Shown: in pieces, positions 1-64,000 of the stretch
Position numbering within the stretch: position 1 is the first letter of the stretch
How the letters are laid out: each line of letters opens with the position of its first letter
From: Streptomyces sp. CA-278952
GTDB lineage: Bacteria; Actinomycetota; Actinomycetes; Streptomycetales; Streptomycetaceae
Assembly: GCF_028747205.1 (NCBI RefSeq)
Contig: NZ_CP112880.1
Coordinates: 310,001-374,000, forward strand
Direction of reading: 5' to 3'
Length of the DNA stretch: 64,000 bases
Position numbers and translations under genes: made by a program
The notes under the pieces: generated by a model
Told to the model about the DNA's origin: nothing
Database searches by the model: none
Seen by the model: only the letters and a program-made list of their open reading frames with translations

Positions 1-458
1 GCGAGGTGAGCGAGGAGGACTGGGACGCGGTGCTGCGGACCAATGTCACCGGCGTCTGGCTGGCCATGAAGCACGAGATCGCCCACATGAAGGAGAACGG
101 CGGCGGCACCATCGTCAACGTCTCCTCCAATCTGGGCGCACACCTGCGGATCCCGAACGCCGCCGCGTACATCACCTCCAAGGCAGCGGTCTCCGCGCTG
201 ACCCGCGCCGCCGCGCTCGACCACATCCACCAGGGCATCCGCATCAACGCCGTCAGCCCCGGCGCCTCCGCCGCTCCCATGTCACTGCGACCCGGCGAGA
301 CCGAGGCCGGCCGTGCCGAGCGGGTGAAGACGGAGAACCCGCTCGGCCGGGTCGCGGAGGCCGATGAAGTGGCGGCCGCGGTGCTCTACCTCGCGTCGCC
401 CGCCGCCGGCGCGGTCGTCGGCACCGACCTGGTCATCGACAGTGGGTCGTCGGCCTGA
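1..458 (+). CDS. SDR family oxidoreductase, C-terminal part (5' end outside window)
   Basis: The reading frame is open to the left edge (codons in phase with base 3), so the N-terminus with the Rossmann glycine motif lies outside the window. The visible part has the conserved Asn region (NVTG), the beta-5 strand with NVSS, and the catalytic Tyr-x3-Lys (YITSK, 42 residues after NVTG), followed by the NAVSPG element. This is the classical short-chain dehydrogenase/reductase layout: an NAD(P)-dependent oxidoreductase of unknown substrate. It ends normally at TGA. The next gene is convergent. Confidence 0.93.
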   Translation, partial: EVSEEDWDAVLRTNVTGVWLAMKHEIAHMKENGGGTIVNVSSNLGAHLRIPNAAAYITSKAAVSALTRAAALDHIHQGIRINAVSPGASAAPMSLRPGETEAGRAERVKTENPLGRVAEADEVAAAVLYLASPAAGAVVGTDLVIDSGSSA

Positions 459-661
459 CGCCTTCTGCCGGAGACTGAGCCGGCCGCTGCGGAACAGCCG
501 AGCTCCGCGGGGTCCGGAACCCGGCCCGCGCTCCGCTCCCCTCCCCCACGCATCGGCCGGCCCGGATCTCTCCGACGGCGTCGGCGTGGGGGTTTCCCGG
601 GCGGCGCGGCTTCCCTGGACGGGACGTGACAGGCCTCGCGGCCACGTGCCGCAGCGGCAGC

Positions 662-1000
662 TCAGAGGTGGCCGGCCAGAAACCGCCGTACCTCGGCGAT
701 GGTCATGGGCCCCGCGCCGTGCGCCACCGGCTCCCCCTCCTTCAGCAGGACGTAGGCCGGGGCTCCAGTGACCCCGTATCTCTCGGTTGCCGCCGGACAA
801 CGCGTGATGTCGGCGCGGACGACCGTCAGGCGCCCCGCGCAGTCGTCGGCGATGCCACCCACGACGAGGTCCATCGCCCGGCAGGGCTCGACCGCCTTGG
901 GCCATGTCCCGGTGAAGTACGCGAGGACCGGAACTCCGCTCATCCCGAGGATGAAATCGAACTCCGCGTCCTCACGGGGGCGGTGAACCCGATGTGCCAT
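662..1000 (-). CDS. Thioredoxin-fold protein lacking the first active-site cysteine
   Basis: This is a 112-residue cytoplasmic thioredoxin-like protein. I chose the ATG at 1000 because AGGAG lies just upstream; the frame runs further 5' but that part is low-complexity. After the beta strand PVLAYFTG the protein has W33-PKAVEP-C40-R instead of W-C-G-P-C. Only the resolving-position cysteine is kept, with extra residues in the loop. The cis-proline region (TGAPAY, P81) and the C-terminal helix are normal. It probably cannot do classical dithiol exchange; a chaperone or monothiol role is inferred. The gene lies 38 bases downstream of the PucR-type regulator on the same strand. Confidence 0.8.
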   Translation of the reverse strand: MAHRVHRPREDAEFDFILGMSGVPVLAYFTGTWPKAVEPCRAMDLVVGGIADDCAGRLTVVRADITRCPAATERYGVTGAPAYVLLKEGEPVAHGAGPMTIAEVRRFLAGHL

Positions 1001-1038
1001 GGAAGCTCCTGCCCTCACGTCGGCGTCGTTCCGTCCCA

Positions 1039-2202
1039 TCATCCCTCGCGCGGTGTACCGGCCGGCACCGTCCGAAGACCGACCGCCAGCGTCAGTTCGA
1101 GGACCCGGTGTGGCGATGCGAGATCCGGAAACAGCTCCCGCAGTTGCGACATCCGGTACCGGACCGTCTGGGGATGGACGAACAGTTCCGCCGCCACCTC
1201 GTCCCGTCTGCCCTGGTGCAGCAGCCACGACCGCAGCGTCTCCTCCAGCCGCCGCGCGGTCGCGACGGGCAAGGTCCCCAAGGGCGCGAGGGCTCGGGCA
1301 CGCAGGTCCCCGAATGCGTCCACGTCGGCGCTCAGCACCAACTCGGGCAGGTGGTCCTCGGTGTCACGGATATCCGGGGAGAGGGAGCGGGCGCGTGCGG
1401 CGCGTGCGTACGAGGCGGACGCACGCGTCCACGGCCGGGCCGGGCCGACCACGGCTGTGCGGTCGGTCAGCTGCCGCAGGAGATGCGGCCGGTCGGCGTC
1501 GGGGACGAGCAGCACCCCGGTGGCATCCGCCAGATCGTCGAGGACCAGGGTGTTCGGGTCGAGTGTGCGGTAGGCAGGCCGGGCCTGGGCGGCGGGCAGC
1601 AGGACCGCGGTCAGCGAAACCGGAGTCTGCCACCCGGCCCGTTGGCCGGAGGCCAGCAGTACGTCCGGGCTGGCGCCCGCGAGGAGGTCGCGGGCCAGGT
1701 GCTCCAGGTGGCGCTCGTGGGCCCTGCCCCGGGCGGCGAGTTCGTCGGCGTGTCCCGCGGCGCTCGCGGCGGAGAGCTCGTCGATATAGGCGAAGGTCAG
1801 CTCGGCGAACTTGGCGACCTCGGCGGCGGGCAGACCCGCGGGTACGGCACCCGCTGCGAGGCAGCGCCAGGCGACGCGGGCGCCGACGCGGTAGGCGCTG
1901 AGCAGAGCGTCCATCGAACGGCCGTCGCGCACCTCGCCGCGGCCCAGCTCGTAGGCCGCGTCACCGCCGTCGCCACCTGTGGCGCTGCTGCTCGCGAGGT
2001 CCAGGTAGTGCCCCAGGGCGGTACGGACGGCTCGGCGGATGGTGCCGCCCATGCGGCCCGAAAGGGCGTTGGCGTAGGAAGGGACCTCGTCGATGATCGC
2101 CTGGACGACCTCGTCGGCGGTGGTCCTCAGAGCGGCCCGAAGGGCGGTGACCGTCGTTTCGTCCAGGGCCAGTTCGCTGGCCCTCCGGATTGCATGGCTC
2201 AC
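1039..2202 (-). CDS. PucR-type helix-turn-helix transcriptional regulator
   Basis: This 387-residue protein starts with GTG at 2202 and has AGGGA 8 bases upstream. The C-terminal ~60 residues hold the PucR helix-turn-helix (DEVAAELFVHPQTVRYRM), after a helical N-terminal sensory region of the type common in actinobacterial PucR/CdaR-like regulators. No receiver or GAF domain is obvious. It is divergent from a ferredoxin reductase/desaturase operon, and two inverted repeats lie in the shared region. The simplest reading is that it controls desaturase expression and itself. That inference comes from position; the ligand is unknown. Confidence 0.88.
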   Translation of the reverse strand: MSHAIRRASELALDETTVTALRAALRTTADEVVQAIIDEVPSYANALSGRMGGTIRRAVRTALGHYLDLASSSATGGDGGDAAYELGRGEVRDGRSMDALLSAYRVGARVAWRCLAAGAVPAGLPAAEVAKFAELTFAYIDELSAASAAGHADELAARGRAHERHLEHLARDLLAGASPDVLLASGQRAGWQTPVSLTAVLLPAAQARPAYRTLDPNTLVLDDLADATGVLLVPDADRPHLLRQLTDRTAVVGPARPWTRASASYARAARARSLSPDIRDTEDHLPELVLSADVDAFGDLRARALAPLGTLPVATARRLEETLRSWLLHQGRRDEVAAELFVHPQTVRYRMSQLRELFPDLASPHRVLELTLAVGLRTVPAGTPREG

Positions 2203-2205
2203 TTT

Positions 2206-2257
2206 TTGTTCCCTGCGAACAATTCAGCTGATCAGATTCACGTCCTGCGGTCAGGAC
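2206..2257. promoter_or_regulatory. Two inverted repeats between pucR-type gene and desaturase operon
   Basis: TTGTTC-N5-GAACAA lies at 2206-2222, starting 4 bases upstream of the regulator start codon and covering its Shine-Dalgarno. GTCCTG-N4-CAGGAC lies at 2242-2257. Both have perfect 6-bp arms. They are candidate operators for the divergent regulator; binding is inferred. Confidence 0.45.
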
Positions 2258-2288
2258 TTTACGCCATGGGGCGCAGCAAGCTGGGGTC

Positions 2289-3344
2289 ATGACGAGTGCA
2301 GCCCTCCGCAGTAGGGCGTGGAAACTGCTGGAGATGGTCACGACGCCGCTGCTGCCGTCGGACTACCTCGACCTGGTCAGCCCGCTGCGTGAGGGCGCCG
2401 ACCTGCGTGGGCGCATCGAGGCCGTGCACCCCGAGACGGGTGACGCCGCGACGGTCGTGATCAGGCCGGGACGGGGCTGGCGCGGCCACACCGCCGGTCA
2501 GTACGTGCGGATCGGGGTCGACGTCGACGGGGTGCGCCTGTGGCGTGCGTACTCCCTGACCTCGCCGACACATCGCCGGGACGGCCGTTTCACGATCACC
2601 GTGAAGGCGATCCCGGACGGCAAGGTCAGCAACCACCTGGTCCGCAGGGCGAAACCTGGCACGCTGATCCAGCTCGACCAGCCGACCGGCGACTTCGTGC
2701 TGTCGCAGGCCAAACCCGCCAAGGTGTTCTACCTGACGGCCGGCAGCGGCATCACGCCCGTGATGGGCATGCTGCGCGACACCGAGCTCGACGACGTCGT
2801 CATGGTCCACTGCGCGCCACGGCCGCAGGATGTGATCTTCCGCGACGAACTGCACGATCTGGTCGCGGACGGGAAGCTTCGTCTCATCGAGGTGCACACC
2901 GACACGGACGGCGTGCTCGACATCGCCCGTCTCGACGAACTCGTACCCGACTGGGCCGAGCGCGAGACCTGGGCCTGCGGCCCCGCGGGCCTGCTCGACG
3001 CGGCCGAAGAGCACTGGACCGGGCACGGCGTCCTGGAGCGCCTGCACACCGAACGCTTCCGCCCCGGCATCGTCGTCGCCGGTGACGGCGGCGAGGTCAC
3101 GTTCAGCGTCTCCGGCAAGACCGTCGCCGCGGACGGCGCCACGCCGTTGCTGGACATCGGTGAGGAGGCCGGTGTGCTCATGCCCTCCGGGTGCCGCATG
3201 GGCATCTGCTTCGGCTGTGTCACGCCGCTCAAGGCGGGCGCCGTCCGCGACCTGCGCACCGGCGGGATCACCGAGGCCGAGCCGGGCGTCCTCATCCAGA
3301 CCTGCGTGTCCGCCGCCGCGGGCCCGTGCGACATCGAACGGTAG
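2289..3344 (+). CDS. Ferredoxin reductase with FAD, NAD and C-terminal [2Fe-2S] domains
   Basis: This 351-residue electron-transfer protein probably passes electrons from NAD(P)H to the desaturase encoded next. The FAD-binding RAYSLTSP motif is near residue 86, and the NAD-binding half begins with YLTAGSGITPVMGML. A plant-type ferredoxin domain closes the protein, with Cys-x4-Cys-x2-Cys (GCRMGICFGC, about residue 300) and a last Cys in LIQTC. This order matches the Rv3230c-type reductase that serves the DesA3 stearoyl-CoA desaturase in mycobacteria. The stop codon is 7 bases from the desaturase start, so the two are co-transcribed. Confidence 0.92.
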   Translation: MTSAALRSRAWKLLEMVTTPLLPSDYLDLVSPLREGADLRGRIEAVHPETGDAATVVIRPGRGWRGHTAGQYVRIGVDVDGVRLWRAYSLTSPTHRRDGRFTITVKAIPDGKVSNHLVRRAKPGTLIQLDQPTGDFVLSQAKPAKVFYLTAGSGITPVMGMLRDTELDDVVMVHCAPRPQDVIFRDELHDLVADGKLRLIEVHTDTDGVLDIARLDELVPDWAERETWACGPAGLLDAAEEHWTGHGVLERLHTERFRPGIVVAGDGGEVTFSVSGKTVAADGATPLLDIGEEAGVLMPSGCRMGICFGCVTPLKAGAVRDLRTGGITEAEPGVLIQTCVSAAAGPCDIER

Positions 3345-3351
3345 GAGCACC

Positions 3352-4470
3352 TTGACCGCCATCGACCCCACCGCCCACCTGACCTCGGAGCAGATCGAGG
3401 AGCTGGGCCGCGAGCTGGACGCGATCCGCGACGAGGTGATCGCCGGCCGCGGCGAGAGAGACGCCGCCTACATCCGCAAGGTGATCGCGGCGCAGCGCAA
3501 GCTCGAGCTGGTCAGCAGGGGCGTGCTGCTGTTCTCGCTCTTCCCGCCGGCGTGGCTGCTCGGCACCGCCGGGCTGTCCGTGGCGAAGATCATGGACAAC
3601 ATGGAGATCGGCCACAACATCCTGCACGGCCAGTGGGACTGGATGCGGGACCCGAAGATCCACTCCACCACCTGGGAGTGGGACCACGTCTCGCCGTCCG
3701 AGCAGTGGAAGCACTCGCACAATGAGCTGCACCACACGTACACCAACGTGATCGGCAAGGACAACGACCTCGGCTACGGCATCATGCGCGTCGACGAGGA
3801 CCAGAAGTGGCACCCCTTCCACCTCGGCCAGCCGCTGTGGAACTTCCTCAACGCCTGCTTCTTCGAGTACGGCATCGCGGCGTACGACCTGGAGCTCGGC
3901 AAGAACCTCTCCAAGCGCCGCCGCAAGAACCCCGAATTCCGCGCACGGGCCAAGGCCGTGGGACGGAAGATCCGCAAGCAGGTGCTCAAGGACTACGTGA
4001 TCCACCCGCTGCTGTCGGGCCCGTCGTTCCTCCCCACACTCGCCGCCACGTTCACCGCGAACCTGGTCCGCAACGTCTGGACCCACTCGGTGATCATGTG
4101 CGGGCACTTCCCCGAGGGCGTCCAGGTCTTCGAGCGCCGGTCGATCGTGGGCGAGACGCGCGGCCAGTGGTACCTGCGCCAGATGATGGGCTCGGCGAAC
4201 ATCAGCGGCAGCAAGGCCATGCACTTCATGACCGGCAACCTGTCGCACCAGATCGAGCACCATCTCTTCCCGGACCTGCCGAGCAACCGGTACGCCGAGG
4301 TCGCGGTGAAGGTGCGCGCGCTGTTCGCGAAGTACGAGCTGGAGTACGTCACCGGCCCGCTGCCCAAGCAGGTCTTCTCCGCGTGGCACAAGGTCTTCCG
4401 GCTCGCACTGCCGAACAAGGAGACCGAGGTCCGGGCGCCGGACCGCGAGCGGGAGCTCGTCGCCGCCTGA
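3352..4470 (+). CDS. Membrane fatty acid desaturase (acyl-CoA Delta9 type)
   Basis: This 372-residue di-iron desaturase starts with TTG at 3352, supported by GTAGGAGC just upstream. The frame is open further 5' but overlaps the reductase. The three histidine boxes are present: HNILHGQ (H88-H92), HSHNELHHTYTN, and HQIEHHLFPDLP (H299, H303, H304). Hydrophobic segments flank them. The family introduces double bonds into membrane acyl chains using electrons from the reductase encoded 7 bases upstream. A role in adjusting membrane fluidity is inferred from the family. The C-terminus is complete. Confidence 0.93.
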   Translation: MTAIDPTAHLTSEQIEELGRELDAIRDEVIAGRGERDAAYIRKVIAAQRKLELVSRGVLLFSLFPPAWLLGTAGLSVAKIMDNMEIGHNILHGQWDWMRDPKIHSTTWEWDHVSPSEQWKHSHNELHHTYTNVIGKDNDLGYGIMRVDEDQKWHPFHLGQPLWNFLNACFFEYGIAAYDLELGKNLSKRRRKNPEFRARAKAVGRKIRKQVLKDYVIHPLLSGPSFLPTLAATFTANLVRNVWTHSVIMCGHFPEGVQVFERRSIVGETRGQWYLRQMMGSANISGSKAMHFMTGNLSHQIEHHLFPDLPSNRYAEVAVKVRALFAKYELEYVTGPLPKQVFSAWHKVFRLALPNKETEVRAPDRERELVAA

Positions 4471-4556
4471 TTCCCGGTGCGGGTTCGGATCTCTCGGCCG
4501 TACCGGCGGCACCGCCGAGTTCGGTGAGATCCGCTGCCCGGGCAGGGCAGGCGTGC

Positions 4557-4594
4557 GCCCTCGCCACCGCGGCGTCAGCCTTGGCGGCGAGGGC
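4557..4594. terminator. Hairpin between convergent desaturase and aztD-like genes
   Basis: GCCCTCGCC (4557-4565) pairs with GGCGAGGGC (4586-4594) across a 20-base loop, in the 143-base gap between convergent genes. There is no clear T-run. Confidence 0.35.
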
Positions 4595-4613
4595 ACGGGC
4601 GCGGCCGGTGAGG

Positions 4614-5813
4614 TCAGTGTCCGGCGACGACGCCCGACAGCTCGTTGGTGCTCTTCGGCAGGGTGACGGAGGTGAGCTTCTTCCCCGTCTCCACGTCGAG
4701 GGCGTGCAGCGTCTTCTTGCCGGGTTCGGAGACGTAGGCGACGTGTCCGCGCACGAACAGGGTGGGCCGGGCCTGCTGCCAGTCCAGCGGCTCCTGCCAT
4801 GCGCCCACGACGGGGATCTTCTTCTCGATCCTGCCGGTGTCCGGGTCGATGACGTGAAGGGCGCCGTCAGTGCCGAGGACGAGGGCCTCGCCGTGCGGGC
4901 CGCGGGCCAGTGAGCGGAAGGAGTAGCTGGTGCCGAGTTCGACCAGGCGCAGCTTCTTCTTCTCGGTGTCGATGAGGGAGACGCGGGTGGGGCGTTCCAG
5001 CTCGGCCTCGGGGTCGGTCTTGTAGTCACCCAGCAGAACGGGCGAGGCGTCGCTGCCGGCCTGGTTGCCGATGCGGCCGTAGTCGTCCGGGGAATCGATC
5101 TTGGTGAACGTGCCGTCCTTGTAGATCAGGATGCCGTCCTCGCAGCCGACGCCGACGGCTTCGTCCTTGGCGGCGGCCTCACCGTGGACACCGGGGCAGT
5201 CCTCGCTGCGCGCGATCTCCTTGTTGTTCCGGTCCAGCACCAGCGCGCCGGTGCGCTTCTCCTCGGTGCCAAGGGTGCTCAGGAGTCTGCCGTCGGCCAG
5301 CTCGATGGCGACACCGTGGTGCGCCTCGGCGGACGTGTAGGTGCGTCCTGCCGGCTTCTTGCCGCTGGTCAGTGCGGTGGGGTCAAAGACGTTGACCTCT
5401 CCGGTGCCGTCGGTGAAGAGCACGGTCTTCGCGGCGTGGCGGACTACGTGGCCCGGCTTGGCGCCCTTGTACTCGATGTCGGTGAGGGCCTGGCCGGTGG
5501 CGTCCAGGACACGGAATCCGCTGTCGGTGGAGACCATGACGTGGTCCTTGTCGCCTGCGGGGTTGACCCGGTTGAAGCCGGGCAGGTCAATGGTCTCGGT
5601 GAGCTCGAGGCTCTCGCCGTCGAGGATGTAGAGGCCGCCGTCGAAGGTGGCGACCAGCGGCTCCTCGACCGCCGCCGCGGGCGTGGCGTTGGCGGTTTCG
5701 TCGGACTTGGTGTCGGTGGCGGAACCTTCGCCTCCGCAGGCGGTCAGGGCCATGGAGACGGTCAGGGCCAGTGCCGTGCCCGTGAGGGCCCTGCCGCGTA
5801 TCGACTTGTTCAT
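4614..5813 (-). CDS. aztD: AztD-like zinc metallochaperone lipoprotein (paralogue 1)
   Basis: This is a 399-residue lipoprotein. I chose the ATG at 5813 because AAAGGAAC precedes it. The signal peptide ends in a lipobox (LTAC, Cys26) and a seven-bladed-propeller-like repeat pattern follows (IDPDTGRIEKKIPV and similar). In the AztABCD zinc system, AztD is an extracytoplasmic zinc chaperone that loads AztC. This copy keeps the AztD hallmarks HHGVAIELADGR and CPGVHGEA. It lies downstream of aztC, separated by 90 bases with a hairpin. A second AztD-like gene lies upstream of aztC, so the locus has two. Confidence 0.82.
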   Translation of the reverse strand: MNKSIRGRALTGTALALTVSMALTACGGEGSATDTKSDETANATPAAAVEEPLVATFDGGLYILDGESLELTETIDLPGFNRVNPAGDKDHVMVSTDSGFRVLDATGQALTDIEYKGAKPGHVVRHAAKTVLFTDGTGEVNVFDPTALTSGKKPAGRTYTSAEAHHGVAIELADGRLLSTLGTEEKRTGALVLDRNNKEIARSEDCPGVHGEAAAKDEAVGVGCEDGILIYKDGTFTKIDSPDDYGRIGNQAGSDASPVLLGDYKTDPEAELERPTRVSLIDTEKKKLRLVELGTSYSFRSLARGPHGEALVLGTDGALHVIDPDTGRIEKKIPVVGAWQEPLDWQQARPTLFVRGHVAYVSEPGKKTLHALDVETGKKLTSVTLPKSTNELSGVVAGH

Positions 5814-5866
5814 CGGGCTGTTCCTTTCTGCACCGCGCGGTGGCGGCATGGGGGTACGACGAACGG

Positions 5867-5884
5867 GCACCCGATGGCGGGTGC
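5867..5884 (-). terminator. Hairpin between aztC and the downstream aztD paralogue
   Basis: GCACCCG-ATGG-CGGGTGC forms a perfect 7-bp stem 20 bases after the aztC stop. It may be a partial terminator or processing site that lowers expression of the last gene. Confidence 0.4.
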
Positions 5885-5903
5885 TCCGGGAAGGCTGGGA
5901 GGG

Positions 5904-6881
5904 TCAGTCGCCGGTCAGGCTGGTGACCATGGCGGTGGTGTTGGCGCGCATCATCCGCAGGTAGGTGTCCGCGCCCGCGCCCTTGGCGGTCAGGGACTCC
6001 GAGTGGAGTTCGACGACACGGACCCCGCCGCCCATTTCCGCTCGCAGTACCTCGGCGAGCCGTTTGGGCTGGGAGGAGTCGGCGAAGACGGTGCGTACGC
6101 CTGCTCCCTCCATCGCCTCGGTGAGGGAGCGCAGGTCCGAGGAGCTGGGTGAGGCCAGGGTGGTGCCGCTGGGGATGACGGCGCCGATCACCTCGAAGCC
6201 GAAGCGGTCGGCGAGGTAGCCGAAGACGTGGTGGTTGGTGACCAGGGCCCGTTGGTCCGCGGGGACGCGGCCGAGGGACTCCTCCATCCAGGTGGTGAGG
6301 CCGGCGAGTTGCTTCGCGTAGCGGTCGGCGTTGTTCCGGATCGTGCCGGGGTCCACGCCGGTGACGTGCTCGACGACCTGGTCGGCTATCAGGCCGGTGA
6401 CCTTGTGCATCCGGTCGGGGTCCGTCCAGAAGTGCGGGTCGGGCTGCCCTTCCTCGCCCTCGGGGCCGCCGTCGGCGGCGGTGTGGAAGGTGAGCGGGTC
6501 GGCCGCCTCGCCGGCCGCGAAGGTGGCGACACCCGACTCGCGGGCGGCGTCCACGTGCCGCAGGACGTTCTCCTCCAGGCCCAGGCCGTTGTAGACGACC
6601 AGATCGGCCTGTTCCAGCTCGGCGGCCTGCACCGCCGACAGGCCGAAGGAGTGCGGGTCGGCGTTGGGCTTCATCAGGACGGTGACGTCGGCCTCGTCGC
6701 CGACTATCTCGCGGGTGACGTCGCCGAGGATGTTGGTCGTGACGACAATGCTGGGCCGGTCTTCGTCGGTGGTGCAGGCGGTGACGGTCATGGCCGTCAC
6801 GAGGGCGAGCAGACCCGCTATCAGATGTCGCGGGCGAGCGGTGCCCACCCTCGCGCGGTGGTTTACCTCGGTGCGGATCAT
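5904..6881 (-). CDS. aztC: Zinc ABC transporter substrate-binding lipoprotein AztC
   Basis: This 325-residue cluster A-I (ZnuA-like) binding protein has a lipobox cysteine at residue 36 (VTAC). The zinc ligands expected for the family are visible: H77 (NADPHSFG), H150 (DPHFW), H217 (TNHHVFGY) and an acidic residue in FADSS (D268). A Gly/Glu-rich acidic loop (about 137-146) precedes H150. The start codon at 6881 overlaps the stop of the upstream chaperone gene as ATGA, so translation is coupled. It captures Zn2+ outside the membrane for the AztB/AztA importer. Confidence 0.93.
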   Translation of the reverse strand: MIRTEVNHRARVGTARPRHLIAGLLALVTAMTVTACTTDEDRPSIVVTTNILGDVTREIVGDEADVTVLMKPNADPHSFGLSAVQAAELEQADLVVYNGLGLEENVLRHVDAARESGVATFAAGEAADPLTFHTAADGGPEGEEGQPDPHFWTDPDRMHKVTGLIADQVVEHVTGVDPGTIRNNADRYAKQLAGLTTWMEESLGRVPADQRALVTNHHVFGYLADRFGFEVIGAVIPSGTTLASPSSSDLRSLTEAMEGAGVRTVFADSSQPKRLAEVLRAEMGGGVRVVELHSESLTAKGAGADTYLRMMRANTTAMVTSLTGD

Positions 6882-8113
6882 CGTCCGGTCTCCCCCATGA
6901 GGACCGGCTTGACGTCCAGGTCGAAGGAGCGCGCGATCCGCAGGCCGTCGTTGTAGTCGATCTCGAACACCTGCTTGCCCTCGGGGTCGTTGACGTAGGC
7001 GCGGCTGCGGTCGACCTCGATGACGGGGGCGTTGCCGTCGGAGTCGTCCTGCTTCCCCGCTGTCAGCAGTGACTTGGTGCGTGCGGTCTGTTTTCCGGTC
7101 GCGATGTCGTAGCCGTGCACCGATCCGTCGGTCTCCAGAACGAGCAGCGGGGAGCCCTCGCCGGCCGTGTTGACCGCGACGACGGGCCCGGTGTCCACCC
7201 GCTTCCAGGTCCGCTCGGTGACGTCGAGGACCCAGACGGCGCCGGATCCGGCCGGGGCGGTGAGGGTGTCGCTGCCAGGTCGGTGGCGGAAGGCGGTGGC
7301 TCGTTCCTGCGCCGGTACGTGCTCTCCGTACGGGATCTCCTCGGCAGTGAACGAGCCGCCCTGCGCACGCACGAGCAGAGCGCCGTCCGCGCAGCCGACA
7401 ATCACGCCGCGCCGGGTGACGGCGTCCCCCTGGGGCGCTTCGCACGTCACGTCGGGGGAAGCCACGCGTTCGCCCTTGCGGTCGAGGACGACGAGTTGCG
7501 TGGTGCCGCCTTTGGTCACGAAGGCGAGCAGGTGTGCCTCGTACGGCACGACGGCGCCGTTGAAGGTGCCGCGCAGCGTCCGAGGAGTTGCGATCTGCCC
7601 CTTCTCCAGCTTGCTGCGGTCGTAGAGGACGGTGCGGCCGTTCTCGTCGGTCACCGCGGTGACGGCGACGTCACTGCGGATGTGCGCTTGGCTGCCGGCC
7701 GGAAGCCCGCCCACGTCCCGCGTCGGCGCGCTGTAGTAGTGGACGTGGTCTCCGTGATCCACCATCCAGGCGCCGCTGTCGAGCACATGGGTGCCGTCGG
7801 CCGCTTGGAGGTAGCCGAACCTGCCGTCCATGCCCAGCCGGACGGCGTCCTTCACCTCGGCCGTCCTGTGGACCTTGCCGGTGACGAGGTCGAGGACCCT
7901 GGTCTTCCCGCTGCCGGGGTCGTTCAGGAGAAGCCGGGACTGCTGCTCGGCGGCCTCCTTCGCTCCCTCGACGTACCCGTGCGGAGTGGCGGACGGGGGA
8001 TTCGCCGCGGGCCGCCCGGTGTCGGGCTCCTCCCCCGCGCAGCTCGTGGTGAGCAGCGCGGTGAGCACCAGTGCGGCAGATGCCCACGGAGTGACGTTTC
8101 TGCGGACGGTCAT
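6878..8113 (-). CDS. aztD: AztD zinc metallochaperone lipoprotein (paralogue 2)
   Basis: This 411-residue secreted lipoprotein (lipobox TTSC, Cys25) has repeating propeller-blade sequences such as WVLDVTERTWKRV and VHGYDIATGK. A His-rich stretch near the first third (VDHGDHVHYYSAP) matches the AztD pattern for zinc-handling sites. It sits between aztB (21 bases upstream) and aztC (ATGA overlap downstream), the usual operon position for the chaperone that hands zinc to AztC. It is only loosely similar to the other AztD-like protein in this locus, so the duplication is old or the second copy was acquired separately. Confidence 0.86.
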   Translation of the reverse strand: MTVRRNVTPWASAALVLTALLTTSCAGEEPDTGRPAANPPSATPHGYVEGAKEAAEQQSRLLLNDPGSGKTRVLDLVTGKVHRTAEVKDAVRLGMDGRFGYLQAADGTHVLDSGAWMVDHGDHVHYYSAPTRDVGGLPAGSQAHIRSDVAVTAVTDENGRTVLYDRSKLEKGQIATPRTLRGTFNGAVVPYEAHLLAFVTKGGTTQLVVLDRKGERVASPDVTCEAPQGDAVTRRGVIVGCADGALLVRAQGGSFTAEEIPYGEHVPAQERATAFRHRPGSDTLTAPAGSGAVWVLDVTERTWKRVDTGPVVAVNTAGEGSPLLVLETDGSVHGYDIATGKQTARTKSLLTAGKQDDSDGNAPVIEVDRSRAYVNDPEGKQVFEIDYNDGLRIARSFDLDVKPVLMGETGR

Positions 8114-8134
8114 GGGGATCGCCTCTGACTTCTT

Positions 8135-8998
8135 TCAGTTGGCTTCGATGAGGGGTGCCGCCGGGGAGCGGACCTGGCTCGTACGGCGGTCGCGCACCCC
8201 GGACAGCACGTGGGAGAGGAAGAACAGGCTCACCGCCAGGGCCGCGACAGTCGCGCCGGCCGCGGTACTCAGATGCCAGGACAGCAGCAGGCCGCCGAAC
8301 GTGGCCGAGGTGCCGACCAGGGCGGCGAGCACCATGACCCCGCGCACGGAGCGAGCCCAGGGCAGAGCGGCCGCCGGCGGTGCGATGAGCAGTCCGAGGA
8401 CGAGCAGCGTTCCCACGATGTGGAACGAGGCGACGATCGCCAGACCGAGCAGGCCGAGGAGCACGGCGTGGGCCAGGCGCGGCCGCAGCCCCAGGGTGTG
8501 GGCCTTGCGCGCGTCGAACGCCAGGGCCAGGAAGGCACGGTGGCCGAGGACCGACACGGCCAGCGCCGCGAGCAAGGCCGCGGCGAGCACGAGGAGATCC
8601 TGCTGCCTGACCGCGAGGACGTCCCCGAAGAGGAATCCGGTCAGGTCGACCGCGAAGGACTGCGAGCGGGACACGATGATCACGCCGAGCGAGAGCATGC
8701 CCACGAACAGCAGCCCGATGCCGGTGTCCTGCGACAGTCTCGGTGTACGGCCCAGGGCGGTGACGCCTGCCGTCATGACGACGGCGCTGACCACCGCGCC
8801 CACCATCAGATTGCCCCCGAGGAGCGCGGCGACCGCGACCCCCGGCAGCAGCCCGTGGGACATGGCGTCACCGAGGAAGGCCATCCCCCTCAGTACTACC
8901 CAGGTGCCCGCCAGGGCGCAGATAGCGGATACCAGCATCCCGCCCCACAGGGCTCGCTGCACAAAGGCCACCTCGAACGGGACCGTCAACCATTCCAT
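8135..8998 (-). CDS. aztB: Zinc ABC transporter permease AztB
   Basis: This 287-residue ABC-3 family permease has about eight hydrophobic segments. The conserved MAFLGDAMSHGLLPG loop, which contacts the ATPase, is near residue 40. The ATG at 8998 has no Shine-Dalgarno; a TAGTGT hexamer exactly 7 bases upstream suggests a leaderless transcript. It is first in a minus-strand operon followed by aztD, aztC and a second aztD. The ATPase gene is divergent and shares the control region containing the Zur box. Confidence 0.93.
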   Translation of the reverse strand: MEWLTVPFEVAFVQRALWGGMLVSAICALAGTWVVLRGMAFLGDAMSHGLLPGVAVAALLGGNLMVGAVVSAVVMTAGVTALGRTPRLSQDTGIGLLFVGMLSLGVIIVSRSQSFAVDLTGFLFGDVLAVRQQDLLVLAAALLAALAVSVLGHRAFLALAFDARKAHTLGLRPRLAHAVLLGLLGLAIVASFHIVGTLLVLGLLIAPPAAALPWARSVRGVMVLAALVGTSATFGGLLLSWHLSTAAGATVAALAVSLFFLSHVLSGVRDRRTSQVRSPAAPLIEAN

Positions 8999-9005
8999 GG
9001 CCCGG

Positions 9006-9029
9006 ACACTACAATGAAAATCATGTTCA
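9006..9029. promoter_or_regulatory. Zur box overlapping divergent leaderless aztB/aztA promoters
   Basis: TGAAAAT-C-ATGTTCA (9015-9029) is a 7-1-7 inverted repeat with 6 of 7 matched pairs. It closely matches the Streptomyces zinc-repressor (Zur) consensus TGAAAATnATTTTCA. On the plus strand TACAAT (9010-9015) lies 7 bases before the ATG at 9023. On the minus strand TAGTGT (9006-9011) lies 7 bases before the ATG at 8998. Zur binding would block both starts. The sequence is observed; repression under zinc sufficiency is known for Zur and inferred here. Confidence 0.85.
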
Positions 9030-9757
9030 ATACACAGCGCCCCTCATCCGCCCCGACCCTCGACCGGACCACCCCCCTCCGCTTTTCGGGGTTGTGCGCC
9101 GGCTATCCGGGACGGCCAGTACTCCATCAAGTCAGCGGTGAGATAAACGAGTTGACCACCACGGTGCTCGTCGGCCCGAACGGCAGCGGCAAGTCGACCC
9201 TGCTCGCCGTACTCGCCGGTGTGATCAAGCCGACATCCGGCGACCTCCTCCGCACCGGCGACCGGCCGCCGGCCTTCGTGCCGCAGCGCGGAGCGGTCGG
9301 CGACACTCTTCCCCTCACCGTTCGCCAGACCGTGGAAATGGGGCGCTGGGGCGAGCGCGGTCCGTGGCGGCGGCTGACCGCACGTGACCACGCGACCGTG
9401 GACGCGGTGCTCGACCGGCTCGGCATCGGCGACCTCGCCTCACGCCAGCTGGGCGAGCTGTCCGGCGGACAGCGTCAACGCACGCTCATCGCGCAGGGCC
9501 TGGCGCAGGAGTCGGACCTGCTACTCCTCGACGAGCCGACCACCGGCCTGGATCCGGAGGCAAGGGAGCGGATCGGCGCGCTGCTGACGGCACTGGTGGC
9601 CGACGGGGTGACGATCGTCCAGGCCACGCACGATCTCGAGGTGGCGCGCGCGGCGGACGCCTGCCTCCTCCTCCGGGACGGCCGCCTCGTCGGGCAGGGG
9701 CGTCCGGACCACGTCCTCACCGCGTCATCGCTGACCCAGGTCTGGCCGACGCTCTGA
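9023..9757 (+). CDS. aztA: Zinc ABC transporter ATP-binding protein AztA
   Basis: This 244-residue ABC ATPase has Walker A GPNGSGKST (51-59), the signature LSGGQRQR, Walker B LLLLDEPTTGLD and the H-loop ATHD, all intact. Two in-frame ATGs exist (9014 and 9023). I prefer 9023 because a TACAAT hexamer ends 7 bases before it and no ribosome-binding site precedes either. The mRNA would then begin with the start codon. It powers the AztB permease encoded divergently. A strong hairpin at 9931-9970 closes the unit. Confidence 0.92.
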   Translation: MFNTQRPSSAPTLDRTTPLRFSGLCAGYPGRPVLHQVSGEINELTTTVLVGPNGSGKSTLLAVLAGVIKPTSGDLLRTGDRPPAFVPQRGAVGDTLPLTVRQTVEMGRWGERGPWRRLTARDHATVDAVLDRLGIGDLASRQLGELSGGQRQRTLIAQGLAQESDLLLLDEPTTGLDPEARERIGALLTALVADGVTIVQATHDLEVARAADACLLLRDGRLVGQGRPDHVLTASSLTQVWPTL

Positions 9758-9930
9758 GAACGTTGCTCTTCGGCACCCGGAGGCCACGAGCTCATGGCAG
9801 CGATCAGGGAACCAGCTCCTGCCGGCAGCTGCATGCGAGATCGATCAGCGGCATCAACGGTCCGCTTCGACACACGCGCCCGAGACGTCCACCACGGCCG
9901 TGCCCGCGCACAACAGCGGCCATGAGGTGG

Positions 9931-9970
9931 CGTTGCGGGGCGCATCGGAATCCGGATGCGCCCCGCAACG
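9931..9970. terminator. 16-bp stem terminator between aztA and the convergent gene
   Basis: CGTTGCGGGGCGCATC (9931-9946) pairs perfectly with 9955-9970 across an 8-base loop. It lies in the 282-base gap between aztA and the convergent propeller gene and probably ends transcription from both sides. Nothing else in that gap looks coding. Confidence 0.75.
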
Positions 9971-10039
9971 CTCAGGGCCTTGGGGCGGCTCCCGAGCCGC
10001 CCCGCACCGCCCAGGTCGTGCACGCGTGCGGAGAACGGC

Positions 10040-11059
10040 TCAGCGGGAGGAGCGGGCGGCCCCGTCCGGGGACCGGGCGGGAAGGAGCATCGAGGAGACG
10101 GTGAAGGGGAGCGACGTCGGCGGCAGCCCGGCGGACCAGCGGTTGAACTGGCTGTTCACCACCAGCACCCGACCGGCTGCGGCCGTTCCGTCGGCCGCCC
10201 TGCCGGTGAGGGCCACCGCGCTCGGGTGCAGCAGCCCTTCCGGCGGCGCGAGCCCGTCCACCACGCGCCCCCGTGCCAGGTCCTGGCTCATCTCGACGAC
10301 AGCGACGCGGGACTGTGCCCCGGGCCCCTCGAAGAGGCCGCCCTGCGACACGTACAGGTGGCCGTCGCGCCATGCGAGGCCGTCGCCGCCCGGGAGGCTC
10401 CCGCCGCCGAGATCCACCTCGGCGATCTCCCGGGTCGCCGGATCGATCCGCCAGAGCTGCCCGGTGTTGCTCTGGACGGCGAGCAGCCGGCTACCCGCGG
10501 AGACGATGCCGTTGAGGTTGTGCTGCCCATGGATCCAGTCGACGCCCGCCGCCTCGACGTCGAGCCAGGGGCGCATCGTCCAGCGCCCGCCCGGTGCTTG
10601 CGTCACGCGGTAGATCTGAGGCTTGAACGAGTCGGTGACGTAGGCCGTGCCGTCGGCGTCGAGGGCGATGTCGTTGACGAAACCGCCCGCCCTGCCCTTC
10701 AGCCGGGCGAGCAGGACCTTGCTCTTCGTGTCGTAGATCCGCAGGGTGGCGGTCTCGCCGCCCCCGGCGAAGAGACGGCCCGTGGAGTCGATGTTCATTC
10801 CCGAGGTGAAGGTGCGTCCGTCCTGACCCGCGGGCGACCAGACCTCGACCGCCGGCTCCGACAGGTGGCCGCGGTAGAGCGTGCCGCCCTCGGCGCTGCC
10901 GACGTAGAAGTGGCCGGACGCCGAGTCCACGGCGAGACCGGTGGGGAAGGCCCGGTCGCCCGGCACCACGTACCGGTCGGGCGGAGCGGCCTCGCCGGGG
11001 GCGAGGGCGAGCGAGGTGGCTGCGAGCGCCGCGACGGCGGCGGATACGAGCAGGCGCAT
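10040..11059 (-). CDS. Secreted SMP-30/gluconolactonase-like beta-propeller protein
   Basis: This 339-residue protein has an N-terminal signal peptide ([20 protein letters not shown], cleaved near residue 25). The mature part has propeller-like repeats: GLAVDSASGHFYVGSA, MNIDSTGRLFAGGG and NDIALDADGTAYVTDS. These are typical of SMP-30/LRE-like six-bladed propellers. An actinobacterial subgroup of this family is often annotated as a superoxide dismutase without good reason. No enzymatic role can be assigned. I chose the ATG at 11059 because the signal peptide begins there. A perfect 28-bp palindrome and degenerate tandem repeats lie upstream. Confidence 0.82.
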   Translation of the reverse strand: MRLLVSAAVAALAATSLALAPGEAAPPDRYVVPGDRAFPTGLAVDSASGHFYVGSAEGGTLYRGHLSEPAVEVWSPAGQDGRTFTSGMNIDSTGRLFAGGGETATLRIYDTKSKVLLARLKGRAGGFVNDIALDADGTAYVTDSFKPQIYRVTQAPGGRWTMRPWLDVEAAGVDWIHGQHNLNGIVSAGSRLLAVQSNTGQLWRIDPATREIAEVDLGGGSLPGGDGLAWRDGHLYVSQGGLFEGPGAQSRVAVVEMSQDLARGRVVDGLAPPEGLLHPSAVALTGRAADGTAAAGRVLVVNSQFNRWSAGLPPTSLPFTVSSMLLPARSPDGAARSSR

Positions 11060-11086
11060 GAGGTGTGGAGCCCCTCTCGATGGCGT

Positions 11087-11114
11087 CGGAGCACCGACGG
11101 CCGTCGGTGCTCCG
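11087..11114. promoter_or_regulatory. Perfect 28-bp palindrome upstream of the SMP-30-like gene
   Basis: CGGAGCACCGACGG (11087-11100) is followed at once by its exact reverse complement (11101-11114). The centre is 41 bases upstream of the start codon at 11059. It could be an operator or a leader hairpin, or a terminator for the gene ending at 11303. Confidence 0.5.
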
Positions 11115-11184
11115 CTGTTCCCGTGCTGCAGAGCCATCGTCAGCCGGGGCGCCCGGTCCTCCCGCTGCTGTGCCGTCCCTCAGA

Positions 11185-11262
11185 TCGCGCTGTCCCCCGG
11201 TCGCGCTGTTCCCCGGCCGCGCCGTACCCGGGTACGCCATACCTGGGTACGCCGCACCTACC
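11185..11262. repeat. Five degenerate tandem copies of a 15-16 bp unit
   Basis: Units such as TCGCGCTGTCCCCCGG and TCGCGCTGTTCCCCGG (one mismatch) are followed by three more divergent copies ending with TACGCCGCACCTACC. They occupy most of the gap between the MmyB-like regulator and the SMP-30-like gene. Confidence 0.6.
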
Positions 11263-11302
11263 GTCGCCCGGCACGCCGAAGCATCTGCCGGATCCGTCGG
11301 GG

Positions 11303-12175
11303 TCACCGCTCGGCGAGCGCGTGCAGTGCCTTCGCCTCCGGAGTGTCCGGCGGCGCGGTGTAGACCAGCAGACTGAGCTCCGGGTCCTGGGGGAAGGTGG
11401 TGATCTCGTACCCGAGCGCGAGCGGGCCGAGCTCCGGGTGATCGATGCGTTTGACGCCGTACGCCTTCGTCCGGACCGCGTGCGCCGCCCAATGGCGTCG
11501 GAACTCCGGGCTCGCCGCGTTCAGTTCGTCGATCAGTTCCGCGAGGAGGGGATCCTCGGGGAAGCGGCTCGCGGCGATCCGTAGCGTGCCGACGGCTTCC
11601 CGGGCGATCGTGTCGCGCTCCGGGTAGCGGCATCCGATGCTTTCGTCGACGAGGTGGAGGCGGCACATGTTCCGGGACCGCGGCGGGAGCCGGGCGAAGT
11701 CGGTGATGAGGGCGCAGGCGGGACGGTTCCAGGCGACGACGTCCATCCGGTGCCCCATGGCGAGGGCGGGGGCGGCGATCCAGTCCAGCAGGTGTTGCAC
11801 CCCGGCTCGTGCGGTCTCACCACCGTCCGACGCGAGGGCCGGGGAGGGCGAAGCCGTACGGTCCGCTGCTGACCCGGCACGAGCGACTGCGTTCCGCTGC
11901 CGGCGCGCCAGCCGTACGAGGTGGTCGTGCTCGTCCCGGTCCAGCCTGAGCGCGACGGCGACGGCTCCGAGGACGGCGTCGGAGGCCCCGTGGTTGCGGC
12001 CCTGTTCGAGCCGAACGTAGTAGTCGACGCTCACGCCTGCCAGATGCGCCAGCTCCTCCCGCCGCAGGCCCGGGACGCGGCGTCTGCCAGAACCCGAGGC
12101 GAAACCGACGTCCTCGGGACGTATCCGAGCCCGCCGCGAGCGTAAGAAGTCGCCCAACTCTCCCTGTGTACCCAT
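11303..12175 (-). CDS. XRE-family regulator with MmyB-like C-terminal domain
   Basis: This 290-residue regulator has an XRE helix-turn-helix in roughly residues 5-75, including GLRREELAHLAGVSVDYYVR and LEQGRNHGASDAVLGAVA. The C-terminal ~170 residues match the MmyB-like ligand-binding region found in many Streptomyces regulators (DWIAAPALAMGHRMDVVAWN, FPEDPLLAELIDEL, PDTPEAKALHAL). The start at 12175 has no Shine-Dalgarno; a GACAAT hexamer sits 6 bases upstream. Close relatives often adjoin the oxidoreductase genes they regulate, but the flanking genes here do not reveal a target. Confidence 0.9.
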   Translation of the reverse strand: MGTQGELGDFLRSRRARIRPEDVGFASGSGRRRVPGLRREELAHLAGVSVDYYVRLEQGRNHGASDAVLGAVAVALRLDRDEHDHLVRLARRQRNAVARAGSAADRTASPSPALASDGGETARAGVQHLLDWIAAPALAMGHRMDVVAWNRPACALITDFARLPPRSRNMCRLHLVDESIGCRYPERDTIAREAVGTLRIAASRFPEDPLLAELIDELNAASPEFRRHWAAHAVRTKAYGVKRIDHPELGPLALGYEITTFPQDPELSLLVYTAPPDTPEAKALHALAER

Positions 12176-12367
12176 GCATGCATTGTCCCTGTGCCCCCGG
12201 ACGGGTGCGGGAGAGCTGCGGGGAAACCGGCCCCCGGGCCCGGGGGCTGCCGGAAAGCGGTGCGCGGAACGGCGTCTCGGCGCCCTGTCGGCCCCGCGGT
12301 CTTTTGCGCTTGCCGCTCCGGCCGCGGGCCCGGCCAACCGTGCACGAGCTCCTTGGGCGCGACGCGT

Positions 12368-13081
12368 TCAGGGCGTCCTACGCGGTCCGCTGCGGCGGTA
12401 TCCCTCCCAGACCGGGCCGCCCGCCGCGTCGAGGACCTCCGTGACCAGCGAGATGAGGCCCGCCGGTGCGCCGCGCAGCGCGGCTTGCGCCGTCTCGTCA
12501 AGGCGCGCGGCCAAGTCCGGCGCGACGGGTTCGAGGCGTCGGGCCAGCCACTTGCCGCCGCCGGCCCACGTGCCGTGGGTCAGCAGTGCCAGTTCGCCGC
12601 TCCGCCGGACGAGTTCGGCCACGACGAACAGCCGCTCCCCCGCGTCCGTACAGGCGGCGAAGTCGTCGAGCAGGTCCGTCAGGGCGTACCGGGCGTCCTC
12701 GAGGGCCGTATCGGTGACCGGGGGCGGGCCTGCGTCCGCGAGGCGTTTCGCCGTATCCGCGATCCGTTCTCCTGTCCCGTCGGCGTCGAGCAGCAGTGCC
12801 CCCTCGGCGCACATAGACAACAGGGGCGAGTTCCGTCGCACGATCTCCGGGGTCACGAAGCTGTGCCAGGAGTCCTCGGTGTGCACGAACAGCTCCACCG
12901 GCCAGTCCCCGTACCGCAGGCTCTCGCGGTACGGGGCGGGCGGGCCATCGAGCAGCACGACGACGTCCAGGTCGGACCGGGCGGTGCGCCGACTCGTGAG
13001 GACACTGCCGCCGAGGAACGCGGCGCGGGCGTGGGGGTGGCGCTCCAGAACAAGGGCACGGGCCAGGTCGATTACGTCCAT
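12368..13081 (-). CDS. Nucleotidyltransferase-fold protein
   Basis: This 237-residue protein has the Pol-beta-type nucleotidyltransferase motif GGSVLTSRRTARSDLDVVVL (about 24-43), containing GGS and Asp-x-Asp, plus a downstream third-strand region (VELFVHTEDS). The C-terminal half is helical, like aminoglycoside adenylyltransferases and related minimal nucleotidyltransferases. The start at 13081 fits the domain boundary; CAGAGT lies 6 bases upstream and there is no Shine-Dalgarno. Substrate unknown: it might modify a small molecule or act as an orphan MNT-type toxin component, but I see no partner gene. Confidence 0.82.
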   Translation of the reverse strand: MDVIDLARALVLERHPHARAAFLGGSVLTSRRTARSDLDVVVLLDGPPAPYRESLRYGDWPVELFVHTEDSWHSFVTPEIVRRNSPLLSMCAEGALLLDADGTGERIADTAKRLADAGPPPVTDTALEDARYALTDLLDDFAACTDAGERLFVVAELVRRSGELALLTHGTWAGGGKWLARRLEPVAPDLAARLDETAQAALRGAPAGLISLVTEVLDAAGGPVWEGYRRSGPRRTP

Positions 13082-13320
13082 GCCCACACTCTGCCGTGGT
13101 CCCGCGGACTCCGAAGCACAGCCCCGCGCCGGTGGCTGCCCCGGCACGACGAGCCGAGGCCGACGACGCCCAGTAGAGGGTAAACGGCTATGCGGGTGCG
13201 TCGCGTCAGCCGATCATGTGAGAATGACCGATCAGTCGATGACAAGTCCCGGGACATCTGACCGGCGCGGTGTCGTGCTCTCCGAGGGCACGGGGCATTA
13301 CCCGGTTGGATCCTGACACC

Positions 13321-14499
13321 ATGAACGACGCCTCGGCGGACCGACGGTCTGCCTCCGATCCCTATCCCGGGTACGCGGCCATGCGGTCCGCATGCCCCGT
13401 GCAGGCTGTGGCATCCGGATCCCACGGACGTGACAGCTACCTGGTCACCGGATACGCGGAGGCCCGGCACGCTCTCAGCGACGTGCGGCTTTCCAAGGAC
13501 ACCGCCGCCTTCTTCGCCGGCAAAGGCACCAAGCGCCGCCTGCATCCCGCCGTCGCGCACAACATGCTCGCCAGCGACCCGCCCCAGCACACGAGGCTCC
13601 GCAAGCTGATCACCGGCGCTTTCACGAGCGGCTCGGTCGCCGGCCTCCGCCCCTCCATCATCCGGCTGACCGACGAACTGCTGGACCGCCTGCCGGCCCG
13701 CGGGGCGGTCGACCTCGTGGCCGCACTGGCCGTCCCCCTTCCGGTCATGGTGATCTGCGAACTGCTCGGCGTGCCGGAGACCGACCGGCCGCAGGTTCAG
13801 CGCTGGTCCGCCGACCTGTTCGCTGCCGGGGAGCCCGGCCGCACCGACGCCGCCTCGTACGCCGTCGCCGCATATATGACCGGCCTCATCGCGTCGAAGC
13901 GTCTCCACCCGGGCGACTCGCTCCTCGATCGTCTCATCGCCGCTCGCGACGGCGGGGACCGTCTGAACGAGGAGGAGCTGGTCTCCCTGGCCGTGCTCCT
14001 CCTCGTCGCCGGCCATGAGACGACCACGAACTTCCTCGGCAACGCGGTCCTGGCGCTGCTACGGCACCCGGCCGAGCTGGAACGTCTGCGCAGGAACCCG
14101 GAAACCATCCCGCAGGCACTGGACGAGTTGCTCCGCTTCGACACGCCGGTCACCACCTCCACCTTCCGGTTCACCACGGAAGCCATCTCCCTCGGCGGGA
14201 CCGAGATCCCCGCAGGCGCCCCCGTACTCGTCGCCCTCGGCGCGGCCAACCGCGATCCGGAGCGCTTCACCGCACCGGACCAGCTCGACCTGGACCGGGA
14301 GGCGACCGGTCATCTCAGCTTCGGCCACGGCATCCACCGCTGCGTCGGCGCACCACTCGCGAGAGCCGAAGCGCACATCGCCCTCCACACGATCCTGACC
14401 CGCTTCCCCGACATCCGGCTCGCCGTACCGGCAGACCAGTTGGGTTGGCGGCAGACCCGGCTCATTCGCGGGCTGAGTTCTCTACCAGTTCTGCTGTGA
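13321..14499 (+). CDS. Cytochrome P450
   Basis: This 392-residue soluble bacterial P450 has the I-helix AGHETT (230-235), the K-helix ExxR (ELLR), and the haem loop FGHGIHRCVGAPLAR with the thiolate ligand C341. Its length is normal for the CYP105/107-like group. The ATG at 13321 is the sensible start; the frame is open to a GTG at 13270 but that stretch is not P450-like. No ferredoxin or reductase gene is adjacent, so redox partners come from elsewhere. Substrate cannot be inferred from the neighbours. Confidence 0.95.
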   Translation: MNDASADRRSASDPYPGYAAMRSACPVQAVASGSHGRDSYLVTGYAEARHALSDVRLSKDTAAFFAGKGTKRRLHPAVAHNMLASDPPQHTRLRKLITGAFTSGSVAGLRPSIIRLTDELLDRLPARGAVDLVAALAVPLPVMVICELLGVPETDRPQVQRWSADLFAAGEPGRTDAASYAVAAYMTGLIASKRLHPGDSLLDRLIAARDGGDRLNEEELVSLAVLLLVAGHETTTNFLGNAVLALLRHPAELERLRRNPETIPQALDELLRFDTPVTTSTFRFTTEAISLGGTEIPAGAPVLVALGAANRDPERFTAPDQLDLDREATGHLSFGHGIHRCVGAPLARAEAHIALHTILTRFPDIRLAVPADQLGWRQTRLIRGLSSLPVLL

Positions 14500-14750
14500 A
14501 TCCGCCACCTCGACAAGCTGACATCCGGCAGCCGATCGGCCGAGCCGAGGGCGGTCGCCTGGCCTGAGGCCCTAACCTCCGACAACGGAAACGGGTCGTC
14601 CGGCCCCGGAACGGCCACGGTCTGGAGTCGTCGCCGTTGGAGTGATCCCTCACCCGGGGCACCGCCTCACCCCCGCGCCGCTCGCGCTCGTGCGGGCAGG
14701 TCCAGCACTCCGCGCCCCGCGCCACCTGAGAAGTGGAGAGTTCCTTCACC

Positions 14751-15836
14751 ATGGAAATCATGGAGACGCACCGCGACCTCGTGATCCGCCTGCTGCCCGA
14801 TGACCAGCAGGGAGAACTCACCACGCATCACGGACAGTTCCACCACGTCGTCGTCGGCTCGGAGCACGTGGTGTGCTTCGCCCGCACCGAAGCCGCCGCG
14901 GGGCGGCTGCCCGCGCGGGCAGCCGCCCTGCGCGCCCTCGCCGGGCTCGACCTCGGCTTCCGCACCCCGCGCCCGCTCGCTCAGGGCGGCGGCCCGGGCA
15001 CGGACGAACCTTCCTACCTCGTGCTGAGCCGGATCCCCGGGGCGCCCTTGGACGATGCCTCGCTCGCAGGCCCCGAAGTCGCCGAGGCGGTGGCCGGGCA
15101 GTACGCCGGACTCCTCTCCGGGCTCATCGCCGCGGGCAGCGACGAGAGGGCGCGCGCCGTGCTTTCGGCGGCCCCCGAGCGTCAGTGGCAGGAGTTCGCG
15201 GCGGGAGTGCGCGCCGAACTGTTCCCGCTGATGTCCGACGGCGGCCGGGAGCGTGCCGCGCGCGAACTCGCCGCACTCGACGGCCTCCTCCCTCGTACGT
15301 CCGCAGTGGTCCACGGCGACCTCGGCGGTGAGAACGTCCTGTGGGAGCTCTCGGACGGTGTGCCGCGCCTCAGCGGTGTCATCGACTGGGACGAGGTCAC
15401 CTTGGGCGACCCCGCCGAGGACCTGGCAGCCGTCGGAGCCAGCTATGGGGAGGAGCTGCTGGACCGGGTGCTGGCCCTGGGCGGCTGGAACGACGCTTCG
15501 ACCGCGGGGCGGATCACCGCGATCCGCGGCACCTTCGCCCTCCAACAGGCCCTCTACGCACAGCGCGACGGTGACGAGGAGGAGCTGGCGGACGGCCTCG
15601 CCGACTATCGCTGGGTCAGGCATCCAGGGGCTGGCGATGCGGTCGCCCGGTCAGCCGTCCACCCGTTCCGGCGGCCACAGGCCTCCGCATCGCTGACCTC
15701 CCGCGTCCGCTCTGCTTCCACAATCATTGGTTGTATCTCGCGGGGTGCGGGGTTGTTTGCTTGTGTGTTGTGCGCGGTGGTGGGATCAGCACATGTCCAC
15801 ACGCACAGAGCAGGTCATGTATGTCCGGACGCCTGA
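14751..15836 (+). CDS. APH-like phosphotransferase with anomalous C-terminal extension
   Basis: The core of about 285 residues is an aminoglycoside/choline-kinase-like phosphotransferase. The catalytic loop VVHGDLGGENVLW and the metal-binding IDWDEVTLGDPAED are intact. I chose the ATG at 14751 because GGAGAG is about 11 bases upstream. A natural end would be near ...GLADYR at about 15607. The frame instead continues for some 75 residues of low-complexity sequence and overlaps the next gene by 44 bases. Loss of the original stop codon, or a frameshift near the end, is the likely explanation. Resistance or metabolic kinase activity is unproven. Confidence 0.75.
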   Translation: MEIMETHRDLVIRLLPDDQQGELTTHHGQFHHVVVGSEHVVCFARTEAAAGRLPARAAALRALAGLDLGFRTPRPLAQGGGPGTDEPSYLVLSRIPGAPLDDASLAGPEVAEAVAGQYAGLLSGLIAAGSDERARAVLSAAPERQWQEFAAGVRAELFPLMSDGGRERAARELAALDGLLPRTSAVVHGDLGGENVLWELSDGVPRLSGVIDWDEVTLGDPAEDLAAVGASYGEELLDRVLALGGWNDASTAGRITAIRGTFALQQALYAQRDGDEEELADGLADYRWVRHPGAGDAVARSAVHPFRRPQASASLTSRVRSASTIIGCISRGAGLFACVLCAVVGSAHVHTHRAGHVCPDA

Positions 15837-16344
15837 GTTCGCGCGTCACGCGGAGCGGATCGTGGAAGTCACTGATGCGACGTCCCGACTGAACGTGCTT
15901 CCGTTCAGCGACAGCGCAGGTCGGACGGAACTACTTTCGGTTGTGTTCGGCGGCCCGCTGCCGGAGTCGGTGGTGATCTACCCGCCGTTCTTTACCGAGT
16001 GCGGGCTGAACACGACGTTCGGGGAGAACGTCTTCGTCAACCAGGGATGCACTTTCATGGACAAGGGCGGCATCCGTGTCGGGAACGGTGTCATGATCGC
16101 CCCGCAGGTCAGCCTCATCACCGGAGGCCATCCACTGCCCCTGGCCGAACGCCGCGAGTACCTCTCCTTCGCCCCGATCGTCATCGAGGACGACGTCTGG
16201 ATCGGGACAGCTGCCGTGATCACGCAAGGGGTGACCATCGGTGCCGGTGCGGTGGTCGCCGCGGGTGCGGTGGTCACGCGTGATGTTCCCGCCGGGGCCG
16301 TGGTCGCGGGAGTGCCCGCCCGGGTGATCAAGAAGATCGGCTGA
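15793..16344 (+). CDS. Hexapeptide-repeat sugar O-acetyltransferase (LacA/Maa/NodL family)
   Basis: This 183-residue left-handed beta-helix acetyltransferase has hexapeptide repeats running from about residue 60 to 175 (IYPPFF, INQGC-like, IEDDVWIG, ITIGAG-like, VVAAGAVVTRDVPAG). The catalytic histidine is in LITGGHPLPLAERR. It is expected to transfer acetyl from acetyl-CoA to a sugar hydroxyl. The ATG at 15793 is supported by the typical N-terminal MxxG-free helical region of the family; there is no strong Shine-Dalgarno. The upstream 180 bases are unusually T-rich for this window. Confidence 0.9.
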   Translation: MSTRTEQVMYVRTPEFARHAERIVEVTDATSRLNVLPFSDSAGRTELLSVVFGGPLPESVVIYPPFFTECGLNTTFGENVFVNQGCTFMDKGGIRVGNGVMIAPQVSLITGGHPLPLAERREYLSFAPIVIEDDVWIGTAAVITQGVTIGAGAVVAAGAVVTRDVPAGAVVAGVPARVIKKIG

Positions 16345-16503
16345 GCCCGGCCGGGCGGCGGCCTTTCACCGAGTCGAGACGTCTCGCCCACACGTGCGAC
16401 GTCGGATCGGGCCCGGGTCGCAACGGGGGCGATGGGCTCCGGCCGTGGCCGCCGCCCGGGACTCCGCCGTGGCCCTGGTGCACGGGGTGGCGGCCAGAGG
16501 GGC

Positions 16504-16509
16504 TAGTTT
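16504..16509 (+). promoter_or_regulatory. TANNNT -10 hexamer for a leaderless start
   Basis: TAGTTT lies exactly 6 bases before the ATG at 16516, and no Shine-Dalgarno is present. Confidence 0.55.
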
Positions 16510-16515
16510 GCTCGG

Positions 16516-16956
16516 ATGAGCCTTCTCCATGATGTTGCCGAGCGCGATGGCTGGCTGTGCTGGGTGTGCGACGAGCCGGTCGACCCCGACAAGTCGGTGA
16601 ACGACCAGCAGGGCCCCAGTGTCGACAGCAGGACCGCTGATCGGAAGGCCAAGGTCGCCGAGCGACTCGCCCACCGCGGGTGCAACTCCCGCAAGGGCGC
16701 GGTCAAGGTGTCCATCGCCTGGCCGGACCGTCTCTACGTGGTCGAACCCGCGCCGCTGATCGCTGTGGCCGCCCGTCTGGAGCGCAAGGGGGGCCGCGAG
16801 ATGGTGGGCCGCTGTCCGACCAGGCAGGACGCCCAAGAAGCGGCGGATTGGCTGGTGGACCGATTTCCCCGACTGGTACCGGGGCTGCCGGTGACCGCCG
16901 GCATCGAGTCGGGCGGCGGCCAGTTCCTCGTCGTCCTTACCGCCGGCCGCCGCTGA
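16516..16956 (+). CDS. HNH-like zinc-finger protein of unknown function
   Basis: This 146-residue protein has an N-terminal half resembling an HNH/McrA zinc site: Cys-x2-Cys (LCWVCDEPVD) early, then a distal HRGCNSRKG that fits the closing H-x2-C-N-x2-K-G of HNH nucleases. The first catalytic His of a normal HNH (DHxxP) is not evident; the matching stretch reads SVNDQQGPSV. The C-terminal half is an unrelated alpha/beta segment. It may be a degenerate HNH domain used for binding rather than cleavage. I do not recognise a characterised homologue. Confidence 0.7.
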   Translation: MSLLHDVAERDGWLCWVCDEPVDPDKSVNDQQGPSVDSRTADRKAKVAERLAHRGCNSRKGAVKVSIAWPDRLYVVEPAPLIAVAARLERKGGREMVGRCPTRQDAQEAADWLVDRFPRLVPGLPVTAGIESGGGQFLVVLTAGRR

Positions 16957-17149
16957 CCGAGGATCACCGTCTGGCCGATCGGCAAGGAGCACCAGGCGTG
17001 AACACGGTCCGCCGGCTTCTGCGGGCGGACGGGCGGACGGTGGGCGGAGCCGCCGGTGCAGCGGAAGGCCACCGGTTGCCTCCTGCGCGCTGCGCGAAGA
17101 CCGAGAAGACGGAGAAGACCGAGTTGTGGAACACCGACGCAACGAGGCG

Positions 17150-18376
17150 TCACTCCGCCGGTGTTCCGACAACTGAGTGCGGTGCCCGCCCATCGGGAAC
17201 CGGGACCGCGCCCGCGGTGTCGCTCCGGGAGCCCGCCTTGACGACCAGCCAGACCACCAGCGCGCAGGCCGCGAATCCGGACCCCAGGAGGCTGGAGCCT
17301 GTCCAGCCGTAGGCCGTGAAGGTCGCCGTGGTCGCCGCCGCGCCGAGGGCGGAGCCGAGTGAATAGAAGACCATGTAGCCGCCGATGACACTGCTCAAGC
17401 GATCCGGATACCTGAGCGTGAGCGCGTGCTGGTTGCTCACATGCACGGCCTGGACCGCGAAGTCGAGGGCGACGATTCCGATGATCAGCAGCCACAGGGA
17501 CCACGGGAGCTGGGCAATCGCCACCCACGAGAGGATCAGGAGGGCGAGCGCGAGGCCGCTGACCGGGGTCGCACGCCCGGCGTCCGCCCACCGTCCGGCG
17601 CGCGCCGCGCCGAGTGCGCCGGCCAGGCCCGCGAGGCCCAGCAGCCCGATGTGCGTCTCGCTCAGCTGCCAGGGTCCGCCCGCCAGCGGCGTGGACAGCC
17701 CGCTCCACAGGGTTCCGAACGAGGCGAACAGGAAGAACGCGATGAGGCCGCGCGTCAGGAAGGTGCGCCGGCCCCGCAGCCGCCCGAGCGAGCCGGCGGC
17801 CTCGCGGTACTTCGCGAGGGACGTCACACGCGGGTCCGGGGACAGTACGGCCGGTACCAGGGCTGCGAGCCCGAGGGAGAGCACCGCGAGCACGACGTAG
17901 ACGCTGCGCCAGCCCCACATGTCGGCGAGCGCGCCGGTAGCGACCCGCGCACCCAGAATGCCGACCACGACGCCCGAGGTCACCACCCCGATGTTCCGTC
18001 CACGTTCGGCGGGAGGAGAGGCTGACGCCGCGTAGGCCACCGCGATCTGCACCACGACCGCGAACACCCCGGCCGTCGCGAGCCCCGCGAGCGCCTGCCA
18101 CGCGGCCGACGACAAGGCCGTGAGCATCATGCCCACCGAGGTGACCGCCAGTTGCACGGCGATGAGGCGGCGTCTGTCGGCCACATCGCCGAGCGGAACG
18201 AGCAACAACAGACCCGCCAGGTAGCCGAACTGACCGGTGGCCACGAACCAGCCGGTGAGCTCCGTCGGCACGCCGAGGTCGCGTCCCATCGGCTCCAGAA
18301 CCGGCTGCGCGGCGTAGACGCTCGCCACAGCGACGCCGCACACCACCGCCAGCAGCACTCGATGCCCTGCGTTCAT
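17150..18376 (-). CDS. MFS transporter (12-TM, AraJ-like)
   Basis: This 408-residue major facilitator protein has about 12 hydrophobic segments and the loop 2-3 motif (LGDVADRRR). I chose the ATG at 18376 because GGGGG sits at Shine-Dalgarno distance; an ATG five codons upstream is possible. It is probably a proton-driven exporter of a small molecule. It is divergent from an HxlR-family regulator with a repeated 11-bp element between them, so drug- or electrophile-responsive control by that regulator is a fair inference. Confidence 0.9.
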   Translation of the reverse strand: MNAGHRVLLAVVCGVAVASVYAAQPVLEPMGRDLGVPTELTGWFVATGQFGYLAGLLLLVPLGDVADRRRLIAVQLAVTSVGMMLTALSSAAWQALAGLATAGVFAVVVQIAVAYAASASPPAERGRNIGVVTSGVVVGILGARVATGALADMWGWRSVYVVLAVLSLGLAALVPAVLSPDPRVTSLAKYREAAGSLGRLRGRRTFLTRGLIAFFLFASFGTLWSGLSTPLAGGPWQLSETHIGLLGLAGLAGALGAARAGRWADAGRATPVSGLALALLILSWVAIAQLPWSLWLLIIGIVALDFAVQAVHVSNQHALTLRYPDRLSSVIGGYMVFYSLGSALGAAATTATFTAYGWTGSSLLGSGFAACALVVWLVVKAGSRSDTAGAVPVPDGRAPHSVVGTPAE

Positions 18377-18398
18377 CGCACCCCCATCCAATCAGTAG

Positions 18399-18447
18399 CA
18401 ATTTGCAACCGTTTTGACCGTACGGCATGATGGTTTCAATCTGCAAC
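18399..18447. promoter_or_regulatory. Direct repeat operator candidate between MFS and HxlR genes
   Basis: CAATTTGCAAC (18399-18409) and CAATCTGCAAC (18437-18447) are 11-bp direct copies with one mismatch, 38 bases apart. They lie in a locally AT-rich divergent promoter and are a likely HxlR binding region. Confidence 0.5.
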
Positions 18448-18462
18448 TCATTGGGAGGTGTC

Positions 18463-18921
18463 ATGTCAGGCGCACCCCTGCGCACTCCGGACGCGCACTG
18501 GTCGGATCCCGACTGCCCCGTCGCCCGCACCCTCGACCTCGTCGGCGACCGATGGAGTCTGCTCGTCATCCGTGACGCGATGGACGGCGCGGCCTCGTTC
18601 ACCGAGTTCCAGCGGCGGACCGGCATCGCGCGCAACATCCTCACCGACCGCCTCCGCAAGCTCCTCGCCCACGGAGTCCTCGTCCAGCGCACCGCACCGT
18701 CGGGCCGCCGCCAGGAGTACGCCCTCACCGACGCCGGCCATGCCCTGTTCCCGGTCATCCTCACGCTGCGCCAATGGGGCGAGCAGCACGCCTTCGCGCC
18801 GGATGAGCCCCACTCCGTTCTGGTCGACCGGCACGGCACCCCCGTGCCGGACCTCACGCCGACCGGCGCCGACGGCGCCCCCCTGGGCAGCGACACCACT
18901 CACGTACAGAAGACCCCGTAG
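18463..18921 (+). CDS. HxlR-family winged-helix regulator
   Basis: This 152-residue HxlR/DUF24 regulator has the family start CPVARTLDLVGDRWSLLVIR with the redox-sensing Cys of the family near residue 18. The HTH FTEFQRRTGIARNILTDRL and the wing (GRRQEYALTDAG) follow. The ATG at 18463 is preceded by GGGAGG; the frame is open further upstream but that is promoter sequence. It is divergent from the MFS transporter gene and probably represses it until an electrophile or drug modifies the cysteine. Confidence 0.92.
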   Translation: MSGAPLRTPDAHWSDPDCPVARTLDLVGDRWSLLVIRDAMDGAASFTEFQRRTGIARNILTDRLRKLLAHGVLVQRTAPSGRRQEYALTDAGHALFPVILTLRQWGEQHAFAPDEPHSVLVDRHGTPVPDLTPTGADGAPLGSDTTHVQKTP

Positions 18922-19141
18922 GCATCAATGGGCGCGCACGCCGGGTGTTCGCTCCACGCCGGTCCAGATGTCCGAGGCGCCCTTGGCGCGGGCCGGAAGG
19001 GCGTACGCCAGGCCGTCCCCGCCGGCGCCTCGGCCACCGGGCCGAGCCTCCCCCTGAGCGACGCCTCGTCACCTGCCATGGTCGTGCCGGGCGGCTGATC
19101 GGTGGCGGCCCCGGAGCGCGGGCGTCGCGCGCCGGTGCGGA

Positions 19142-20122
19142 TCAGCTCCGCAGCGGCAGCAGCCGGGGCACGGCTCTGACGTAGACGACCATGCCGATCA
19201 CCTCGACCAGGGTCTGGGTGACCACGACCACGGCGGCGACGGCGAGCGCGTCCGGCAGCGCCAGGGCGAGGGGCAGGACGACCAGGGAGTTGCGGGTCGC
19301 GCCCGTGAACACGATGGCCCGCCCGTCCGGGGGTTCCAGGCGGAACAGGCGGGCGACACCGAGCCCGGCGAACGCCATCACGACGAGGAAGAGCACGTAG
19401 AACGGCACGACACGGCCCACGTCCCCGAGGCTGCCGGCGTCGCCGAGCTTCGGTACCTGGGAGGCGACCACGGTGAGCAGGACGGCTGCCATCAGCGGCA
19501 CCATGGTCGCGCCCATCGCGTCGGCGGTCCGCCGCCCGGCCGGGCGGCGTGCGGCCCAAGCCTGGGTGAGCCAGGCCAGCGTGAGCGGAATGACGATCAG
19601 CACGGCGAACGCCTCGATGAACGGTCCGGCCTCCACCACGTCGGCCAGGTCCGGGCCCATGAACAGGAACAGACAGACCGGCAGCAGCGCCATCTGGGCG
19701 AGCAGCAGCAACGGGGTGGCGGCGAGCAGACGCTCGCTGCTGCCGCCGGCGAGCCCGCTGAAGACGATCACATAGTCGATGCACGGGGCCAGGAGGACCA
19801 GCAGCACGCCGAGGCGGACCGCCCGGTCGTCCGGAAGGAAGGTGAACATCGCGGCGACCACCAGCGGCACCACGACGAAGTTCACCACCAGCGTCGCGGC
19901 CAGGAAGCGGCCCGCCCGGACCGAGCGGACCAGCTCGGCGGCGGGCACTTGCAGGAATGTCACGTACAGCAGGGCGGCCAGCACCGGGTTGATCGCGTGC
20001 TCCAGGCCCGGCCCCGCGCCGGGCGCGGCCCGGCCCACCAGAGCCCCGAAGGCCAGGGCGCCCACATAGACGGCGACCTGGTGGCGTTCCATGGCGGCGA
20101 CCGGGCCGGACAGCGACGACAA
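19142..20122 (-). CDS. ACR3/bile acid symporter-family arsenic-resistance-like carrier
   Basis: This 326-residue membrane protein has about ten hydrophobic segments. The TM4 region LLAPCIDYVIVFSGLAGG matches the conserved APCxxxV segment of ACR3 arsenite carriers, including the essential cysteine. I prefer the TTG at 20122 because AAGGAG is 8 bases upstream; an internal ATG at 20092 has no such site. No arsR or arsC gene is adjacent, so arsenite export is plausible but not proven; a bile-acid-symporter-like organic anion carrier is the alternative. Confidence 0.85.
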   Translation of the reverse strand: MSSLSGPVAAMERHQVAVYVGALAFGALVGRAAPGAGPGLEHAINPVLAALLYVTFLQVPAAELVRSVRAGRFLAATLVVNFVVVPLVVAAMFTFLPDDRAVRLGVLLVLLAPCIDYVIVFSGLAGGSSERLLAATPLLLLAQMALLPVCLFLFMGPDLADVVEAGPFIEAFAVLIVIPLTLAWLTQAWAARRPAGRRTADAMGATMVPLMAAVLLTVVASQVPKLGDAGSLGDVGRVVPFYVLFLVVMAFAGLGVARLFRLEPPDGRAIVFTGATRNSLVVLPLALALPDALAVAAVVVVTQTLVEVIGMVVYVRAVPRLLPLRS

Positions 20123-20275
20123 CGTACCTACTCCTTGCACAGGGGGAAGAGAACGGCGGGAGGAAGAGAACGGGGGAAGAGGGGCGGTGGCCCGGTGGCC
20201 TTCCACCCGATGAGTTCTCCCACCGGACGCAGTCTGTACCTATGTCCATCGGCCGAACTCGCCCAGGAGAGCATC

Positions 20276-20857
20276 ATGACCGCTACCTACACCTTCGACG
20301 TATTCTCCAGCCTCGACGGTTTCGGCTCCTACAACGGTGACGGGGACTGGGGCGGGTACTGGGGCAAGCAGGGACCCGAGCTGCTCGAACACCGGCTGTC
20401 GCTGTACGGCGAGGAGCAGCGGATGGTCTTCGGGGCCCACACCTATCGGGAATTCGTGCGGCTGCTGGGCCCGAGCACGAAGGAGTCCGGCGTGGGCGAC
20501 GCATGGGTCACGCGGATGAGGAGCCTGCCGACGACAGTGGTGTCGACCACGATCGAGGAGCCCCTCGACTGGCCGGACGCGACCGTCGCGAACGGCGACG
20601 CCGTCGATGTCGTCGCCCGTCTCAAGGAAGAGTCCGCTGTGCCGTTGCGCTCGCACGGCAGCCTGTCGATGAACCGGGCGCTGATGGCCGCCGGCCTGGT
20701 CGACCGCGTCCAGGTGACGCTCTTCCCCGTCATCACCGGCCGGACCGGTACGGAACCGGTCCTGCGGGGTGCGGCCGACTTCGACCTCGAACTGATCGGG
20801 AGCCGGACGCTCGACGGCCGTATCCAGGAGCTCACCTACCGGCCCACCCCGCACTGA
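20276..20857 (+). CDS. Dihydrofolate reductase family (RibD C-terminal-like) protein
   Basis: This 193-residue protein belongs to the RibD-C/DHFR-like fold common in Streptomyces. It begins YTFDVFSSLDGFGSYNGDGDW, has the mid-protein RMVFGAHTYREFVRLL, and the NADPH-binding RSHGSLSMNRALMAAGLVDR. AGGAGAG precedes the ATG at 20276. It probably binds NADPH and reduces an unknown small molecule. These proteins are not true folate enzymes. It stands alone between a divergent carrier gene and a TetR gene. Confidence 0.88.
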   Translation: MTATYTFDVFSSLDGFGSYNGDGDWGGYWGKQGPELLEHRLSLYGEEQRMVFGAHTYREFVRLLGPSTKESGVGDAWVTRMRSLPTTVVSTTIEEPLDWPDATVANGDAVDVVARLKEESAVPLRSHGSLSMNRALMAAGLVDRVQVTLFPVITGRTGTEPVLRGAADFDLELIGSRTLDGRIQELTYRPTPH

Positions 20858-20927
20858 CCCGCGCAGACCCGCACCGGTGCGGGCACGGTCGCGCACTGCC
20901 TCACCGACCGAGCGTGGCGGGAAACTC

Positions 20928-20950
20928 TGAATGATGGTTCACTTCATTCA
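20928..20950 (+). promoter_or_regulatory. TetR autoregulatory operator candidate overlapping its start codon
   Basis: TGAATGA (20928-20934) and TCATTCA (20944-20950) form a perfect 7-bp inverted repeat with a 9-base spacer. The right arm ends on the A of the tetR-type ATG. Confidence 0.65.
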
Positions 20951-21555
20951 TGGCCTACCGCAAGACACCGGCCGAGCTCCGTCGGCTCGACGCCGCCCGG
21001 GAGCGACTCGTCGCCTCCGCCACCGAGGTCGTGGCGGAGGCCGGCTGGGCGCAGGCGTCCGTGACCGCTGTCGCCGACGCGGCCGGGATCGCCGCCGGCT
21101 CGGTCTACCAGCACTTCTCGTCCAAGTCCGCGCTGGCCGTGGAGGTCTTCCGGCGCGCCGCACAGCGCGAGGTGGACGTGCTGGGTGAGGTGCTGGAGCG
21201 CGACGGCGACCCCGCCGAGCGGTTGCGCCGGGGGGTGGAGGTGTTCGCCCACCGCGCCCTGGAGAACCACGGTCTGGCGTACGCGCTGCTCGCGGCGCCG
21301 GCCGAACCCGCGGTCGGCGCGGAGCGTCTCGACTTCAGGCGCCGCTACCGGGCGCTGTTCGCCTCGGTGATCGGCGAGGGGGTCGCCGCGGGCCTGCTGC
21401 CGGACCAGGACGCGGAGATCACCGCCGCAGCGCTGACCGGCGCCGTCGGCGAGGTCCTCGTGTACCCGCTGAGCCCCTCGGCGGCGTACGACACGGACCG
21501 GCTCGTCACTCGCCTCACCGCCGTGGCCCTGCGCTGTGCGGGCGCGGCCCCCTGA
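20950..21555 (+). CDS. TetR-family transcriptional regulator
   Basis: This 201-residue regulator has the TetR N-terminal HTH in residues 13-60 (VTAVADAAGIAAGSVYQHF). The C-terminal ligand domain carries a run of helices ending AALTGAVGEVLVYPL. It lies 91 bases upstream of the AidB-like dehydrogenase gene on the same strand and probably controls it and itself through the inverted repeat at its start codon. Confidence 0.93.
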   Translation: MAYRKTPAELRRLDAARERLVASATEVVAEAGWAQASVTAVADAAGIAAGSVYQHFSSKSALAVEVFRRAAQREVDVLGEVLERDGDPAERLRRGVEVFAHRALENHGLAYALLAAPAEPAVGAERLDFRRRYRALFASVIGEGVAAGLLPDQDAEITAAALTGAVGEVLVYPLSPSAAYDTDRLVTRLTAVALRCAGAAP

Positions 21556-21646
21556 CTGTTCCACGGCTCCCTGACACGGTCCGCGCCCCCTCGTGCCCGT
21601 ACTCCGGGTGCCGCGACCCGCCGCCCCGTCTCCCGGAGGAGATCCG

Positions 21647-23305
21647 ATGCCCACGCCCACCGCACCGCGCAGCAACCCGACCGCCGTGACGCACGAGGTG
21701 ACGAACCAGCCGCCTCCGCTCACCGGTCACGACGCCGCCGACGACGCGGTGCTGCTCGAAGGGATACGCCGCGAGGGCGCCGCATGGCACCTGGACGAGC
21801 TGCACCGCCTCGGCCGCTACGTCGGCAGCGAGGAGGCGCAGCACTGGGCCGACCAGGCCAACCGCCACGAGCCGGAGCTGCGTACCCACGACCGCTTCGG
21901 CCACCGGATCGACGAGGTCGAGTTCCACCCCGCCTACCACGCGCTGATGGACGCCTCGGTGCGGGCGGGGCTGGCGGGCGCTGCCTGGGCCGACGAACGC
22001 CCCGGGGCGCATGTCGCCCGCGCCGGCGGCTTCATGCTGGCCACGATGGTGGAGCAGGGCCACCTGTGCCCGGTGTCGATGACGTACGCCGTCGTCCCTG
22101 CGCTGCGCCGCTCCCCCGACCTCGCCGAGACGTACGAACCGCTCCTGACCAGCCGTGTGTACGAGCCCGGGCTGAGCGTCCCCGCCGCCAAGCGCGGCCT
22201 GCTCGCCGGCATGGGGATGACGGAGAAGCAGGGCGGCACCGATGTGCGCGCCAACACCACGGCCGCCGCCGAGCAGGCCGACGGCACCTGGCGGCTGCGC
22301 GGGCACAAGTGGTTCACCAGCGCGCCGATGAACGATCTCTTCCTGGTGCTCGCCCAGTCGCCCGGCGGTCTGTCGTGCTTCCTGGTGCCGCGCGTGCTGC
22401 CGGACGGGAGCCGGAACACGTTCCGCATCCAGCGGCTCAAGGACAAGCTCGGCAACCGCTCCAACGCTTCCAGCGAACCAGAGTTCGACGACACCGTGGC
22501 GTGGCTCGTCGGTGACGAGGGCAAGGGGGTGCGCACCATCATCGACATGGTGACGATGACCCGGCTCGACTGCGTGCTCGGTTCCGCCGCCGGCATCCGT
22601 GCCGCGCTCGCGCAGGCGGCCCACCACGCGCGCCACCGCTCGGTGTTCGGCGCCCGGCTGATCGACCAGCCCCTGATGCGCAATGTCCTGGCGGACCTGT
22701 CCCTGGAGTCCGAGGCCGCCACGACCCTGGCCCTGCGGCTGGCGGGGGCCGCCGACCGCGCCCACCGGGGCGACGACGGGGAACGCGCCTTCCTGCGCCT
22801 GGCCACGGCCATCGGCAAGTACTGGGTGTGCAAGCGGCAGCCCGTGGCGGTGGCCGAGGCGTTGGAGTGCCTCGGCGGCAACGGGTACGACGAGGCGTCC
22901 GGCATGCCGCGGCTGTACCGCGAGGCCCCGCTCAACGGCATCTGGGAGGGCTCCGGCAATGTCAACGCCCTCGACATGCTGCGGGCGTTGACGCGGGAGC
23001 CCGCGTCGCTGGAGGCCTTTCACGCCGAGATCGATGCGGCGGCCGGGGCGGACGCGCGCCTCGACGGGGCCTGGCGCGAGCTGCGGGACGAGCTGGCGCG
23101 CACTCAGGACGCTCAGCTCCGGGCCCGCCGGGTCGTCGAACGGGCCGCTCTCGTGCTCCAGGGCTCGCTGCTGGTGCGCCACGCACCGGCGGCGGTGGCC
23201 GACGCGTTCTGCGCGTCCCGCCTCGCCGGGGACCAGGGGCTCGCCTTCGGCACGCTTCCCGCAGGCACGGACTTCGCGGCACTGCTGGGGCGGCTGCCCG
23301 CCTGA
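21647..23305 (+). CDS. AidB-like acyl-CoA dehydrogenase
   Basis: This 552-residue flavoprotein of the acyl-CoA dehydrogenase superfamily has the AidB signature MTEKQGGTDVRANTT. The flavin region is RGHKWFTSAPMNDLF, and the C-terminal LECLGGNGYDEASGMPRLYREAPLN-type block carries the arginine and glycine residues seen in AidB. CGGAGGAG precedes the ATG at 21647. E. coli AidB belongs to the adaptive response to alkylation and binds DNA; its enzymatic substrate is uncertain. Control by the upstream TetR is inferred from order. Confidence 0.9.
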   Translation: MPTPTAPRSNPTAVTHEVTNQPPPLTGHDAADDAVLLEGIRREGAAWHLDELHRLGRYVGSEEAQHWADQANRHEPELRTHDRFGHRIDEVEFHPAYHALMDASVRAGLAGAAWADERPGAHVARAGGFMLATMVEQGHLCPVSMTYAVVPALRRSPDLAETYEPLLTSRVYEPGLSVPAAKRGLLAGMGMTEKQGGTDVRANTTAAAEQADGTWRLRGHKWFTSAPMNDLFLVLAQSPGGLSCFLVPRVLPDGSRNTFRIQRLKDKLGNRSNASSEPEFDDTVAWLVGDEGKGVRTIIDMVTMTRLDCVLGSAAGIRAALAQAAHHARHRSVFGARLIDQPLMRNVLADLSLESEAATTLALRLAGAADRAHRGDDGERAFLRLATAIGKYWVCKRQPVAVAEALECLGGNGYDEASGMPRLYREAPLNGIWEGSGNVNALDMLRALTREPASLEAFHAEIDAAAGADARLDGAWRELRDELARTQDAQLRARRVVERAALVLQGSLLVRHAPAAVADAFCASRLAGDQGLAFGTLPAGTDFAALLGRLPA

Positions 23306-23310
23306 CGGGA

Positions 23311-23345
23311 CCGGGCGGGGCGGCGGGCACCCCGCCTCCGCCCGG
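23311..23345. terminator. Bidirectional hairpin between convergent aidB-like and MerR genes
   Basis: CCGGGCGG (23311-23318) pairs with CCGCCCGG (23338-23345). An inner GGCGGG/CCCGCC helix lengthens the stem. It begins 6 bases after the aidB-like stop. Confidence 0.6.
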
Positions 23346-23380
23346 CGTACGGGCCATGCCGGCGGCCCGCTGGCGTTCCG

Positions 23381-24121
23381 TCAGGGGGCGTCGTGTGCGT
23401 GGCGGAGGTAGGCGTCCAGCTCGGCGGCCCCGGCCAGCATCGCCCTCCCCCGCGCGGCCAGCCGGGCGTGCCAGTCGCGCAGGGCGGCCGCCAGCGGCTC
23501 CAGACCGCCGGCCGCCCGGACCTCGGCGATCAAGGGTGCGATCTGCTCGAAACGGTAGCCGCCCCGCCTGAGCTGGTGGGCCAGTCCGGCGTCCCGTACG
23601 TCGGCCTCGGCGTACACCCGGTAGCCGGTCCGCGGGTCGCGGCTCGGGGTCACGAGTCCGGCGCGCTCCCACTTCCGCAGTGTGGCGGGCCGGATTCCCA
23701 GCTTCCTGGCCAGCGGTCCCACCAACATCCTGCCGGGGCTCGCCGCGTCGTCGGGTGCGGCCGCGACGGCGGGCCCCAGATCGCCGAGGGCCCGCTCGAC
23801 CGCTCGCAGAGTGCGCCGGTCCTCCAAAAGCTGGGTGTGGCTCTCGTCGACGATGCGGAACGCCTCCTCCTGATCGGCACGGTTCACCGCCCGCATGATC
23901 GACGCCGCGGTCCCGTGCCCGTGCCCGGAAACCAGCGCGAGGAACGCCGCGAGGGCGTACGCGTGCTGCGGCGCGTAGGTGCGGTAGCCGTGGGAGGTGC
24001 GCCCGGCGGCCGGGAGGATCCCCGCGGCCTCGTAGTTCCTGACGGCCTGCGTCGACAATCCGTGCCGACGGGCCAGATCGACGGGCCGGAGCCGCCCTGC
24101 TGTTTGAGGGTTCTGCCTCAT
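23381..24121 (-). CDS. Regulator with two tandem MerR-type DNA-binding domains
   Basis: This 246-residue protein carries two MerR HTH-wing units. The first is at about 10-45 (RPVDLARRHGLSTQAVRNYE...GYRTY), the second at about 128-165 (MLVGPLARKLGIRPATLRKW...GYRVY). A helical linker separates them. This resembles the TioE-like class of double-MerR regulators. There is no Shine-Dalgarno; TACCTT lies exactly 7 bases upstream of the ATG at 24121, consistent with a leaderless mRNA. It is divergent from the erythromycin esterase gene and shares interlocked inverted repeats with it. Confidence 0.9.
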   Translation of the reverse strand: MRQNPQTAGRLRPVDLARRHGLSTQAVRNYEAAGILPAAGRTSHGYRTYAPQHAYALAAFLALVSGHGHGTAASIMRAVNRADQEEAFRIVDESHTQLLEDRRTLRAVERALGDLGPAVAAAPDDAASPGRMLVGPLARKLGIRPATLRKWERAGLVTPSRDPRTGYRVYAEADVRDAGLAHQLRRGGYRFEQIAPLIAEVRAAGGLEPLAAALRDWHARLAARGRAMLAGAAELDAYLRHAHDAP

Positions 24122-24128
24122 ACGCCCC

Positions 24129-24176
24129 AAGGTATCGCGTAAAAGTTTCAACCGAGGGTTCAGCGATACGGTTGAA
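24129..24176. promoter_or_regulatory. Interlocked dyads and divergent leaderless promoters
   Basis: Two perfect inverted repeats interleave: GTATCGC (24132-24138)/GCGATAC (24163-24169) and TTCAACCG (24147-24154)/CGGTTGAA (24169-24176). TACCTT (minus, 24129-24134) is 7 bases from the MerR ATG at 24121. TACGGT (plus, 24167-24172) is 7 bases from the esterase ATG at 24180. The arrangement suits a regulator with two HTH domains. Confidence 0.7.
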
Positions 24177-24179
24177 GCC

Positions 24180-25406
24180 ATGGCCAACGACATCAAGGAC
24201 ATCGCCCACGCCGTCGACGCGGCTTCCGTCATGAGGCTGTTCGCCTCCCCGCCCCGCGTCCTGGCTCTGGGCGAGCCCACCCACGGGGTGGAGGCCCCTC
24301 TCCTTCTGCGCAACGCGCTCTTCCGGCAGCTCGTCGAACGGGAGGGCTACCGCACCATCGCCATCGAGAGCGACTGTGTGGCGGGACTGCTGGTGGACGA
24401 CTACGTGACGACGGGCGCGGGCACGCTCGACGAGGCGATGGAGCGGGGGTTCGGCCACGGACTCGGCGAGTCCGCGGCCCATCGTGAACTGGTGGGCTGG
24501 ATGCGCGCTTTCAACGACGGCCGGCCCGCGTCCGACCGGGTTCGTTTCGCCGGCTTCGACGGGCCGCTGGAGATGGCGTACGCGGCGAGCCCGCGCGAGG
24601 CCCTCACCTCGCTCCACCGCGTTCTCGCCGCCCACGTGGACCCGGACCTGCTCCCCTGCACCGCCGCAACGCTCGACCGCCTCCTCGGCCCGGACGGCCG
24701 GTGGACCGACCCGGCGGCGATGCTGGATCCGTCCGCGTCCTTCGGGCGGTCGGCCGAGGCCGGGCGATTGCGCCTGCTCGCCGATGACCTGGGCGCACTG
24801 CTCGACGCGTGGACGCCGCACCTGATCGCGGTGGCCTCGCGGGACGCGTTCGACCGGGCGCTGCTGTACGCACGGGCCGCCTCGGGGCTGCTGCGGTACC
24901 ACTTCTGGATGGCGGACACGTCACCGAGCCGGCTGGCACGGCTGACGGGCCTGCGGGACCAGATGATGGCCGGCAATCTCCTCGCGCTCGCCGAGCGCGG
25001 GCCGGTCCTGGTGCACGCCCACAACAGCCATCTCCAGCGGGACATGAGCTCGATGCGGATGGGCGGCCGGCGGCTGGAGTGGTGGAGCGCAGGCGCCGTC
25101 GTCGACGCCCGCCTGGGCGGGAAGTACGGCTTCCTGGCCACCGCCTTCGGCACGATGAGGCACCGGGGGGTCGACGTTCCGCCGCCGGACACCCTCGAAG
25201 GAACCCTGTACGCGCTCCCAGAGGAGTCCTGCCTGGTGGACGCCTGCGAACTGGCCGCCGTCCTCGGCGCCACGGGCCCCGCCCGGCGCTCATCCCCGTA
25301 CTTCGGGTACGCCCCGCTCGACCCGGCGCACCTGGCCCGTACCGACGGAGTCGTGTTCATGAAGGACATTCCTCAGGACATTCCCCAGGACATTACGGAG
25401 GAGTGA
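24180..25406 (+). CDS. Erythromycin esterase family protein
   Basis: This 408-residue Ere-like hydrolase has the catalytic-site region GEPTHGVEAPLLLRN with the key His, then RTIAIESDC with the acidic partner. The later HAHNSHLQRDMSSM block matches the second conserved His cluster of the family. Characterised members open the lactone ring of 14-membered macrolides; many actinomycete relatives have unknown substrates. The C-terminus ends in a DIPQ repeat. The start at 24180 is probably leaderless. It is divergent from, and probably controlled by, the double-MerR regulator. Confidence 0.88.
   Translation: MANDIKDIAHAVDAASVMRLFASPPRVLALGEPTHGVEAPLLLRNALFRQLVEREGYRTIAIESDCVAGLLVDDYVTTGAGTLDEAMERGFGHGLGESAAHRELVGWMRAFNDGRPASDRVRFAGFDGPLEMAYAASPREALTSLHRVLAAHVDPDLLPCTAATLDRLLGPDGRWTDPAAMLDPSASFGRSAEAGRLRLLADDLGALLDAWTPHLIAVASRDAFDRALLYARAASGLLRYHFWMADTSPSRLARLTGLRDQMMAGNLLALAERGPVLVHAHNSHLQRDMSSMRMGGRRLEWWSAGAVVDARLGGKYGFLATAFGTMRHRGVDVPPPDTLEGTLYALPEESCLVDACELAAVLGATGPARRSSPYFGYAPLDPAHLARTDGVVFMKDIPQDIPQDITEE
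25365..25400 (+). repeat. Three 12-bp tandem repeats at the 3' end of the esterase gene
   Basis: GACATTCCTCAG, GACATTCCCCAG and GACATTACGGAG encode DIPQ-DIPQ-DITE just before the stop. Copy number could vary by slippage. Confidence 0.8.
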
Positions 25407-25517
25407 GGACGCCCGTGACACGCGCCGGATCCGCCCTCGTCCCCTCCTCCGCGCGTCCGGACGAGTGAATCGCCGTCAGCTCAGGAATATTCGGGCCCGG
25501 CCACGGTTGATCACACC

Positions 25518-26417
25518 ATGACTTCTGAGATTTCCGGAACGGGCAGGGCATTTCGACGCGTGGGGATCTGGAGCGGCGCCCTGCACGCTTCACGGGTGGA
25601 CGACGCGGGCAGGAAGGCGATCGCGGAGGCGCTCGCCGAGCTCGAAGCACTGGGGTACGGCACCGTCTGGATCGGGGGCAGCCCGACGCCCGAGGACGCG
25701 GCGGCCGTCGTGGCCGCCACCCGGTCCATCACGGTGGCCACCGGCATCCTGTCCATCTGGAACCACACGGCCGAGGAGACTGCGGCCGCGATCGCGGCGA
25801 TCGATCCGGCGGCGCGCGGTCGCTTCGTCCTCGGTCTGGGCGTCAGCCACGGTCCGATGGTGCCGCAGTACGCGAAGCCGTACAGCGCGATGGTTTCCTA
25901 CCTCGACGCGCTCGACGCCGCCGAACCGTCCGTGGGCTCCGGTCATCGGGTCCTGGCGGCCCTCGGTCCGAAGATGCTGAAGCTCGCGGCCGGCCGGTCG
26001 CTGGGTGCGCACCCCTATCTCGTCACCACCGAGCACACCGCGGAGGCCCGTGAGGCGCTCGGCCCCGACGCGCTGCTCGCCCCGGAGCTGACGGTGGTAC
26101 TGGACACCGACCTCGACCGGGCGCGGACCACCGCGCGGACGATGCTGGAGATGTATCTGCGGTTGCCCAACTACACCGACAACCTGCTGCGTCTGGGCTT
26201 CACGGAAGGCGACTTCGACGGCGGCGGCAGCGTCCGTCTGCTCGACGCCCTCTTCGCGCTGGGCGACGCCGGGCAGGTGAGGCGCCGGACCCGGGAGTAC
26301 CTCGACGCCGGCGCCGACCATGTCGCGTTGCAGGTGCTCACCGCCGAGGAGGGCGGCGCCGGCCTGCCGCGTGCCGCATGGCGTGAGCTGGCCGAGGCCT
26401 TCGGCGACGAGCTCTGA
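25518..26417 (+). CDS. LLM-class F420-dependent oxidoreductase
   Basis: This 299-residue TIM-barrel luciferase-like protein shows the alternating blocks YGTVWIGG, TVATGILSIWNHTAEETAAA and RFVLGLGVSHGPMV. The last holds the region that contacts the F420 ring or phosphate in F420-dependent members. The C-terminus has the DAGADHVALQVL strand-turn typical of the family. Hydride transfer between F420H2 and an unknown substrate is expected. No clear Shine-Dalgarno precedes the ATG at 25518. It ends before a hairpin at 26440-26482 and forms its own unit. Confidence 0.9.
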   Translation: MTSEISGTGRAFRRVGIWSGALHASRVDDAGRKAIAEALAELEALGYGTVWIGGSPTPEDAAAVVAATRSITVATGILSIWNHTAEETAAAIAAIDPAARGRFVLGLGVSHGPMVPQYAKPYSAMVSYLDALDAAEPSVGSGHRVLAALGPKMLKLAAGRSLGAHPYLVTTEHTAEAREALGPDALLAPELTVVLDTDLDRARTTARTMLEMYLRLPNYTDNLLRLGFTEGDFDGGGSVRLLDALFALGDAGQVRRRTREYLDAGADHVALQVLTAEEGGAGLPRAAWRELAEAFGDEL

Positions 26418-26439
26418 CGGGAGCGGACCCGGCCCGTCA

Positions 26440-26482
26440 ACACGTCGCACCCATCTCCCCGTTCGAGTGGGGTGCGGCGTGT
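26440..26482 (+). terminator. Hairpin after the LLM oxidoreductase gene
   Basis: ACACGTCGCACCC (26440-26452) pairs with GGGTGCGGCGTGT (26470-26482) with one G-T wobble and a 17-base loop. Confidence 0.6.
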
Positions 26483-26543
26483 CGGGAGGATTCCGGTGCG
26501 GCTCTGGGCAGCCTCCGTGCGAACCGATCCTGGAGGGGGAGTC

Positions 26544-27638
26544 GTGGGCGTGGCACGTGAGTACGGGCGCACCATCAGTGAGGGGCCGACACCGGCCGAT
26601 GCGGCGGGAGCGCCCGCGCTGCCCTATCCGAGCGGCTGGTCAGCCCTGGCCTTCTCGCACGAGCTGCGGCCGGGCACCGTGCTCACCCGGCCGCTCGCGG
26701 GGCGCGACGTCGTCCTGTACCGCACCGGCACGGGGGCGCTCCGCGCCGTCCGTCCGTACTGCCCGCACCTGGGGGCCCATCTCGGTCTGGCGAAGGTCGA
26801 GGGGGAGGATCTCACGTGCCCCTTTCACTTCTTCTCGTTCGGCCCCGACGGCACCTGTGTGCGCACGGGGTACGGCACGCCGCCGCCGCGGTCCCCGCTG
26901 GCGCAGCTGCCCGTCCAGGAGGTGAACGGGGGCGTCTTCGTCTGGCGGCACCACGACGGCCGGGATCCGGACTGGTCCGTCCCGCAGTGGCACGAGATCG
27001 GGCACAGGCCCGCGCGTACCGCCGCCTGGGAGCTGGCCGGCAACGTCCAGGAGGTCATCGAGAACTCGGTCGACCTCGGGCACTTCGCCACCCTGCACGG
27101 CTGGGCGAAGGCCGAGATCGACGGCCCCGTGGCGTATGACGACGCGACGTTCCATGTCGCCATGCGGGCCCACGAGTCGGCGCCGCTCATGGGCGACTTC
27201 ACCGTGGATGTGGAGGTGGACGGATATGGACTCGGCTGCCTGCACGCCGACGTCCACACGCCGCGCTTCGGGCTGCGGATGTGCACGATGGTGATGCCGA
27301 CGGCCATCGGGCCCAACCGGATGCAGTTCCGCCAGCTGAACCGCATCGCCTTCGACGAGCCGGGCCGGCTGCCGCCCGGGCTCGCCCGGACCGTCAGCCG
27401 TACCGCGGCGCGGCTCCTGGACCGCCCCGTCTTCCGGGCCAGTTGCGAGTTCACCGCCGCCGATTTCCCGATCTGGCACCACAAGCAGTATCAGCAGCCG
27501 CCCCGGCTGGCTTCCGGTGACGGACCGATCGGCCCGTTCCGACGCTGGGCCAAGCGGTTCTATCCCGAGGCGCCGGGCAGGGCCGCGTTGACCCGCCCCC
27601 ACCGCAGCGAGGACGAGGACAGCGCCGTTCTCTCCTGA
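26544..27638 (+). CDS. Rieske non-haem iron oxygenase
   Basis: This 364-residue protein starts with GTG at 26544 after GGAGGGGGAG. The Rieske [2Fe-2S] ligands are C73-P-H75 and C92-x2-H95. The mononuclear iron site N174/D177-x2-H180-x4-H185 (NSVDLGHFATLHG) is intact, so it should activate O2. The layout resembles KshA/steroid-type and other actinobacterial Rieske monooxygenases; the substrate is unknown. No reductase gene is next to it. The 411-base stretch that follows contains no gene. Confidence 0.92.
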   Translation: MGVAREYGRTISEGPTPADAAGAPALPYPSGWSALAFSHELRPGTVLTRPLAGRDVVLYRTGTGALRAVRPYCPHLGAHLGLAKVEGEDLTCPFHFFSFGPDGTCVRTGYGTPPPRSPLAQLPVQEVNGGVFVWRHHDGRDPDWSVPQWHEIGHRPARTAAWELAGNVQEVIENSVDLGHFATLHGWAKAEIDGPVAYDDATFHVAMRAHESAPLMGDFTVDVEVDGYGLGCLHADVHTPRFGLRMCTMVMPTAIGPNRMQFRQLNRIAFDEPGRLPPGLARTVSRTAARLLDRPVFRASCEFTAADFPIWHHKQYQQPPRLASGDGPIGPFRRWAKRFYPEAPGRAALTRPHRSEDEDSAVLS

Positions 27639-28049
27639 CGTGACCTGAGCGCCGGCCTGAGCTCGTCCGGCTCCGCCCGCGCGCGCCTCGCCCCGGCGTT
27701 TTCGCGCCCCTCGCCCCGGCGTTCCCACGACCTTTCGCCGACGTCCCCACGCACCTTGCCCCGGCCTGCGCGTGCCCCTTCCCGGGCACCGCGGACGCCG
27801 GGGCTCCGCACTTCGGGCGTCATTCGGGCGGGGATCACGGTGAAGCGGGCAGCCCTGGTGACCGGACGGGTGGCCGTCCTGGGCCTGACCAGCGCTGTCA
27901 CACGCGGGAAACGGGCACGATCGGGCTCAGTGGATCTGGTGAAGCGGCTGGTAGTCGCCCCGGGGCTGCTTGTACAAACGACACAGGAGCCCGAACGGAC
28001 AGACGGGCTCCGCCCGTAACGGGCCCAGCCGCGACCAGGGAAGTGCGCC
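27639..28049 (+). other. 411-base gene-free stretch with a structured leader before the DeoR gene
   Basis: I see no convincing gene. The first half is C-rich with two near-copies of GCGCC(CC)TCGCCCCGGCGTT. TTGTACAA (27970-27977) is an 8-bp palindrome in the probable promoter region. From 27986 to 28024 three hairpins share bases and exclude one another: GGAGCCC/GGGCTCC (27986-27992/28005-28011), ACGGGC/GCCCGT (28003-28008/28012-28017) and GCCCG/CGGGC (28012-28016/28020-28024). They precede the Shine-Dalgarno AGGGAAG. Confidence 0.5.
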
Positions 28050-28811
28050 GTGGACACCGAGGAACGCCGTCGGGGAATTCTGGACACGGCCCGGCGAGAG
28101 GGGTCGGTCGGGGTGAACGCCCTCGCCGATCTGTTCAAGGTGGCCAAGGAGACCGTCCGCCGGGATCTGCATGTACTGGAGGAGCACGGACTCGTCCGCC
28201 GGACCCACGGCGGCGCCTACCCGGTGGAGTCGGCCGGCTTCGAGACCACGCTCGCCGTCCGCACCACGCGCAACGTTCCGCAGAAGTCGCGGATCGCGAC
28301 CGCCGCCGCCGATCTGCTCGGCGACGCCGAGACGGTCTTCGTCGACGAGGGCTTCACCCCGCAGCTCATCGCCGAGGCACTCCCCCAGAACCGGCCGCTG
28401 ACCGTGGTCACCGCTTCCCTGGCCGTCGCCACCTCCCTCGCCGGGGCCGAGAAGACCTCGGTGCTGCTGCTGGGCGGCCGGGTACGCGGCTCGACGATGG
28501 CGACCGTCGACCACTGGGCCTCCCGGATGCTCGCGGACTTCGTCATCGACCTCGCGTATCTCGGAGCCAACGGCATCTCCCGCGAGTACGGCCTCACCAC
28601 CCCGGATCCCGCAGTCGCCGAGGTGAAGGCGCAGGCGCTGCGCGGCTCGCGGCGCAGGATCTTCGCCGGGATCCACAGCAAGTTCGGGGCGGTGAGCTTC
28701 TGCCGGTTCGCCGGGGTCGGGGACTTTGAAGCGATCGTCACCGACGGGGGGCTCTCCTCGGCCGAGGCTCAGCGCTACTCCCTCCTGGGACCCCAGGTCA
28801 TCCGCGTCTGA
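28050..28811 (+). CDS. DeoR-family regulator of the polyol operon
   Basis: This 253-residue DeoR/GlpR-type repressor starts with GTG at 28050. The N-terminal HTH (VGVNALADLFKVAKETVRRD, residues 20-39) is followed by the family LEEHGLVRRTHGGA. The C-terminal sugar-phosphate sensor domain contains VFVDEGFTPQLIAEAL, LLLGGRVRGST and the closing FAGVGDFEAIVTD. It lies upstream of and parallel to an ABC polyol/sugar operon and is its probable repressor; the inducer would be a phosphorylated intermediate made by the PfkB kinase at the end of the operon. Confidence 0.93.
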   Translation: MDTEERRRGILDTARREGSVGVNALADLFKVAKETVRRDLHVLEEHGLVRRTHGGAYPVESAGFETTLAVRTTRNVPQKSRIATAAADLLGDAETVFVDEGFTPQLIAEALPQNRPLTVVTASLAVATSLAGAEKTSVLLLGGRVRGSTMATVDHWASRMLADFVIDLAYLGANGISREYGLTTPDPAVAEVKAQALRGSRRRIFAGIHSKFGAVSFCRFAGVGDFEAIVTDGGLSSAEAQRYSLLGPQVIRV

Positions 28812-29004
28812 CCGGCCCCCTCAGCCCGGCCGGCCACCCCTGCCCGACCGGCCGCCCCCCACCGGCCCACCCGCCCGCCGTACCGCCGACCGCACGGCTC
28901 CCGCACCCACACCCCGATCACCGCTCCCACGCACCGCCGGGGCCTGGTCCGCCATGCCCGCAACGACCCGATCACCGAGCCGCTACGACTGATCAGGAGC
29001 CCCC

Positions 29005-30372
29005 ATGCCCCATCCAGGACGCCGCAGCCGACCCCGTGTACGCGGTCGGGCCTGCGCCGTGACCGCCGCACTGGCCCTGCTCGCCACCGGCTGCGCCGGA
29101 GCGGGCGGAACCTCCTTCGGGGGCGGCGACGCGCTGAACGTACTGATGGTGAACAACCCGCAGATGGTCGAACTGCAGAAGCTGACCGCGCGGCACTTCA
29201 CGGAGGAGACCGGCATCAAGGTCCACTTCACGGTGCTGCCCGAGAACGATGTACGCGACAAGATCAGCCAGGACTTCTCCAACCAGGCCGGGCAGTACGA
29301 CATCGCCACCATCAGCAACTTCGAGCTGCCGTTCTTCGCGAAGAACGGCTGGCTGCACCCCCTCGACGACTACGCGAGGGCCGACACCGCCTTCGATCAG
29401 GAGGACATCCTCCAGCCTCTGCGGGAATCGCTGACCGCCGAGGACGGCAAGCTCTACGCCCAGCCCTTCTACGGCGAGTCGTCCTTCCTGATGTACCGCA
29501 AGGACGTCTTCGAGGAGCAGGGCCTCACCATGCCCGGGAAGCCGACCTGGGAGCAGGTGGCGAAGCTCGCCGAACTGACGGACGGGGCGGAGCGCGGAAT
29601 GAAGGGCATCTGTCTGCGTGGGCTACCGGGCTGGGGCGAGGTCATCGCCCCGCTCACCACGGTCGTCAACACGATGGGCGGCACCTGGTTCACCGAGGAC
29701 TGGGAACCGCGCCTGACCGCACCGGAGTTCAAGAAGGCGACCACGTTCTACGTCGATCTGGTGCGGAAGCACGGGGAGCTCGGCGCACCGCAGTCCGGAT
29801 ACGCCGAGTGCCTGAACAACATGACCCAGGGCAAGACCGCCATGTGGTACGACGCCACGGCGGGCGCCGGGTCCCTGGAGGCGAAGGGCTCCCCGGTGAA
29901 GGGAAAGATCGGGTATGTCCCCGCCCCGGTGGAGCAGACCAAGAGCTCGGGCTGGCTCTACACCTGGGCGTGGGGTCTGCAGAAGGCGTCCAGGAAGGCG
30001 GACGACGCCTGGAAGTTCGTGTCCTGGGCGTCCAGCAAGGAGTACGAGGAGCTCGTCGGGGCCACCAGCGGCTGGTCCAACGTGCCCGCCGGCAAACGGG
30101 CCTCCACCTACGCCAACCCCGACTACCGCGCGGAGGCGGGCGCGTTCGCGGACGTCACCGAGCGGGCCATCTCCGAGGCCGATCCAAAGAATCCGGGCAC
30201 CCAGCCCCGCCCGACGGCGGGCATCCAGTTCGTCGGCGTACCGGAGTTCACCGACCTGGGCACCCGGGTGGCGCAGGAGATCAGCGCCGCCATCGCGGGC
30301 CGCCAGTCCGTGGACGCCGCACTCGCCGCCTCCCAGAAGCTGGCCGAGAAGGTCGCGGAGGAGTACCGATGA
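29005..30372 (+). CDS. ABC transporter substrate-binding lipoprotein (polyol/sugar)
   Basis: This 455-residue extracellular binding protein of the sugar family (CUT1) has a signal peptide with lipobox LATGC (Cys30). The mature N-terminus (DALNVLMVNNPQMVELQKL) and the central SGWLYTWAWGLQKASRKADDAWKF-type region resemble sorbitol/mannitol-binding proteins. GATCAGGAG precedes the ATG at 29005. The stop overlaps the first permease start as ATGA. The operon has no ATPase gene, so a shared MsiK-type ATPase probably energises the system. Confidence 0.92.
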   Translation: MPHPGRRSRPRVRGRACAVTAALALLATGCAGAGGTSFGGGDALNVLMVNNPQMVELQKLTARHFTEETGIKVHFTVLPENDVRDKISQDFSNQAGQYDIATISNFELPFFAKNGWLHPLDDYARADTAFDQEDILQPLRESLTAEDGKLYAQPFYGESSFLMYRKDVFEEQGLTMPGKPTWEQVAKLAELTDGAERGMKGICLRGLPGWGEVIAPLTTVVNTMGGTWFTEDWEPRLTAPEFKKATTFYVDLVRKHGELGAPQSGYAECLNNMTQGKTAMWYDATAGAGSLEAKGSPVKGKIGYVPAPVEQTKSSGWLYTWAWGLQKASRKADDAWKFVSWASSKEYEELVGATSGWSNVPAGKRASTYANPDYRAEAGAFADVTERAISEADPKNPGTQPRPTAGIQFVGVPEFTDLGTRVAQEISAAIAGRQSVDAALAASQKLAEKVAEEYR

Positions 30373-31331
30373 CCGTCACCGCAACCAGAGAGACCACGTC
30401 CCCGCCCACCCCGGCGAAGAGGCCGGACGGTGGTGGCCGGCGGCGTGCCTGGGCGACCCGCGCCCCCCTGCTGCCGGCGCTGGTCTTCCTGATCGCCGTC
30501 ACCCAGCTGCCCTTCGTGGCGACCCTGGTGATCTCGCTCTTCGACTGGAACTCCCTCAAGCCGGAGAAGCGCCACTTCACCGGGTTCTCCAACTACGCCT
30601 CCGTCTTCACCGACGAGGCGTTGCGCGAATCGGTCGTGACGACCGTCGTCCTCACCGCGTCCGTCGTGATCGTCAGCGTCGTGCTGGGGCTCCTCTTCGC
30701 CCTGCTGCTGGACCGCGCCTTCTTCGGCCGGGGGTTCGTGCGCACCCTGCTGATCACCCCGTTCCTGCTGGTGCCGGTCTCCGCCGCGCTGCTGTGGAAG
30801 CACGCGCTCTACAACCCCGAGTACGGGCTGTTCAACGGGGCGCTCACCTGGTTCGGCGAGCTGTTCGGCATCGAGTCGATCGCACAGCCCGAGTGGACGT
30901 CCCAGATGCCGCTGATCGCCATCGAGGCATCGCTCGTGTGGCAGTGGACGCCGTTCATGATGCTGATCCTGCTGGCCGGGCTGCAGAGCCGGCCGGCCGA
31001 GATCATGGAGGCCGCGCGGCTGGACGGGGCCGGCCCCTGGCAGATGTTCCGCTATCTGACCCTGCCGCATCTGCGCCGCTACCTCGAACTCGGCATCCTG
31101 CTCGGGTCGGTGTACATCGTGCAGAACTTCGACGCGGTGTTCACGATCACCTCCGGCGGCCTGGGCACCGCCAACCTCCCGTACACCGTCTACGAGACCT
31201 TCTACCGGGCCCATGAGTACGGGCTGGCGTCGGCGGCGGGCGTGGTCGTGGTGATCGGCACGATCGTCATCGCCACCTTCGCGCTCCGGACGGTCTCCTC
31301 CCTCTTCCGTGAGGAGGCGAGCCGCTCATGA
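30369..31331 (+). CDS. Sugar ABC transporter permease 1 (MalF-like)
   Basis: This 320-residue permease has six hydrophobic segments and the EAA loop EAARLDGAGPWQMFRYLTLP near residue 220, which binds the ATPase. It starts at 30369 inside the end of the binding-protein gene (ATGA overlap) and ends with another ATGA overlap to the second permease. It forms a heterodimeric channel with the next gene product. Confidence 0.94.
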   Translation: MTVTATRETTSPPTPAKRPDGGGRRRAWATRAPLLPALVFLIAVTQLPFVATLVISLFDWNSLKPEKRHFTGFSNYASVFTDEALRESVVTTVVLTASVVIVSVVLGLLFALLLDRAFFGRGFVRTLLITPFLLVPVSAALLWKHALYNPEYGLFNGALTWFGELFGIESIAQPEWTSQMPLIAIEASLVWQWTPFMMLILLAGLQSRPAEIMEAARLDGAGPWQMFRYLTLPHLRRYLELGILLGSVYIVQNFDAVFTITSGGLGTANLPYTVYETFYRAHEYGLASAAGVVVVIGTIVIATFALRTVSSLFREEASRS

Positions 31332-32224
31332 GCGCCTCGACCGCGACATCCGCATCCGTACCTGCGTCCGCGTCCGCATCCGTCAACGCCGCTACGCGCA
31401 AGGCCCGTCGGCGCTCCGCCGCCCTGGGCGTGGCCGCCTGGGTCGTGGGCATCGGCTTCTGTCTGCCCGCCCTGTGGATGGTGCTGACGTCCTTCCACGC
31501 GGAGGCCGACGCCGCGACCAACCCGCCGTCGATCGCCGCCACGCTGACGCTGGACGGCTACCGCACCTTCTTCGGCGGCGGAGGCGGCCCGACACCGTGG
31601 CCCCCGCTGGTCAACTCGCTCGCGGCCTCGTTCTTCTCGACCGTGCTGGTGCTGCTGCTCGCGCTTCCGGCCGCGTACGCCCTGTCCATCCGACGGGTCC
31701 GCAAGTGGACGGACGTGATGTTCTTCTTCCTGTCCACCAAGATGCTGCCGGTGGTCGCCGGGCTGCTGCCGGTGTATCTGTTCGCGAAGAACACGGGGCT
31801 GCTGGACAACATCTGGCTGCTGGTCCTCCTCTACACCTCGATGAACCTGCCGATCGCGGTGTGGATGATGCAGTCCTTCCTCGCGGACGTCCCCGTCTCC
31901 ATCATCGAGGCGGCGCAGGTCGACGGGGCCCGGCTGCCGACGGTGCTGCGCCGTGTCGTCGCCCCGGTCGCCGGTCCCGGGATCGCCGCGACCGCCCTGA
32001 TCTGTTTCATCTTCAGCTGGAACGAGCTGTTGTTCGCACGGGTGCTGACCGGCGTCGTCGCCGGGACCGCACCCGTCCATCTGACCACCTTCGTCACCAG
32101 CCAGGGCCTCTTCCTCGCCCAGCTGTGCGCGGCGTCCGTGGTCGTGTCCCTGCCGGTGCTCGTCGCCGGCTACGCCGCCCAGGACAAACTCGTCCAGGGC
32201 CTCTCCCTGGGAGCAGTCAAATGA
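31328..32224 (+). CDS. Sugar ABC transporter permease 2 (MalG-like)
   Basis: This 298-residue permease has an Ala/Ser-rich N-terminus, six membrane segments and the EAA-type loop EAAQVDGARLPTVLRRVVAP near residue 195. The start and stop both overlap neighbouring genes as ATGA, so the operon is translationally coupled. It partners the MalF-like permease in the plasma membrane. Confidence 0.94.
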   Translation: MSASTATSASVPASASASVNAATRKARRRSAALGVAAWVVGIGFCLPALWMVLTSFHAEADAATNPPSIAATLTLDGYRTFFGGGGGPTPWPPLVNSLAASFFSTVLVLLLALPAAYALSIRRVRKWTDVMFFFLSTKMLPVVAGLLPVYLFAKNTGLLDNIWLLVLLYTSMNLPIAVWMMQSFLADVPVSIIEAAQVDGARLPTVLRRVVAPVAGPGIAATALICFIFSWNELLFARVLTGVVAGTAPVHLTTFVTSQGLFLAQLCAASVVVSLPVLVAGYAAQDKLVQGLSLGAVK

Positions 32225-33210
32225 GGGCAGCCATCGTCGAAGCCCCCGGCAAGGTCTCCGTGACCACCGTCCCGGACCCCGCACCCGGCCCCCGCGACGT
32301 GGTGGTCAAGGTGGCGTCGTGCGGGCTGTGCGGCACCGATCTCCACATTCTCCAGGGCGAGTTCGCTCCGACGCTGCCGATCGTGCCCGGGCACGAGTTC
32401 GCCGGGGAGGTCGTCGGCCTCGGTGCGGACGTCACGGAGCTGTCCGTCGGCGACAAGGTGGCCGTGGACCCCTCGCTGCACTGCCACGAGTGCCGCTACT
32501 GCCGTTCGGGCCGGGGCAACCTCTGCGACAACTGGGCGGCGATCGGCGTCACCGTGCCCGGGGGCGCGGCCGAGTTCGCGGTGGCGCCCGTCGCCAACTG
32601 CGTCACCCTGCCGGAGCACATCGACGTCCGGGACGCGGCGCTGATCGAGCCGCTGTCCTGCGCCGTGCGGGGCTACGACGTCCTCAACGGCAATCTCGGG
32701 GCGCAGGTGCTGATCTACGGCTCCGGGACGATGGGGCTGATGATGCTGGAGCTGGCCAAGCGCACCGGCGCCGCGTCGGTGGACATGCTGGACGTCAACG
32801 CCCAGCGGCTGGCCACCGCGACGACGCTGGGCTGTACGGGCGCGGCGGCCCGTGCGGATGAGCTGGACCGTCCGGGCGGCTGGGACGTGGTCATCGACGC
32901 CACCGGCAACGCCGGGGCCATCCAGGACGGTCTGGGGAGGGTCGCCAAGGGCGGCACGTTCCTCCAGTTCGGGGTCTCCGACTACGCCACCACCGCGGTG
33001 ATCGAGCCGTACCGGATCTACAACCAGGAGATCACCATCACCGGTTCGATGGCGGTCCTGCACAGTTACGAGCGGGCCGCGGCGCTCTTCGCGAGCGGGG
33101 TGCTGGACGCGTCGGTGTTCATCAGTGACCGGCTGCCGCTGGAGCAGTATCCGCAGGCGATCGAGCGCTTCCGGGCGGGGATCGGCCGCAAGATCGTGGT
33201 GGAGCCGTGA
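32221..33210 (+). CDS. Zinc-dependent alcohol (polyol) dehydrogenase
   Basis: This 329-residue medium-chain dehydrogenase has the catalytic-zinc Cys in SCGLCGTDLH and GHEFAGEV. The structural zinc site is the four cysteines of HCHECRYCRSGRGNLCDN, and the NAD-binding turn is YGSGTMGLM. The overall pattern resembles sorbitol/threonine-type dehydrogenases. It would oxidise the imported polyol to a ketose, which the PfkB kinase then phosphorylates. ATGA overlaps the preceding permease and the last bases overlap the kinase start as GTGA. Confidence 0.93.
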   Translation: MRAAIVEAPGKVSVTTVPDPAPGPRDVVVKVASCGLCGTDLHILQGEFAPTLPIVPGHEFAGEVVGLGADVTELSVGDKVAVDPSLHCHECRYCRSGRGNLCDNWAAIGVTVPGGAAEFAVAPVANCVTLPEHIDVRDAALIEPLSCAVRGYDVLNGNLGAQVLIYGSGTMGLMMLELAKRTGAASVDMLDVNAQRLATATTLGCTGAAARADELDRPGGWDVVIDATGNAGAIQDGLGRVAKGGTFLQFGVSDYATTAVIEPYRIYNQEITITGSMAVLHSYERAAALFASGVLDASVFISDRLPLEQYPQAIERFRAGIGRKIVVEP

Positions 33211-34142
33211 CGGATTCCGTGCCTTCGCCTGCCGCGGATCCCGGTTCCGTCCTCGTGCTCGGTGAGGCGCTGGTGGATCTGGTGCCGACCGAGGGTGACG
33301 CCGGGGTCCGGGCGGCCCAGCCGGGCGGCGCGCCCGCGAACGTCGCGGTGGGTCTGGCCCGCCTCGGCGGGCGGCCGTCCTTCGTCGGCGGGCTCGGCGA
33401 CGACGCCTTCGCGGAGAGCGTCGAGGCCTGGCTGACGGGTGCGGGCGTCGACCTCTCGCTGAGCGCCCGGTGCTCGCTGCCGACGGCGCTCGCGGTGGCC
33501 GACCCGGGTGAACACGGGAACACCTACCGCTTCCACCTCCGTGACACGGCGACCTTCGAGCTGCCCGACCGGACGGCGGAGGCAGCGCGCTTCGGCGCGG
33601 TCTACGTGGGCGGGCTCGCCGCGGTCGTGGCGCCGGCGGCCGGTGTCGTGGCCGCCACCGCGCGGGCGGCCGCCGGTGCGGGGCTCCTCGTCGTGGACCC
33701 CAATGTGCGCGAGGACCGCACCCTGGACCCCGTGCGGAGCCTCGGCAGGCTGCGCGAGCTGTGCTCCCTGGCTCGGGTCGTGAAGGCGAGCGACGAGGAC
33801 CTGGCGCGCCTGTGGCCGGACGCGGCCCCGGAGGCCAGTTGCCGGGCGCTCGCCGGGGACGGGCGGCTGGTGGTGATGACCCGGGGGCCCAAGGGCGCCA
33901 CCGCGTACGTCCATGACGCCCCCGCGGTCTCGGTCCCGGCCCTGCCGGTACGGGTGGTGAACACCATCGGCGCGGGTGACGCGTTCATGGCGGGGATGCT
34001 GACCTGGCTGGGGGCGGAGGCGGGCTGGGACCCGGCGCTGTCCGCCGGGCAGACGAAGGCGATGCTGGAGTACGCGGCCGGCACGGCCGCGTCGGTCTGC
34101 GCCAGGGCGGGAACGGAGCCCACGGCCCCGCCCGGGGTGTGA
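33207..34142 (+). CDS. PfkB-family carbohydrate kinase (fructokinase-like)
   Basis: This 311-residue ribokinase-fold kinase starts with GTG at 33207, overlapping the dehydrogenase stop. The substrate-binding PGGAPANVAVGLARLGG and the catalytic NTIGAGDAFMAGML (anion hole and base Asp) are intact. It is expected to phosphorylate the ketose produced by the dehydrogenase, giving the probable effector for the DeoR regulator. It is the last gene of the operon; a 16-bp stem terminator follows at 34214-34253. Confidence 0.94.
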   Translation: MTDSVPSPAADPGSVLVLGEALVDLVPTEGDAGVRAAQPGGAPANVAVGLARLGGRPSFVGGLGDDAFAESVEAWLTGAGVDLSLSARCSLPTALAVADPGEHGNTYRFHLRDTATFELPDRTAEAARFGAVYVGGLAAVVAPAAGVVAATARAAAGAGLLVVDPNVREDRTLDPVRSLGRLRELCSLARVVKASDEDLARLWPDAAPEASCRALAGDGRLVVMTRGPKGATAYVHDAPAVSVPALPVRVVNTIGAGDAFMAGMLTWLGAEAGWDPALSAGQTKAMLEYAAGTAASVCARAGTEPTAPPGV

Positions 34143-34213
34143 ACCCGACACGCATCGGGCATCACCCTCGGGACCCGAGTTCCGCACGGCCCTCCCCCGG
34201 CCCACGGAAACAG

Positions 34214-34253
34214 CAGCGGCCCCACCGGGCTCCTCCGCCCGGTGGGGCCGCTG
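34214..34253. terminator. 16-bp stem terminator between polyol operon and bL37
   Basis: CAGCGGCCCCACCGGG (34214-34229) pairs perfectly with 34238-34253 across an 8-base loop. It serves convergent units. Confidence 0.8.
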
Positions 34254-34260
34254 CGTCGCC

Positions 34261-34338
34261 TCAGCTCTGCGGACGCCTGCCGTGGTTCGCGGCGTTCTTG
34301 CGGCGGGCCTTCTTCTTACGACGTCGCTTCGATGACAT
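34261..34338 (-). CDS. 50S ribosomal protein bL37 (25 residues)
   Basis: A 25-residue highly basic peptide is encoded: MSSKRRRKKKARRKN followed by AANHGRRPQS. The lysine/arginine-rich body and the ANHG(K/R)RP tail match the actinobacterial ribosomal protein bL37, first seen in the mycobacterial 70S structure. A near-perfect Shine-Dalgarno (AAGGAGGG) lies at the right distance from the ATG at 34338. The gene is easily missed because of its size. It sits alone between two hairpins. Confidence 0.93.
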   Translation of the reverse strand: MSSKRRRKKKARRKNAANHGRRPQS

Positions 34339-34458
34339 CGAACCCTCCTTCTCTCTGCTCTGTACTCCGTTGCGGGCGGTCCACCGGGCGGTGAGGGCCC
34401 GGTGGTCACCGGGCCGCCTGCCCAGGGACACCGTGGCAAACACCTGGTGCGGCTGCAA

Positions 34459-34476
34459 CCGGCGGCACGCCGCCGG
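34459..34476 (-). terminator. Short GC hairpin after the DUF4190 gene
   Basis: CCGGCGGC-AC-GCCGCCGG gives 8 complementary bases with a tight turn, 28 bases past the stop. A second 9-bp inverted repeat lies at 34396-34415. Confidence 0.4.
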
Positions 34477-34503
34477 GCGGGTACGGACAGGTGTGCGGAT
34501 CCG

Positions 34504-34932
34504 TCAGCCGGTCAGCTCGTCGATGAAGTCCTCCGCACACCGGTCCTCGGCCGCCTGGCCGTTGGCCCGGTTCATGCAGTCCTCAAGGTTCTTGAACTCC
34601 TGGGAGTCGAACACGGAGACGGCCACCACGAGGACGATCACGGAACCGATGAGCCCGAGCGCCCCGAACGCGGCGCCGACTATCGCCATCACCCGGCGCG
34701 GCGCGCGGCCCTGGCGGGTGCGGAGCGCGGCGATGATCCCGAAGACGACGGCGAGCAGGCCGAGCAGCAGCCCGCCCACCACGGTCCAGAAGAACAGGCA
34801 GGCGATCAGGCCGAGCACGAGTGCGGCGACCGCGAAACCGTTCGTCCTGGCGGGCGCCTGGCCGCCGTAGGGGCCGTGGTCGGCGGCGGGCTGCCCCGGG
34901 TACGGGGAGTCCGGGTACGGGGGAAGGGACAT
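34504..34932 (-). CDS. DUF4190 domain-containing membrane protein
   Basis: This 142-residue protein has a Pro/Tyr/Gly-rich N-terminal tail (PPYPDSPYPGQPA), two membrane segments (about 34-68 and 80-110) and a short extracytoplasmic end with two cysteines (EDCMNRA, EDRCAEDF). The DUF4190 family is common in actinomycetes and has no known activity. I chose the ATG at 34932, where the typical MSLPPYPD start begins. Confidence 0.82.
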   Translation of the reverse strand: MSLPPYPDSPYPGQPAADHGPYGGQAPARTNGFAVAALVLGLIACLFFWTVVGGLLLGLLAVVFGIIAALRTRQGRAPRRVMAIVGAAFGALGLIGSVIVLVVAVSVFDSQEFKNLEDCMNRANGQAAEDRCAEDFIDELTG

Positions 34933-35018
34933 CGGGGAGGTGCTCCTGTTCTCCTGGCTTCCCGTCCACCTGCCCTGTGGGCCGTCCTCCATGCGCCGTT
35001 CTGGTCACACTCCGGCAA

Positions 35019-35576
35019 CTAAATACCCTGGCCAGGGGCTTCTCGGCGGAGCCGCGCCGACAGGTGGTGCTGGAGCGGCCGGCCGACGGCGGCGAGATCG
35101 TGGGCGAAGGCGAGCGTGTCCGGATCCGTCAGGGTGTAGCGGCGGCGGGTGGCATCGACCTGCTTGGCCGTCGGGGCGAGGGACACCCGCTCGGTGGCGA
35201 GGTCGACGGCCCCGTCGCGGGCGTGGCCGACCGCGATCTCCGCGATGCCGGTGGGCTGGGTGATCAGGGCCTCCACCCGCCCGTCCGGCTGGAGGCGCCA
35301 CCACCCGGTCTCACGGGCGGACGGGCGCAGGGGCTGCCCGTCCGCGTCGAGCAGCCAGGCCCGGGCCTCGTACGCGAGGAAGGGCCGCCCGTCGTGGCTG
35401 AACGTGACCTCCTGCGCGTAGGTGAAGTCCGCGTCCAGGGTTGGGTATTCGCCGCTGCCCGTGCCACGCCAGGTGCCGAGGTAGCCGGTCACCGGGGCGA
35501 GCAGCGGATGCGGCGCGGGAGAGGCTCCGGGGCGGAGTGCGTCGGGGAAGGGAAGTGCGGAGACGGGGTCGTGCAT
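35019..35576 (-). CDS. Nitrobindin/FABP-like haem-binding beta-barrel protein
   Basis: This 185-residue protein has the nitrobindin signature G-x-W-x-G-x-G ([12 protein letters not shown]) near residue 34. The barrel strands [14 protein letters not shown] and the C-terminal [16 protein letters not shown] hold the His expected to ligate haem. Bacterial nitrobindins bind ferric haem and isomerise peroxynitrite to nitrate. The ATG at 35576 begins the conserved N-terminal MHDP region. It is transcribed away from the siderophore gene region and separated from it by a gene relic. Confidence 0.88.
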
Positions 35577-35694
35577 GCGGGCGCGCTCCTGGGTCGGTGC
35601 CGGTACAGGGTCGCAGCCTAGGGGGTTTCGGTAGCTCGTCGGGGGAGACCCGGGCGGCCCCGCACACGGGCGTGCGCGGCCGACGGAGGCAGGC

Positions 35695-35839
35695 TCAGCC
35701 GTGGGCGAGCAGGGCGATCTCGTCGAGGCGGATGATGGCGGATGATGCGGGGAAGCCGCCTGATGGTGGCTTCCCGGTGGGCTACGACGATGAGGGCGCG
35801 GTCCACCCGCGAGGTGCCGATCACGGCTTCCAGGGTGCT
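35695..35839 (-). pseudogene. C-terminal relic of an ABC transporter ATPase
   Basis: One minus-strand frame reads [19 protein letters not shown] then AHREATIR, containing the H-loop strand and AHR. After a frameshift, another frame reads [14 protein letters not shown] and stops at 35695. Together they match the last ~45 residues of an exporter-type ABC ATPase (pattern VVAHR..TI..A..I..LD......G). Walker A, the signature and Walker B are gone. It lies directly downstream of the siderophore-interacting protein gene, where an IrtAB-like transporter would be expected. Confidence 0.6.
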
Positions 35840-35844
35840 TCCGG

Positions 35845-35866
35845 CGGTGGGGCGGCCGCCCCACCG
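35845..35866 (-). terminator. 22-bp palindrome just after the siderophore-interacting protein gene
   Basis: CGGTGGGGCGG is followed directly by its reverse complement, 15 bases past the stop at 35881. It sits at the boundary with the ABC relic. Confidence 0.5.
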
Positions 35867-35880
35867 GGCCCGGGACCCGG

Positions 35881-36774
35881 TCAGAGCCCGAGGTCGCTCA
35901 GGCGGGCCTCGTAGCGGATGGTGAGGTCCTCGGAGTCGCCGACCGGGTTGTCCCAGAGGGCCTCCAACTCGGAGCGTACGGCGTCCGGCAGCGCCTCGTA
36001 CCGCTCGGACCAGGTGTCGGAGTTCGGTATCCAGTAGCCGACGACCTTGAAACGGTCCGCCGGCAGCCCGAGGTCACGGCGGAGGTAACGGCGCACCGAG
36101 CGCAGGGCGTTGGTCTCCCCCGCGACCCAGACGTACCCGCCCGCGAGGTCCGTGCCGGGCGGGACGGCGGCGGCCACCAGGTCGGCCAGGCGGCTCGGGC
36201 CGTGCCCGTTCCCGCCGTACGTCCAGGTCACCTTGGAGTCGGAGGGCTCCCGCAGGGGCAGCACGGCCGAGGGCGCGGGCGCCTCCAGCACCACCCGGGT
36301 CCTGACATGGTCCGGCGTGCTCTCCAGCAGACGGGCGGCGGCGGGCAGACCGGTCTGGTCGGCGACCAGCACCTGCCAGGAGAGGTCGGCCGGGGGGCTG
36401 TAGAGGCCGGTGGGGTCGTTGACGCCCACGACGTCCCCGGGCCGCGCCTCGGCGGCCCAGCCGGACGCCACGCCACCCTCGTGCAGCACGAAGTCGATGT
36501 CGACCTCGCCCGCCTCGGGGCGCACAGCACGGATCGTGTACGTGCGCATCGGCGCGACAGGCTGCCCCTCGGGGGTCTCCCACCCGCCCTGCTCGGTCGT
36601 CCGGGGCAGGGAGACGTCGGTGCGGTCCGGGCCGTGCGGAAGGAAGATCCGCACGTACTCGTCACCGGCTCCGGTGGTCCTGAAGCCCGCCAGTCCGTCG
36701 CCGTGGAGCGTGACGCGGGCCATGGTCCCGGTGAGCTGCTGCACCCGGGCGACGACGGCTCGGTGGATCGTCAT
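35881..36774 (-). CDS. Siderophore-interacting protein (NAD(P)H-dependent ferric-siderophore reductase)
   Basis: This 297-residue FAD-containing reductase of the ViuB/SIP family has the flavin motif [10 protein letters not shown] near residue 77 and the pair [14 protein letters not shown] and GVNDPTGLY. The C-terminal nucleotide-binding half has [18 protein letters not shown] and the family-specific VVGYWIP. It reduces Fe(III)-siderophores in the cytoplasm to release iron. AAGGGG precedes the ATG at 36774. An iron-repressor box lies about 70 bases upstream. Confidence 0.94.
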
Positions 36775-36844
36775 GGACTCTGCCCCTTCGTACGCGTGGT
36801 CGGCCTGAGCGCCTCGCCCGCCGGGACGAGAGAACCGAATTGAC

Positions 36845-36863
36845 TTAGGTCAGCCTAACCTTC
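36845..36863. promoter_or_regulatory. Iron box (IdeR/DmdR1 type)
   Basis: TTAGGTCAGCCTAACCTTC matches the 19-bp consensus TTAGGTTAGGCTAACCTAA at 15 positions. It lies upstream of the siderophore-interacting protein gene, as expected for iron repression. Confidence 0.82.
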
Positions 36864-36925
36864 CGTCGGCACCGATTCGCTACGGCATCGACCACACGTC
36901 CGGGGGCCGTGACAGAATCCGACGC

Positions 36926-37954
36926 ATGCCCGTTCGATATCCACGTCCCCTGCGGCCCGGCGACCGGGTCGGGATCACCTCCCCGTCCAGCGGAGTGCCC
37001 GAGGAACTGCGCGACCGGCTCGCCGTCGCGGTGCGCGATGTGGAGGCACGGGGGTACGAGGTCGTGACCGGCCGGTGCATGGACGGCGGCGGGCACGTCA
37101 GCGCGCCCGCGGCCGACCGCGCGGCCGAGTTGACGGCGATGCTGACGGACCCCGGCATCAGGGCCGTCGTGCCCCCGTGGGGCGGGGAGACCGCCATCGA
37201 CCTGCTGCCCCTGTTCGACTGGGACCGGCTGCGCACGGCCGAGCCCACCTGGGTGGTGGGCTACTCGGACATGTCGACCGTCATGACGCCGCTGACCCTC
37301 CTCACGGGGGCGGCGACCGTGCACGGGAACAACCTCATGGACACCCCCTACCGGGTGCCGGAGGGGCTGGCGTCCTGGCTCGACGTCGTCGCAGCGCCGC
37401 CGGGGCACCGGTTCACCCAGATTCCGCCGGAGCGGCACCGGGCCGCGGGCTACGACGACTACGCGGAGCACCCGGACGTCCGCACGTTCACGCTCGACAC
37501 CCCGGGCCGGTGGAAGAGGCTGGACGGCGACGGCGACGTGGACGTCGAGGGGCGGCTGATCGGGGGCTGTATCGAGATGCTGAGCAACCTCACCGGGACG
37601 CCGTACCTCGACACCTCCTCCTTCGCCCGGGCCCACGCCCCGGAGGGCCTCCTCGTGTATGTGGAGGCCGGCGGCCACGACGCGTTCACCATCTGCCGCA
37701 ATCTGCACGGAATGCGGCTGGCCGGCTTCTTCGACGCGGCCAACGCCGTTCTCGTCGCCCGGACTTCGGCCCCGAACAGCGGCTCGTTCACCCAGCGTCA
37801 GGCGGTGCTGGACGCGCTCGGACCGCTGGGCGTGCCGATCGTCGCCGACGTCGAGTGCGGCCATGTGCAGCCGTACCTCCCGCTGGTCAACGGGGCGCGG
37901 GGCCGGGTCGTCCACACGGCGACGCGCAGTGAGCTGACGCAGACACTGGACTGA
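36926..37954 (+). CDS. S66 family LD-carboxypeptidase-like peptidase
   Basis: This 342-residue serine peptidase of the LdcA/MccF type has the N-terminal RPGDRVGITSPSSG and the nucleophile Ser in VVGYSDMST. The catalytic Glu and His are in LLVYVEAGGHD and DVECGHVQPYLPL. The family trims tetrapeptides during peptidoglycan recycling or, in MccF-like members, hydrolyses peptide-nucleotide antibiotics. Either is possible here. CAGAAT lies 7 bases before the ATG, so the transcript may be leaderless. A beta-lactamase gene follows 34 bases downstream. Confidence 0.9.
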   Translation: MPVRYPRPLRPGDRVGITSPSSGVPEELRDRLAVAVRDVEARGYEVVTGRCMDGGGHVSAPAADRAAELTAMLTDPGIRAVVPPWGGETAIDLLPLFDWDRLRTAEPTWVVGYSDMSTVMTPLTLLTGAATVHGNNLMDTPYRVPEGLASWLDVVAAPPGHRFTQIPPERHRAAGYDDYAEHPDVRTFTLDTPGRWKRLDGDGDVDVEGRLIGGCIEMLSNLTGTPYLDTSSFARAHAPEGLLVYVEAGGHDAFTICRNLHGMRLAGFFDAANAVLVARTSAPNSGSFTQRQAVLDALGPLGVPIVADVECGHVQPYLPLVNGARGRVVHTATRSELTQTLD

Positions 37955-37976
37955 CCCGCCGGACGGCGTACCCCCC

Positions 37977-37982
37977 TAGCAT
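37977..37982 (+). promoter_or_regulatory. TANNNT -10 hexamer for the beta-lactamase gene
   Basis: TAGCAT lies exactly 6 bases before the ATG at 37989, and no Shine-Dalgarno is present. Confidence 0.55.
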
Positions 37983-37988
37983 GACGGG

Positions 37989-38939
37989 ATGAGCCGACTG
38001 CCGAACCCCCACGCCCGGCGTTCCGTACTCCGCCTGCTGGGCGGTGCCCTCGTGTCCGTGCCGCTCGCGGCCTGTGGCACGGAATCCGACGCGCCCGCGC
38101 CCTCGCCCACCGGAACGGCGGCCGGTACGCCCTCGGCCGCGGCGCGGGGCGCCGGGCGCGCCTTTGCGGCGCTGGAGAAGGAGTACGCGGCGCGGCTCGG
38201 CGTGTATGCCGTCGACACCGGGACCGGGCGCACGGTCGCCCACCGTGAGGGGGAACGGTTCGCCTACGCCTCCACGTTCAAGGCGCTCGCGGCGGGGGCC
38301 GTGCTCCGCGAGCACGGGCTGGGCGGGCTGGAGCGGGTCGTGACGTACCGCCGTGAGGATCTGGTCGATCACTCCCCCGTCACCGAGAAGCACGTGGCCA
38401 CCGGAATGAGCCTGGGCGATCTGTGCGACGCCGCCGTGCGCTTCAGCGACAACACCGCGGGCAATCTGCTGTTCGACGCCGTCGGCGGGCCCCGGAAGCT
38501 GCAGGCGGTGCTCGCCGAGCTGGGGGACGGTGTGACCCGGATGGAGCGGCGGGAGACCGAGCTGAACGAGTGGACTCCCGGCGCCACCCGCGACACCAGC
38601 ACGCCCCGGGCCCTGGCCGAGGACCTGCGGGCGTTCGTCCTGGGCGACGCCCTCGGCAGGCCCGAGCGGGCCCGGCTCACCCAGTGGCTCACCACCAACA
38701 CCACCGGCGGCGAACTGATCCGGGCGGGGGTCCCGAAGGGGTGGACCGTCGGCGACAAGACCGGGGCGGGCAGTACGTACGGGACGCGCAACGACATCGC
38801 CGTGGTGTGGCCGCCCGACGCGGCGCCGCTGGTGCTGGCGGTGCTCTCCAACCGGGCGGACGCGGACGCCGACTACGACAACACGCTGATCGCGAAGGCG
38901 GCGTCCGCCGCCGTCGCCGCCCTGGCGGACCACGGGTAG
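37989..38939 (+). CDS. Class A beta-lactamase lipoprotein
   Basis: This 316-residue serine beta-lactamase has all the class A motifs: S95-T-F-K98 (the Ambler S70-x2-K), SDN in FSDNTAGN, the omega-loop ExELN (RRETELNEW) and KTG in GDKTGAG. A twin-Arg start ([11 protein letters not shown]) and lipobox LAAC (Cys29) suggest Tat export and membrane anchoring, as in several Streptomyces enzymes. It should hydrolyse penicillins. No blaR/blaI-type regulator is nearby. Confidence 0.96.
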
Positions 38940-38962
38940 CGGGGCCCGGCGAGGAGAGCGGC

Positions 38963-39526
38963 TCAGGACTCGTCGAGCACGGCGTCGATCTCGCCGAGGA
39001 AGTCGTCCAGGTCGCCGGGGTTCCTGGAGGTGATCAGCGGCCAGCCGGAGGCGTCGTCGCGGACCACCGGCTTGTCGACCCAGGTGCCGCCCGCGTTGGT
39101 GATGTCGGTCCGCAGCGAGGCGTACGAGGTCAGCGTCTTGCCCCGGACGTAGCCGCCCTCGACCAGCGCCCACGGCCCGTGGCAGATGGCGGCCACCGGC
39201 CGGCCGGAGGCGGCGAACGAGCTGACGATCCGGGTGGTGGCGTCCTCCAGCCGCAGCGAGTCGGCGTTCAGCGTGCCGCCCGGGACCAGCAGCAGGTCGT
39301 ACGCGGCGGGGTCGACGTCGTCGAGCGTGAGGTCGGGCCGCACGGTCTCGCCGGGATCGCGGTCGCCGACGAGGGTGCGGATCCCGTCGGCGGAGACCGC
39401 CGCCACGCTGACCTGCGCACCGTGTCCGCGCAGGTGTTTCACGGGGACGACGAGTTCGTCCTGCTCGACTCCGTAGTTGGTGACGATGGCCAGGATCCGG
39501 CGGTCGTCGAGAGCGGTGGTGGACAT
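38963..39526 (-). CDS. DJ-1/PfpI family protein
   Basis: This 187-residue glutamine-amidotransferase-like protein has the nucleophile elbow AICHGPWAL with its reactive Cys and the acidic residue expected for the PfpI group upstream. It is similar in length and motif order to the YhbO/PfpI general stress proteins, reported as deglycases or chaperones. It faces the beta-lactamase gene with 23 bases between the stops. Confidence 0.92.
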   Translation of the reverse strand: MSTTALDDRRILAIVTNYGVEQDELVVPVKHLRGHGAQVSVAAVSADGIRTLVGDRDPGETVRPDLTLDDVDPAAYDLLLVPGGTLNADSLRLEDATTRIVSSFAASGRPVAAICHGPWALVEGGYVRGKTLTSYASLRTDITNAGGTWVDKPVVRDDASGWPLITSRNPGDLDDFLGEIDAVLDES

Positions 39527-39635
39527 GGGCTGCTCCGTTCCTGTGGTGTCGTTCGTCCGTCGCCGTTCGTACGGTCGTGTCGTCGCGGCGGGTCCCGTTC
39601 GTCGTATCGGCCGGCGCGGGGCCGACGGGGGCGGC

Positions 39636-40727
39636 TCATCCGGCCGTGATCCGGACGCATTCGGTGACGGTGTCGCGCAGGCTCCCGGTCCGCGTCAGGA
39701 TCTCGCGCTGGATCCGTGCCCCGTTCCCGCGCCGGACCACGTCCGCCAGGGCCCGCTCCGCGGCCTTCAGGTCCCCGCTGTCCTCCAGGGCGTCCCGCAC
39801 ATGGTCCAGCAGGGCGCGCAGGACGTCGGGGGCCGGCTCCGGGCGCAGGGTACGGGGGTGGATCAGCCGGTCCTCCAGACCCGAACGGCCCGCCTGCCAG
39901 GAGGCCACACGCAGCAGGGAGGTGCTGACGTCCGGGGGCGGCTCGCCGGCCCGCCACTGGCGTGCGGCCGTTTCCACCAGCCCTCGTACCAGTGTGGCCA
40001 GCAGCACGGTGTCGGCCGGGTCCAGGCAGACGTCCGCGATCCTGACCTCCACGGTGGGGTAGCGGTGCGAGAGGCGCGCGTCGAAGTAGACCATCCCCTC
40101 GTCCAGGAGAACCCCGGTGTCGATCAACGAGCGCACTCGGGCGTGGTACTCCTCGGCGGAGCCGTGGACCTCCACCGGGCCGGCCGACGGCCAGCGCCCC
40201 CACACCTGGCTCCGGTAGCTGCTGTACCGACTGTCCTGTCCCTGCCAGAACGGGGAATTGGCGCTCAGGGCGAGCAGGACGGGCAGCCAGCGACGCATCC
40301 GGTCGAGCACGGCGACGCCCTCCTCGTCCGAGGCCACCGAGACATGGACGTGGCAGCCGCAGGTCAGCTGTTCCTGAGCGGTCAGTCCGAAGCGCTCGGC
40401 CAGCCACCGGTACCGCTCCCCCGTGCCGATCTTCGGGCTGACCGGGAGCGGCGAGGTCGCCAGGGCCGCGACCGACGCCCCTGCGTCGGTCGCGTGCCGT
40501 ACCGCCTCGGTACGCCACCGATGGACCGAGGCGGCGAGTTCGCCCATGTCCGCGCAGGGGTGCGTGGAGAACTCCAGCTGCTGGCGGTGCAGTTCCGACT
40601 CAAAGGCCGACTCGCCGACCGCGTCCCTCTCAGCGATCGCCAGCACCGCCGAGGACAGCGCCCGCGCCTCTCCGCTCGCCGCGTCGACCAGCAGCAGCTC
40701 TTCCTCGACACCCACCGTGCGAGCCAC
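39636..40727 (-). CDS. YbdK-type carboxylate-amine ligase
   Basis: This 363-residue member of glutamate-cysteine ligase family 2 has the N-terminal VGVEEELLLVD, the HVHVSVASDEEGV block and the SANSPFWQGQDSRYSSYRSQ-type active-site region. I chose the GTG at 40727 because GGGAGG lies 5 bases upstream; a frame start at 40745 is less likely. YbdK itself is a weak gamma-glutamyl ligase. The gene follows a DUF5133 gene by 30 bases and both are probably one unit. Confidence 0.9.
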   Translation of the reverse strand: MARTVGVEEELLLVDAASGEARALSSAVLAIAERDAVGESAFESELHRQQLEFSTHPCADMGELAASVHRWRTEAVRHATDAGASVAALATSPLPVSPKIGTGERYRWLAERFGLTAQEQLTCGCHVHVSVASDEEGVAVLDRMRRWLPVLLALSANSPFWQGQDSRYSSYRSQVWGRWPSAGPVEVHGSAEEYHARVRSLIDTGVLLDEGMVYFDARLSHRYPTVEVRIADVCLDPADTVLLATLVRGLVETAARQWRAGEPPPDVSTSLLRVASWQAGRSGLEDRLIHPRTLRPEPAPDVLRALLDHVRDALEDSGDLKAAERALADVVRRGNGARIQREILTRTGSLRDTVTECVRITAG

Positions 40728-40757
40728 GGCACCCTCCCCTTCCACGGTCGACAGCGC

Positions 40758-40985
40758 TCAGGCGGAGAGGACGGAGTCGTCCTCGGGCCGGGCGCCGGGC
40801 AGCTGGTGGCGGGCGGCGACCAGGGCGCTGTCGACGTCACCCGTGCCGGTCGACACGCACAGCGTGTACGCCACGTCGTCCATGCGCTGCCGGGCCTCCT
40901 CGCCGCCGCTCTCCGCGTGCAGCACACGCAGTGCCTCGTACTGCTCGATCAGGTTGCGCAGTACCGTGGGGTGGGCCATCAGCAT
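40758..40985 (-). CDS. DUF5133 domain-containing protein
   Basis: This 75-residue soluble helical protein begins MLMAHPTVLRNLIEQYEAL and ends ARHQLPGARPEDDSVLSA, which is the DUF5133 pattern seen almost only in Streptomyces. GAAGGA precedes the ATG at 40985. Function unknown. It is upstream of, and close to, the YbdK-like ligase gene. Confidence 0.88.
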   Translation of the reverse strand: MLMAHPTVLRNLIEQYEALRVLHAESGGEEARQRMDDVAYTLCVSTGTGDVDSALVAARHQLPGARPEDDSVLSA

Positions 40986-41314
40986 GCGGGGAATCCTTCC
41001 GCCGTAATCGTCGAGTGGTGTCCTGCTCGCCCCGGGTGGGCACTGCCCCGGGTACCCGCCCACGGGCGAGCCACACACAGGGCACCGCGTCCGCCGCTCC
41101 GGTGCCGCGCGACGCGCCCCCGGCCGGTGGCCGGAGCTCCAATATGGCCGGGCGGCAGGGCCTCCGCATCTTCTCCGCCCCCTTCCTCTCCCTGGCCGAG
41201 GTCATGTGTCCCGGCCCTCACCGGCCCCCAGGACTGCTTCGCCCGGCAGCGGGTACCCACCAGGACGCATCACTCGTCCCCGGTCGTACCGGGGCAGTAC
41301 GGAAGGAAGCTCTC
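40986..41314. other. 329-base divergent intergenic region
   Basis: No gene is evident. The region must hold promoters for the DUF5133 unit and the plus-strand small gene. CCCCGGT-CGT-ACCGGGG (41278-41294) is a perfect leader hairpin just ahead of the Shine-Dalgarno GGAAGGAAG. Confidence 0.45.
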
Positions 41315-41563
41315 ATGACCGACCGCAGGCCGGAAGGCACCGCCTACACCGGGGCTTCCGGCAGCCCGCCCCCCGTTCCGGCGGACATGCAGGACCAGCA
41401 GACACAGGAGGGCGAGGACGCTCTCGACATACCGGTGCCGGACCGGGTCGCCCGCCATGGCGAACAACCCGACCTGGACGAGGCCGGTGCCGGCCGGAAG
41501 ACGCCACGCAACGCGGGCGCACACCCCGAAAAGCATCCGACCCCGGACGAGACGACGGGCTGA
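41315..41563 (+). CDS. Small polar, probably disordered protein
   Basis: This 82-residue protein is rich in Pro, Asp, Glu and Thr with no hydrophobic segment. Recognisable stretches are ASGSPPPVPADMQDQQTQ and EDALDIPVPDRVARHGEQPD. GGAAGGAAG precedes the ATG at 41315, so it is probably translated. I recognise no family with a known role. A 19-bp stem terminator follows. Confidence 0.7.
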   Translation: MTDRRPEGTAYTGASGSPPPVPADMQDQQTQEGEDALDIPVPDRVARHGEQPDLDEAGAGRKTPRNAGAHPEKHPTPDETTG

Positions 41564-41657
41564 CGAGCACGTGCACGGTCAGGGGCTTCCGGCCGGTCGG
41601 GCCGCGCTCCGCCGGCTCCCACGCCCCGGATGAATCCGGACGGCTCACCGCGCACGG

Positions 41658-41701
41658 CATGCCCGTGCCCCGGCCCCTTTCCGGGCCGGGGCACGGGCAT
41701 G
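41658..41701. terminator. 19-bp perfect stem terminator
   Basis: CATGCCCGTGCCCCGGCCC (41658-41676) pairs with 41683-41701 across a 6-base loop. It separates convergent small genes. Confidence 0.85.
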
Positions 41702-41706
41702 TCCGC

Positions 41707-41835
41707 TCAGTGGTGGCCGCGCGCGCTGCTCGACGCGCCGCCGAACAGCCTGGCCAGGGCCCGGAAGGGCAGCGTGACCACGGTGGCGATGGCTCCTCCG
41801 ATGGAGCGGAGTACATCTGCGATGGCCTTGAGCAT
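41707..41835 (-). CDS. LPFR-motif small membrane-associated peptide
   Basis: A 42-residue peptide carries an amphipathic N-terminus (MLKAIADVLRSIGGAIATVV) followed by TLPFRALARLFGG and a Ser/Arg/His tail. The LPFR motif defines a small actinobacterial family of unknown role, probably membrane-associated. GGAGGGCGACCC precedes the ATG at 41835. Confidence 0.82.
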   Translation of the reverse strand: MLKAIADVLRSIGGAIATVVTLPFRALARLFGGASSSARGHH

Positions 41836-41862
41836 GGGTCGCCCTCCATTCCCCCACAGACC

Positions 41863-41879
41863 TTCCGGAAGTTCCGGAA
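41863..41879. repeat. Tandem TTCCGGAA palindromes upstream of the LPFR gene
   Basis: Two TTCCGGAA octamers (41863-41870 and 41872-41879) lie 28-44 bases upstream of the start. They are a candidate operator. Confidence 0.4.
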
Positions 41880-41959
41880 CGATCGGTGCGAGATCCACCG
41901 CGTACCCGGCACGCGCCGTCCCAACCCGGGAGCCGCCCGGCAGGAGTCCACCCGGAACG

Positions 41960-42000
41960 CCCCGGAGCCCCGGAGCGCGCTGCGCTCCGGGGCTCCGGGG
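41960..42000 (-). terminator. 19-bp perfect stem terminator after the cold-shock gene
   Basis: CCCCGGAGCCCCGGAGCGC (41960-41978) pairs with 41982-42000 with a 3-base loop, 15 bases past the stop at 42015. Confidence 0.85.
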
Positions 42001-42014
42001 TCGGTCAACCCGGA

Positions 42015-42368
<354 letters not shown>

Positions 42369-42466
42369 TCACTCCTCACCAGAGAGCAACGCCATTTTGC
42401 TGTGGATCACCTTCACGGTCACCGGCTCGTACCCCGCCGGCCGCGGTCCGTTCAGGGGCCGTCGGA

Positions 42467-42907
42467 TCACCGGTACGACCCGCCTTCCACGGGAAAGCGG
42501 GAGAGACGTTCGCGGACCGATCGCTTCAGCCGTTCCTCCCACCGGTCCCGCTCCGCGACGTGGGGGAACAGCTCCCGCATCCGGTTGACCTCCTCGATCA
42601 CGGCGCGTCGCTCCTCCATGAACCGGCGGTTCAGCGGACGTTCGATCCTCAGCAGGAGGGTGACGCACGCCGCGAGCGAGAGCGCGGACACGGCCAGGCC
42701 GACGGCGACGAGCAGGCTCCCGGGACCGTCGCCCATGGTGGCGGCGACGGCCAGGAACCCCGGGATCAGCACCGCGAGGGAGGCCGACGCGATCCGCGGC
42801 CGACGGACCCGTCGCCGCCGCGCGCTCAGGGCCTGGACGCCGGCCAGCCGCCGTTCCGCGGCCGCCAGCGTCCGCAGGAACGCCGCTCCGCCGTCGATCG
42901 CGGCCAT
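42467..42907 (-). CDS. Two-TM membrane protein of unknown function
   Basis: This 146-residue protein has an N-terminal Arg-rich helix (AAAERRLAGVQALSARRRR), two membrane segments (about 47-67 and 74-95) and a charged C-terminal helix (FMEERRAVIEEVNRMREL). GGGGG lies at Shine-Dalgarno distance from the ATG at 42907. It begins one base after the stop of a short coding-like frame (42909-42998), suggesting coupled translation. I recognise no family. Confidence 0.72.
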   Translation of the reverse strand: MAAIDGGAAFLRTLAAAERRLAGVQALSARRRRVRRPRIASASLAVLIPGFLAVAATMGDGPGSLLVAVGLAVSALSLAACVTLLLRIERPLNRRFMEERRAVIEEVNRMRELFPHVAERDRWEERLKRSVRERLSRFPVEGGSYR

Positions 42908-42908
42908 G

Positions 42909-42998
42909 TCAGCCCCCGTTCCGCTGCGTGATGAACGGCCGGAGCTCCTGCCCGCAATGGGTGCGCAACGCGCCGATCCGCGCGTCGTCCAGGCCGAT
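42909..42998 (-). CDS. Candidate 29-residue leaderless small ORF starting at AUC
   Basis: From 42998 a frame reads IGLDDARIGALRTHCGQELR then PFITQRNGG and stops at 42909. Of its 29 sense codons, 28 end in G or C, as in real genes here. No ATG/GTG start exists because a TAG lies three codons upstream of the ATC. On the minus strand TAGCAT (43005-43010) lies exactly 6 bases before the ATC, the spacing seen at leaderless ATG starts in this window. It may be a real AUC-initiated leader peptide, or a gene whose ATG was mutated. Confidence 0.4.
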   Translation of the reverse strand: MGLDDARIGALRTHCGQELRPFITQRNGG

Positions 42999-43074
42999 GG
43001 GGAGATGCTATCGATCAACAGGGCGCGACACACCGGCACTTGCGGGATTCGCGGGCGACCCGGGGCCTCTGGAG

Positions 43075-43473
43075 CTACTGGATGAACCGGGGCAGCCAGC
43101 GGGCCTGGTAGTCGGGGTGGCCCGCGTACTCGGCGGCCAGTTGCCGTACGGCGAATCCGAGGCCCACCGCGCGGCCGGAGCGGAAGTCATCGGCCGGGCG
43201 GTCGGTGTCCAGGTCAGCCACCTCCACGTACTCGCCGAGCATGACCCGGTGCGTCTCGATGCGCTCCAGGGTCCGTGCGGGATCCTGGAGCGCGATGTGC
43301 TCGTCGAAGCCCCGGCCCCGCACCGTGAACGCCACCCCGCCGGTGCGGTCGTGGACCTCGCCCGGCACATCGGCCGGGCACCGCCATCGGTCCCCGCCGG
43401 CGGCCAGTGCGACGTGTTCCTCGTCGGCGAGCCGCGACCGGACGAAGGCCACCATGTCTGCGTTGGCGCCCAT
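43075..43473 (-). CDS. DUF6221 family protein
   Basis: This 132-residue soluble protein has DMVAFVRSRLADEEHVALAA at the N-terminus, HIALQDPARTLERIETHRVM in the middle, and ends with HPDYQARWLPRF. This pattern defines DUF6221, found widely in Streptomyces genomes and their phages; function unknown. AGGGAG lies upstream of the ATG at 43473. Confidence 0.86.
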   Translation of the reverse strand: MGANADMVAFVRSRLADEEHVALAAGGDRWRCPADVPGEVHDRTGGVAFTVRGRGFDEHIALQDPARTLERIETHRVMLGEYVEVADLDTDRPADDFRSGRAVGLGFAVRQLAAEYAGHPDYQARWLPRFIQ

Positions 43474-43567
43474 TGGATGCCGCTCCCTTGCGCTGATGGA
43501 TCTCTGCACTCGATACGGGGAGCATTCTGGTGGACCGGACGCGGCGCGATCCACCTCCGCATCCGGT

Positions 43568-44023
43568 TCACCCCGCCGTGTCCCCCGCGTGGTTCGCGGC
43601 CAGGTCGGCGAGGACCTTGTGCAGGGGTTCGGTCTTCCGCCGGCGGTACTCCTGCACCGCCCAGCCGTTGCCGTCGGGGTCGGTGAAGTACAGGAAGGTC
43701 GCCCCGTCGTCGGGGGCGTACCGCTGCGGCTCGGAGGCCTCGACGCCCCGGCCGACGAGCTCGGCGTGCGCGGCGTCGATATCGGTGACGCAGAGCTGGA
43801 GGCCGTGGTACGTGCCCGGCCGCGGGGTTCCGGTCGGGTTGGGCAGTCCGTCGGTGAGGGCGATCGAACAGCCGGAACCGGGTGGCGTCAGCTGGACGAC
43901 GCGGGCGCCGGGCATCACCTCGTCGTCGATGTCGACGTGGAAGCCGAGTCTGTCCCGGTAGAAGTCCCGGGCCCGGTCGACGTCGGTCACGGGCAGCACG
44001 ATCACTTCGAGGGTCCAGTCCAT
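43568..44023 (-). CDS. VOC (glyoxalase/bleomycin-resistance fold) protein
   Basis: This 151-residue vicinal-oxygen-chelate protein has two beta-alpha-beta-beta-beta modules: LPVTDVDRARDFYRDRLGF and VTDIDAAHAELVGRGVE, with YFTDPDGNGWAVQEY at the end. Putative metal ligands are His in GTYHGLQL and the Glu of VQEY. It is encoded 3 bases after the DHA2 exporter on the same strand. Exporter plus VOC protein suggests handling of a toxic small molecule. Confidence 0.92.
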   Translation of the reverse strand: MDWTLEVIVLPVTDVDRARDFYRDRLGFHVDIDDEVMPGARVVQLTPPGSGCSIALTDGLPNPTGTPRPGTYHGLQLCVTDIDAAHAELVGRGVEASEPQRYAPDDGATFLYFTDPDGNGWAVQEYRRRKTEPLHKVLADLAANHAGDTAG

Positions 44024-44026
44024 GGG

Positions 44027-45685
44027 TCAACTCTCTTTCGCGGGTCGCTCGGCCTCCGGGCCGGGCCGTGGTTCGTCGGTGCCGGGCCGTGGTTCGTCGG
44101 TGCCGCCGGGCCGTGGCCCGTCCGTCGCCGCGTCGCCCGTCCCCTCACCGGCGAGCGGTGCCGCGCCGCCCTGGAGGCGGGCCAGGTCGGCGGGCCTGAC
44201 CTGGATGACGAACAGGGCGACCAGGGCGGCGACCACGGCGAAGCAGACCGCGACGACGAAGGCGCTGGAGACGCCCGAGGTGAGCACCTGGTCGCCCCAG
44301 GGCGGTGGCAGTTCGCCGGTCCTGCGGAACTCCAGCAGCTGGGCGGGCGTACCCTCCTGGAGGAATCTCGGCACCTGGTCGGTGGCCTCGTCGCGGCTGG
44401 CCGTGCCGAACGTCGTGACCAGGATCGACAGCCCCAGGGACCCGCCGACCTGCTGGGTGGCGTTGAGGATGCCGGAGGCGGCGCCCGCCTCCTTCGGGGC
44501 GACGCCCGAGACCGCCATCAGGGTCAGCGACACGAACTGCATGCCCATGCCGAAGCCGAACACGAGCATCGGGCCGAGGATCGAGCCGAGGTAGGAGCTG
44601 TGGACGTCGGTCAGCGTCAGCCAGCCGAGACCGGCGGCGGCCAGGAGCGCGCCCACCACCATGAAGGGTTTCGGTCCCCACCTGGGCAGCAGTTGGGAGG
44701 CCAGGCCTGCGCTGACCGCGATGACGGCGCTCACCGGCAGGAAAGCGAGGCCGGCCCGCAACGGGCTGAAGTCGAGGACGTTCTGCACGAAGAGGGTCAG
44801 GAAGAAGAACATCCCGAACATCGCGGCGGCGAGGCTGAGCATCATCGCGTAGGAGCCGGCGCGGTTGCGGTCGCGGAACATCCACAGCGGCGTGATGGGC
44901 TGTTTCGAGCCACGTTCGACCGTGATGAACACCGCGAGGAGCACCACGGCCACCGCGAACGAGCCGAGGGTCAGCGCGTCGGTCCAGCCGTCCTCGGAGG
45001 CGCGGATGAAGCCGTAGACGAGCAGCACCATGCCGACCGTCGAGGTGAGCGCGCCGGCGATGTCGAAGTGGCCCGGGCGGCGTGCGGACTCGGGGATGTA
45101 GCGAGGGGTCGCGAAGGCGATCAGCAGGCCGATCGGAACGTTGACGAACAGGACCCAGCGCCAGTCCAGCCACTCCACAAGCAGCCCGCCGGCGAGCAGC
45201 CCGATCGCGCTGCCGCCCGCCGAGACGGCCGCGAACACCCCGAACGCGCGGTTGCGTTCGGGGCCCTCACGAAAGGTGGTGGTGATCAGCGACAGGGCGG
45301 TGGGGGAGGCGATCGCGCCGCCGACGCCCTGGAGCGAGCGGGCGGCCAGCAACTGCCAGCCGTCCTGGGACAGTCCGCCGAGCAGCGAGGCGAAGACGAA
45401 GAGGAGCACGCCGAAGACGAAGACCCGGCGGCGGCCGAGGATGTCGCCGAGGCGTCCGCCGAGCAGCAGCAGGCCGCCGAACGTCAGCGTGTACGCGTTG
45501 ACGACCCAGGAGAGGTTCTCGGTGGAGAATCCCAGGTCCTTCTGCATGTGCGGCAGAGCGATGTTGACGATGGTGACGTCGAGCACCACCATCAGCTGGC
45601 ACGAGGCGATGACCAGCAGTGCCAGTCCGCCGCGGTGCCGATCGGAGGTGGCCGTATCAGCGGGTGTCGCGTGGGAGCCCGTCAT
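44027..45685 (-). CDS. DHA2-family MFS drug exporter (14 TM)
   Basis: This 552-residue EmrB/QacA-type exporter has about 14 hydrophobic segments, the motif LGGRLGDILGRRRVF after TM2 and the motif-C region GSAIGLLAGGLL. Proton-coupled export of cationic or lipophilic compounds is expected. The C-terminal tail is a Pro/Gly/Asp repeat (GTDEPRPGTDEPRPG). A 36-bp near-perfect palindrome lies 60 bases upstream of the start at 45685. The VOC gene is downstream in the same unit. Confidence 0.94.
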   Translation of the reverse strand: MTGSHATPADTATSDRHRGGLALLVIASCQLMVVLDVTIVNIALPHMQKDLGFSTENLSWVVNAYTLTFGGLLLLGGRLGDILGRRRVFVFGVLLFVFASLLGGLSQDGWQLLAARSLQGVGGAIASPTALSLITTTFREGPERNRAFGVFAAVSAGGSAIGLLAGGLLVEWLDWRWVLFVNVPIGLLIAFATPRYIPESARRPGHFDIAGALTSTVGMVLLVYGFIRASEDGWTDALTLGSFAVAVVLLAVFITVERGSKQPITPLWMFRDRNRAGSYAMMLSLAAAMFGMFFFLTLFVQNVLDFSPLRAGLAFLPVSAVIAVSAGLASQLLPRWGPKPFMVVGALLAAAGLGWLTLTDVHSSYLGSILGPMLVFGFGMGMQFVSLTLMAVSGVAPKEAGAASGILNATQQVGGSLGLSILVTTFGTASRDEATDQVPRFLQEGTPAQLLEFRRTGELPPPWGDQVLTSGVSSAFVVAVCFAVVAALVALFVIQVRPADLARLQGGAAPLAGEGTGDAATDGPRPGGTDEPRPGTDEPRPGPEAERPAKES

Positions 45686-45744
45686 GGTGGGGTTCGTCTC
45701 TCGTACCGAGGGCGGTTCGCCCGGTGCGGGCGGCCGGTCTCTGC

Positions 45745-45780
45745 GTCGGTCGGATGAACGCGGGCGTTCACCCGACCGAC
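45745..45780. promoter_or_regulatory. 36-bp near-perfect palindrome upstream of the DHA2 exporter
   Basis: Outer arms GTCGGTCGG/CCGACCGAC and inner arms GAACGC/GCGTTC are nested on one axis. 16 of 18 base pairs match. The size and position fit a TetR-type operator, although no TetR gene is adjacent. Confidence 0.7.
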
Positions 45781-45822
45781 GTTATGCCGGAACCCCGAGC
45801 CCCGCCATTCGGGCGTCCGGCT

Positions 45823-46839
45823 TCACTGGAGTGCGTGGACCACGGTGCGGAAGAGGACGGGTGCCCGGTGGGCGGCGGCGACGATCAGCCGCCCCGAGGA
45901 CGGCATGCCGGCGGCGCCCAGCAGGGCCGCGGTGAGCAGGCGGTAGCGTCGTGTGACCCGCGCCCACCGCCGGGGGTAGTCCTCGGGCCGCCCTGCGGTC
46001 AGGCAGTCGACCGCGGCCGTCGCGGTGGCCACCGCGAGGGCGATCCCCTCCCCGGTCAGGGCGTCCACATAGCCCGCGGCGTCGCCGACCAGCAGGACCC
46101 GCCCGGCCCGGGGGCCCTGTGCCCGCTGGCGCAGCGGCCCGGCCCCGCGTACGGGGGTGGTCCCCGCGCTGCCCGCGAGCCGGGCCGCGAGCGCGGGGAA
46201 GGCGGCCAGGTGCTGGTCGTAGGGGCGGCGGTCGCGGCTCAGGACGGCCACCCCCACCAGGCCCTCGCCGACTGGGGTCACATACGCCTCGCCGTGCCGG
46301 GACCAGTGCACCTCGACGAGGTCCGTCCACGGCGCGATCGCATAGTGGCGGCGCAGGCCGTAGCGTCCGGGCCCGGTGACGGGCCGGTCGAGGCCCAGGG
46401 TGCGGCGCAGCGGCGAGTGGAGCCCGTCGGCGGCGACGAGCCAGCGCGCGGTGAGTCCGGCGGCGGTGACGGAGTCCTCGTCCTGCCGGATCTCCCCTGC
46501 CTTCGCGGCGACGACGCGTACGCCGAGGGCGGCGGCCCGCTCGTGCAGGGCGGTGTGGAGTTCGGTGCGGCGGACGCCCGCGCCGGGGCCGCCCCGGAAG
46601 GCCGCCTCCGCGCTGCGCCGGCCGTCGGTGTAGCGGATGCCGCGCAGTTCGTGGCCGGTCACCCGTACGCCGAGGTCGCGCAGGGCCGCGACGCCGCCGG
46701 GCATGATGCCCTCGCCGCACGCCTTGTCGACGGGGGTGGTGCGCGGCTCGACCACCACCGCCTCCAGGCCGGCCGAAGCGGCCCGGATCGCGGCGGCCAG
46801 TCCGGCCGGGCCGCCGCCGACGACCAGGACGTCGATCAC
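45823..46839 (-). CDS. srsC: FAD-dependent hydroxylase of the geranylgeranyl-reductase type (SrsC-like)
   Basis: This 338-residue flavoprotein has the dinucleotide motif DVLVVGGGPAGLAAAIRAAS at the N-terminus and the second FAD motif RVLLVGDAAGYVDALTGEG. The start is GTG at 46839, overlapping the methyltransferase stop as GTGA. In Streptomyces griseus, srsABC makes phenolic lipids: SrsA the type III PKS, SrsB the methyltransferase and SrsC the FAD hydroxylase that yields alkylquinones. The same order is seen here. Confidence 0.85.
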   Translation of the reverse strand: MIDVLVVGGGPAGLAAAIRAASAGLEAVVVEPRTTPVDKACGEGIMPGGVAALRDLGVRVTGHELRGIRYTDGRRSAEAAFRGGPGAGVRRTELHTALHERAAALGVRVVAAKAGEIRQDEDSVTAAGLTARWLVAADGLHSPLRRTLGLDRPVTGPGRYGLRRHYAIAPWTDLVEVHWSRHGEAYVTPVGEGLVGVAVLSRDRRPYDQHLAAFPALAARLAGSAGTTPVRGAGPLRQRAQGPRAGRVLLVGDAAGYVDALTGEGIALAVATATAAVDCLTAGRPEDYPRRWARVTRRYRLLTAALLGAAGMPSSGRLIVAAAHRAPVLFRTVVHALQ

Positions 46840-47372
46840 GCGGGTGCGTCCGCGGCCGGGAGGCGGGCGAGCGCCCCGTCCTCGCACCGGATCCGCACCA
46901 CCATGAGCACGGCGTTGAGGGCGGTGAAGACGAGGGCGGTCACCCAGGCCCCGTGGACCAGGGGCAGCGCGAGGCCTTCGGCCGCGACGGCGACGTAGTT
47001 GGGGTGGCTCAGCCATCGGTAGGGGCCGCCGGTCACCCGGGGCAGGCCGGGGACCACGATGACCCGGGTGTTCCAGCGGGGGCCGAGGGTGCGGATGCAC
47101 CACCAGCGCAGCACCTGCGAGGCCACGACGACGGCGGCCATCGTCCAGCCGAGTACGGCCGGGAAGGGGCGTTCGGCGAACCGGACCTCCGCCAGGCAGC
47201 CGGCCAGGAGCGCGGTGTGCAGCGCGACCATCGCCGGATAGTGCCCACGGCCCGATTCGACGCCGCCCCGGGCGAGGCTCCAGCGGGTGTTGCGGCGGGC
47301 CACGACGAGTTCGGCGAGGCGCTCGGCCGCGACGGCCAGCACCAGGAGGGTGTACCAGGTGGTCGAGGTCAT
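46836..47372 (-). CDS. srsB: Isoprenylcysteine methyltransferase-family O-methyltransferase (SrsB-like)
   Basis: This 178-residue integral membrane methyltransferase has about four or five membrane segments. The SAM-binding C-terminal region of the ICMT family is GPYRWLSHPNYVAVAAEG. AAGGAG precedes the ATG at 47372. In srsABC it methylates the alkylresorcinol hydroxyl. It lies between the PKS and FAD genes, with coupled starts. Confidence 0.86.
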   Translation of the reverse strand: MTSTTWYTLLVLAVAAERLAELVVARRNTRWSLARGGVESGRGHYPAMVALHTALLAGCLAEVRFAERPFPAVLGWTMAAVVVASQVLRWWCIRTLGPRWNTRVIVVPGLPRVTGGPYRWLSHPNYVAVAAEGLALPLVHGAWVTALVFTALNAVLMVVRIRCEDGALARLPAADAPA

Positions 47373-47387
47373 GGGGGTCTCTCCTTC

Positions 47388-48440
47388 CTACCAGCGCAGC
47401 AGCACCAGTTCGCAGCAGAATCCCGGGCCCATGGCCAGCAGCAGCCCGGGGGTGCCCGGCTCGGGGCGGCGCTGTTCGATGGTGTCCCGCAGGACGTGCA
47501 GGACCGAGGACGAGGACAGGTTGCCGACGTCGGCCAGCGAGCGCCAGGTGACGTCGAGCGCACCGTCGGGCAGATCGAGGACCTCGGTGACGGTCTCCAG
47601 CACCTTGGGGCCGCCCGGGTGGCACACCCAGTGGGCGACGTCCTTCGGTTTGAGGCCGTGCTCGTCGAGGAACTCCCGTACGTCGTCGGCGAGATAGCGG
47701 CGGACGACGTCGGGCACGGCCGGGTCGAGGACCACGGTGAAGCCGGTGCCGCCGATGTCCCAGCCCATGACGTGCTCGGTGTCCGGGTACATGCGGCTGC
47801 GGGTGGCCACGATCTCGGGGCCGGAGACGGCCCGGCGGCCGCCGAGGGCGACCATGGCGGCCGCGCCGTCGCCGAACAGCGCGGTCGCCACCAGGTTGGC
47901 GGGCGACGGGTCGTGGCGCTGGAAGGTGAGGGAGCAGAGCTCGACCGACAGGAGCACGGCCACGTCGTCGGGGCGGCCGAGGAGGTAGTCGTGCAGCCGT
48001 GCCGTCCCGGCTGCTCCGGCGACGCAGCCCAGGCCGAAGACGGGCAGCCGCTTGACGTCCGATCGCATCCCCAGGCGGGTCACGAGCCGGGCGTCGACGG
48101 AGGGGGCGGCGATGCCGGTGACCGAGGTGAACATCAGCAGGTCCACATCGGTGGGCCGCAGCCCCGCCGCCCGCAGCGCACCACGTACGGCCTGGGCGCC
48201 GAGGTCCACGGCGGACCGGATGAAGACGTCGTTGGACGCGCCGAAGCCGTCGAGCTCGCGGTAGCCGTCCAGGGGCAGCACGGTGTGCCGGGTGCGGACC
48301 CGGGCGTTCTCATGGAGCCGGTCCAGGACACGGCGGTCGGCTCCGGGCGGCAGGCAGGTGCGGGCCACCATGTCGGTGACCTCGCGCTGGGTGTGGCGGT
48401 GGGGCGGCAGAGCCCCGTGAACCGCGGCGATGCGGGTCAT
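47388..48440 (-). CDS. srsA: Type III polyketide synthase (SrsA-like alkylresorcinol synthase)
   Basis: This 350-residue chalcone-synthase-fold enzyme has the intact Cys-His-Asn triad: C139 (GLGCVAGAAG), H274 (WVCHPGGPKVL) and N307 (GNLSSSSVL). AGGAGG precedes the ATG at 48440. With the two following genes it forms an srsABC-like unit, which makes alkylresorcinols from fatty acyl starters and malonyl/methylmalonyl-CoA. Other type III PKS products such as pyrones cannot be excluded from sequence alone. Confidence 0.88.
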   Translation of the reverse strand: MTRIAAVHGALPPHRHTQREVTDMVARTCLPPGADRRVLDRLHENARVRTRHTVLPLDGYRELDGFGASNDVFIRSAVDLGAQAVRGALRAAGLRPTDVDLLMFTSVTGIAAPSVDARLVTRLGMRSDVKRLPVFGLGCVAGAAGTARLHDYLLGRPDDVAVLLSVELCSLTFQRHDPSPANLVATALFGDGAAAMVALGGRRAVSGPEIVATRSRMYPDTEHVMGWDIGGTGFTVVLDPAVPDVVRRYLADDVREFLDEHGLKPKDVAHWVCHPGGPKVLETVTEVLDLPDGALDVTWRSLADVGNLSSSSVLHVLRDTIEQRRPEPGTPGLLLAMGPGFCCELVLLRW

Positions 48441-48546
48441 CCTGCCTCCTGGTTCGGTGGCGTCATGGCCCCATCCTGCCCACAACGTGCGAGAGAACGG
48501 CGTAAAGGACCCGCCCGGTCGCCGCATTGACGGGGCGCCAGGCCCC

Positions 48547-48552
48547 TACGAT
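48547..48552 (+). promoter_or_regulatory. TANNNT -10 hexamer for the UbiA gene
   Basis: TACGAT lies 6 bases before the ATG at 48559, and there is no Shine-Dalgarno. TTGACG at 48527-48532 is a possible -35 with a short spacer. Confidence 0.5.
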
Positions 48553-48558
48553 CGCCCG

Positions 48559-49467
48559 ATGGACGCCACGGACAGGGGGAACCGGGCCGGAACGGATCCG
48601 GCCGACGCCGAGTCGGCCGGAGCGGGGCCCACCGGCGCGGGGCGACGCGGCCGGGTCGTGGGGCTGGCGCTCGCGTGCCACCCGGGACCGGCGCTCGCGG
48701 TGACCGCGCTCGCCTGCGCCCTCGCCCTCGGCTCCGGTCTCGGCGGCCCCCGCTCCGCGCTGGTCACGGCGGCGGTGCTGACCGGCCAGCTCTCGGTGGG
48801 CTGGTGCAACGACGCGTACGACGCGCGGCGTGACGCCGACGCCGGCCGCCCGGGGAAGCCCGCCGCCGACGGCACGGTCGGGGCGCGTGCGGTGTGGGCG
48901 GCGGCGACGGTCGCGCTCGCCCTGTGCGTACCGCTCTCGCTGGCCTGCGGGGCGCTCGCCGGCACGGTGCACCTCGCCGCCGTCACCGCCGCCTGGCTCT
49001 ACAACCTGTGGCTCAAGGCGACCGCCCTGTCCTGGCTGCCGTACGTGGCCGGCTTCGGCGCCCTGCCCGCCTTCGTCGCCCTCTCCCTGCCCGGCGGCCC
49101 GTGGCCCCGGTGGTGGACGGTGGCGGCCGGCGCGCTGCTCGGGTTCGCGGCGCATCTGGCCGACACCCTCCCGGACATCGCGGCGGACCGGGCGGCCGGG
49201 ATCCGGGGCCTCCCGCACCGGCTGGGCGACCGGGGCACCCGGCTGCTGCTGCCGGTGCCGCTCCTCGGTGCCACGGCGGTGCTGGCGTTCGGCCCGCCGG
49301 GACCGGTGGACGCCGCGGGTGCTGCGGCACTCGTCCTGGCCGGTGCGGCGTCGCTCGCGGGCCCGGCTCTCGGCCGCCGGTGGCGCAAGGCCGCCCTGGC
49401 CGGAGCGGTGGCCGTGGCTGCGGTGGATCTGGCGCTGCTGCTGGCCCGGGGCGCCTCCGGGGCCTGA
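48559..49467 (+). CDS. UbiA-family prenyltransferase
   Basis: This 302-residue membrane prenyltransferase has about eight hydrophobic segments. The two Asp-rich motifs are NDAYDARRDADAGRPGKP and DTLPDIAADRAAG, which bind Mg-diphosphate of the prenyl donor. The first 35 residues are polar and probably cytoplasmic. It is divergent from the srsABC-like operon. Joint function (prenylation of the resorcinol or quinone) is inferred from position only. Leaderless transcription is likely. Confidence 0.9.
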   Translation: MDATDRGNRAGTDPADAESAGAGPTGAGRRGRVVGLALACHPGPALAVTALACALALGSGLGGPRSALVTAAVLTGQLSVGWCNDAYDARRDADAGRPGKPAADGTVGARAVWAAATVALALCVPLSLACGALAGTVHLAAVTAAWLYNLWLKATALSWLPYVAGFGALPAFVALSLPGGPWPRWWTVAAGALLGFAAHLADTLPDIAADRAAGIRGLPHRLGDRGTRLLLPVPLLGATAVLAFGPPGPVDAAGAAALVLAGAASLAGPALGRRWRKAALAGAVAVAAVDLALLLARGASGA

Positions 49468-49483
49468 ACGAGCCCCCCTAATC

Positions 49484-49631
49484 ACTGATCCGACGCCTCA
49501 TCAGTCGTGACGCCCGAATGACATGACCATGCGAAGACCGTTGACAAATCAGAAACAGGGCAGAAATCTATGAACCTCTCGCCGCAAAAGATTGACTTGC
49601 AGGCTCAAATATTGTGGAAGCAGAGGTCATC
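49484..49631 (+). promoter_or_regulatory. AT-rich upstream region of the glucanase gene
   Basis: The region holds ACTGAT-N10-ATCAGT (49484-49505), TTGACA (49541-49546) and TTGACT (49592-49597). No well-spaced -10 partner is clear, so the promoter is not placed precisely. Confidence 0.35.
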
Positions 49632-52583
49632 ATGAGATGGAAACGACTCACCGGACAGTCGATCACCGGGCTGCTGATAGCCGGACTGGTCTCGGTCGGG
49701 CTCCTGCCCGTCGCAGCGAGCGCGGCTGAAGCCACCGATCTGGCCCGGGGCAAGCCCGTCGTCGCCAGCGGATCGCACGGCGGGTTCCCGGCCGCCAACG
49801 CCAACGACGGCAAGGTCGACAGCTACTGGGAGTCGAACGGACTGCCGGCCGACCTCACGGTGAAGCTCGGCGCCGACGCGGACCTGGAGTCCGTGGTGGT
49901 CAAGCTCAACCCCGACCCGATCTGGGGCAGCCGGACCCAGGACATCCAGGTGCTCGGCCGGACCCAGGACGGCACCGCGTTCACCTCGCTCCGGGCCCGC
50001 GCCGGCTACGCGTTCAACCCGTCGGGCAACCAGAACACGGTGACGATCCCGGTGGACGGCCGGGTCGCCGACCTCCAGCTCAAGTTCTTCGCCAACACCG
50101 GGGCGCCCGGCGGGCAGATCGCCGAGGTCCAGGTCCTGGGGACGGCCGCGCCCAACCCGGACCTCACCGTGAGCGCTCTGTCCTGGAGCCCTTCGTCCCC
50201 GTCCGAGACGGACGACATCACCGTCGAGGGGACCGTCCGCAACGCCGGTTCGGCCGCCTCCCCCGCGACGACCGTCAATGTGAGCCTGGGCGGCGTGGTC
50301 GTGGGCAGCGCGCCGGTCGGCCCGCTCGCCGCGGGAGCCTCGGCCCCGGTCTCGGTCGAGGCCGGCAAGCGGCCGCAGGGCTCGTACACCGTCTCGGCGC
50401 TGGTGGACCCGACCGACACGGTCGTCGAGTCGGACAACGCCAACAACAGCCGTACCACCGCCTCCCCGCTCGTGGTCGGGCAGAGCCCCGGCCCCGACCT
50501 GGAGGTCCGCTCCATCTCGTCCAGCCCGGCCAACCCGGCCGTCGGCGCGACGGTCACCTTCACCGTGGCGGTGCACAACCGCGGCACCAGCGCGGTGAGT
50601 GCGGGCACGGTCACCCGCCTGACCGTCGGTTCCACGACGCTCAACGGCACCACACCGGCCGTCGCGGCGGGCGCGACCGCGAACGTCACGGTCGGCGGCA
50701 GCTGGACCGCGACGAGCGGCGGCGCGACGCTGACCGCCATCGCGGACGCCACCAACCGGGTCACGGAGACCAGCGAGACCAACAACACCTTCGCCCGCTC
50801 CATCGTCGTCGGTCGCGGCGCGGCCGTTCCGTACACCGAGCTGGAGGCGGAGAACGCCACCTACCAGGGCACGCTGCTGAAGTCGGACGCCGAGCGCACC
50901 TTCGGGCACACCAACTTCGCCACCGAGTCCTCAGGACGCGAGTCGGTACGGCTCAACTCCTCCGGTCAGTTCGTGGAGTTCACCTCGACCGCCCCGTCGA
51001 ACTCGGTCGTCGTGCGCAACTCCATCCCGGACGCGCCGGGCGGTGGCGGCCGCGAGGCGACCATCAGCCTGTACGCCGACGGTCAGTTCGTCCGCAAGAT
51101 CGATCTCTCCTCGAAGCACAGCTGGCTGTACGGGAACACCGACAGCCCCGAAGGACTCACCAACACCCCCGGCGGCGACGCGCGGCGGCTGTTCGACGAG
51201 TCGCACGCCCTGCTCGCGCAGACCTACCCGGCGGGCACGAAGTTCCGGCTCCAGCGCGACGCTAGCGACAACGCCTCCTTCTACATCATCGACCTGATCG
51301 ACCTGGAGCAGGTGGCGGCGCCCTCGTCCCAGCCCTCGGGCTGTGTGTCCATCACGACGTACGGCGCGGTGGCGAACGACGGGATCGACGACACGGCGGC
51401 GATCCAGCGCGCGGTGACGGCGAACCAGACCGGTCGGATCGACTGCGTGTGGATCCCGGCCGGCCAGTGGCGCCAGGAGCAGAAGATCCTCACCGACGAC
51501 CCGCTCGACCGGGGTCAGTTCAACCAGGTCGGCATCCGCGATGTGACGATCCGGGGCGCGGGCATGTGGCACTCACAGCTCTACACCCTCACCCCGCCGC
51601 ACGAGGCGGGTGGCATCAACCACCCGCACGAGGGCAACTTCGGTTTCGACATCGACGAGAACACGCAAATCTCCGACATCGCCATCTTCGGCTCCGGCAC
51701 CATTCGCGGCGGCGACGGCAACCATGAGGGCGGGGTCGCGCTGAACGGCCGGTTCGGCAAGGACACGAAGATCAGCAACGTCTGGATCGAGCACGCCAAC
51801 GTGGGCGTCTGGGCCGGTCGCGACTACACCAACATCCAGGAGCTGTGGAACCCGGGCGACGGCGTCGAGTTCACCGGGATGCGGATCCGCAACACGTACG
51901 CCGACGGCATCAACTTCGCCAACGGCACCCGCAACTCCACGGTCTACAACTCGTCGTTCCGCAACACCGGCGACGACGCGCTGGCGGTCTGGTCCAGCAA
52001 GTACGTCAAGGACCAGTCCCTCGACATCGGCCACGACAACAGCTTCCGCAACAACACCATCCAGCTCCCGTGGCGTGCCAACGGCATCGCGATCTACGGG
52101 GGTTACGACAACAAGATCGAGAACAACCTGATCTCCGACACGATGAACTACCCGGCCATCATGCTGGCGACCGACCACGACCCGCTGCCCTTCTCCGGGC
52201 AGACCCTGATCGCCAACAACGGCCTGTACCGCACCGGCGGAGCCTTCTGGAACGAGGACCAGGAGTTCGGCGCGATCACCCTCTTCCCGCAGAACCTGCC
52301 GATCCCCGGAGTCACGATCCGCGACACGGACATCATCGACTCCACCTATGACGGCATCCAGTTCAAGACGGGCGGCGGCCTGATGCAGGACGTCAGAATA
52401 GAGAACGTCCGGATCGACAAGTCCAACAACGGATCCGGCATCCTGGCGATGGGCGGCGCGCGCGGCAACGCGTCGCTCACGAACGTGACGATCACCGACT
52501 CGCGCGACGGCCACGTACTCATCGAGCCCGGTTCGCAGTTCACGGTATCCGGCGCCCCGAACGGCGCACGGGCCAAACGGTAA
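49632..52583 (+). CDS. Secreted multidomain alpha-1,3-glucanase (GH87-like)
   Basis: This 983-residue secreted protein has, in order: a signal peptide (to about residue 32); an F5/8 type C-like carbohydrate-binding domain (about 33-170); two CARDB-type Ig repeats (about 172-285 and 292-395); a CBM6/35-like module (about 400-560); and a right-handed beta-helix catalytic domain (about 575-970). Acidic residues in TYADGINFANG and NTGDDALAVWSS fit the GH87 mycodextranase/alpha-1,3-glucanase active site. AGAGG precedes the ATG at 49632. It would degrade fungal cell-wall or dental-type alpha-glucan. Confidence 0.87.
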   Translation: MRWKRLTGQSITGLLIAGLVSVGLLPVAASAAEATDLARGKPVVASGSHGGFPAANANDGKVDSYWESNGLPADLTVKLGADADLESVVVKLNPDPIWGSRTQDIQVLGRTQDGTAFTSLRARAGYAFNPSGNQNTVTIPVDGRVADLQLKFFANTGAPGGQIAEVQVLGTAAPNPDLTVSALSWSPSSPSETDDITVEGTVRNAGSAASPATTVNVSLGGVVVGSAPVGPLAAGASAPVSVEAGKRPQGSYTVSALVDPTDTVVESDNANNSRTTASPLVVGQSPGPDLEVRSISSSPANPAVGATVTFTVAVHNRGTSAVSAGTVTRLTVGSTTLNGTTPAVAAGATANVTVGGSWTATSGGATLTAIADATNRVTETSETNNTFARSIVVGRGAAVPYTELEAENATYQGTLLKSDAERTFGHTNFATESSGRESVRLNSSGQFVEFTSTAPSNSVVVRNSIPDAPGGGGREATISLYADGQFVRKIDLSSKHSWLYGNTDSPEGLTNTPGGDARRLFDESHALLAQTYPAGTKFRLQRDASDNASFYIIDLIDLEQVAAPSSQPSGCVSITTYGAVANDGIDDTAAIQRAVTANQTGRIDCVWIPAGQWRQEQKILTDDPLDRGQFNQVGIRDVTIRGAGMWHSQLYTLTPPHEAGGINHPHEGNFGFDIDENTQISDIAIFGSGTIRGGDGNHEGGVALNGRFGKDTKISNVWIEHANVGVWAGRDYTNIQELWNPGDGVEFTGMRIRNTYADGINFANGTRNSTVYNSSFRNTGDDALAVWSSKYVKDQSLDIGHDNSFRNNTIQLPWRANGIAIYGGYDNKIENNLISDTMNYPAIMLATDHDPLPFSGQTLIANNGLYRTGGAFWNEDQEFGAITLFPQNLPIPGVTIRDTDIIDSTYDGIQFKTGGGLMQDVRIENVRIDKSNNGSGILAMGGARGNASLTNVTITDSRDGHVLIEPGSQFTVSGAPNGARAKR

Positions 52584-52596
52584 CCGCTGCCGCGTT

Positions 52597-52626
52597 CCCG
52601 GGCCGGAGGATCGTCTCCGGCCCGGG
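52597..52626 (+). terminator. 12-bp stem terminator after the glucanase gene
   Basis: CCCGGGCCGGAG (52597-52608) pairs with 52615-52626, followed by the T-rich CACTCTTCTTTCC. Confidence 0.82.
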
Positions 52627-52690
52627 CACTCTTCTTTCCACCCGATGAGTCGGGCCCTGCACGGGTCTGGGAAGTGCAGGGTCCCGGGGC

Positions 52691-52696
52691 TACCCT
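52691..52696 (+). promoter_or_regulatory. TANNNT -10 hexamer for a leaderless start
   Basis: TACCCT lies exactly 6 bases before the ATG at 52703, with no Shine-Dalgarno. Confidence 0.5.
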
Positions 52697-52702
52697 CCGC
52701 GC

Positions 52703-53782
52703 ATGATTCCCACGGTTGTCTGGGGTACCGGCAATGTCGGCCGCGCGGCGATCCGCGCCGTCGAGGCCCATCCGGCACTGGCACTCGCCGCCGTCCTCGT
52801 GCACGATCCCGCCAAGGCCGGCCGCGACGCGGGCGAGCTCGGCGGGGTCGGGCGCACGCTCGGGGTCACGGCCACCGACGACATCGCCGCCGTCCTGACC
52901 GCCCGCCCCCGGGCAGTGGTCTACGCGGCGTCCGGCGACATCCGCCCCGACGACGCCCTCGCCGACATCGGCCGGGCGATCCGGGCCGGCGCGGTGGTCG
53001 TCACGCCCTCCCTCTATCCGCTCTACGATCAGCGCAACGCCCCGCCGGAGCTGCGGGACCCGGTCCTGGCCGCCATCGCCGAGGGGGGCGGCTCCCTCTT
53101 CGTCTCCGGAGTCGACCCCGGCTGGGGCAATGACGTCCTGCCCCTGCTGGTCAGCGGCCTCGGAACCGAGGTGGACGTCATCCGCTGCCAGGAGATCTTC
53201 GACTACTCCACGTACGACCAGGAGGAGTCGGTGCGCCATCTGATCGGCATGGGACACCCGATGGACTACCAGCCGCTGATGCTGGCGGAGGCCGTTCCGA
53301 CGATGGTGTGGGGCGGTCAGATACGGCTCATGGCGCGGGCGCTCGAGGTCGAACTGGACGAGATCCGCGAGACCATGGACCGTCGGGCGCTGGAGTCGAC
53401 GGTACGCACCCGCACGATGGGCGAGTTCGCGGCGGGCACACAGGGCGCGGTGCGCTTCGAGGTGCAGGGCATCGTGGACGGCGTGCCGCGCATCGTCATC
53501 GAGCACATCACCCGGATCCATCCCTCGTGCGCCCCGGACTGGCCGTCCCCGCCCGACGGGGTGGGCGCGCACCGGGTGGTGATCGAGGGCCGCCCCCGTA
53601 TCGAGGTGACGGTCGAGGCCTCGGACGAGGACGAGAACCGGTCGGCGGGCGGGAACGCCACCGCGGTCGGGCGGCTCGTCTGCGCCATCGACTGGCTGGT
53701 GGACGCGGAGCCGGGCCTGTACGACGCACTGGACGTTCCGCTGCGGCCTGCGGTCGGCAGGCTGGGAAGGAGACCGGCATGA
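52703..53782 (+). CDS. Dihydrodipicolinate-reductase-like NAD(P)-binding oxidoreductase
   Basis: This 359-residue protein begins with the Rossmann sequence VVWGTGNVGRAAIRAVEAHP, followed by the DapB-like phosphate region and AVVYAASGDIRPDD. It belongs to the group related to 2,4-diaminopentanoate dehydrogenase and actinobacterial 'dihydrodipicolinate reductase N-terminal' proteins. The C-terminal half (IVIEHITRIHPSCAPDW) is the family substrate domain. Its stop overlaps the next start as ATGA, so the two proteins probably work together. Substrate unknown. Confidence 0.86.
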   Translation: MIPTVVWGTGNVGRAAIRAVEAHPALALAAVLVHDPAKAGRDAGELGGVGRTLGVTATDDIAAVLTARPRAVVYAASGDIRPDDALADIGRAIRAGAVVVTPSLYPLYDQRNAPPELRDPVLAAIAEGGGSLFVSGVDPGWGNDVLPLLVSGLGTEVDVIRCQEIFDYSTYDQEESVRHLIGMGHPMDYQPLMLAEAVPTMVWGGQIRLMARALEVELDEIRETMDRRALESTVRTRTMGEFAAGTQGAVRFEVQGIVDGVPRIVIEHITRIHPSCAPDWPSPPDGVGAHRVVIEGRPRIEVTVEASDEDENRSAGGNATAVGRLVCAIDWLVDAEPGLYDALDVPLRPAVGRLGRRPA

Positions 53783-54261
53783 TCATCGATGTCCCCGAGG
53801 GCCAGGAGCCCATCGGTTATGTGTGGGGAGAGATGGTCCCCGGCATCGGCATGGCCGCCGCCGCCTTCTCGATGTCCGTGTACGAGCACACGACCCTGGG
53901 GCTGCGGGAGTTCGAGGCGGCCAGGCTGCGGGTCGCGCAGATCAACGGGTGCCTGTTCTGCCTGGACTGGCGGACCGAGCGGGACGGGGCGAAGGTCGAG
54001 GAGGAGTTCGCCGGGGCGGTGACCGAGTGGCGTACGACCGGCGCCTTCGACGAGCGCACCCGGCTGGCGGCGGAGTACGCCGAGCGGTACACGCTCGACC
54101 ACCACGGCCTGGACGACGCCTTCTGGAAGCGGATGACCGCGCACTACAGCCAGGCGGAGATCGTGGAACTGACGATGAGCATCGGCTCGTGGCTGGCGTT
54201 CGGGCGGCTCAACCATGTGCTGGGGATCGACGCGGTGTGCGTTCTGCCCGGTCACGGGTGA
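53779..54261 (+). CDS. Carboxymuconolactone decarboxylase/AhpD-like protein
   Basis: This 160-residue helical protein of the CMD/AhpD superfamily has the Cys-x2-Cys motif in INGCLFCLDWRTE. The downstream helices are TRLAAEYAERYTLDHHGL and VELTMSIGSWLAFGRLNHVL. The cysteines suggest a redox or peroxidase-linked role rather than decarboxylation. It is translationally coupled (ATGA) to the NAD(P)-binding oxidoreductase before it. A convergent hairpin separates it from the cholesterol oxidase gene. Confidence 0.88.
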   Translation: MIIDVPEGQEPIGYVWGEMVPGIGMAAAAFSMSVYEHTTLGLREFEAARLRVAQINGCLFCLDWRTERDGAKVEEEFAGAVTEWRTTGAFDERTRLAAEYAERYTLDHHGLDDAFWKRMTAHYSQAEIVELTMSIGSWLAFGRLNHVLGIDAVCVLPGHG

Positions 54262-54284
54262 GCGCGGGCGCCTCCTGACGGAGT

Positions 54285-54317
54285 CCGGGGCCGCCGGGTT
54301 GGCACTCCCGGCCCCGG
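54285..54317. terminator. Convergent hairpin before the cholesterol oxidase 3' end
   Basis: CCGGGGCCGCCGGG (54285-54298) pairs with CCCGGCCCCGG (54307-54317) with a 2-base bulge and an 8-base loop. Confidence 0.6.
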
Positions 54318-54349
54318 GCTCTTCGTCGGCCCCCGCATCCTGTGGGCGC

Positions 54350-56032
<1,683 letters not shown>

Positions 56033-56082
56033 CTGTCGATCGCGTGGTAAGTCACTAGAAACTTGGAGGTAACTTCCCGGTA

Positions 56083-56126
56083 CGCCCGAGGGGCCCCGGA
56101 CCATGAGGTCCGGGGCCCCTCGGGCG
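56083..56126 (-). terminator. 20-bp perfect stem terminator after the LysM gene
   Basis: CGCCCGAGGGGCCCCGGACC (56083-56102) pairs with 56107-56126 across ATGA, 14 bases past the stop of the LysM gene. Confidence 0.88.
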
Positions 56127-56139
56127 TGGGCACGGAGGA

Positions 56140-56982
56140 TCAGTAGGCGCCGAAGACGTTGTCGATCGAGCCGTACCGGTCCGCCGCGTAGTTGCACGCG
56201 GCCGTGATGTTGGCGACCGGGTCGTAGCTGTCGGTCGAGGTGCCGGGCACGTGGTAGGCCTGGAAGGTCGGGTCGATGACCTGGAGCAGCCCCTTGGACG
56301 GGGTGCCCTTGACCGCGTTGGAGTCCCAGTTGTTGATCGCGGCCGGGTTGCCCGAGGACTCGCGCATGATGTTGCGGTGGATGCCCTCGTAGGTGCCGGG
56401 GATGCCCTGCTCGGCCATGACCGCCAGCGACTCCTTGATCCAGCCGTCGAGGTCGTTCGTGTACGTGACGGCCTTCTCGGCGGCCGGCGCGGCCTTTGCC
56501 ACGGGAGCGGCGTTGACGCGCTCCGAACGGTCGGCACGGTCCGCCTCGGCACCGCGCGCGGTGGACGGGGAAGCCTGGGCGGCCTTGTCCGACTTACCGC
56601 CCGAAGGGGCCTCGGTCTTGGATCCGAGGGTCAGCTTGATTCCGGGGTGAATGAGATCGGGATTCTCTCCGATGATCTTCCGGTTGCCTTCGTACAGCTT
56701 CTCCCAGCCGCCGCTGACGGAATATTCGCGGGCGATCTTGGAAAGCGTTTCACCGGCCGCCACGGAATGCTGGGCGGGCGCGGCCTGTACGGCGGAATGC
56801 GCCTGGGCCACCGAGGCGGGCGCCACGGCCTGCTGCGGAGCCGTGGCGGGCGCGGGGGCCGCGAAGGCACTGGTGGCACCGATCACCGGGAGGGCGAGGA
56901 CGGCTCCACCGGCGGTCACGGCGGCGAGGCCGCGGCGCAGCGAGATGGACTGGGGACGACGGTGCTTACCCTGTGCGGGCAT
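56140..56982 (-). CDS. Secreted LysM/lytic transglycosylase-like cell wall hydrolase
   Basis: This 280-residue protein has a signal peptide (to about residue 42) and a LysM domain at about 70-118 (HSVAAGETLSKIAREYSVSG, ENPDLIHPGIKL). An Ala/Lys/Glu-rich linker follows, then a C-terminal SLT-like domain (180-280) with the catalytic Glu in IMRESSGNPAAIN and SKGLLQVIDPTFQAYH. It would bind and cleave peptidoglycan during growth or germination. A c-di-AMP riboswitch occupies its leader, the usual arrangement for such hydrolases in Streptomyces. Confidence 0.92.
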   Translation of the reverse strand: MPAQGKHRRPQSISLRRGLAAVTAGGAVLALPVIGATSAFAAPAPATAPQQAVAPASVAQAHSAVQAAPAQHSVAAGETLSKIAREYSVSGGWEKLYEGNRKIIGENPDLIHPGIKLTLGSKTEAPSGGKSDKAAQASPSTARGAEADRADRSERVNAAPVAKAAPAAEKAVTYTNDLDGWIKESLAVMAEQGIPGTYEGIHRNIMRESSGNPAAINNWDSNAVKGTPSKGLLQVIDPTFQAYHVPGTSTDSYDPVANITAACNYAADRYGSIDNVFGAY

Positions 56983-56989
56983 GGGGGAT

Positions 56990-57170
56990 TTCCTCTCCGG
57001 CGCCTACGAGGTGAGCTGTCGGGTTCAGACGGGAGATGTCTGGCCGCACGCTCGTGCGGCTTCACCCCAAGCCGTTCCGGTTACGGATCGGCGACTTACC
57101 TGGGTCCCCCGCTCCTGCCGTACGTGAGTGGGTTTCGGATTCCCGGACGGCGGCAGGATTCGGCGTTCCA
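56990..57170 (-). promoter_or_regulatory. c-di-AMP riboswitch (ydaO/yuaA type)
   Basis: On the minus strand the leader contains GCGGGGGACCCAGGT, GGCTTGGGGTGAAGCCG and CCGAACCCGACAGCTCACC followed by TCGTAGGCGCCGGAGAGG, in the order of the ydaO motif. CCTGCCG and CGGCAGG pair near the 5' side. Binding of c-di-AMP by this class normally turns expression off. The Shine-Dalgarno follows immediately. Limits are approximate. Confidence 0.92.
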
Positions 57171-57180
57171 TCCGGATTGA

Positions 57181-57627
57181 CGGTGACCGTAGGCGAGAAA
57201 CGTCGAACAGAACAAGCCCCACATTCCGGATTCCCTTTTTCGCGGAAGATCGAAAGGCGGAATCGCCGGATCGGATCATTCCGTCACGCCGTCAACTTTC
57301 GTCGCACGGAAGGGAACCGATGCTTCCGCTTCCACGTCGGCCCCTTCGGACGTGACGCTCACCACTCCCTCGCGGCGGTGGCGAAAACAAGCTCAAGCAA
57401 ATGCCCCAGCAGCCCCAATAGGCCCCTTATCGAGCAGAATTCCCAAAAGAAACAAAACACCCATACCGGCACAATAAAACGGGCCAATCGGACACTCTAG
57501 GCAGGGCCGGCCGAAGGGCCCGCGGGGCGATCGCTTACGGTGTGCGGTGGAGACTAGTAAGCCAACCCTTACCTCCGACGTACGCTGTACCTGCCCGCGT
57601 TCGCCCGCCCCGAAGGATCACCACGCC
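57181..57627. other. 447-base divergent promoter region, locally AT-rich
   Basis: The stretch 57400-57500 is markedly AT-rich for this window and probably holds the promoter for the riboswitch transcript. GTAAG-N6-CTTAC (57557-57572) lies 56 bases before the fprA start. No gene is evident. Confidence 0.45.
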
Positions 57628-59019
57628 ATGACACGCCCCGTCCGCGTCGCCATTGTCGGAGCCGGCCCCGCCGGTATCTACGCTGCGGACGCGCTGCTCA
57701 AATCCGAGGTCTGCCAGGACCCGGGGGTCTCCATCGACCTCTTCGAGCGCATGCCCGCGCCCTTCGGCCTCATCCGTTACGGCGTGGCCCCCGACCACCC
57801 GCGGATCAAGGGAATCGTCAAGGCCCTGCACCAGGTGCTGGACAAGCCCCAGATCCGGCTCTTCGGCAACGTCAGCTACCCGCACGACATCGGCCTGGAC
57901 GACCTGCGGTCGTTCTACGACGCGGTGATCTTCTCCACCGGCGCCGAGGCCGACCGGGCGCTCGACGTCCCCGGCATCCAGCTGGACGGCTCCTACGGCG
58001 CGGCCGAGTTCGTCTCCTGGTACGACGGGCACCCCGAGGTCCCCCGCACCTGGCCGCTCACCGCGGAGAAGGTCGCCGTGCTCGGCGTCGGGAACGTGGC
58101 CCTGGACGTGGCCCGCGTCCTGGCCAAGACGGCGGACGAGCTGCTGCCCACCGAGATCCCGGACAACGTGTACCAGGGCCTCAAGGAGAACAAGGCGCTG
58201 GAGGTGCACGTGTTCGGGCGGCGTGGCCCCGCACAGGCCAAGTTCAGCCCGATGGAGCTGCGGGAGCTGGACCACTCCCCCAACATCGAGGTCATCGTCA
58301 ACCCCGAGGACATCGAGTACGACGAGGGCTCCATCGCGACCCGCCGGGAGAACAAGCAGGTCAACATGGTCGCGCAGACCCTGGAGAACTGGGCGATCCG
58401 CGATGTCGGCGACCGCCCGCACAAGCTCTTCCTGCACTTCTTCGAGTCCCCGGTCGAGATCCTCGGCGAGGACGGCAAGGTCGTGGCGCTGCGCACCGAG
58501 CGCACCGAACTGGACGGCACCGGCAACGTCCGGGGCACCGGTCGGTTCACGGACTGGGACATGCAGAGCGTCTACCGTGCCGTCGGCTACTACTCGGAGG
58601 AGCTGCCCAAGCTCCCCTTCGACGTGGCCTCCGGCACCGTGCCGCACGAGGCGGGACGCGTCATCGCCGGCGACGAGCCCATGGCCTCGGTCTACGTCAC
58701 GGGCTGGATCAAGCGCGGTCCGATCGGTCTGATCGGACACACCAAGGGCGACGCGAACGAGACGGTCGCCTGCGTCCTGGAGGACCGGGCAGCCGGTCGG
58801 CTGCCGGAGCCGGCCACGCCCGCTCCGGAGGCCGTCGAGGCCTTCCTGGAGGACCGCGGCGTCCGCTACACGACCTGGGAGGGGTGGCACAAGCTGGACG
58901 CCCACGAGCAGGCGCTGGGCGCGGTCCAGGGCCGTGAGCGGATCAAGGTCGTGGAGCGCGAGGGCATGCTGGAGGCCTCTGGCGCCTTCGCGCCGGCAGA
59001 GCCGCCGGCCGACGCCTGA
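57628..59019 (+). CDS. fprA: FprA-type ferredoxin/adrenodoxin NADP+ reductase
   Basis: This 463-residue flavoprotein is like mitochondrial adrenodoxin reductase and mycobacterial FprA. The FAD motif is VAIVGAGPAGIYAADALL, the hallmark is MPAPFGLIRYGVAPDHP, and the NADP site is VLGVGNVALDVARVL. The C-terminal GWIKRGPIGLIGHTKGDANE matches the family. CGAAGGA precedes the ATG at 57628. It supplies electrons from NADPH to ferredoxins that serve P450s and other enzymes, possibly including the P450 and Rieske oxygenase in this window. Confidence 0.95.
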   Translation: MTRPVRVAIVGAGPAGIYAADALLKSEVCQDPGVSIDLFERMPAPFGLIRYGVAPDHPRIKGIVKALHQVLDKPQIRLFGNVSYPHDIGLDDLRSFYDAVIFSTGAEADRALDVPGIQLDGSYGAAEFVSWYDGHPEVPRTWPLTAEKVAVLGVGNVALDVARVLAKTADELLPTEIPDNVYQGLKENKALEVHVFGRRGPAQAKFSPMELRELDHSPNIEVIVNPEDIEYDEGSIATRRENKQVNMVAQTLENWAIRDVGDRPHKLFLHFFESPVEILGEDGKVVALRTERTELDGTGNVRGTGRFTDWDMQSVYRAVGYYSEELPKLPFDVASGTVPHEAGRVIAGDEPMASVYVTGWIKRGPIGLIGHTKGDANETVACVLEDRAAGRLPEPATPAPEAVEAFLEDRGVRYTTWEGWHKLDAHEQALGAVQGRERIKVVEREGMLEASGAFAPAEPPADA

Positions 59020-59090
59020 CCAACGCTTGATCGACGCCTGAGCGCGCTTGAGCCGCAGGCGCTTGACCCGCAGGCGCCTGACCGGCAGGA
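59011..59090 (+). repeat. Degenerate stop-codon-rich repeats after fprA
   Basis: The last codons of fprA (GACGCCTGA) are echoed downstream as CGCTTGA, CGCCTGA, CGCTTGA, CGCTTGA and CGCCTGA. The last two copies lie in 15-bp units beginning CCGCAGGCGC. They look like expansion of the gene end. Confidence 0.6.
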
Positions 59091-59096
59091 CGTCTC

Positions 59097-61631
59097 TCAG
59101 GAGGCCGGATCCGGAGCGCCCGCCGTGCGCCCCGGATCCGGCCTCCTGAACGTGCGCCAGAGGTCCGGCCCGGGCGCCCGGTCCTGACGGGGCCGCCGGA
59201 CCTCCGGGGTCCCGGCCCACCGGGCGGCGAGCAGGATCGCGATGTCGTCGGGGCGGTCGGTGGCCGCCCTGGCCTCTCCGATGACCTGGTCGGCCGTCTC
59301 GGCCAGGGGGACCGCACCGATGCGTTCGACGGTGGCGCGCAGCCGCTCGATCCCCTCGTCGATGTCCGTCCCGGGGCGCTCGATCAGCCCGTCCGTGAAC
59401 AGGGCGAGCATCGCGCCCGGTTCGAGGCGCATCTCCGTGACCGGGTAGGCCGCCTGCCCGTCGATCCCGAGCACGATGCCGCCGGGCAGGTCCAGCACTT
59501 CCGTCCGGCCGTCCGGCCGCCGCAGCACCGGCTGCGGGTGGCCCGCCCGTACGGCGCGGGCCACTCCGGTCACCGGGTCCAGCGCGATGTAGCAGCAGCT
59601 CGCGAACTGGCCCGGGTCGAGGTCGATGAGCAGCCGGTTCGTCCCGCTCATCACCTCCCGGGGATCGTGGTTGCTCAGCGCAAACGCCCTTACCGCACTG
59701 CGCAGTTGCCCCATGGTCGCGGCGGCGGAGACACCGTGGCCCTGTACGTCGCCGATGATCAGGGCGAGTTCGTGGCCGGTCTCGATGACGTCGTACCAGT
59801 CGCCGCCCACGTCCATCCCCTGGGTGCCGGAGAGGTAGCGTCCCAGGGTGTCCACCCCGTCCACCTCGGGCAGCCGGTGCGGCAGCAGGGCGTTCTGGAG
59901 TCCGCGGGCGAGGGCCGACTCGCTGTCGTAGCGCTGGGCGCGCTTCAGGGCCTGGGCGATGAGTCCGGCCAGTGCCGTCAGGACCGTACGTTCCTCCGGG
60001 CTGAAGCCGCGGGGGCGGTCGAACCCGAGGATGCAGGAGCCGACGGGCCGCCCCGAGGCGATCAGCGGCAGGAACGCGCGGGCCCCGACGTCCGCGTCGA
60101 TCGGGATGCCCGGATAGGCCTCGGTCAAGCGCTGCATGGACTCGAAGAACATCGGGCGGCCCGTGGTCAGGGTCTCCACCCCGGGAATGCTGACGTCGAG
60201 CTCGACCCCTTCGAAACGGTCGAGGAAACCCTTCGGGAACCCCGTCTCGAAGGCCAGATGGAGATGGCCCTCGTCCAGCAGATAGATAGCGAGCCGGCGG
60301 CCGCCGAACGCGGGCAGCAGCTCCTCCGTGACCACCTCGGAGACCTGACGTGCCGTGACCGCCTCGGTCAGCGCGATGGCGAGGGCCACCGGCCGGTACA
60401 GCGCCGAGGAGCGGTCGGCGGTCGAGCCGATGCCCAGGCCCGGCGCGGTGACCGAGCCCGGGGCGTAGTCCGGCCGGTCGGTCTCCTGGAGGACGACGCT
60501 CACCCCGTCGTGGCCCGGGTACAGGGACACCGACAGCCAGCGCGAGGGCGGGCGGCGGGCGAGGAAGTGGACGGGCTCGTCGGCCATGAGGGCGGCCCGG
60601 TAGTGGTCCTCGTAGGCCTCGTGCCCGAACCACGGCAGGGCCTGCCACACGACGTGGCCCACGAGCTCCTCCCGGGAGTGGCCGAGCAGCTCCTCGGCGA
60701 GGCCGTTCGCGTAGGTGATCCGGCCCAGCCGGTCGAGGGAGAGGATGCCGCGCGGCAGCCGGTCGGCTGCCTCCGCCACGACGGGCCCCGCGCCGAGGTC
60801 GACCAGGAAGCCGCTCAGACGGCTGGCGGACACATCGCCGACCGGGTGCGTCCAGCGGCCGGACAGCTCCAGCAGATGGGACCGGCCGTCGGGCCCGCGC
60901 AGCCGCATCCGCCGGACGACCGGTTCGGCCGATTCCACCGTCTGGCGGGCCAGCGCCCACAGCCCGTACACGTCCTCCGGGACCAGCCGTTCGGCGAGCG
61001 CGTCCACGGTGCCCGGGAAGGCGGCGGGCTCGAAGCCGAGGATCGCGCAGAGTTCGTCGTCGGCGGCGACCTGCCCGGAGTGCAGGTCCCAGTCGAAGCG
61101 GCCGACCCGGACCGGGGGCGTGGTGGCGGCGGGCAGCTGCACGGGAACCGGCTCGGTCTCCCATACGCAGTCGACGCCCCGCTGGTCCAGATCGGTGAGC
61201 GCGTCACCGAGCCGGTGGCCCAAGCGGTGCAGCCGGGCGCCGTCGGCGGGGGCGACCGGCCGCCCCGGCGTGGAGGCCCGCAGGATCGCCAGCACGCCCA
61301 GGCTCCCCCGGGGTCCGGTGATCGGCACCCACAGCGAACCGAAAGGGAACGGCAGTCCGGCCATCAGCTGCGGGAACCGGCGCATCGCTTCCTCCGCGTC
61401 GGAGAGCAGCACGGGCCGGCCCGAGCGGTAGGCCTCGGACACCGGGAAGGGCCGGTTCACCTGCATCCGCCACCAGGGCCGGAACAGCGGTCCCGGCAGT
61501 CCGGCGAGCACCGCGAGCCGCAGCAGCCCGGGCGTCCGGCTGCGGAGGTAGACACCGCCCGCGTAGCCGTCGCTCGACTCGACGGCGCTGACGAGGGCCT
61601 GCGCGAGTACGAGGGACAGTTCGTCGGGCAC
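59097..61631 (-). CDS. GAF-PAS-GAF SpoIIE-family protein phosphatase
   Basis: This 844-residue soluble PP2C-type Ser/Thr phosphatase starts with GTG at 61631, preceded by GAGGGTGG. The order is a GAF-like sensor (about 5-150), a second PAS-like region (about 175-280), a PAS domain (about 290-400; ILSLDRLGRITYANGLAEE), a GAF domain (about 420-580), and SpoIIE (about 610-805; MDVGGDWYDVIETG and IGDVQGHGVSAAATMGQL hold the metal Asp residues). Such proteins dephosphorylate anti-anti-sigma factors in response to signals. No partner anti-sigma gene is next to it. Confidence 0.93.
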   Translation of the reverse strand: MPDELSLVLAQALVSAVESSDGYAGGVYLRSRTPGLLRLAVLAGLPGPLFRPWWRMQVNRPFPVSEAYRSGRPVLLSDAEEAMRRFPQLMAGLPFPFGSLWVPITGPRGSLGVLAILRASTPGRPVAPADGARLHRLGHRLGDALTDLDQRGVDCVWETEPVPVQLPAATTPPVRVGRFDWDLHSGQVAADDELCAILGFEPAAFPGTVDALAERLVPEDVYGLWALARQTVESAEPVVRRMRLRGPDGRSHLLELSGRWTHPVGDVSASRLSGFLVDLGAGPVVAEAADRLPRGILSLDRLGRITYANGLAEELLGHSREELVGHVVWQALPWFGHEAYEDHYRAALMADEPVHFLARRPPSRWLSVSLYPGHDGVSVVLQETDRPDYAPGSVTAPGLGIGSTADRSSALYRPVALAIALTEAVTARQVSEVVTEELLPAFGGRRLAIYLLDEGHLHLAFETGFPKGFLDRFEGVELDVSIPGVETLTTGRPMFFESMQRLTEAYPGIPIDADVGARAFLPLIASGRPVGSCILGFDRPRGFSPEERTVLTALAGLIAQALKRAQRYDSESALARGLQNALLPHRLPEVDGVDTLGRYLSGTQGMDVGGDWYDVIETGHELALIIGDVQGHGVSAAATMGQLRSAVRAFALSNHDPREVMSGTNRLLIDLDPGQFASCCYIALDPVTGVARAVRAGHPQPVLRRPDGRTEVLDLPGGIVLGIDGQAAYPVTEMRLEPGAMLALFTDGLIERPGTDIDEGIERLRATVERIGAVPLAETADQVIGEARAATDRPDDIAILLAARWAGTPEVRRPRQDRAPGPDLWRTFRRPDPGRTAGAPDPAS
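59098..59148. terminator. 17-bp stem hairpin inside the 3' end of the phosphatase gene
   Basis: CAGGAGGCCGGATCCGG (59098-59114) pairs with 59132-59148. It overlaps the phosphatase stop codon (59097-59099) and encodes its last residues. It probably also ends transcription from convergent fprA. Confidence 0.7.
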
Positions 61632-61750
61632 TCGGCCACCCTCGTGTTCCCCGGCCGCGGCCCCGTTTCCGGCGGGCGGGGGATGCCGGGGCGTTCCGTG
61701 CCGGGTCACACAGCCAGCATGCTCCCGGTGCGGGGTACCCCGCACCTCCG

Positions 61751-61780
61751 GTGACCGGCCGCCCCCCGACGGCCGGTCAC
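61751..61780 (-). terminator. 11-bp stem terminator after the secreted protein gene
   Basis: GTGACCGGCCG (61751-61761) pairs with 61770-61780 across an 8-base loop, just past the stop at 61791. Confidence 0.75.
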
Positions 61781-61790
61781 GGACGTGGCC

Positions 61791-62408
61791 TCAGTACAGC
61801 TTGGCGACGGCGGTGCGCGTCGTCTTCTTGAAGCCCTCCAGCGGTGCGCCGTCGAGTTCGCCGAGCTGTCCCCACTCGACGACGGTCACGGCCCTGCCGT
61901 CGCGGCCCACGGAGTAGAGCCCGATGTCGGTGGAGCCGACCTCCGGGTAGGACGTGTCGATGCTGTAGACGTGCGCGCCCTCCTCGATGTCGACGCGGCC
62001 GTGGTGGAACGCCTCCCCCTCCAGGCCGGGGTCCTGCTCCTTCAGCCGGTCGAGGCAGGTCTCCAGGGCGCTGCGCAGCTCGGCGGCGAGCGTCTTGGCC
62101 CGAGCGGTGGTGGTGGCGACCGTGGTGGTCTGGCGGGCGCCGGTGTCCAGTTCGGTGCGGAAGTCCCGGTGGCGGGTGCCGGCCGCCGGGGCGATGCCGG
62201 CGGTGCACACCGATCCCTCGGCCGGCACTCCCTGGCGTACGGGACCGGCCGTCCAGGGTGTGGTGGACGCGGGCAGCTGGCCCGCGCTCAGGAACTTCGG
62301 CTGGACGGGAGCGGGGGCCGGCGCCGCGGCGGCGGGCACCTGGGCCAGTGCGGTGACGGCCAGGCCCGCGGTCGCGGCGGTCAGCAGTGCGGTGCGAAGG
62401 GTGCGCAT
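61791..62408 (-). CDS. Secreted protein of unknown function
   Basis: This 205-residue protein has an N-terminal signal peptide (MRTLRTALLTAATAGLAVTA, cleavage near AAAAP). The mature part has two cysteines that could form a disulfide (SVCTAGIA and LETCLDRL) and strands such as HVYSIDTSYPEVG and AVTVVEWGQLG. It resembles the PknH-like/sensor-domain extracytoplasmic proteins of actinomycetes, but this is not certain. GGGGAAA lies upstream of the ATG at 62408. Confidence 0.75.
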   Translation of the reverse strand: MRTLRTALLTAATAGLAVTALAQVPAAAAPAPAPVQPKFLSAGQLPASTTPWTAGPVRQGVPAEGSVCTAGIAPAAGTRHRDFRTELDTGARQTTTVATTTARAKTLAAELRSALETCLDRLKEQDPGLEGEAFHHGRVDIEEGAHVYSIDTSYPEVGSTDIGLYSVGRDGRAVTVVEWGQLGELDGAPLEGFKKTTRTAVAKLY

Positions 62409-62651
62409 GGTGAGGTTTCCCCGTTTCGGATGGTGCGGTCAGGTGGTCGTACGGCGTCGCGCCGAGGTGTGCGGAGCCCGCTGAGGGACCCTGCGGCGGC
62501 GGTACCGGAACGAGCACCAGCCTGGGCCGCCGCCCCGGACACGGACAAGTGCGACCCGGCTTCCCGCCGGGCTGGAACCGTCCCACCCCTGGTGACGTGG
62601 GTGTTCTCGGAGGGCTGGAACGCCCTGGAACGGGCTGCGGGGAGGTCGAGC

Positions 62652-64000
62652 GTGTCGGGTGACGCCGAGGGGGCCGCGCGGGCGGTGCTGGCGGAGCGGC
62701 TGAGCGCGCTGCGGGAGCGGTCGGGCCGGACGTACGCGTCGCTGGCCCGCCGGATCGGGGTCAGCGGGTCGACGCTGCACCGGTACTGCACGGGGCGCAC
62801 GGTACCCGCCGAGTTCGCCCCCGTGGAGCGGCTGGCCCGCCTGTGCGGCGCACCGGCCGGGGAGCGGGAGGCACTGCACCGTCTGTGGATTCTGGCGGAC
62901 CGCGAACGCCTCGATCGGCAGGGGGCGGCGCAGGGGAAGCCGGAGGAGAAGGCTGACGCTGAGACCGGGGCTGAGGCGGCTCCGACGGAAGTCGTGCCGG
63001 TGGACGGATCGGCCGGGGAGACGGTGGCGCCCCGGCGGTGGGCGGCGCTGCCCCACGCCGCCGCGGCCGGGCCGTCCGGCGCGGCCGTGTCCGGGCCGCC
63101 GCCGTCCGCGGCCCACGAGCCGTCCGGCCGCACCGGTCCTCGCCCGGGGCCGGCTCCCGTCGCCGGGGAGGCGGCCACGATCGGGAGCGGGACTCCCCGC
63201 GGGCCGGTGTCCCGGTCGCGTCGAGCACGCCGGTACGGGCAGGGGCTCGGTGTCCTCGCCGCCGCGGTGCTCGCTCTCACCCTGGTCGCGGCCTTCGGAG
63301 GGACGTCGCTCCCGGGCCCGGACCGGCGCCCGTCGGTGGCCCAGCGGCCGGGCGGGCCCCCGGCCGACAGCCCGGAGCCCTCGCCTTCCGCCTCCCGCAC
63401 GCCCGGGAAACCGCAGGGCTCGCCGAGCGGGACCCCACGCGGAACGCCGTCCGGCTCCACCCGGCCGGCAACCGTGCCGCCCGGCGTCGAACAGCGCGGG
63501 GAGGCGCTCCCCCGGACATCCAAGGACTCGCCGGGCCCGAAGGCCGGACGTGTGCCGTTCACCTGGACCGCGGACGGCCACGTCTGGAAGAACGGCTGCG
63601 ACCACTCCTACCTCGTCGACCGGGCGCCTGCCGCCGTCCCGCCGCCCCCGGTGGAGGCGGACGCCGAGTCCTGGGCCGGAGCGCTCGACGCGGTGCACGC
63701 GGGCGAGGCCGGTGTCCGGATCACGTTGCAGGGCAAGGACGAGCGGGCCGTGGTGCTGGAAGCCCTGCGGATCCGGGTGGTCGAGCGTCGTTCGCCGGCG
63801 GAGGGCCGGGTCTACCGGATGAGCTCCGGCTGCGGCGGTGCCCTCACCCCGAGGATGTTCGACGTGGATCTCGACGCGCCCCGCCCCGTCGCCCGCTCGG
63901 TCGCGGGCAACGACTCGGGCGAGCCCATCGAGGCGGTCGCCTTCCCGTACAGCGTCTCCGTCACCGATCCCGAGGTCCTCCTGATCACGGGTCGCACGGT
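62652..64000 (+). CDS. Membrane-anchored HTH protein, 3' end outside window
   Basis: The frame starts with GTG at 62652, six bases after GGAGG, and is still open at the window edge (449 codons). Residues 10-75 form an XRE-like HTH (YASLARRIGVSGSTLHRYCT and LARLCGAPAGEREALHRLW). A long Pro/Gly/Ala linker follows, then a single membrane segment at about 194-214 (LGVLAAAVLALTLVAAFGG). The Pro/Ser-rich extracytoplasmic part ends in a folded region starting PFTWTADGHVWKNGCDHSY. Such proteins are frequent in Streptomyces; ligand and targets are unknown. Confidence 0.9.
   Translation, partial: MSGDAEGAARAVLAERLSALRERSGRTYASLARRIGVSGSTLHRYCTGRTVPAEFAPVERLARLCGAPAGEREALHRLWILADRERLDRQGAAQGKPEEKADAETGAEAAPTEVVPVDGSAGETVAPRRWAALPHAAAAGPSGAAVSGPPPSAAHEPSGRTGPRPGPAPVAGEAATIGSGTPRGPVSRSRRARRYGQGLGVLAAAVLALTLVAAFGGTSLPGPDRRPSVAQRPGGPPADSPEPSPSASRTPGKPQGSPSGTPRGTPSGSTRPATVPPGVEQRGEALPRTSKDSPGPKAGRVPFTWTADGHVWKNGCDHSYLVDRAPAAVPPPPVEADAESWAGALDAVHAGEAGVRITLQGKDERAVVLEALRIRVVERRSPAEGRVYRMSSGCGGALTPRMFDVDLDAPRPVARSVAGNDSGEPIEAVAFPYSVSVTDPEVLLITGRT

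Follow-up and report, generated by a model that had tools for sequence, protein, structure and literature searches.

How can two genes that face away from each other be transcribed, repressed and translated from a control region of only 24 bases? The question is raised by the azt zinc-uptake cluster of Streptomyces sp. CA-278952, in which aztA, on the plus strand, diverges from a minus-strand group with the order aztB-(aztD-like)-aztC-aztD (Table 1). The bases between the start codons of aztB and aztA (8999-9022 in the window, the whole 64-kb stretch of DNA analysed here) are, in our judgement and on the strength of sequence comparison, likely to form a compact divergent promoter that is repressed by Zur and yields leaderless transcripts in both directions.

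The azt locus and its 24-base control region

The assignment to the AztABCD family of systems comes from a profile scan of the window, in which AztA, AztB, AztC and AztD all exceed their curated cut-offs. The AztD-like protein encoded between aztB and aztC scores weakly, with a full AztD encoded beyond, and is possibly a duplicated and diverged metallochaperone. Codon 4 of aztB (8987-8989) is a TTG leucine codon, which is rare in Streptomyces and is kept in 83 of the 94 closest relatives described below.

Table 1. Genes and control elements of the azt cluster, in window positions
Feature	Position	Strand	Evidence or remark
aztD, zinc metallochaperone	4614..5870 (longest frame; true start may be further in)	-	NF038015, 490 bits (cut-off 400)
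aztC, zinc substrate-binding protein	5904..6887	-	NF040870, 382 bits (cut-off 350); PF01297
AztD-like protein, next after aztB and before aztC	6878..8113	-	Weak: 68 bits (cut-off 400)
aztB, zinc ABC transporter permease, predicted leaderless	8135..8998 (start codon 8996-8998)	-	NF040871, 369 bits (cut-off 280)
-10 element TAGTGT of aztB	9011-9006	-	7 bases (9005-8999) before the aztB ATG
-10 element TACAAT of aztA	9010..9015	+	7 bases (9016-9022) before ATG 9023
Probable decoy ATG at the junction of TACAAT and the Zur-type box	9014..9016	+	Inside the -10 element; often out of frame in clade II
Predicted Zur-type operator, 7-1-7 box TGAAAATcATGTTCA (TGAAAAT and ATGTTCA around a central C)	9015..9029	.	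6/7 symmetric pairs
aztA, zinc ABC transporter ATP-binding protein	9023..9757 (likely start ATG 9023)	+	NF040873, 266 bits (cut-off 220), obtained on frame 9014-9757

Direct reading of the window bears out most of what the initial annotation had proposed for this gap, including its length, a TAnnnT hexamer exactly 7 bases before the ATG on each strand, the absence of a Shine-Dalgarno sequence before aztB and before aztA (from 9023), and a single 7-1-7 Zur-type box between the two genes. Leaderless-type promoters are understood here as a -10 hexamer 6-8 bases before a start codon that has no Shine-Dalgarno sequence, and both genes have this arrangement (7 and 7 bases). The hexamers have TA 9010-9011 in common, and by eye there is no convincing -35 element for either promoter. 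The box had also been thought to cover both the hexamer and the start codon of aztA. It does cover the start codon at 9023, together with two bases of a further ATG at 9014, but of the hexamer it covers only the last base. The one broken symmetric pair of the box is 9019/9025, in which 9025 is the G of ATG 9023.

The two-sided pattern is unique within the 64-kb window. In its strict form it never arose in 40 sequences of that length generated with a first-order Markov model, and a relaxed form (gaps of 6-8, ATG or GTG) is expected 0.125 times per 64 kb. The hexamer itself is scarce, with 64 TAnnnT on both strands of the window versus 364 expected from base composition; when followed by ATG, it is found five times at a distance of 6 bases, four times at 7 (two of these being the azt pair), twice at 8 and at most once at every other distance from 3 to 13. 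Another divergent gene pair of the window, encoding a MerR-type regulator (24121, minus strand) and an erythromycin-esterase-family protein (24180, plus strand), also has TAnnnT exactly 7 bases before each ATG (TACCTT and TACGGT), with 58 bases between the starts. As evidence for the azt pattern, the comparison with relatives is stronger than these chance counts.

Probable promoters and operator, and a candidate regulator

Relatives were drawn from 392 genomes of the genus (65 with an AztB match, a divergent aztA match adjoining in 65/65), from a search of 394 genomes of the class (85 with an AztB match, 47 over the cut-off; 48 loci used) and from a named scan in which 80 of 327 confirmed relatives were kept. 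The combined set has 193 rows, 165 of them distinct, and 44 further loci stand outside those numbers. The distinct rows comprise clade I (Streptomyces/Kitasatospora, AztB at least 82% identical to that of the window, n = 94), clade II (AztB 67-82%, n = 46) and more distant loci (<67%, n = 25). Counted without any alignment anchor, a minus-strand TAnnnT lies 5-9 bases before aztB in 94/94, 46/46 and 11/25 of these groups, respectively, and hence in all 140 distinct gaps at an AztB identity of 67% or more, as against 0-1/94, 0-4/46 and 0-2/25 in five-base control bins placed 15-39 bases out. In a 37-locus set the minus hexamer was found in 28 loci, with 0-7 in the control bins. A plus-strand TAnnnT uses the same TA as the minus hexamer in 89/94, 40/46 and 4/25 gaps.

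An anchor expression made of hexamer and operator fits 140 of the 165 distinct rows (137 before it was widened for L077, L125 and L203); it demands the TA and several operator bases, so that the invariance of those columns is no evidence. The rows without a fit are 23 distant loci (AztB 44-66%; six lack an AztA hit in the fetched DNA), a Streptomyces locus whose hexamer and operator are set six bases further apart (L104) and a Saccharopolyspora locus (L224). Position A9006 lies outside the anchor and forms the final T of the aztB hexamer; it is conserved in 89/94 clade I and 46/46 clade II rows, and the information content of columns 9008 and 9009 in clade II is 0.30 and 0.32 bits, respectively. 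On the other strand, the -10 element of aztA in clade I is TACAAT in 83 rows and TATAAT in 11. A Shine-Dalgarno-like tetramer is absent before ATG 9023 in 94/94 clade I rows and before aztB in 139/140. The comparison thus supports leaderless-type promoters on both strands, for aztB in both clades and for aztA in clade I. A fixed 7-base spacing does not hold on the aztB side, where the distance in the 140 anchored rows is 7 bases in 68, 6 in 47, 8 in 24 and 5 in one, and is thus mostly 6-8. Before aztA, the leaderless-type arrangement is seen in 94/94 rows of clade I only. A single locus of the 46 with AztB 67-82% fits a loose hexamer-7-ATG expression. Many relatives have a leadered aztA, and the leaderless form is therefore not general.

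In the 8.2-Mb genome the box pattern TGAAAATNATNTTCA is matched exactly at two places; allowing up to two mismatches raises this to 17 places (25 strand hits), compared with one strand hit for the reversed control. A loose Fur-like pattern, with 194 hits per strand versus 313 for its reversed control, was the wrong motif and was dropped. Among the two-mismatch places are one before the gene of ribosomal protein L32 and another, TGACAGTCATTTTCA, at a znuA gene about 3 kb from the candidate Zur gene (genome 5645732-5646079). The product of this candidate has as its nearest PDB chains 3mwm (E 1.9e-76) and 7vo0, both deposited as putative metal uptake regulation protein and both of which we take to be S. 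coelicolor Zur; the other three Fur-family proteins are a better fit to other solved chains. Elsewhere in the genome, two Zur-type boxes about 4 kb apart (L007 1501-1515, C1:435864; L006 1501-1515, C1:431636) lie near the genes of a PF01497 periplasmic binding protein and of an ABC ATPase (431746-432444), which may form a metallophore uptake cluster under Zur control. A box with two mismatches (L015 1501-1515, C1:4391714) directly precedes the gene of an extracellular solute-binding protein of family 5.

Since the genome encodes four Fur-family proteins, and Fur-family boxes resemble one another, the azt box might be thought to belong to an iron or peroxide regulator of this family instead of Zur. 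The genes at the box, however, are those of the Azt zinc system, and similar boxes stand at znuA and L32 genes, classes listed among Zur targets in the account of PMC2823685, which makes another regulator extremely improbable. The gap could also drive and control aztA alone, aztB then having its own promoter within aztA and not being leaderless. TAGTGT is indeed a weak match to TATAAT, no -35 element was seen by eye, and the hexamer is present in only 11 of the 25 distant loci, yet every closer locus in both clades has it in the anchor-free count, A9006 is kept in 135/140 rows although it lies outside the operator and outside aztA, and aztB almost always lacks a Shine-Dalgarno sequence. Moreover, the permease-first operon cg0042 of Corynebacterium glutamicum is reported to be leaderless by 5' RACE (PMC2823685). 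A separate aztB promoter is for these reasons very unlikely, and a Zur-type operator serving leaderless-type promoters on both strands is the preferred reading.

The probable start codon of aztA and its origin

The initial annotation had placed the start of aztA at ATG 9023 in preference to ATG 9014, a choice that comparison makes more likely to be right. ATG 9023 is found in 94/94 clade I rows and in 0/46 of clade II, where the same position reads ATT in 38/45 and GTT in 7/45, the remaining row (L125) having ATA. Throughout clade I (94/94) the reading frame that begins at 9023 continues unbroken into AztA, and in 73/94 there is no other in-frame ATG, GTG or TTG before the conserved AGY. The main grounds for preferring 9023 are the location of 9014 within the -10 element, the lack of a Shine-Dalgarno sequence before it in the window and its retention out of frame in relatives. 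In clade II, aztA would start downstream, and the Shine-Dalgarno-like motif before the chosen start is strong in 17, weak in 14 and absent in 13 of the 46 rows, with two lacking a candidate; this choice was mechanical and favours starts with a motif, and some choices (e.g., L136) are plainly wrong.

The alternative is that aztA is translated from ATG 9014 on a transcript beginning upstream, inside aztB, ATG 9023 then being an internal methionine codon. ATG 9014 is present in 94/94 clade I and 36/46 clade II rows, and a Shine-Dalgarno-like tetramer or longer precedes it in 33/94 clade I rows (30 weak, 3 strong; none in the window). In 30 of the 36 clade II carriers, however, it is out of frame with aztA and thus kept there for another reason, and a transcript initiated from TACAAT would not contain it. 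Codons 9017-9022 also differ among clade I sequences in an operator-like, exclusively non-synonymous manner (0 synonymous versus 3534 non-synonymous sequence pairs, which are not independent events), against 17571 synonymous and 6561 non-synonymous pairs for codons 2-15 of aztB. The accepted aztA codons 9026-9034 are likewise mostly non-synonymous (796 synonymous, 4935 non-synonymous pairs), so this codon contrast is weak and by itself does not decide against 9014. Translation from 9014 is, taken together, unlikely, and this ATG is probably a by-product of the hexamer meeting the operator.

The predicted start codon at 9023 bears on the symmetry of the operator. The pair 9019/9025 is broken by the G of ATG 9023 in 94/94 clade I rows and intact in 45/46 of clade II, and the pair 9018/9026 is symmetric in 68/94 clade I versus 8/46 clade II rows. 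The commonest number of symmetric pairs is 6/7 in both clades, and the symmetry of 9018/9026 may compensate for the broken pair. When the ATG state is mapped on the AztB tree of 140 rows (a quick method with SH-aLRT support only, drawn with a midpoint root), it changes once, on a branch with support 98. A fuller history can be proposed from these alignments, for and against which we see the balance as even: the start codon would have arisen once, inside the predicted Zur box, in the ancestor of one Streptomyces/Kitasatospora clade, turning an aztA with a Shine-Dalgarno leader into a leaderless gene, after which the same few bases would set two-way transcription, zinc repression and aztA translation, with the polymerase choosing one strand at a time.

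Related layouts are found further away. A search of the family of one class member gave AztB matches in 54/251 genomes. In genus g156, from another family, TAnnnT precedes an in-frame aztA ATG by 7 or 8 bases in all nine matched genomes, the assignment being unsure at one locus, L287, which offers several such ATGs. In the same nine a minus hexamer stands 6 or 8 bases ahead of aztB, and the two hexamers overlap by five bases. This layout of double-leaderless type, with its larger hexamer overlap, suggests repeated evolution, and judged by inspection, with no tree, the arrangement seems to have arisen more than once. Genus g73 (L259, L262, L267 and L273) may have a leaderless aztA too; its hexamer is ambiguous and it was left out of the counts. 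Six named Nocardia loci (L188, L195, L200, L233, L239 and L243) are leadered, with a GAGGTG site.

A proposed two-way switch and its known counterparts

In the proposed model, the overlap of the opposite-strand -10 elements at TA 9010-9011 would allow RNA polymerase to open the DNA in either direction, one at a time, and both transcripts would begin at the start codon or within a base or two of it and be translated as leaderless mRNAs. Counted from the predicted starts, the box extends from about -8 to +7 of aztA and from -17 to -31 of aztB, so that one occupied operator would block both directions. When zinc is present, Zur would sit on the box and keep both directions off; when zinc is absent, Zur would leave and both would be open. 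If this is correct, the azt gap is a very small two-way switch contained on one 60-bp fragment, and a single-origin case in which Shine-Dalgarno-led translation gave way to leaderless translation through a start codon gained inside a repressor site. It would also carry a warning for annotation, as an ATG kept in 94/94 relatives (9014) can be the by-product of a DNA element and the wrong gene start.

Several parts of this arrangement have counterparts. The transporter and metallochaperone families are those of AztABCD of Paracoccus denitrificans, as described in PMC6689063 and PMC7463823. In S. coelicolor, TANNNT is reported for 80.4% of 3570 transcription start sites, and 21% of the primary ones are leaderless (PMC4895711); the azt genes resemble such leaderless genes in their TANNNT -10 motif and in a start codon predicted to be at +1, and differ from those described there in that the pair faces apart and has two -10 bases in common. 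Bidirectional promoters, defined by start-site pairs 7-25 bp apart (PMC10268837), with 18 bp as the commonest distance and 10 and 23 also common (PMC12825309), likewise have overlapping -10 elements on the two strands, and polymerases cannot bind them in both directions at once (PMC10268837, PMC12825309). The predicted azt start sites are 25 bp apart, at the edge of that definition (23-26 in clade I). Such promoters have been described in E. coli and Salmonella and stated for all prokaryotes, the second RNA often being antisense (PMC12825309, PMC10268837); unlike those accounts, both azt RNAs would be leaderless messages controlled by a single repressor.

The closest counterpart is found in C. 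glutamicum, as reported in PMC2823685, where cg0042-cg0041-cg0040 (znuB2-znuA2-secreted protein) diverges from cg0043 (znuC2) over a 29 bp gap in which one Zur motif can serve both directions. The transcript starts of cg0042 and cg0043 are given as the A of their ATGs (for cg0043 by prediction, according to the figure legend), and a Zn-dependent Zur gel shift and derepression in a zur mutant are reported in the same source. Among the control genomes, C. glutamicum alone exceeds the AztB cut-off, its match being, as we infer, cg0042. In both organisms very few bases, with one Zur-type motif, separate a permease operon from a divergent ATPase gene, in a similar gene order; the gaps (24 versus 29) and the operator letters differ. 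Compared in this way with the published description, the Streptomyces azt gap looks like a well-supported further example of the Corynebacterium-type switch and not a new kind. What it would add to cg0042/cg0043, as known from that description, are -10 elements that share two bases (TA) and a start codon that arose within the operator.
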